Below are positions 1-21,446 of a DNA stretch of 21,446 nucleotides, one piece after another. Below the pieces are notes generated by a model, which ran no database searches, had not been told where the DNA came from, and saw only the letters and a program-made list of their open reading frames with translations. Within the stretch, counting starts at the first letter, position 1, and the number at the start of each line of letters is the position of its first letter. The translations under genes and the position numbers were made by a program. The DNA is taken from the IMG/VR virus record IMGVR_UViG_3300025671_000640, positions 1-21,446 of that record; one strand, written 5' to 3'. The stretch is from a virus.

Positions 1-2300
1 ATAGCACCTGTTCTACCTACAGAGAACTTAACTCTTGAAATCGTTAACGTAGCAGTAAAATCAGTCGTGGTTTGATCACGTCTAAAGTAGAACTTAGGTA
101 GTGTTACATCAAAGTTATAGTTATAACCTACAACGATACCGTCAGCATAAGGTAGGAAGTTACCCTTTACTTCAAAGTATCTATAACCTGTACCAACTTC
201 TGTACGTTCAGTAGCAGCAGACCAATAACCAGCATCAGCATCTAGAAGAGCTTCTGCATCATTTAGATCAGCTTGTGGTTTAGTGAGAAGCATTGCTGCC
301 TCTCGTTGTTGAAATGGTGTATATGGAACGTAGACCTTGGTGACATCATTTGCCGCATCATACACCACCGCATCTACACCAGCTGCTGGTGAGACAGGAC
401 GTGTAAACATATCTAAACAAGGGTTTCCAATCACATCAGATGTATTAGAGGTGACCTCTCCTGAGGGGATCTCATCAAGGGTGATAGAACCAATAGTGTA
501 TTCATCTTCATGCTGTGCTACGACAACAATAGAGTCATTGATAATCTTAGCTGTTTGGATAGTACCAGGTAGTTCCCATTTAGTCCATGCTTGGAAGATA
601 TCTTTCTCACCATTGTTATAATACCTAAACAGGTAAAGATAAGAGCTACCACGATCAACCAACATGATCACAGAGTTCTGTGGGCTAACTGCTAAGTCAT
701 TAACAGTAGATGGAATCCACTCCAGAACTGCTTTACTGATATCTACAACAATAGGAGGTTGCTCAACATCACGTAGTTGTAGGGTAAATAGTTTACTGTA
801 ACCAGACACCTGGCTAACAAAAGCAGCAGTTGTACCTACATCAGCTGGTGGGATAGTAGCATCCATTTCATAGTTAGAGATAGCCCTAACAATAGCTGAA
901 GATGGAGTCAGTACACTACCATCTGTTGTAAAAACTTGGAACTGTTGACGGTCACTAAAGACAAGCAAACCTTGAGGAGAAGGTAGAACATCATACAAAG
1001 TAGCAGGTCTAATACTAGCAACATTCAAATCAATAGGATCTGAATCTACTTGTGTAAGAGCTGATTTAACAAAGAAGTTATACGGGTCATTAGCCCGACT
1101 CATGATGATGTTATCTTCTGAAAGGATGCCAAACCTATTGCTATAAAAGAATGTAGAGTTAATAGTATAACCAACAAAAGCAGGAACTATACTGGTTACT
1201 TCATCACCAGTAAGACGTTCTGTCCAATTAATTGGTTTGAATTCAAACGATGTAATACCTGTACGAAGGAGCTGATAAGGCATTGTCGTAGAGTCTAGAC
1301 CAGGTGAAGCATCACGTGCCCTACCTTCTTCCCACACACCACGACCCCTATCATTATCGTATGCTTCAAACTTAAGGTGGAAGTCATCTTCTGCTACAGT
1401 ACTATTCAGTACCTTAACCCGATGACCTTGAAAGGATTCAGTAGGAAGACGTGTTACATCTTCAACCGAATCTTGGAAGGCATAGAGGGAGTCATTAGAT
1501 ACACCACCTTTAGCTGTGATAGTAAAGGGGATTGGAGTACCAGTAGGTGTAGAGTTATCTAAGATAACAGCATTAGCACCTGTGGTACGTTTAATTACGA
1601 TACTATTAGTATAACTTTCAAGGTACCATATACCATCAAAGTCAGGGTTACTAGCAGATTGTTGTGCTAAAAGTCCAGCCCTAAGGGCGTCAATTAGGTT
1701 ATGATTAATGTTGATATTCCCTGAATCAAATACCAACATTTCATCAAAGGTCGTCGCACTTTGTGGTGTTACAGAGAACTCAATACCTTGAATAGTGATG
1801 GAATAATTAAAGTCAGCTGTCAACACACTTAAGACGACAGTGGCTACTGTATTCTCAGTGTAGGTACCAGCAGGTTGCATAGCAGTTACTACTGACCTAT
1901 TGGTAACAACAGTTGTATCCTGCACACTACGGAAATGATAATCAGCTTGGCTTGTGCCAGTAAGATAACTGGTACCATTATTGATAACAGTACACCACTC
2001 ACCACTAGCTGCTACCCATACATAAATGTTATCATCTTTGATAGCACCAATGTATGAACCAGATATATCACGTTCAATAAAAAACCAAGCTGCATTTTCA
2101 AGTTCAGTTTTACTGAAAAAAGATCCATCAGGTTTCTTTAATACATTAGTAAACCTAAGACCACTCCTTTTTAAAAGACCAAAGGTAGGGTCAGGATACC
2201 CATTAATGCACTCAGTAAGCTGACCGTTTAATTTTTTGTCATCATTTTGTTGAGAGACACCACCAAGAAAGTTCGGTGTTAGTTGGGTTACAGCAGGCAT
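1..2300 (-). CDS. Tail tubular protein B, T7 gp12-like (3' end outside the window)
   Basis: An open frame of 766 codons runs from an ATG at 2300 to the window edge with no stop, so the C-terminus is missing. The product should be the nozzle of the short tail, through which DNA leaves the capsid. The N-terminus (LTPNFLGGVSQQND) matches T7 gp12 (NLKGGISQQPD). Other gp12-like blocks are NGYPDPTFGLLKRSG, VGYTINSTFFYSNRFGILSEDNIIMSR and SDPIDLNVAS, in the same order as T7. T7 gp12 is about 794 residues; the alignment suggests roughly 100 residues are missing, though insertions make this uncertain. The start overlaps the stop of tail tubular protein A (TGATG), which suggests translational coupling. 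The family call is firm; the exact length is unknown. Confidence 0.93.
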   Translation of the reverse strand, partial: MPAVTQLTPNFLGGVSQQNDDKKLNGQLTECINGYPDPTFGLLKRSGLRFTNVLKKPDGSFFSKTELENAAWFFIERDISGSYIGAIKDDNIYVWVAASGEWCTVINNGTSYLTGTSQADYHFRSVQDTTVVTNRSVVTAMQPAGTYTENTVATVVLSVLTADFNYSITIQGIEFSVTPQSATTFDEMLVFDSGNININHNLIDALRAGLLAQQSASNPDFDGIWYLESYTNSIVIKRTTGANAVILDNSTPTGTPIPFTITAKGGVSNDSLYAFQDSVEDVTRLPTESFQGHRVKVLNSTVAEDDFHLKFEAYDNDRGRGVWEEGRARDASPGLDSTTMPYQLLRTGITSFEFKPINWTERLTGDEVTSIVPAFVGYTINSTFFYSNRFGILSEDNIIMSRANDPYNFFVKSALTQVDSDPIDLNVASIRPATLYDVLPSPQGLLVFSDRQQFQVFTTDGSVLTPSSAIVRAISNYEMDATIPPADVGTTAAFVSQVSGYSKLFTLQLRDVEQPPIVVDISKAVLEWIPSTVNDLAVSPQNSVIMLVDRGSSYLYLFRYYNNGEKDIFQAWTKWELPGTIQTAKIINDSIVVVAQHEDEYTIGSITLDEIPSGEVTSNTSDVIGNPCLDMFTRPVSPAAGVDAVVYDAANDVTKVYVPYTPFQQREAAMLLTKPQADLNDAEALLDADAGYWSAATERTEVGTGYRYFEVKGNFLPYADGIVVGYNYNFDVTLPKFYFRRDQTTTDFTATLTISRVKFSVGRTGA

Positions 2301-3184
2301 CAGCGATACAATGTATGATAAGGTTGATAACTTTGATAATAGTTTTGACCTTGGGGACTACCAAAGTAAGTATAATCTCCTTGGTTACACTCATATTCAA
2401 GCGCCATTGATCGGGCAAACGCTTCCTTCTGTTGAAGCATTTGGTACTGACTACCGTCACCAATAATACGACTAGATACAATGGAAGCAGCACGTGCTAC
2501 GATGAATGCTTGTACAGGAGCTGGAATATTCTCCCAATCAAAGTACCAAGTAATATCTACATAGATGGTTTCATCATCCCAAGTATATGAATGTGCTGTA
2601 CGATCATAAAGTTTACCTCCACGATTGACAGCATCACGATTCATATTAACTGGGTAGTTTTGATTTAAATCCATCTGAAGTGCATTGTTAGGGATTAACA
2701 CTTCATTGTTAGAATCAGGTGTGATTGGGTAATCATATTCTTTATTAAATGTCCAGCCTTCTGACTGTACCTCACGTGACACTTCTCGGAGGGTGTTGAG
2801 TACAATCGCAACGTCCGGGTTGGTTGGAGTTTCAACTCTACTTGTAACATTAGATTGAGTCAAGGTACGTTCTGAAACAGTCTGTGAAATGTTCACAGTG
2901 TATTCATACGTTACAGGATCTGTAGCAGGTACAGCTTCTACACCAGCTGTAGCAATAGACGTACCACTTGTTACACCAGTACCACCGATATAGGTACCAA
3001 CTGGAATGTTAGCAGTAGTTGTCGTAAGTGTTGTACCAGAAATAGAACCAGTGAACCGACTTACTTCATTAATTACAAGAGTCTCTTCAGTTGTCAACGT
3101 TGTAACAGGAGCCTGACCAACTGACGCCAGGATCTGATTAACAGCTTGTAGCTCAGTGTTGGAGCCAGTGGTAGGAAATGGCAT
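2300..3184 (-). CDS. Tail tubular protein A, T7 gp11-like, with inserted domain
   Basis: A 294-residue protein expected to form the adaptor ring between portal and nozzle. The N-terminus LQAVNQILASVGQAPVTTL matches T7 gp11 (LSAVNDILASIGEPPVSTL). From about residue 125 on, blocks such as VSREVQSEGWTFN, VNRGGKLYDRT and RSMALEYECNQGDY also match T7 gp11. The protein is much longer than T7 gp11 (196 residues). Most of the difference lies at about residues 42-115: a Thr/Gly/Ser-rich, probably beta-rich segment (FTGSISGTTLT... GGTGVTSGTSI) inserted in the N-terminal helical part. The start is ATG; no Shine-Dalgarno is seen. A small inverted repeat (ATAACA/TGTTAT, 3185-3200) touches the start region. 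It lies just after the capsid terminator, as in T7. Confidence 0.93.
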   Translation of the reverse strand: MPFPTTGSNTELQAVNQILASVGQAPVTTLTTEETLVINEVSRFTGSISGTTLTTTTANIPVGTYIGGTGVTSGTSIATAGVEAVPATDPVTYEYTVNISQTVSERTLTQSNVTSRVETPTNPDVAIVLNTLREVSREVQSEGWTFNKEYDYPITPDSNNEVLIPNNALQMDLNQNYPVNMNRDAVNRGGKLYDRTAHSYTWDDETIYVDITWYFDWENIPAPVQAFIVARAASIVSSRIIGDGSQYQMLQQKEAFARSMALEYECNQGDYTYFGSPQGQNYYQSYQPYHTLYR

Positions 3185-3210
3185 GATAACAATAGTGTTA
3201 TATTAAGATT

Positions 3211-3237
3211 AAAAAAAGGAGCCTCCGAAGAGACTCC
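3211..3237 (-). terminator. Intrinsic terminator after the major capsid gene
   Basis: On the minus strand an 8-base-pair stem (GGAGTCTC / GAGGCTCC, one G-T pair) closes a TTCG tetraloop and is followed by seven T. This is a textbook rho-independent terminator with the extra-stable C(UUCG)G loop. It lies 17 bases past the capsid stop codon, where T7 has its late terminator after gene 10. It would reduce transcription into the tail genes and help keep capsid transcripts abundant. Confidence 0.9.
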
Positions 3238-3254
3238 CATAATTCAATGATAGA

Positions 3255-4379
3255 TCAGAATGCAGAAGGAGCAGTACCACCCACGTACAGCTCAACAGCT
3301 GCAGCAGGGTTCAGGTAATCGCAACCGCAAGCAAGACGACCCAGCATCACATCACCTTGGTAGATGACAGACACATCACCGCTGGTAACTTGCACCTGAG
3401 GACCAATGGCTTCCACCATACCTGCAGCTTCCTTCTGGAAGATAAGACCGCAGGACTTGGTACCCACTTCAGCAGCGGTACCATAATCGTTGTTGATACC
3501 AGTAGAAGCATCAGATGCATTCTCCAGAGCTTCACCAACGAAGTCACCAGTATTGGTGGGGGAAGTCACACCAGTGGTACCACCATAAGCAGTACCATAC
3601 TTACCCAGGAACGGAATGTTCATGGACTTGTAGATCTTGATACCAGCGATCTCGATGATACCCTGACCGGACTGCAGAGCAGTACCTTGAACGTCACGGT
3701 TTACCAGACCATTAGTACCAACAGCTTGGATCAGCTCATAGTACTGACGGGGGTTCAGCACAGCCACACGACCATCGCTAGACACACCCTTTTCATCCAG
3801 AGCAGCAGCTGCATCATAGAATGCAGACACCAGGTTGGCAGCCACATAAGCATCAGAATCGTTAGCGGTAGAACCCACACGAATCTGAGTACCACCGGGC
3901 TCTACATAGTTAGTAGCGGTGATGGGGCTAGCCTTACGTGCACCACGAGTGATAGCACGGAAAGCAAGACGGTCATACTTCTCAGCAAGAGCATAACCAA
4001 TCTTACGAGAGATCTCACTACGAAGATCGTAATGAGCAAGCACCTCATCCAGTTCATACACAAAGGCAGAGCTAATCAGAAGATCATCACAGGTGATAGT
4101 CTTCTCAGCCACCGGGGGTGCACCATTGGTATCACCCAGGATGCTGTTACCAGGAGTATGGAACTCAGACTTAGTACGACCCGTGAAGATGAACTGCAGA
4201 GACTTGCCGTTCTTCAGGGTACGCTTCATGATCAGGTCACGAGCAATAGTGTTATGCTGGAAACCTTTGAACATCTCACCCGAAAACAGTTTCAGGTAAA
4301 GGGCACGGCGATCCGCGCCGAAATTATTAGAACCCGGTACAGTAAGTTGTGCGGGGTTCACAGAAGATTGAAAAGCCAT
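3255..4379 (-). CDS. Major capsid protein, T7 gp10-like
   Basis: A 374-residue protein with the T7-type capsid signature: an N-terminus rich in small residues ending in GADRRALYLKLFSGEMFKGF, then NTIARDLIMKRTLKNGKSLQF and FTGRTKSEFHTPG. It should form the HK97-fold shell. T7 gp10A has about 345 residues, so this is slightly longer. The ATG at 4379 is fixed by this N-terminus. No Shine-Dalgarno precedes it. A 233-base structured leader lies upstream and a strong terminator lies downstream. Codons favour C-ending forms (AAC, TAC, ATC, GAC) more than the neighbouring tail genes, as expected for a very highly expressed gene. Confidence 0.97.
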   Translation of the reverse strand: MAFQSSVNPAQLTVPGSNNFGADRRALYLKLFSGEMFKGFQHNTIARDLIMKRTLKNGKSLQFIFTGRTKSEFHTPGNSILGDTNGAPPVAEKTITCDDLLISSAFVYELDEVLAHYDLRSEISRKIGYALAEKYDRLAFRAITRGARKASPITATNYVEPGGTQIRVGSTANDSDAYVAANLVSAFYDAAAALDEKGVSSDGRVAVLNPRQYYELIQAVGTNGLVNRDVQGTALQSGQGIIEIAGIKIYKSMNIPFLGKYGTAYGGTTGVTSPTNTGDFVGEALENASDASTGINNDYGTAAEVGTKSCGLIFQKEAAGMVEAIGPQVQVTSGDVSVIYQGDVMLGRLACGCDYLNPAAAVELYVGGTAPSAF

Positions 4380-4612
4380 TTTTAAAGGAGTTAAGTAATA
4401 AGACTTGCTCCCAAACGTTTGGAAATTGTTTTAGTTTTTATTGTGGTCTATCCCACCGTCTAGACGGCGAAGGTTGTCTCCGTAGAGGCCAACGCCAATA
4501 AGAGCTAGGTCCGACTCTGAGGTGCCTAGCTCCAACCACATCTCTGTGGATTTCAGCCCCACTATTAAAGATAGGAGGGGGAACCTTTAATAAGACATTC
4601 CCTTATTAAAGT
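4380..4612 (-). promoter_or_regulatory. Hairpin-rich 5' leader of the major capsid gene
   Basis: This 233-base gap upstream of the capsid gene holds at least five inverted repeats. They are CCAAACGTTTGG (4411-4422), CCGTCTAGACGG (4456-4467), GAGCTAGG with CCTAGCTC (4502-4532, 15-base loop), CCACA with TGTGG (4536-4549), and CTTTAATAAG with CTTATTAAAG (4585-4611, 7-base loop). The first two are perfect 12-base palindromes and the last is a perfect 10-base-pair stem. The region probably carries the phage late promoter and RNA processing or stability elements for the capsid mRNA, but I could not recognise a promoter consensus. A 36-codon reading frame overlaps it. Confidence 0.6.
4431..4541 (-). 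CDS. Possible 36-residue microprotein in the capsid leader
   Basis: An ATG-started frame of 36 codons ending at TAA 4431-4433. The sequence reads MWLELGTSESDLALIGV followed by GLYGDNLRRLDGG, with balanced protein-like composition. A GTG seven codons upstream is in frame. The ATG sits in the loop of the CCACA/TGTGG hairpin and the frame crosses two other hairpins, so the region may be structured RNA rather than coding, or both. No convincing Shine-Dalgarno is seen. I do not recognise the family. Confidence 0.4.
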   Translation of the reverse strand: MWLELGTSESDLALIGVGLYGDNLRRLDGGIDHNKN

Positions 4613-4717
4613 TTATTTCTGTTTAGGTGTGTAAGCAACGCCGCGATACTTCAGCTTCTGCTCTTTCTGTTGAGCTTTCTGCTCCCGTACACGGGCATCC
4701 AATTCGACTTGTGTCAT
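4613..4717 (-). CDS. 34-residue microprotein with a DUF4278-like YRGVAY motif
   Basis: A short ATG-to-TAA frame. The first half is charged and Gln/Lys-rich (ARVREQKAQQKEQK, likely helical) and the end reads LKYRGVAYTPKQK. The YRGVxY pattern is what I recall as the core of DUF4278, a small domain common in cyanobacteria and cyanophages. The function is unknown. It lies in the host-interaction cassette between psbA and the capsid gene. No Shine-Dalgarno is visible. A perfect 10-base-pair hairpin starts right after its stop codon. It is real-looking by motif, but the family assignment rests on a few residues. Confidence 0.6.
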   Translation of the reverse strand: MTQVELDARVREQKAQQKEQKLKYRGVAYTPKQK

Positions 4718-4792
4718 TGTAAGGAAAGAAGTGTCTGAGCCCCGTTCCATGCTCAGGCGGTATGCGTCCCGAAAGGGATGAACGTACGTTAC
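4718..4792 (-). promoter_or_regulatory. Structured intergenic spacer between two microprotein genes
   Basis: Seventy-five bases with three inverted repeats: CTGAGC with GCTCAG (4735-4756, 10-base loop), TCCC with GGGA (4767-4778, 4-base loop) and the palindrome AACGTACGTT (4781-4790). None has a T tract, so this is not a clear terminator. An RNA-processing or promoter role is possible but unproven. Confidence 0.4.
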
Positions 4793-4942
4793 TTACTTCT
4801 TCTTAGCAGTCTTAGCTGCCTTCTTAAATTGAGCAGCCGTAGGAGCACCTTCGCTTCCTGGCTTCCTCATCTTCTCACCAGACCCTTGTTTAATTCTCAT
4901 CCGTTTTGCATGGATGTTTGCGTAGAGACCACGTTTAGCCAT
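4793..4942 (-). CDS. Conserved small basic phage protein (YANIHAKR type)
   Basis: A 49-residue, Lys/Arg-rich protein: [17 protein letters not shown], then GSGEKMRKPGSEGAPTAAQF and a Lys-rich end. From memory, the pattern LYANIHAKR...GSGEKMRKPGS.GAPT is very widespread in cyanophage and other marine phage genomes, always as a short protein of unknown function. The high charge would suit nucleic-acid or capsid contact, which is inference. Its ATG overlaps the psbA stop codon (TAATG), so it is probably translated by coupling to psbA. Confidence 0.8.
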   Translation of the reverse strand: MAKRGLYANIHAKRMRIKQGSGEKMRKPGSEGAPTAAQFKKAAKTAKKK

Positions 4943-5997
4943 TAGCCAATCACCGGGGCTGTGTGTGTAGCAAGATCAAGGGGGAAGTTGTGAGCGTTGC
5001 GCTCGTGCATCACCTCAAAGCCGAGGTTAGCTCGGTTGAGAATGTCTGCCCAGGTGTTAACGACACGACCATCAGAAGATACCAGTGATTGATTGAAGTT
5101 AAACCCATTCAGGTTGAACGCCATAGTAGATACGCCAAGAGCAGCGAACCAAATACCCACCACTGGCCAAGCAGCAAGGAAAAAGTGCAGAGAGCGACTA
5201 TTATTAAAACTTGCGTACTGGAAAATGAGACGCCCAAAATATCCGTGGGCAGCCACGATGTTATAGGTCTCTTCCTCTTGGCCAAACTTGTAACCATAGT
5301 TCTGGCTTTCCGTTTCAGTAGTTTCACGTACAAGTGAGGACGTAACAAGTGAACCGTGCATCGCACTAAATAGCGACCCACCAAATACCCCAGCGACACC
5401 GAGCATGTGGAACGGGTGCATGAGGATGTTATGTTCGGCTTGGAAAACGAGCATATAGTTGAAGGTACCCGATATACCGAGAGGCATAGCATCGGAGAAA
5501 CTACCCTGACCAAACGGGTAGACAAGGAAAACTGCCGTGGCGGCAGCGACTGGTGCTGAGTATGCGACACAAATCCAGGGCCTCATCCCTAGTCGATAGC
5601 TAAGTTCCCACTCTCGTCCCATGTAAGCATAGATGCCAATGAGGAAGTGGAAGACGGTAAGCTGGAAAGGACCGCCGTTGTAGAGCCATTCATCAAGTGA
5701 ATTAGCTTCCCAAATTGGGTAGAAGTGTAGTCCGATGGCATTGCTGCTCGGAACGACGGCTCCCGATATGATGTTGTTTCCATAAAGAAGAGAGCCAGCA
5801 ACAGGCTCACGAATGCCATCAATGTCCACCGGAGGTGCAGCAATGAAAGCGATAATAAAACAAATGGCTGCAGCAAGGAGACACGGAATCATCAGTGTCC
5901 CAAACCAGCCGACATAAAGACGGTTATCTGTACTGGTTACCCAATCGCAGAAGTCGTCCCAAAGATTTTTAGTTTGGGGTTGTGCAATAGTAACCAT
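4942..5997 (-). CDS. psbA: Photosystem II reaction-centre protein D1 (phage psbA)
   Basis: A complete D1 of 351 residues, five transmembrane helices, thylakoid membrane. Residue numbers are one lower than standard. The redox tyrosine YZ (Y160), the manganese-cluster ligands (D169, E188, H331, E332, H336, D341, and Ala343 as processed C-terminus), the chlorophyll ligand H197, the iron ligands H214 and H271, and S263 in the plastoquinone pocket are all present. Position 129 is Glu (GREWELS), the form called D1:2 or high-light in cyanobacteria. The tail after the cleavage site (THTAPVIG) is short. Phage D1 is known to replace fast-decaying host D1 and keep photosynthesis running during infection. 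The gene sits between scaffold and capsid, as in other T7-like cyanophages that carry it. It is intact. Confidence 0.99.
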
Positions 5998-6002
5998 TGA
6001 AG

Positions 6003-6299
6003 TTAGTTAAGACGAGTTACTTTGACTTGTCCAACTCCAGAACCAGTGAGACCGATAGCATCAGCCGCACCTTTACTTAGATCTAGATTCCTACCATGAA
6101 TGTAAGGACCACGATCATTTACCCGAACAACGGCACACCGCTTGAAACATACACGAAGTTTAGTTCCAAAGGGTAGTGTCTTGTGCGCTGTAGTAAGGGC
6201 GTTTTGATTATATCGTTCACCGTTAGCAGTAAGGTTACCATGGAAGCCAGGACCATACCAACTAGCGATCACCGATAGAGTAGTTAGAACAGGAATCAT
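6003..6299 (-). CDS. RlpA-like double-psi beta-barrel protein
   Basis: A 98-residue protein almost wholly made of an RlpA-like domain: [47 protein letters not shown] and [14 protein letters not shown]. In bacterial RlpA this fold cleaves glycan strands that lack stem peptides; the acidic residues of NGE and NDRGP correspond to those needed for activity. The ATG at 6299 leaves a bare hydrophobic start ([12 protein letters not shown]). The frame stays open upstream, and an ATA at 6323-6321 with AGGAG eight bases before it would add MKVLRFII, making a proper signal peptide. The role may be cell-wall remodelling or lysis (inference). It sits 5 bases before psbA. Confidence 0.82.
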
Positions 6300-6331
6300 A
6301 ATAATAAAGCGAAGAACTTTTATATTACTTA

Positions 6332-6336
6332 CTCCT
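6332..6336 (-). promoter_or_regulatory. Shine-Dalgarno-like AGGAG before the RlpA-like gene
   Basis: AGGAG on the minus strand lies 8 bases before an in-frame ATA (6323-6321) and 32 bases before the first ATG of the RlpA-like gene. The spacing suits the ATA and not the ATG. Either a non-standard start is used or the motif is accidental. Confidence 0.4.
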
Positions 6337-6340
6337 ACTA

Positions 6341-6371
6341 ATCCGCCAATACACTCGCAGTATTGACGGAT
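6341..6371 (-). promoter_or_regulatory. Long hairpin upstream of the RlpA-like gene
   Basis: A 12-base-pair stem (ATCCGTCAATAC with GTATTGGCGGAT, one G-T pair) around a 7-base loop. It lies between a 16-codon frame and the RlpA-like gene. No T tract follows on either strand, so an mRNA processing or stability element is more likely than a terminator. Confidence 0.55.
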
Positions 6372-6380
6372 CTGGCAATA

Positions 6381-6431
6381 CTACTTTTTCTTAGTACCGC
6401 CGCCTTTGTGGCCTTTCTTTCCGCAAGACAT
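6381..6431 (-). CDS. Possible 16-residue microprotein
   Basis: ATG to TAG, encoding MSCGKKGHKGGGTKKK. GGAG lies about 12 bases upstream, inside the last codons of hli. The composition (Gly, Lys, one Cys, one His) resembles tiny basic peptides encoded in other phage genomes, but it is too short for a family call. It may be chance. Confidence 0.35.
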   Translation of the reverse strand: MSCGKKGHKGGGTKKK

Positions 6432-6433
6432 GA

Positions 6434-6604
6434 TTAGAATACTCCAGGAATAATTTGACCAGTTACAATGTAAGCGCCAATAGCAGCCACGAAACCAAGC
6501 ATAGCAAGGCGACCATTAAGGAGTTCAGCACGTTCGTTATGAGGCACAGTGTAGTCTTTGTCAGTATACATGGTAGGTTCTTTAGCCCAAATGTTGGTGG
6601 TCAT
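6434..6604 (-). CDS. hli: High-light-inducible protein (Hli)
   Basis: A 56-residue one-helix protein of the chlorophyll a/b-binding superfamily. The signature ERAELLNGRLAMLGFVAAIG carries the conserved Glu, Asn and Arg that bind chlorophyll, and the end TGQIIPGVF is typical of cyanophage Hli. It should insert in the thylakoid membrane and protect photosystems from excess light, alongside phage D1. Its ATG overlaps the scaffold stop (TAATG), so it is likely translated with the scaffold gene. It is short but typical for phage Hli. Confidence 0.95.
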   Translation of the reverse strand: MTTNIWAKEPTMYTDKDYTVPHNERAELLNGRLAMLGFVAAIGAYIVTGQIIPGVF

Positions 6605-7254
6605 TAGAATTGAAGATCAGAGTTTTCAAGTTTACGGATTACATCTTGCCGGTAAGCTGGGTCTTTATCGTAACGTGGGTCACTCATTGCTTGTACAAGT
6701 TCAGCTTGGCTGCGGAAGGTAGCGTCTTCTTTACTAGCACTACGGCCAGTCAACAGGTTACCGTCCTTACCAACTGCATCACCGTACTTAGCAGCGAGTG
6801 CTTGTACAGCAAAGAAGATAGCACTAGGATCACCTTTACCCATCACTGAATCATACATCTGGATCTCACCTTCGGAGAGGTTTTGTCCAGCCCAACTGAT
6901 CATAGATTGATAAGCTTTCTTACCACCTACCATCTTGAACAACTGTTCAGCTTGTTCTTGAGTAAGTTGATTTTCAGTAGGGGCTTCTTCTTCTTCAGAC
7001 TCCTCTACTTCTTCGTCGGCTTCTTCACCGGCTTCGGCTTCATCGGTTTGTTGTACTTCATCACGTGGTTCACCTAATTTCTTTTGAAGTGCAAGGTAAG
7101 CTTGTTCAAGAGACTCAGCATCTTTGAACTTACCAGCATACATTTGATTTCGTTCACCTTCAGCTGCTTCAGCTACAGCCAGGGAATCTTGCTCATCAGC
7201 ATTGAGTTCACCTTGATCTGCAGGTGCTTCGTTATAAGTTAGAGTTTCACTCAT
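6604..7254 (-). CDS. Scaffolding protein, T7 gp9-like
   Basis: A very acidic 216-residue protein. The block MYAGKFKDAESLEQAYLALQ followed by KKLG is a T7 gp9 hallmark. A Glu-rich stretch (about residues 70-92) and a C-terminus with FRSQAELVQAMSDPRY and DPAYRQDVIRKL, which is where gp9 contacts the capsid protein, follow. It should guide procapsid assembly and leave before maturation. It is shorter than T7 gp9 (about 307 residues), mainly in the middle. It starts 9 bases after the portal stop, the T7 order. Confidence 0.93.
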   Translation of the reverse strand: MSETLTYNEAPADQGELNADEQDSLAVAEAAEGERNQMYAGKFKDAESLEQAYLALQKKLGEPRDEVQQTDEAEAGEEADEEVEESEEEEAPTENQLTQEQAEQLFKMVGGKKAYQSMISWAGQNLSEGEIQMYDSVMGKGDPSAIFFAVQALAAKYGDAVGKDGNLLTGRSASKEDATFRSQAELVQAMSDPRYDKDPAYRQDVIRKLENSDLQF

Positions 7255-7263
7255 AAGTGGTGG

Positions 7264-8844
7264 TTACATTTGTGGTGGTTGTTGTTGCATCATTTGTTGA
7301 GCCATCTCAGCATTAGCTTGTTCACGACGTTGATCAACTTGTGCTAGTTGTCCAGCTTGTTGTGCCATAGCCATCTGTGCTTGTTGTTGCATAGCGGCTT
7401 GTTGTTGTTGCTGAACTTCTTGCATACTCTTAACAAGGTTCAAGACTTCAATACCTTGTGAAGCAGCTAATCGTTTGATGACCTCTTCAGGATTGATGTA
7501 GGTTTGAAGGGCTTCCGGTCCCATTGTTTGTGCAATAGTACCGAGGAATTGTGCCAAGCTTTCACGATCTTGACCACGACCTAATGCATTGATGCCTGCA
7601 ACAATAGTAGGTCGTACAATGTCACCCTTAGGTAAGCGAGGAATATCGCCAACCTTTTGTGCAACACTGAGTTTACGATTTAGATACGGTACCAAAAACT
7701 CAACAGTCAAAAGGGAAAATAGTCCACCGAGTTGTTGTTCGAGTTCAAGTTGTGTGAGTCGTACTTCCTCAGCTGTGGTGCGTTCACTTTGCCGTACAGT
7801 AAGGATAAGGAATGCATCACTTAGACGTTGTGTTAGTGTACCAATCATTTGGTAAGCAGTTTGGAAGTCTGCTGTTTTACCAACTTGTACAACACCAATG
7901 TCATCTGGGCGACCTTGGATGATAGCACCGTTACCAGCTTTAGCAAGTGTAGCAGGTTTAGTCGTACTTGATGGGGAGACAGTGAAGACCACTTTAGCAG
8001 CAGCAGCAGATCCCTCTACCACTGCTTGTGACAGTGCTTCAAGTGACTTAAGATCACCAATAAATTCTTCCACACGACCACGACCATAGACTTCACCATC
8101 TACATGGTTAAACCTAAGCACCAACCAAGGTGTTGATTCCTTCGGTGCTTTACCTTGAGATCCAGGTAGTTGTTCCCCATTGATTTCTTGATGCCAGATC
8201 CAACGATTGTTATCTAAAGTACAATGTGTGTAGACATCAACCTCATCTTCATGAGACCTGGATTCATCCATTGGCTCATTGGGTTGAGGATCTTTATAAT
8301 TGGGGTAAAATTTTTTCAGTATTTTTTTCGAGATTGTTTCCTTTGTTACGATCTCAATAACATTACCGTTGCCATCTCTATCTACTACATAACGGTTCAA
8401 AGGATAAAGCTTAAGCCCATCCTTACCCATAAAGATAAGAGCATTACCAGCTACAACAAGATGCTTAAGTGCTTGGTGTACAACGACACGATCACCTGAA
8501 GCTGCAATAGCCTCCATGATAATACGTTCTACTTTAGCAAACGACAAGTCAAGTTCTGATCTAATCTCAGGACCTAGTTCTTGACCAAGGTTGATATCAT
8601 TAACCTGTAGCTTAAAGAAACTGGTTTGAGGTGGTAGTAGAGCTAACATCAATTTAGATGCTAGAGTGACTACCCCCTTTGCACCAACGCTTTGCCACGG
8701 GGTTGTTAGTTTGATAGATCCTTTGGTGTAGACCTCATCCTCTCGGATAAGATAAGGAAGAGTTAGATCGGCTGCCTGTCTAGCAGTGTTTAGAAACTGG
8801 GCACGGTCTGAAGACAATCTGTCATAACGAATTTTAGCAGTCAT
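7264..8844 (-). CDS. Portal (head-tail connector) protein, T7 gp8-like
   Basis: A 526-residue protein, close to T7 gp8 (536). Typical blocks are LTLPYLI near residue 30, TPWQSVGAKGVVTLASKLML and LALLPPQTSFFKL. The core continues with VDGEVYGRGRVEEFIGDLKSLE and ERTTAEEVRLTQLELEQQLG, and the last 60 residues are rich in Gln, Met and Ala. It should form the dodecameric ring at the capsid vertex through which DNA is packaged and released. The ATG overlaps the stop of the gene upstream (TGATG). The call is firm. Confidence 0.96.
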   Translation of the reverse strand: MTAKIRYDRLSSDRAQFLNTARQAADLTLPYLIREDEVYTKGSIKLTTPWQSVGAKGVVTLASKLMLALLPPQTSFFKLQVNDINLGQELGPEIRSELDLSFAKVERIIMEAIAASGDRVVVHQALKHLVVAGNALIFMGKDGLKLYPLNRYVVDRDGNGNVIEIVTKETISKKILKKFYPNYKDPQPNEPMDESRSHEDEVDVYTHCTLDNNRWIWHQEINGEQLPGSQGKAPKESTPWLVLRFNHVDGEVYGRGRVEEFIGDLKSLEALSQAVVEGSAAAAKVVFTVSPSSTTKPATLAKAGNGAIIQGRPDDIGVVQVGKTADFQTAYQMIGTLTQRLSDAFLILTVRQSERTTAEEVRLTQLELEQQLGGLFSLLTVEFLVPYLNRKLSVAQKVGDIPRLPKGDIVRPTIVAGINALGRGQDRESLAQFLGTIAQTMGPEALQTYINPEEVIKRLAASQGIEVLNLVKSMQEVQQQQQAAMQQQAQMAMAQQAGQLAQVDQRREQANAEMAQQMMQQQPPQM

Positions 8845-9671
8845 CAGACGTTAATAACAGTAGGTACTTGTGAAGCTGCAGAGGCAGACAATGTAGGTGA
8901 AGTAAAGGCAATAGGTACAGAAGAAGCTGACTGAGGACGATATTTAAATCCCTCAGTACCAGCAAGTTTATTCTGGTTATATCCAATACCAAGCTGAAGG
9001 TTAGCAGGAGATGTCTGACGACTAGAGTTAATCATAAATGCGCGATTATCAGCAGCTTCTTGCTCTGCAAGGGCAGCGTTTTGTGCCATCTGTTGCTGGT
9101 ACATTGCTTGTGAATTAGCAATACCTGCTGTCATCATAGCACTTAGATCAGCCATTTGTTGTTGATTAGCAGCTGTAGATGCCGCCATCATCTCCAAGAA
9201 TGGAGCCATAATGCTGGTGTAGTCAGGGCCAGCTGGTGCTTGCGAACCACCAAGTTGTTGCTGGGATGGCGTCATTGGGGAAGAAGAGGAAGCCGCAGCT
9301 AAATTAGGATCCGAAGCAGAAGTTAGAGTTTGGGTTTGGTTGGAGCCACGTGGGGCAATGTTAACTATTGGAACTCCATTTTGAGTACCGCTGGTACCCT
9401 GGTAAACATTTCCAGGGTCAATAACCAGACCTTCCAAAGGTGCTAAAGCCTGTTTAGCAGCCGCTTCGGCAGCACTAGCTGAAGGTGCAGGTGTAGATAT
9501 CGATGCATTATAAGTTTTTACAGCACCCGCACCAATATCAATATTAAGTTTTTGAGCTTTGGCAAGAACTTCAGCTACACTTTTACCAGTTTGTTTAGCA
9601 ATTTTTTCAGCCTCTTTCCCACTAAGAGTGCCGCCAACTTCTCTGATCAGTTCAGATAACGACTTAGCCAT
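8844..9671 (-). CDS. Ala/Gln/Ser-rich protein of unknown function before the portal
   Basis: A 275-residue protein. The start at ATG 9671 is chosen over an upstream in-frame start because GGAGGAG lies 4 bases before it. Residues 1-45 (SLSELIREVGGTLSGKEAEK and on) look like a small helical, possibly helix-turn-helix, unit. The middle is low complexity, with repeated QQQM, MAAS and NQQQMADL patterns (about residues 150-215). The tail is probably extended. No known domain is recognised. Its place just before the portal is where T7 has the small virion proteins 6.7 and 7.3, so a minor virion or tail-assembly part is a reasonable guess. Both ends overlap neighbouring genes. Confidence 0.8.
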   Translation of the reverse strand: MAKSLSELIREVGGTLSGKEAEKIAKQTGKSVAEVLAKAQKLNIDIGAGAVKTYNASISTPAPSASAAEAAAKQALAPLEGLVIDPGNVYQGTSGTQNGVPIVNIAPRGSNQTQTLTSASDPNLAAASSSSPMTPSQQQLGGSQAPAGPDYTSIMAPFLEMMAASTAANQQQMADLSAMMTAGIANSQAMYQQQMAQNAALAEQEAADNRAFMINSSRQTSPANLQLGIGYNQNKLAGTEGFKYRPQSASSVPIAFTSPTLSASAASQVPTVINV

Positions 9672-9867
9672 CGTTCTCCTCCATATAATTGATGACCCAC
9701 TCAACGACACTACGTTGACCAGATCGGTACATAACTTGTTCCATTGTCATATCAGGTGTAGGGTTGGTTGGTGGAAATATCTCGTCTAACTTGGTAAGCA
9801 TGGCATTAGCTGTCATGCCACGTACATCTAGTAGACTAAGCGTATTGGGGGAGGTTGGGGTTTGCAT
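9664..9867 (-). CDS. Small conserved-looking protein, unknown function (MYRSGQRSVVEW)
   Basis: A 67-residue protein from ATG 9867 (a TTG two codons upstream is possible). The C-terminal part TMEQVMYRSGQRSVVEWVIN followed by YMEEND looks conserved and helical; I recall similar short proteins in other T7-like cyanophages, with no known function. It overlaps the end of the RNR small-subunit gene by 32 bases and the next gene by 8 bases, so it is held in a tight translational chain. Confidence 0.7.
   Translation of the reverse strand: MQTPTSPNTLSLLDVRGMTANAMLTKLDEIFPPTNPTPDMTMEQVMYRSGQRSVVEWVINYMEENDG
9676..9682 (-). promoter_or_regulatory. Strong Shine-Dalgarno for the pre-portal gene
   Basis: GGAGGAG on the minus strand, 4 bases before the ATG at 9671 and lying inside the end of the upstream 67-codon gene. 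It is one of the few clear ribosome sites in this window and fixes the start of the 275-residue protein. Confidence 0.75.
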
Positions 9868-10552
9868 GTTCAAAGAAAGCAGGCATACGTGCCCGACGTG
9901 TGTCAGAAAGTTCAGGTGCCTTCCCTTGATACATCAAGCTATCGCTGGAATCCAGCCAAAATTTTTTGTTCAAATATTTAAGGGAGTTACTAGAACTCAA
10001 TGGTTGCATCACCCAGTTGATAGTTGCCTTACGCAGTTTATCAAGAGAAGGACTGATATCAAGCCCCAACTCACGACAAACAAGGCTATTGGTAGCAACA
10101 TGTACTTGTTCATCACGACTGATATCAGCGCTTACTGTTCGGAGTCCAGCATCACCGTTAAATCGGAAGAACGGGAGGAGCACAAAGAAAATTGCACGCT
10201 CGGCAACAAGTGCTTTGAGGAGCGTGTGATCTGGATGAGCAACCCAGGCGTCACGAAGTCGTTTTGCTTCTGCCTCAGCTTCTTCATCAACGCCGATAGC
10301 ATTGGCGATGTAACCGAGTGCAAGGTCATGGTTCTCTTCGTCCTTGATATTGGACAGAAGAATGTCCCTTGCCATTTCTGGTACTTCAGTTTTGAGAGCA
10401 TCTTTGATAAAGTCACCAACTGGTAATTCCATATGTCGAATAGCCAAGGCACGGTAGATAGTTTCTTCCGCACCATCAACAAGTTTACCAGCAGTTGTTT
10501 GGACAGGAGTCCATGTACGTTTACGATCTAATAGTTTTTGATAAGGGTTCAT
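9836..10552 (-). CDS. nrdB: Ribonucleotide reductase small subunit-like diiron protein
   Basis: A 238-residue ferritin-like protein. Six likely metal ligands are in the expected order: E42, E72-x-x-H75, E118, E148-x-x-H151. The spacing E42 to E72 (30) is close to that in E. coli NrdB (31). The residue four after H75, which carries the stable radical tyrosine in classical class Ia R2, is Leu79; a Tyr lies at 81. A Tyr at 237, next to the C-terminus, may serve radical transfer. R2 proteins usually have 320-375 residues, so this is compact. The ATG overlaps the large-subunit stop (ATGA), which fixes the start over an upstream TTG and ties the two into one operon. It should form the radical-generating partner of the upstream protein. 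Confidence 0.75.
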   Translation of the reverse strand: MNPYQKLLDRKRTWTPVQTTAGKLVDGAEETIYRALAIRHMELPVGDFIKDALKTEVPEMARDILLSNIKDEENHDLALGYIANAIGVDEEAEAEAKRLRDAWVAHPDHTLLKALVAERAIFFVLLPFFRFNGDAGLRTVSADISRDEQVHVATNSLVCRELGLDISPSLDKLRKATINWVMQPLSSSNSLKYLNKKFWLDSSDSLMYQGKAPELSDTRRARMPAFFEHANPNLPQYA

Positions 10553-11949
10553 TCGCCGCAATTACAATCAGGAGCAGGATCATTTAGAATCGACTCCAGG
10601 TAATCGTCAACTTCAGCTTCATCCAATGCAGCATAGACATTAGATTTGTCTTGAGTATCTCCCATCACCTGAAGCGAATAGTAAAGGGAGGTTTGAGGAG
10701 AATCCAACCACTCTTCTATAAATGCCTCATCATAGGTGATCACATCAGACCAACTATTGAACGAATAGCCATGAAGAAGTCCCGTTTTATCTAGCATCTT
10801 GACGATGCCATTTGCTACATTGAAGTAGTCATCCCAGCCAACTTCAGACGCAATCTCAACCGGACCATAGTCGAAGCTCTGGACGCCAAACGTACCGCTA
10901 TCACGGTCTACCTGACGGGCGATGGGAGGTGCGATCTCAGGACAAGTTGTATAACCATCGAGATCGGTATAGCGGTAGCTGCAGCTAGCAGTAGGAGCGA
11001 TAGCAAAGGCTCGGTCCATCTTGTTGAACTTAGCTACCTCAGCAGCAGCCTGAACACCAGCGGCAATCTCCTCAGCAAGAATAGTAGCGGGAGTACATTC
11101 GTAATCAAGCCCAGAATTTACCTGTTGAAGAGCTTGACCAAATTGCTTATAAGTTACACCATGCCGCTTAAGCATGTTTGCCAACCCAAGGAGTCCGAGA
11201 CCGACTTGGCGATCAGTCTCTGAAGGGAGGTACTCTCCGCTTTCTCCAACACCTGTTTTGCTGTGGAGGGCGCACAGCTCGGACATTCCATGGACAAATG
11301 CACCTTGAATGTCATCGAGTTCACATCCGCCGAGGTTGACATGTTGCAATAGACATGTTCCGCGTGAGGGCAGGTATACCTCCAAGCATACGTTACCCCG
11401 GATTCGATTTCCATTTTTGTCTACCTTTGTTTTGTTGAGCCAGATGTCACCACGCTTGATCCCTTCAAGCAATGCTTCTCGGATGTTGGTTGGACATTCA
11501 TTCCACCAGTGTTGGTTAATGTTGACGCAACGCTTAACCCAAGGAAGCTCACTACGGCTAGCAGTGATAAAGTCAAGCACATCAGGATGGTTGAGATCAA
11601 GATGACATACAACTGCTCCATTACGGTAAGTACCTCCACGCCTCAAGATTTCGTTGAGTGTGGAGTAGATTTTTGCAAATGATACAGGGCCAGAAGCTAC
11701 CAGAAGGTCTTGACCTTTACGTGTTTCTGTACCCTTGGGGCGGAGCTTACTGAGGTGAACCGCCACACCTGCACCGTATCGGAGTGCATGGCTGACAAAA
11801 CGCCAACTGGCTTCGATTCCATTTTCTCCTTCCATAGTGTCTTCCACGACAAAGACGGTACAGGAGACAGGCAGGCGAGAGGTTGGATCATCAATCCAAG
11901 ATTGTACACGCCCAGTACGGGCGATTAGTTCTATGGTGGAGCTAGACAT
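10549..11949 (-). CDS. nrdA: Ribonucleotide reductase large subunit, compact, class I-like
   Basis: A 466-residue reductase that makes deoxynucleotides for phage DNA. The catalytic pattern is complete: C30 and C199 as the redox pair, N186-V-C188-L-E190 as the active-site Asn, radical Cys and Glu, APTASCS (318-324) as a phosphate loop, and a C-terminal CNC (462-464) to accept electrons from thioredoxin. A Tyr pair (SLYYSL, 423-424) matches the radical-transfer pair Y730-Y731 of class I enzymes, which class II enzymes lack. Class I subunits usually exceed 700 residues; this one lacks the N-terminal ATP-cone and is shortened elsewhere. Related cyanophage enzymes were long labelled class II. The small-subunit-like gene directly downstream supports class I. 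Confidence 0.9.
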   Translation of the reverse strand: MSSSTIELIARTGRVQSWIDDPTSRLPVSCTVFVVEDTMEGENGIEASWRFVSHALRYGAGVAVHLSKLRPKGTETRKGQDLLVASGPVSFAKIYSTLNEILRRGGTYRNGAVVCHLDLNHPDVLDFITASRSELPWVKRCVNINQHWWNECPTNIREALLEGIKRGDIWLNKTKVDKNGNRIRGNVCLEVYLPSRGTCLLQHVNLGGCELDDIQGAFVHGMSELCALHSKTGVGESGEYLPSETDRQVGLGLLGLANMLKRHGVTYKQFGQALQQVNSGLDYECTPATILAEEIAAGVQAAAEVAKFNKMDRAFAIAPTASCSYRYTDLDGYTTCPEIAPPIARQVDRDSGTFGVQSFDYGPVEIASEVGWDDYFNVANGIVKMLDKTGLLHGYSFNSWSDVITYDEAFIEEWLDSPQTSLYYSLQVMGDTQDKSNVYAALDEAEVDDYLESILNDPAPDCNCGE

Positions 11950-11951
11950 TA

Positions 11952-12341
11952 TTAAACAAGATCAGTAAGTGTGGGTTCTTTATAGTTCGGTCCCTTTAGA
12001 ACCTTACCGTCTTCACGGCGAATAGGTTGCCCATCCTCATCAAGCTTACTCATGTTGCTTTGGTGGACACGATTGAGAGCTTCATCAAGATCCCAACCAA
12101 GGTTTTCTGCATATTGATAGCAGACATAAACTAGGTCAGCTAGTTCCTTTAGACACTCAGTTGCGTTAACACGGAGACCCATGATGAGTTGATTCTCAGA
12201 GTCTAGGAACTCTTTAAACTCCTCAACGATCAAACTCCGTTGCATAGTCCGTGAAGCTGGACTCGTACTGTTCCTGACCTGGAAACTTTTCCTGAACTCC
12301 TTTGCTTGGACGCTGATAAAGGATTTGGCTTTCAAGCTCAT
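11952..12341 (-). CDS. MazG-like nucleotide pyrophosphohydrolase
   Basis: A 129-residue all-alpha NTP-pyrophosphohydrolase of the MazG/PRA-PH type. The metal-binding helices are visible as RSLIVEEFKEFLDSENQ and LKELADLVYVCYQYAENLGW, followed by NRVHQSNMSKLDEDGQPI and KGPNYKEP, a tail shared with phage members. It hydrolyses nucleoside triphosphates to monophosphates; in phage it may alter nucleotide pools or the host stringent signal. The start at ATG 12341 is kept because VQAKEFRKSFQV aligns with the first helix of the family. This makes the gene overlap the DUF3310 gene by 119 bases in another frame. An ATG at 12245 would shorten it but lose that helix. The RNR gene follows after 2 bases. 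Confidence 0.85.
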   Translation of the reverse strand: MSLKAKSFISVQAKEFRKSFQVRNSTSPASRTMQRSLIVEEFKEFLDSENQLIMGLRVNATECLKELADLVYVCYQYAENLGWDLDEALNRVHQSNMSKLDEDGQPIRREDGKVLKGPNYKEPTLTDLV

Positions 12342-12522
12342 TTTGTAGATAGTGGATTGCTTTAGTGAGGTCTTCTACTTTGCTGTCTTTGTAACCAGCA
12401 CGGCAGATATATTTGATGGCATTACCAAGATGGAAGTTCAGTCCTTGGTCTCGGATGAAATCCCAGACTTCTACTGCCCCTCGCTTGTAGTAGCTTGGAC
12501 CTTGGAGGTTGGAGTGGGCCAT
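12223..12522 (-). CDS. DUF3310 family protein
   Basis: A 99-residue protein. The block YKRGAVEVWDFIRDQGLNFH, then LGNAIKYICRAGYKDSK and DLTKAIHYLQNEL is the DUF3310 signature, frequent in phages and of unknown biochemical role. The last 37 residues lie beyond the domain and are encoded in the stretch shared with the MazG-like gene. The start ATG at 12522 lies inside the nblA-like gene (52-base overlap). Neighbours suggest a link to nucleotide metabolism, but that is context only. Confidence 0.85.
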   Translation of the reverse strand: MAHSNLQGPSYYKRGAVEVWDFIRDQGLNFHLGNAIKYICRAGYKDSKVEDLTKAIHYLQNELESQILYQRPSKGVQEKFPGQEQYESSFTDYATEFDR

Positions 12523-12725
12523 TTCTTAACTAGGTTAGACATTGAATTACTAAGCACAAAGCACTGACGCTGTAGTGCAAGGAATATTGTGATTACATCT
12601 TCCAGTTTTGTTTCTGGATGACGTAGTGCATTTTCAATCTGTTTGAGTTTGAACTCTTGCTCCATTGTCAGCGTGACAATCGGGGCTGGGAGTCCAAAGT
12701 CTTGGTTCTTGATTGGTGAAATCAT
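12471..12725 (-). CDS. nblA: NblA-like phycobilisome degradation adaptor
   Basis: An 84-residue protein. The core TLTMEQEFKLKQIENAL (18-34) matches the NblA opening L-S/T-L-EQEFKL, and the second half IFLALQRQCFVLSNSMSNLV followed by KKW matches the long helix ending in LLKxxW. NblA is about 60 residues, an antiparallel helix pair that links phycobiliproteins to Clp protease. Phage copies are known and are active in at least one uncultured marine cyanophage, to my recollection. Here 17 residues precede the core and 14 follow it. ATG 12725 is chosen (a GTG lies 3 codons upstream). It overlaps the exonuclease gene by 92 bases and DUF3310 by 52. It would free amino acids and change light harvesting in the host. 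The similarity is short, so the call needs a profile search. Confidence 0.68.
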   Translation of the reverse strand: MISPIKNQDFGLPAPIVTLTMEQEFKLKQIENALRHPETKLEDVITIFLALQRQCFVLSNSMSNLVKKWPTPTSKVQATTSEGQ

Positions 12726-13401
12726 AGTCTTCACATTGAAGGATCTTTGCTAGTCGTGCATTTTGCAATGCAACTGACTCATCGAGACCCTTCTCCATGA
12801 AGGCATCTACGACAGTCTTCCAGTTATCACCTTTCTCTGCTAGAAGTGCTGCTGCACGTTTTACACCAATACCAGGGACACCAGCGTAACCATCAGTCTG
12901 ATCACCAGCCATTGTTTGAATAAGATGCCAACGGTAACCCTCTTCGGGAGTAATGGTCACTACTTCCTGGGTGAAGTCGTATAACTCACCAGGAATCTGT
13001 CGCATATCTTTATCAGGACTGCAGATGATATGACCTGGTTCTTTAGTGGCGTAGATGCCCATTGCATCATCAGCTTCAAGAGTAGGCATGATCACCACAT
13101 GGTAGTCTTCCTTGAGTTTATTGATGACCCTTTTGTAGCCGCACGGTTTCTTTCTATTACGGTGTCCTTTATAAGCTGGGTCAATAGATTTACGAAAGTT
13201 GATACTATCAGAAAAGAACAAAATAGAATCATCAAAACATCCAAGGTCAGAAGCGATGTTGTAGAGTTCTCGTTCAACGTATTTATAAGCTTCTGAGAAT
13301 TGGGAGGTGACGACGATAACATCTTCTCCGAAATCAATTTCAGTTTCTGTTCCGGCACAACACTTATAGACGATATAATCCGCATCTATTAAAAGGCTCA
13401 C
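12634..13401 (-). CDS. 5'-3' exonuclease, FEN/T7 gp6-like
   Basis: A 255-residue nuclease of the PIN/FEN superfamily. The first strand LLIDADYIVYK holds D6 and D8; LEADDAMGIY and SPDKDMRQI supply further metal-binding acids; GDQTDGYAGVPGIGVKRAAA is the helix-hairpin-helix DNA-binding part. In T7 the matching gp6 removes RNA primers and degrades host DNA. The start is GTG at 13401, supported by the 4-base GTGA overlap with the upstream gene's stop and by the position of the first strand. No ATG lies nearer. The 3' end overlaps the nblA-like gene. Confidence 0.93.
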   Translation of the reverse strand: MSLLIDADYIVYKCCAGTETEIDFGEDVIVVTSQFSEAYKYVERELYNIASDLGCFDDSILFFSDSINFRKSIDPAYKGHRNRKKPCGYKRVINKLKEDYHVVIMPTLEADDAMGIYATKEPGHIICSPDKDMRQIPGELYDFTQEVVTITPEEGYRWHLIQTMAGDQTDGYAGVPGIGVKRAAALLAEKGDNWKTVVDAFMEKGLDESVALQNARLAKILQCEDYDFTNQEPRLWTPSPDCHADNGARVQTQTD

Positions 13402-13535
13402 CTTCCCTGTCCTCGCTTGAGCTTACGCCCATGCGAAGGGAGGCTACGACGACCATTACCTTGACGGGTGTGTTTGTATTTAGCACGAGACTGAAACTCT
13501 ACTCGTCCCAATGCAGTTTTAGATTTAACAGCCAT
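13398..13535 (-). CDS. Small basic cyanophage protein between polymerase and exonuclease
   Basis: A 45-residue protein, MAVKSKTALGRVEFQSRAKY then KHTRQGNGRRSLPSHGRKL and a basic end. Very rich in Arg and Lys. The pattern KxxxGRVEF...TRQGNG..S.P.HGRK....GQGR is, as I recall, widespread in cyanophages of several types, with unknown function; nucleic-acid binding is a natural guess. ATG start, 11 bases after the polymerase stop; its TGA overlaps the GTG of the exonuclease, so the two are coupled. Confidence 0.8.
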   Translation of the reverse strand: MAVKSKTALGRVEFQSRAKYKHTRQGNGRRSLPSHGRKLKRGQGR

Positions 13536-13546
13536 ATGTTTGGTGG

Positions 13547-14815
13547 TTAGTGTACATCTGCCCAGGTCTGACCTACCTTAGCTTCCGCTTCGATAGGGAT
13601 TCTCAGGTTATAAGTTTCCCCAGCCATCAGGGCAGATAATGTTAGTGCTGAAGAAAGTGTATCAGAATATTCAGGTGGACATTCAAACTGCACCTCATCA
13701 TGCACAAATGCTAGTTGGTGTGCATTAATTTCACACGTTTTGATTGTATCGTGAATGTGAATCATCCACTGTTTAGCTACAATACCTGCGCTCCCTTGGA
13801 GTAGGTAGTTAAGGGCTTTGTGGCTACCATCAACAGTGCAGCGGCGACCGTCACACAGGTTAATGTAACCAGATTCCGCTTTGGACTTAACCGCAGTAAC
13901 CAGTTTCTCAAGTCCTGGAATTGCATCCATGTAAGCTTGACGTATCTCAGCCCCTTTCTTTTTAGCGGCTTGCGGCGATAGTTGTGGGTCATAAGATAAT
14001 CCGATCTTGTGGTCACCGGCTCCGTACAGAAAGGCATAAGTTACAGTCTTTACTAGACGACGAGAGATTCCAATCTTATCTGCATTTTCTTGGTGAATGT
14101 CACCGTTGAGAAGAACGTCACCGTACCTGCCTCCATCATATCGGGCAAGGTAGTGTGCGAGCATCCGTAGTTCAATCCCTGCGAGATCAGCACCAACCAT
14201 GACATGGCCAGGGCTAGCGCGGAATAGCTTTCTAAATTCAAGATCACTAGGTACCTGTGCTAAGTTTGGATTGCGGTGAGCACATCGAAATGTGTTCGTA
14301 GCAACAGAGCAGTGGTGATGGATACGATTGTTTCGTACCAGCTTTAGCCAAGCGTTGTTACCTTCAGACAACATACCAAGCTTTTTGGTTGTCTCAAAGC
14401 AACATAAGAACTGCAGAGCTTCCTCTGTGCCTATGTCCTTGAGTGTTGTCTCATCAATCACCGCCTTGCCAGTGTTGGTTGTTTTATCAGGTTTCCAACC
14501 ATGATGTGTTTTCATGATCCAGGCAATGTGATCACGACTGGTAGGGCTGAACTCCTTCAGTCTAGTGAAAGTAGCTCCGGCGATGTATCCTTGGGTTCGA
14601 TTAGGTCGTTTAGGAGTAAACTCCGGTCCAGCAACGTAAGGGTACCGCTTCCGTAGTAGCTGATTAAGATTATCAAGCTCGGTATAGAGAGTTTGTGCAA
14701 GTTCCCATGCAGCTGGCTCATCAAAAAACCATCCATGTAATTCTTGCTCGGTGAGGATTTCTGCGACACGATGCTCTAGTGCGATCCATTTAGGAATGGT
14801 TGAAAGTGTTTCCAA
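13547..14815 (-). CDS. DNA polymerase, polymerase domain (family A, T7 gp5-like), split gene
   Basis: A 422-residue frame holding the whole polymerase domain. Motif A is GADLAGIELRMLAHY (D210), the O-helix carries R252, K256 and Y260 (matching T7 R518, K522, Y526), and motif C is FVHDEVQF (H372-D373-E374). The first part IALEHRVAEILTEQELHGWF follows directly on the exonuclease domain in T7, but here it is in a different frame. The only start is TTG at 14815, as a TAA lies two codons upstream. The thioredoxin-binding loop, about 76 residues in T7, is cut to about 30 (residues 58-90). The domain looks functional. It may be a true separate subunit, a product of frameshifting, or a sequencing artefact. 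Confidence 0.93.
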   Translation of the reverse strand: METLSTIPKWIALEHRVAEILTEQELHGWFFDEPAAWELAQTLYTELDNLNQLLRKRYPYVAGPEFTPKRPNRTQGYIAGATFTRLKEFSPTSRDHIAWIMKTHHGWKPDKTTNTGKAVIDETTLKDIGTEEALQFLCCFETTKKLGMLSEGNNAWLKLVRNNRIHHHCSVATNTFRCAHRNPNLAQVPSDLEFRKLFRASPGHVMVGADLAGIELRMLAHYLARYDGGRYGDVLLNGDIHQENADKIGISRRLVKTVTYAFLYGAGDHKIGLSYDPQLSPQAAKKKGAEIRQAYMDAIPGLEKLVTAVKSKAESGYINLCDGRRCTVDGSHKALNYLLQGSAGIVAKQWMIHIHDTIKTCEINAHQLAFVHDEVQFECPPEYSDTLSSALTLSALMAGETYNLRIPIEAEAKVGQTWADVH

Positions 14816-15294
14816 AGTTTAGTCGTAACAACAACGTCTTGTACCATATAATCTTGCATCTCTTGACTCCATTCTTTCCAATCTGCTGTCTTTCCAAACT
14901 CTCCTTTATATTCACCTAATCGATACCCATAGGCTTCAAGAGAATGGCGACCATAAAGTTGGAGAGGCATGTTCTTCCAATTTCTTTTCTGATCGGTCTT
15001 CAGAATATCAGCATGACATATGCGGCTGAGAACAAGAGTATCAAGAACGAGACCACTCCTGTCAAACCAGGGAAAAAGTTTACGAATGACAGGTATATCA
15101 TAATTGATAATGTTATGCCCGACAATACAGTCAGCGTCTTCAAGCCTTTGTATCCCACGGACAATCGGTTCAGTATTCCCCTCATCATTGTAGACAAGGG
15201 TTTTGTCAGTCTCCGTATCATAGATGCCAAGACAGTGAATGTGGGTAACATCATGAACGAGTCCGTTCGATTCCAGATCAAAAATTAGCGTCAT
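14776..15294 (-). CDS. DNA polymerase 3'-5' proofreading exonuclease domain, split gene
   Basis: A 172-residue protein equal to the exonuclease domain of T7 gp5. The metal ligands are D6 and E8 (FDLESNGL), D66 (GHNIINYD) and D153 (YMVQDVVVT), so proofreading should be active. HSLEAYGYRLGEYKG is also typical. The stop TAG at 14776-14778 ends the frame 40 bases inside the polymerase-domain frame; together the two make about 580-594 residues against 704 for T7. If both are translated, they would have to bind each other. ATG start at 15294. Confidence 0.93.
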   Translation of the reverse strand: MTLIFDLESNGLVHDVTHIHCLGIYDTETDKTLVYNDEGNTEPIVRGIQRLEDADCIVGHNIINYDIPVIRKLFPWFDRSGLVLDTLVLSRICHADILKTDQKRNWKNMPLQLYGRHSLEAYGYRLGEYKGEFGKTADWKEWSQEMQDYMVQDVVVTTKLWKHFQPFLNGSH

Positions 15295-15350
15295 TCCAGT
15301 GTCGTATTACACCAGCAACAATAAATAGGTTTGTGATAAAGATCATCAAC

Positions 15351-15614
15351 TCAAGAAGGTTGAGCCTTCGGAGCAGCACCTTGCCAGACATAAGTTTTAT
15401 CAACGAATTGTGCTCGTTTGATTGCCTCGGTGGTGGGAGGTTTTGGGCTATAAGCCGTTAGCCAAGTGCCATTTTTTTGCTCATAAAAGACAACCGTCAT
15501 GCGATCTTCACGCGGGATGTCAGGAAGATCAGAGTTAATGCAGGGATCGTTTTCCATACTGAGGTACTTAAAATAACCGTCCTCAGAAATCTGTCGTTGG
15601 ATCGAAGCTTTCAT
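15351..15614 (-). CDS. Protein of unknown function between primase-helicase and polymerase
   Basis: An 87-residue frame, ATG 15614 to TGA, overlapping the end of the primase-helicase gene by 32 bases. An inner ATG at 15557 would remove the overlap. The middle part (MTVVFYEQKNGTWLTAYSPK) looks like a small beta-rich domain and the end is Ala/Pro-rich. No family is recognised. T7 has several small genes at this place. A 56-base gap with no gene lies between it and the exonuclease-domain gene. Confidence 0.6.
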   Translation of the reverse strand: MKASIQRQISEDGYFKYLSMENDPCINSDLPDIPREDRMTVVFYEQKNGTWLTAYSPKPPTTEAIKRAQFVDKTYVWQGAAPKAQPS

Positions 15615-17160
15615 CAGATTTAGTCTCTTTGAATTTACAGGTATTTAGATCATAGCTCAGCCGACACGCGACGCCAACCTCGCCTGAATAGCGATTCTTG
15701 AGGACTCGCACAGTCGTATCACCTCCTCCAGATGTGCTCTGCTGGTTTCGTTCAAGTGCAATAACTCCGTCAGACAACTGTGCAATTGCTGCACTTCCTC
15801 GCAGCTGTCCCAGAGTGACGCGGGCACCCTCTTCATGGTTTTGATCACTAGATGTTCTCCGTAGATGAGAGACAAGGAACATGGCGACACCAGTACGCTC
15901 TACAAGAGAACGCAACTTAGTCATGGTGGTATCAATCATTCGACGCTCATCACCATCAAGACCACTCAACAGAATAGAGAGGTGATCAAGGAAGATTACC
16001 CTTGTATCAAGACCCGTTGCCAGGTACTCAATTCGGTTGTAGATGAGATCAGGATCAAAAGAACCAAAGCCGTCGAAAAGAAAAAGATTCCAGTTAGCAA
16101 GAGTGTCTTGATATGCTTGGGTGAGAGTAGCTCGGTCATGTTCTCCAATGTGTAGTGATTTACCAACTGCTGCGGACATCAGTCCGAGAGCTGTACGACG
16201 GTTGGATTCCTCAAGTGCCAAGTAACCGACCCGTTCGCCTTTACGTAACAAATGAGTTGCGAGTTCACGACAGAAGCTGGACTTTCCGATCCCACTTCCT
16301 GCAGTAATCGTGACAAGCTCTCCAAACCTGATCCCGTGTAGTTTGTCTTGGATTCCTTGAAAAGGATACTCATGGTCTGCTGGTGGTGTTGGTGTGGTGA
16401 CTAACTCTAAAAGTAATTTACCATCTACAATTCCGTCTGGCCGGTACGGTTTAGCGTCCCAAATAGCCCGACGTATTGACTCACTGTCATTCGCCTGAAG
16501 CGCGTCGCTCGCGTCCTTGTACGCTTCCAGACGGGCGATCTTGCACTTGCCAGGTGGTAGTACCCCTGCTGCTTCCTCCGCTGCCTTACGGCCCGCCTCG
16601 TCATTGTCGAAGAACAGGATAATCTCCTCATAACCCTGGAGCCAGGGGATAGCCCGTTGAATCGACTTCTTTGCCGCAGCGGCACCGCTAGGTAGAGATA
16701 CCATCGGCCACCCCGGCATAGCCTCACTACATGAAGCTGCATCAAGTTCCCCTTCAGTGATGACAACTCGTTTTCCAGTGGAGGGAAACAAATGCTGTCC
16801 AAAGAGGCAGGTAGGTGATTGTCCCTCATAATAGAAGTCTTTGGCTTTGGTCTTAGTCTTACATCCAATCAGTATACCATCTTCATCGTAGTAGTGAAAC
16901 CGTAAGACATCACCATCACGATAGATCTTATACTGTTGGCATACCTTCTCAGAGATATTTCGCTTACCTAATCGTACAGCAGAACCTCTGATTGCAATAG
17001 ACATTTTGTTGGTGTGAATGTGAAATGATTCCTCCGTGTGTCCGTAATTGTTACAAGAGAAGCAGTAGGTATGCCCATCAGTGTAGAGACTATTTGCATC
17101 ACTACTGCCACACACATCACACGGTAAGTGCCTGACGAACTCGCTTTCGCATTTCTGCAT
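15583..17160 (-). CDS. Primase-helicase, T7 gp4-like
   Basis: A 525-residue bifunctional enzyme that unwinds DNA and lays primers at the fork. Order: zinc-binding C14-x2-C17...C33-x2-C36 (HLPCDVCGSSDANSLYTDGH), TOPRIM with EGELD (136-140) and FFDNDEAG (184-190), then a RecA-type helicase with Walker A AGSGIGKSS (287-295), FLDHLSILLSG, the Q-containing GQLRGSAAIAQLSD and KNRYSGEVG. The C-terminus is acidic and ends in DPTTDF; in T7 the terminal Phe of gp4 docks on the polymerase. The start at ATG 17160 places the zinc site as in T7 gp4 (566 residues); an ATG at 17178 and a TTG at 17202 are also in frame. It overlaps the gene before it by 44 bases. Confidence 0.96.
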   Translation of the reverse strand: MQKCESEFVRHLPCDVCGSSDANSLYTDGHTYCFSCNNYGHTEESFHIHTNKMSIAIRGSAVRLGKRNISEKVCQQYKIYRDGDVLRFHYYDEDGILIGCKTKTKAKDFYYEGQSPTCLFGQHLFPSTGKRVVITEGELDAASCSEAMPGWPMVSLPSGAAAAKKSIQRAIPWLQGYEEIILFFDNDEAGRKAAEEAAGVLPPGKCKIARLEAYKDASDALQANDSESIRRAIWDAKPYRPDGIVDGKLLLELVTTPTPPADHEYPFQGIQDKLHGIRFGELVTITAGSGIGKSSFCRELATHLLRKGERVGYLALEESNRRTALGLMSAAVGKSLHIGEHDRATLTQAYQDTLANWNLFLFDGFGSFDPDLIYNRIEYLATGLDTRVIFLDHLSILLSGLDGDERRMIDTTMTKLRSLVERTGVAMFLVSHLRRTSSDQNHEEGARVTLGQLRGSAAIAQLSDGVIALERNQQSTSGGGDTTVRVLKNRYSGEVGVACRLSYDLNTCKFKETKSDESFDPTTDF

Positions 17161-17326
17161 ATGCTCGTGCTTGTGCATCGTGATAATCAAACCAGGAATC
17201 AAGTGCTAGGTAGAAACCTTCAATCAGGTTCTGCGCTGTGTTAGGGTTTTCAGCATCAACATCAGCGAGGTAATCACTGAAGCCTTCTGCATAGAACTCA
17301 GGTGTGCCGTAAGTCAGGTTAGCCAT
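17117..17326 (-). CDS. Small acidic protein of unknown function
   Basis: A 69-residue protein from ATG 17326, beginning MANLTYGTPEFYAEGFSDYL and continuing with NLIEGFYLALDSWFDYHDAQ, probably two helices. Rich in acidic and aromatic residues. I recall similar small proteins between endonuclease and primase in other cyanophages, without function. It overlaps the endonuclease end by 13 bases and the primase start by 44. A longer form starting at 17380 is possible but would overlap the endonuclease more. Confidence 0.65.
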   Translation of the reverse strand: MANLTYGTPEFYAEGFSDYLADVDAENPNTAQNLIEGFYLALDSWFDYHDAQARAYAEMRKRVRQALTV

Positions 17327-17670
17327 TCGAGTGGGATTGAGTGAAAGGAACAGTATTGGAAGCCGTGCTTTTCGCACCACTTTGCATAGGTGGTCTTAGA
17401 TCCTTTGTAGATCTTATTATAAGGTGCTTGAAAGACGAATCGAATATCTAAGTCGGGATTCGCTTTCTTCACTGCGATCATCTTCCTTCGGTCTTCCTCC
17501 GTCAGGCGTCCCTTTGTTTCTAAGAAGACACCATTCGGTAAAAGAAAGTCGGGTGTGTAGTTGCATTGAAGAACGTATGGAACTTTGGTTGACTCGTACT
17601 CAAACTCTACCTTCAAGCTTGAGAGAAGATCAGCAACCTTCTCTTCAAGACCTGAACGGTATTTAGGCAT
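17314..17670 (-). CDS. Endonuclease I (Holliday-junction resolvase), T7 gp3-like
   Basis: A 118-residue nuclease. YRSGLEEKVADLL begins the first helix, with E9 or E10 as a catalytic acid; YTPDFLL supplies D41 and FLETKGRL supplies E51 and K53. The spacing D-(9)-E-x-K is identical to T7 D55, E65, K67. In T7 this enzyme resolves branched DNA before packaging and breaks down host DNA. It is shorter than T7 gp3 (149), mostly at the ends. The ATG overlaps the SSB stop (TAATG). Confidence 0.95.
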   Translation of the reverse strand: MPKYRSGLEEKVADLLSSLKVEFEYESTKVPYVLQCNYTPDFLLPNGVFLETKGRLTEEDRRKMIAVKKANPDLDIRFVFQAPYNKIYKGSKTTYAKWCEKHGFQYCSFHSIPLEWLT

Positions 17671-18236
17671 TAGAAATCATCTTCCTCAATCTCAGGTGTG
17701 GAGGTTACATTCGGTTCCGAAGTTTTGTAACCTTTAGTTTGACCAAAGAGAGCTGCCACTTCAGTTTCACCAAGATCGCCTGTATCAACACCAGCAGCAG
17801 ATCCAACCGTAACGACTTGGACACCGACAAGCTTAAGACTCGTTCCATAGGTGACACCATCACGGAGGATATATGGCTTCTGACGGAACGCAAGTTTGAC
17901 AGTAGAGCCACTGTAGATCGGGGTGTTGGGGTCAGCAATAGGAGTTCCTTCTGTATCAACGACAGGTGGCTTCGTTTCCTCATTCCAACTGAACTTGACC
18001 TTGTACTTCCCATCAGACACCTCCTCCCAAGGTTCAGGCTTCAGAGTGGAACGCTTCGGGTTCTTTAGTTTAGACTCAGCCCATTTGAGAGTATCAGCTC
18101 GATCTTCTTCAAGCTTCTCAACAAGGGATTGATCAACAATAGCACCAAGCGAGTAACCGAACTTACTTGGTTTGAGGATAGCCTGGTAACCTTCAAGGAT
18201 CACAGGCTCTTGGGTAACGTGGATGGTTTGGGGCAT
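17670..18236 (-). CDS. ssb: Single-stranded DNA-binding protein, T7 gp2.5-like
   Basis: A 188-residue protein. It is assigned by position between RNA polymerase and endonuclease I, by a predicted beta-rich core (IVDQSLVEKL..., KYKVKFSWNEE, STVKLAFRQKPYIL, GTSLKLVGVQVV) and by the acidic tail EIEEDDF. T7 gp2.5 also ends in an acidic tail with a terminal Phe that contacts the polymerase and primase-helicase. It coats single strands during replication and recombination. The start at ATG 18236 is one base after the RNA polymerase stop; an in-frame upstream start would run into the polymerase gene. T7 gp2.5 has 232 residues. Confidence 0.9.
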   Translation of the reverse strand: MPQTIHVTQEPVILEGYQAILKPSKFGYSLGAIVDQSLVEKLEEDRADTLKWAESKLKNPKRSTLKPEPWEEVSDGKYKVKFSWNEETKPPVVDTEGTPIADPNTPIYSGSTVKLAFRQKPYILRDGVTYGTSLKLVGVQVVTVGSAAGVDTGDLGETEVAALFGQTKGYKTSEPNVTSTPEIEEDDF

Positions 18237-18237
18237 T

Positions 18238-20580
18238 TCAGCAAAAGAAATAGGTGGATTCGATAACGGATTCTGGTTCCAGATCTCCGATGATCGGTGG
18301 GTCAGTCTCCGCTCCAATCTGTGAAGCGAAGTCTAGTAGGTAATCATGCTCCGCGAATAGGTGCATGTAAGTCTGCCTCACAATAGTGGAGAGGGTAGAC
18401 ATGTCTGTAGCACGACACAATACTGAATCGTGGATGAGTGCAATAGGGGCGTTGAAACGTAAGACACTCAAATGTAGAAGGCTAGCATCAAGACTGTGAA
18501 TAAGGTTAGGAGCTGTTGCGTTCTTGTGGTGTTGCTTATCTACCTCCTTTGAGTCATCAACAGCAACCTGTAATTCACAACGACCTAACAACTGTAGCTT
18601 AACTGTCACCTTCTCTTTCTTCATCAGCCGTTGAGTGACGACAAAGCCAGATGGTGTAGTCCAGGTTAACTCAGTCTTACCGCTGTCAATAGCTTTGGAG
18701 ACTTCAGATTCAATCCATGACATGACAGCCATAGGACCAGGAACGACCTCCTCCATAGCATCTCTAACAGCTTTGACTGTTTTGGTTAGATCCTCTTTCT
18801 CAATCTCAATACCTTTCTCCTTTAGTGCGTCCTTGATGTACCCACGATTTGAGTATGGTTTAGCATTATATGGTATAGTCATGACTACACGTTTGACCAC
18901 CTTTCTATCGAGATGTTCTCTAATAGAAGCTGGACAATACGGCTTGGCAGTCTCTGCTACGATTTTATAAGCATCCTGTGGTTTATCACTAGGTAAGACA
19001 TTAACAAGCTTAGCAGTAGAACAATCTCGTGCAAGACCTGCAAGGATTTGTAGACCTGAACATGTAGCATCTGTGGCAACAAATAGACCGGTGAATTGGC
19101 GGTCACAAGCTAAGACACAATGGTAGTACTCCTCACAAGCTGCAAGAAACTGCCAAGGTTCATCAGCTACCTCCCATTCAGAAAGACACCCAATAGGATC
19201 TAATACAATGCGCTTGATGAATGTGGAATTATCTTTAACCCAAGCTAATCGCTCAGACATAGGAGCTTTATCAAGACCCCAAGTAGTAGCTACCTGAAAT
19301 GCTAACCACTCCTCAGCTTCAGGAGTCATAAAAGCTTCTTCATAACTTCTCAACAAACTTTTTCCAAAGTCTGTATCTTGAGGAGTTAGAAAGGCAGGAA
19401 TTGGATAAGCTCTACCTCTGTAGTCAAAAGACCACGGAATATAGAACTTCTCTCTTCCTTTAAACCTCTTTACTGCTTCCATTGTCATGCGAGTTCTACA
19501 TGACTTCCTAAACTCATTAGCTTGTCTATTCCTTACTTCTGCTGCCTCTCTCCTATAAGCTTTCCTAGCTTCTTTATTCTCAGCTATGTCTACTGGTTTA
19601 GGAGGTAGGGGATGTTCTACTACTGGTAGAAACTTACCTATTTGTATTCCCTTCTCATCTAACTCCTCCGCTACTCTTACGATAAACGGATTTAGACAGT
19701 AGGCTACCTTCTGAATCTTGTTCAGAAACTCCAGGGGTCTCTCCCCCTGTATACATCCGCCATGTCCACGACGCACTAGCTTATGCCCGTTCATCACCTC
19801 GTTGAGCATGTAGCCACCTGCTTGCTCGTTGCTCCAATCATTGGGAGGTATAAGCATTGGCCATGCAAGAGGGCTAAATAGTTCAGCCTCTTTCATCAGT
19901 GCGTCCTTGATGTCCATGAAGTAGGCAGTAGGGACAACAAACTGTGTCTTACGGTTTCTATCTCGTTCGATGTACTTTTCAAACCAACCACTAACTTGCA
20001 TGATGCAATCTAGCAGCCAACCACCTAACTTAACACGGTTATCCCTACCCCATGCTTCCCACTTAGGGATGTTATTATGGCGGTTCATCAATGTCTTGAC
20101 GACCGTTAGTTTCTGTTGAGTGCCAATGGATTTGTGCCAGTAGTTCTTCTTTAATGAAGTAAGAAGTCCAGGTGCTACCCTTTCATAGTGTCTCATCTGA
20201 CACTCATTTTCTACACCAGTTCCAATAGTATCACACACATTGACAAGCTGATTAGCTTTATCTTTGTATGAAAAAACCTTATCAAAGGTAATCTTCAAAG
20301 CAATGGTAGCAATTGCTAATGGTTCTAGCTGTACGACATAAGTTTTAATGAGTTGAAATTGATGCCCAGTACCTCGCTTAAGCCTATCATGTGTAGTATC
20401 CTCAATGTACTTAACAAGTTTAGGTAGTAGTACATCAATAGATGCGTTACCATAGACACTAGCAGATGCGTAACTCTTATCCTCTAAGTCATGTGTGTTC
20501 TTGTATAGACGTTGTAACCCTAATGCAATAGCCTCTCGCTCGAACTTGATCTGTTCATCAATCTCGGCTTGTGTCGTCAA
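18238..20580 (-). CDS. Single-subunit DNA-dependent RNA polymerase, T7 gp1-like
   Basis: A 780-residue polymerase that should transcribe the phage middle and late genes. The catalytic aspartates are D504 (FVATDATCSGLQ; T7 D537) and D718 (IALIHDS; T7 D812). K563 and Y571 (KRVVMTIPY) match T7 K631 and Y639. The protein is about 100 residues shorter than T7's (883), largely in the N-terminal domain, and ends in FFC where T7 ends in FAFA. The start is TTG, with GGAGG six bases before it; the frame has no nearby ATG that keeps the N-terminus. Its promoter sequence cannot be deduced from this window. Confidence 0.96.
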   Translation of the reverse strand: MTTQAEIDEQIKFEREAIALGLQRLYKNTHDLEDKSYASASVYGNASIDVLLPKLVKYIEDTTHDRLKRGTGHQFQLIKTYVVQLEPLAIATIALKITFDKVFSYKDKANQLVNVCDTIGTGVENECQMRHYERVAPGLLTSLKKNYWHKSIGTQQKLTVVKTLMNRHNNIPKWEAWGRDNRVKLGGWLLDCIMQVSGWFEKYIERDRNRKTQFVVPTAYFMDIKDALMKEAELFSPLAWPMLIPPNDWSNEQAGGYMLNEVMNGHKLVRRGHGGCIQGERPLEFLNKIQKVAYCLNPFIVRVAEELDEKGIQIGKFLPVVEHPLPPKPVDIAENKEARKAYRREAAEVRNRQANEFRKSCRTRMTMEAVKRFKGREKFYIPWSFDYRGRAYPIPAFLTPQDTDFGKSLLRSYEEAFMTPEAEEWLAFQVATTWGLDKAPMSERLAWVKDNSTFIKRIVLDPIGCLSEWEVADEPWQFLAACEEYYHCVLACDRQFTGLFVATDATCSGLQILAGLARDCSTAKLVNVLPSDKPQDAYKIVAETAKPYCPASIREHLDRKVVKRVVMTIPYNAKPYSNRGYIKDALKEKGIEIEKEDLTKTVKAVRDAMEEVVPGPMAVMSWIESEVSKAIDSGKTELTWTTPSGFVVTQRLMKKEKVTVKLQLLGRCELQVAVDDSKEVDKQHHKNATAPNLIHSLDASLLHLSVLRFNAPIALIHDSVLCRATDMSTLSTIVRQTYMHLFAEHDYLLDFASQIGAETDPPIIGDLEPESVIESTYFFC

Positions 20581-20674
20581 TACAATCCTCCGTGTCGTGA
20601 ATGTGAATCAGTTGCGCAAGCTCAGGATAATCTTCACTAAGCTCTTCAAATTGCTCAATCGTGATCAGACTCAT
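20558..20674 (-). CDS. Possible 38-residue acidic microprotein before RNA polymerase
   Basis: ATG to TGA, beginning MSLITIEQFEELSEDYPELA and ending in an Asp-rich tail. It overlaps the gene upstream by 20 bases and the RNA polymerase start by 23 bases, so its translation would sweep ribosomes across the RNA polymerase Shine-Dalgarno. It fills what would otherwise be a gap of 74 bases. Composition is protein-like. No family is recognised. Confidence 0.55.
   Translation of the reverse strand: MSLITIEQFEELSEDYPELAQLIHIHDTEDCIDDTSRD
20587..20591 (-). promoter_or_regulatory. Shine-Dalgarno for the RNA polymerase gene
   Basis: GGAGG on the minus strand, six bases before the TTG at 20580. It supports the TTG as the start of the RNA polymerase. 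It lies inside the 38-codon frame upstream. Confidence 0.75.
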
Positions 20675-20972
20675 CTTCTTCGTAGTGTGGTGAAATGAAA
20701 TGGATTTGTTCATCGGTGCAAACAGTAAACTCTACACCATCTCTCATCAACTCTGCTACCTTTTGTTCAGCAGCATGACGCTTTTGATAGACATACTCTT
20801 TGATCTTACCTTTATCCGTACTTGCACGAATGATGCAACATACAGAACTAGGTAGTTCCCAACCTGCTACCTTCCAAGACATAACTTCCTCAAATGTATG
20901 AGGAACAAACATCTCATCAGGTGCATCTTTGTATTCTTGCCAGTTGTTTGCATAATACTTCTTACCACTCAT
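20655..20972 (-). CDS. Protein of unknown function upstream of RNA polymerase
   Basis: A 105-residue protein, ATG 20972. It opens MSGKKYYANNWQEYKDAPDE, has a central block WELPSSVCCIIRASTDKGKI, and ends very acidic (HYEEDESDHD). Predicted mixed alpha/beta. I do not recognise a domain. T7 carries several early genes that act on the host at this place, so a host-takeover role is possible, but this is context only. It overlaps the genes on both sides by 11 and 20 bases. Confidence 0.75.
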   Translation of the reverse strand: MSGKKYYANNWQEYKDAPDEMFVPHTFEEVMSWKVAGWELPSSVCCIIRASTDKGKIKEYVYQKRHAAEQKVAELMRDGVEFTVCTDEQIHFISPHYEEDESDHD

Positions 20973-21114
20973 CAGCTTGCCTCACATTGATTAATTCATC
21001 ATCTTGTTCGTGGGACAACTCTAAAGCTATCCATGCAGCAGCTTCAGAATCGGGCGCTAACAAATGTATAGTGCCTGAACTTAGGGTCACCTCGTATAGA
21101 CGTGGTTGGGTCAT
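20962..21114 (-). CDS. Small conserved-looking protein (LYEVTLSSG type)
   Basis: A 50-residue protein, MTQPRLYEVTLSSGTIHLLA followed by DSEAAAWIALELSHEQ and ending in DEW. The pattern LYxVTLSSG...A...EAAW...L......L..V...DEW resembles short proteins found in many cyanophages (from memory), probably one beta hairpin and one helix. The function is unknown. The stop overlaps the start of the next gene by 11 bases, and no long gap separates it from the gene before it. Confidence 0.75.
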   Translation of the reverse strand: MTQPRLYEVTLSSGTIHLLAPDSEAAAWIALELSHEQDDELINVRQADEW

Positions 21115-21122
21115 AAATAGCA

Positions 21123-21446
21123 CTAGTCAGGGATTGATTCAAGGGCGCGGCGGATGGTGTCTCTACACGTCACAAAAGCTGCTGCGTCCGGCCCTTTGCA
21201 TAGAAGGGTGAGGGCATCAAGCGCCTGCTCCTTCAAGCTCGGCGGCTTGGGGCGGCGGGCGGCGCGTAGGTCGTCACACCAACCCCTCATGCCATCAAAG
21301 TGTAATTGGATCCACTGAATGCACGCCTCCAGCTCTTGGTCTGCGCCCCATTGGGCGGCTTGGGTGGCAAGGAAAGTCTCAGAGGGGGATAGCTCACCGC
21401 TGACAATGCAGCCAAAATAGTTTCCTAGCCAGTGCTGTATCAACTC
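21123..21446 (-). CDS. GC-rich gene for a protein of unknown function (5' end at or beyond the window edge)
   Basis: At least 106 residues. An in-frame TTG lies at 21443, but the frame is open to the window edge and the true start is probably outside. Blocks: QHWLGNYFGCIVSGELSPSE, ATQAAQWGADQELEACIQW and LRAARRPKPPSLKEQALDAL. I recall the RRPKPPSLKEQAL pattern from short hypothetical proteins of Synechococcus and its phages; no function is known. By eye, two 60-base rows have 37 and 42 G or C, against about 21 in a row inside the nearby RNA polymerase gene. This sharp change suggests recent transfer, perhaps from a high-GC marine Synechococcus or another phage. Confidence 0.8.
   Translation of the reverse strand, partial: ELIQHWLGNYFGCIVSGELSPSETFLATQAAQWGADQELEACIQWIQLHFDGMRGWCDDLRAARRPKPPSLKEQALDALTLLCKGPDAAAFVTCRDTIRRALESIPD

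What the first reader, a model, noticed from the sequence alone, without database searches (positions are those of the whole stretch)
12471..12725. NblA-like adaptor gene wedged between exonuclease and DUF3310
The core TLTMEQEFKLKQ and the end SNLVKKW fit NblA, which delivers phycobilisomes to Clp protease. The gene overlaps both neighbours and is easy to miss or call as noise. If real, the phage would both keep photosystem II alive (psbA, hli) and dismantle the antenna. The 17-residue front and 14-residue tail are unlike ordinary NblA of about 60 residues.
Basis: partly seen in the sequence, partly recalled or inferred. Interest (0 to 1): 0.8.

Follow-up and report, generated by a model that had tools for sequence, protein, structure and literature searches.

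The report
NblA-like antenna-degradation gene in cyanophage
A small, easily overlooked gene in a T7-like virus of cyanobacteria encodes a relative of NblA, the protein with which cyanobacteria have their own light-harvesting antenna destroyed; the same gene type was already reported in related viruses, so this confirms a known kind rather than a new one.

Summary
A gene of 84 codons (ATG 12725, stop ending 12471, minus strand) overlaps the exonuclease by 92 nt and DUF3310 by 52 nt. Its own middle part shows protein-level selection: pN/pS 0.27 in 101 relatives, against 1.29 and 2.88 in the other frames.

It belongs to the NblA family. The window protein alone misses Pfam's NblA cut-off (18.1 versus 25 bits), but orthologues pass it (S-TIP37 type, 27.8 bits), and a PDB search with the family profile puts four solved NblA sequences at ranks 1, 2, 3 and 5 of 7. 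The core is predicted as a confident helix-loop-helix (pLDDT 94.5). Foldseek found no NblA, which is inconclusive for two helices.

The gene occurs in 37 phage records by tblastn, plus a diverged copy in P-GSP1. Papers citing Nadel 2019 and 2025 already report nblA in cyanopodoviruses, so this is a new member of a known kind. Antenna degradation by this protein is inferred. Open puzzle: the gene is also under selection in contig sets around the Prochlorococcus phages P-SSP7 and NATL1A-7, although Prochlorococcus lacks phycobilisomes.

The parts
12471..12725 (-). NblA-like gene, 84 aa from ATG 12725 (core helix-loop-helix = residues 12-71, window 12513-12692)
   Evidence: ORF; selection and frame tests; Pfam NblA 18.1 bits; family-level homology; AlphaFold models
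12523..12633 (-). part of the gene that overlaps no neighbour (111 nt)
   Evidence: coordinates; pN/pS 0.27 here
12634..13401 (-). T7-like 5'-3' exonuclease, overlapping the front of the NblA-like gene by 92 nt
   Evidence: PHROG 107 exonuclease; Pfam PF02739
12223..12522 (-). DUF3310 gene ('nucleotide kinase' in several phage records), overlapping the tail of the NblA-like gene by 52 nt
   Evidence: Pfam PF11753 E 1.6e-14
11952..12341 (-). MazG-like nucleotide pyrophosphohydrolase
   Evidence: PHROG 671; Pfam PF12643
6434..6604 (-). hli, high-light-inducible protein
   Evidence: PHROG 178 E 1.6e-25
4942..5997 (-). psbA, photosystem II D1 protein
   Evidence: PHROG 182 E 2.2e-193; Pfam PF00124

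Best explanation
The gene encodes a phage NblA. Made during infection, it most likely forms a helical dimer, binds phycobiliproteins through its C-terminal end and the ClpC chaperone through the conserved N-terminal LTxEQxF motif, and so delivers the host's phycobilisome to the Clp protease. The gain would be amino acids for phage proteins and less light load, while phage psbA and hli keep photosystem II working. Shown here: a real, selected gene; NblA homology at family level; a predicted helix-loop-helix; the same slot in many related phages. Inferred from the NblA family: expression in infection, dimer, ClpC and phycobiliprotein binding, phycobilisome loss, benefit to the phage.
For: Selection on the frame. 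NblA is the sole Pfam family listed for the window protein; 2 of 10 further members scanned pass the cut-off (L208, identical to S-TIP37's, 27.8 bits; L231 25.5) and 76 of 118 members hit it at E<=0.1. PDB profile search: 3cs5 E 0.0015, 2q8v 0.14, 1ojh 0.42, 2qdo 0.76, ranks 1, 2, 3 and 5 of 7 distinct sequences. Profile-profile E 1.2e-5 and 1.4e-5, probability about 80%; the best of 100 shuffles scores 21.0 against 30.8. Reciprocal search of 15 cyanobacterial genomes with the phage profile: 7 of 8 places are NblA genes above the Pfam cut-off. Core model pLDDT 94.5, pTM 0.65, helices 10-24 and 30-57. Nearest records by DNA are phages of Synechococcus CB0101. Phage nblA genes from freshwater phages and marine metagenomes cause phycobilin loss when expressed in cyanobacteria (PMC9602691, section 10).
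Against: The window protein alone misses the Pfam cut-off (18.1 versus 25 bits) and has no NCBIfam hit. 5 of the 10 members have no NblA hit at E<=0.1, among them the P-SSP7-identical L288 and the WH11-B-identical L446. Foldseek listed no NblA for either model. The phage profile A2 finds NblA in 7 of 15 genomes that all have it; the smaller profile A1 rang in 17 of 292 cyanobacterial genomes, although Pfam NblA rang in 59 of the 146 scanned. The gene is under selection around Prochlorococcus phages too, whose hosts lack phycobilisomes (PMC7439483 passage). No binding or bleaching was tested.
Confidence: 0.85

Rival explanations
1. An NblA-derived Clp adaptor whose cargo has changed: it keeps the helix-loop-helix and the ClpC-side motif but delivers some other host protein, with phycobilisome loss secondary or absent.
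For: Purifying selection of similar strength in the contig sets fetched with P-SSP7 and NATL1A-7 (pN/pS 0.24 and 0.22) although Prochlorococcus lacks phycobilisomes and nblA (PMC7439483 passage). P-GSP1, a phage of Prochlorococcus MED4, keeps a strongly diverged copy in the same slot, with HQ for EQ and without the usual end of helix 2 (E 4.6e-16 to the family profile).
Against: The window phage lies nearest to phages of Synechococcus CB0101 and keeps the EQ motif and the W. Hosts of the uncultured contigs are unknown; P-SSP2, listed with a Synechococcus host, carries the gene too. Lack of a Pfam NblA hit does not separate hosts: the Synechococcus phage WH11-B type has none either. Prochlorococcus keeps some phycoerythrin (recalled).
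Confidence: 0.1
2. A small helical phage protein unrelated to NblA that resembles it by chance, since short amphipathic helix pairs match many profiles.
For: Single-sequence Pfam score below cut-off; no NblA from Foldseek; 15 other families get weak hits from 1 to 4 members each.
Against: NblA dominates the Pfam hits (76 of 118 members; next best 4 of 118); four NblA sequences lead or nearly lead the PDB profile search; shuffled controls do not reach the score; reciprocal hits land on NblA genes.
Confidence: 0.04
3. No gene: a chance open frame in the overlap of exonuclease and DUF3310.
For: Overlaps both neighbours and is not annotated in 12 of 18 phage loci that hold it.
Against: pN/pS 0.27 in its own stretch and stops in the other frames in 100 and 99 of 101 relatives; low pN/pS in three further sets.
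Confidence: 0.005

Closest known systems
nblA of cyanopodoviruses (predicted in 14 strains by Nadel et al. 2019, as told in PMC9602691 section 10; Nadel et al. 2025, Nature 648:434-442, known here only from citing papers)
   Same: NblA-like protein of T7-like cyanophages. In the isolates fetched here (S-TIP37, P-SSP7, S-CBP1, S-CBP3, S-CBP4, NATL1A-7 and others) it lies in the slot after the exonuclease. Which strains Nadel named I have not seen.
   Different: This copy comes from an uncultured IMG/VR record, is 80-81% identical to the nearest isolate found (DSL-LC07) and ends 11 codons earlier than 123 of 162 genes compared.
Cyanobacterial NblA (Pfam PF04485; PDB 3cs5, 2q8v, 1ojh, 2qdo)
   Same: About 60-aa helix-loop-helix core, L-[ST]-x-E-Q-x-[FL] motif at the start of helix 1, a Q in helix 2, W just after it in many.
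   Different: About 20% identity; two extra loop residues in the window's type; 18 residues before the motif against a median of 6 in 29 host proteins; low-confidence tail.
NblA of freshwater cyanophages Ma-LMM01, MaMV-DC, PaV-LD
   Same: Phage-borne NblA; expression accompanied by phycobilin decline (PMC9602691 section 10).
   Different: In the tree described in that section they are distant from the marine and estuarine cyanophage nblA genes; I did not compare their sequences.

Membership tests
NblA (PF04485) | Shares the NblA sequence profile at family level | tested here: met
   The window protein by itself scores 18.1 bits, under Pfam's detection cut-off of 25; 2 of 10 further members scanned pass it.
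NblA (PF04485) | Core of about 60 residues folded as helix-loop-helix | tested here: met
   Predicted, not solved: helices 10-24 and 30-57 of the 60-aa core, mean pLDDT 94.5, pTM 0.65; full length gives helices 21-34 and 41-68, mean pLDDT 80.3.
NblA (PF04485) | Structural match to a solved NblA | tested here: inconclusive
   Foldseek and VIA-align listed no NblA for either model; no match of any kind had E<=0.001.
NblA (PF04485) | Conserved N-terminal motif, the side said to bind ClpC | tested here: met
   LTMEQEF in the window; L[TS]xEQx[FL] in 94 of 118 rows of A2 and 29 of 29 host proteins. The A2 count is biased upward: 11 loci with DQ were dropped beforehand by my EQ pattern, and P-GSP1 reads HQ. 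That a conserved N-terminal motif binds ClpC is from PMC4103541 passages, which do not give its letters.
NblA (PF04485) | Dimer packed as a four-helix bundle | not testable with these tools
   No complex prediction available.
NblA (PF04485) | Binds phycobiliproteins and ClpC and causes phycobilisome loss | not testable with these tools
   Needs binding and expression experiments.

The most novel reading that the evidence does not exclude
In part of this phage group, at least around the Prochlorococcus phages P-SSP7, NATL1A-7 and P-GSP1, the NblA-like protein has become a Clp adaptor for a target other than the phycobilisome, because the gene is kept there although the hosts have no phycobilisomes.
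Probability: 0.2. Interest if true: 0.65.

Novelty: new member of a known kind. Interest (0 to 1): 0.35.

Why it matters
A virus that props up photosystem II (psbA, hli) while stripping the antenna changes how much light infected picocyanobacteria harvest; a review citing Nadel et al. 2025 puts the global effect at up to 5% of photosynthetic light capture (PMC12892361 passage). The gene is short, overlaps both neighbours and is easily missed: of 18 phage loci examined that hold it, 12 have no annotation for it, 4 have it cut at an internal start, 2 (P-SSP7, P-GSP1) have it full length, and none calls it NblA. Its upkeep around Prochlorococcus phages poses a testable question about its target.

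Tried and rejected
Chance frame: rejected by pN/pS and by stops in the other frames. The GTG start at 12734: present in 62 of 140 genes with the aligned ATG, so less likely but not excluded. NCBIfam: no hit. PHROGs: best family phrog_27006, unknown function, E 4.5e-28. Fold search: Foldseek on both models against PDB, on the core against BFVD, and VIA-align gave nothing at E<=0.001 and no NblA. Promoter scan: no sigma-70-like site and one weak terminator-like site, within chance. Small ORFs in the same slot of P60, Syn5, S-CBP2 and S-CBP42 show no NblA similarity. Host source of the gene: not resolved; I built no tree. Three profile matches are not NblA places: G084 and G032, G293:C234. Seven further genomes were not cross-checked. 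A1 found NblA in G152 where A2 did not.

Rows dropped before counts: one search used 101 unique gap-free genes of 162 (EQ at residues 22-23 and W at 69 required). One search left out L095 (S-RIP1), frame-broken in its record. One search kept 463 of 479 loci; 11 were lost to my EQ pattern (they read DQ), the other 5 to lack of an ATG or of a stop inside the contig; unique proteins were then thinned to 118 representatives and the window replaced the near-identical L005. A3 used 113 of these 118. One search took sets by the query that fetched them, not by a tree, and left out L400-L525. All loci were fetched because they match, so their all having the gene (162 of 162, 479 of 479) is no independent evidence.

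Full report
What is there. On the minus strand an open frame runs from ATG 12725 to a stop ending at 12471 (84 aa). Its front overlaps the exonuclease gene (12634-13401) by 92 nt and its tail the DUF3310 gene (12223-12522) by 52 nt; only 12523-12633 is its own. Pfam and PHROGs confirm the neighbours, and psbA (4942-5997) and hli (6434-6604) elsewhere in the window. The window is a virus record of 21,446 bases. Among the rows listed by DNA search its best matches are S-CBP4 and S-CBP1, phages of Synechococcus CB0101.

Is it a gene. In 101 unique gap-free relatives (of 162 genes) the non-overlapping middle has pN/pS 0.27 in this frame, 1.29 and 2.88 in the shifted frames, and the shifted frames hold stops in 100 and 99 of 101. 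In the exonuclease overlap this frame is also the constrained one (0.34; 1.26 and 1.55 in the others). Sets of contigs fetched with other members agree: S-TIP37 0.17 (59 unique sequences), P-SSP7 0.24 (63), NATL1A-7 0.22 (12). In the P-SSP7 set one shifted frame scores 0.86, so the contrast there is smaller, though all 63 have stops in that frame.

What family. The window protein gets one Pfam family, NblA, E 0.0037 and 18.1 bits, under the 25-bit cut-off. Of 118 diverse members (window included) 76 hit NblA at E<=0.1, best 9e-9; the next family is hit by 4. In a separate scan of 10 members, L208 (identical to S-TIP37's, 27.8 bits) and L231 (25.5) pass the cut-off, 3 lie at 23.6-24.2, and 5 have no NblA hit: L288 (identical to P-SSP7's), L368 (95% identical to NATL1A-7's), L446 (identical to WH11-B's), L455 and L497. 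A profile of the 118 searched against all PDB sequences returns 7 distinct sequences at E<=10: 3cs5 (0.0015), 2q8v (0.14), 1ojh (0.42) and 2qdo (0.76), all NblA, and three versions of one other protein, Ssr1698 (0.53-1.2). Profile-profile comparison with 29 cyanobacterial NblA proteins gives E 1.2e-5, probability 81%, score 30.8; the best of 100 column shuffles scores 21.0 and the reversed profile 8.9; a second run gives E 1.4e-5.

Reciprocal search. The phage profile A2 scanned over 15 genomes of one cyanobacterial family found 8 places in 7 genomes; 7 of the 8 are NblA genes above the Pfam cut-off, while all 15 genomes have NblA. The smaller profile A1 rang in 17 of 292 cyanobacterial genomes; of the 9 of these that were also scanned with Pfam, 7 places are NblA. 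The similarity is specific but weak.

Structure. AlphaFold2 on the full protein with 118 rows gives helices 21-34 and 41-68, mean pLDDT 80.3, with a low-confidence tail; the 60-aa core with 113 rows has mean pLDDT 94.5 with helices 10-24 and 30-57. NblA is described as a helix-loop-helix forming four-helix bundles of dimers (PMC7966870 passages). Foldseek and VIA-align listed no NblA; nothing else matched either (best Foldseek E 1.6), so this is inconclusive.

Where else. tblastn finds the gene in 37 phage records, 33 named and 4 uncultured, with several records per phage. A search with the exonuclease (E<=1e-45, 58 records, all listed) shows the same 37 records at 58.8-82% exonuclease identity. 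P-GSP1 (2 records, 73% over a part) lacked a tblastn hit, but the family profile finds a diverged copy in its same slot (E 4.6e-16). In 8 phages with exonucleases at 40-56% identity (9515-10a, NATL2A-133, S-TIP28, SS120-1, S-CBP42, P60, Syn5, S-CBP2) the profile finds nothing convincing in the 5.6-5.7 kb around the exonuclease (best E 0.09); P-SSP6, P-SSP10 and P-SCSP-R27W were not scanned with the profile. So the gene looks like a trait of one exonuclease-defined group; no tree was built. S-RIP1's copy is frame-broken in its record. Of 18 phage loci looked at that hold it, 12 carry no annotation for it, 4 a version cut at an internal start, 2 a full-length unnamed protein.

How it probably works. 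[quoted passage not shown] a structural-mimicry model also exists (PMC4103541 passages; PMC7966870 passages). The window protein keeps LTMEQEF at the front and a Q in helix 2 and a W after it. I infer the same action here, with phage psbA and hli keeping photosystem II active. None of this was tested on this protein.

What is known. PMC9602691 (section 10 read) states that Nadel et al. 2019 predicted nblA in 14 cyanopodovirus strains and one myovirus and that marine and estuarine cyanopodovirus nblA form one cluster; phage nblA from freshwater phages and marine metagenomes gives phycobilin loss on expression. PMC12892361 (passage) summarises Nadel et al. 2025: many oceanic cyanophages encode NblA, estimated to lower global light capture by up to 5%. 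I could not read either Nadel paper (2025 sought; 2019 known only as a reference). The finding is therefore a new, sequence-divergent member of a known kind.

Open puzzle. P-SSP7, P-SSP3, NATL1A-7 and P-GSP1 are Prochlorococcus phages; Prochlorococcus lacks phycobilisomes and nblA (PMC7439483 passage), yet the gene is under selection in the sets around P-SSP7 and NATL1A-7, and P-GSP1 keeps a diverged copy. Hosts of the uncultured contigs are unknown. Retargeting, action on residual phycoerythrin (recalled), or mixed host ranges could explain it.

Noticed in passing
window 6003-6299 (-): RlpA-like double-psi beta-barrel gene (Pfam DPBB_1 E 2.8e-24) between hli and psbA; 85-91% identical in S-CBP4, S-CBP3, DSL-LC07 and S-CBP1, unannotated in some of their records. 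Possibly a cell-wall enzyme carried beside the photosynthesis genes.
   Followed up: partly
L288-L367 and L368-L399 (sets fetched with P-SSP7 and NATL1A-7): NblA-like gene under purifying selection (pN/pS 0.24 and 0.22) around Prochlorococcus phages, whose hosts lack phycobilisomes.
   Followed up: partly
L555:2975-3202 (P-GSP1, PRQG_00005): Strongly diverged NblA-like copy (E 4.6e-16 to the family profile) annotated as hypothetical protein, with HQ in place of EQ and a changed end of helix 2; the exonuclease before it is split over frames in this record.
   Followed up: partly
window 13547-14815 and 14776-15294 (-): DNA polymerase in two overlapping frames (polymerase and 3'-5' exonuclease parts), as annotated in P-SSP7 and S-TIP37 with a note on a split gene or frameshift.
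   Followed up: no
window 12634-12725: In the overlap the NblA-like frame is more constrained than the shifted frames (pN/pS 0.34 versus 1.26 and 1.55), so the exonuclease C-terminal tail may be free to vary.
   Followed up: partly
L095 (S-RIP1, NC_020867.1): The NblA-like gene is broken by a frame shift in this record, and the exonuclease match there also comes in two pieces; sequencing error or decay not told apart.
   Followed up: no
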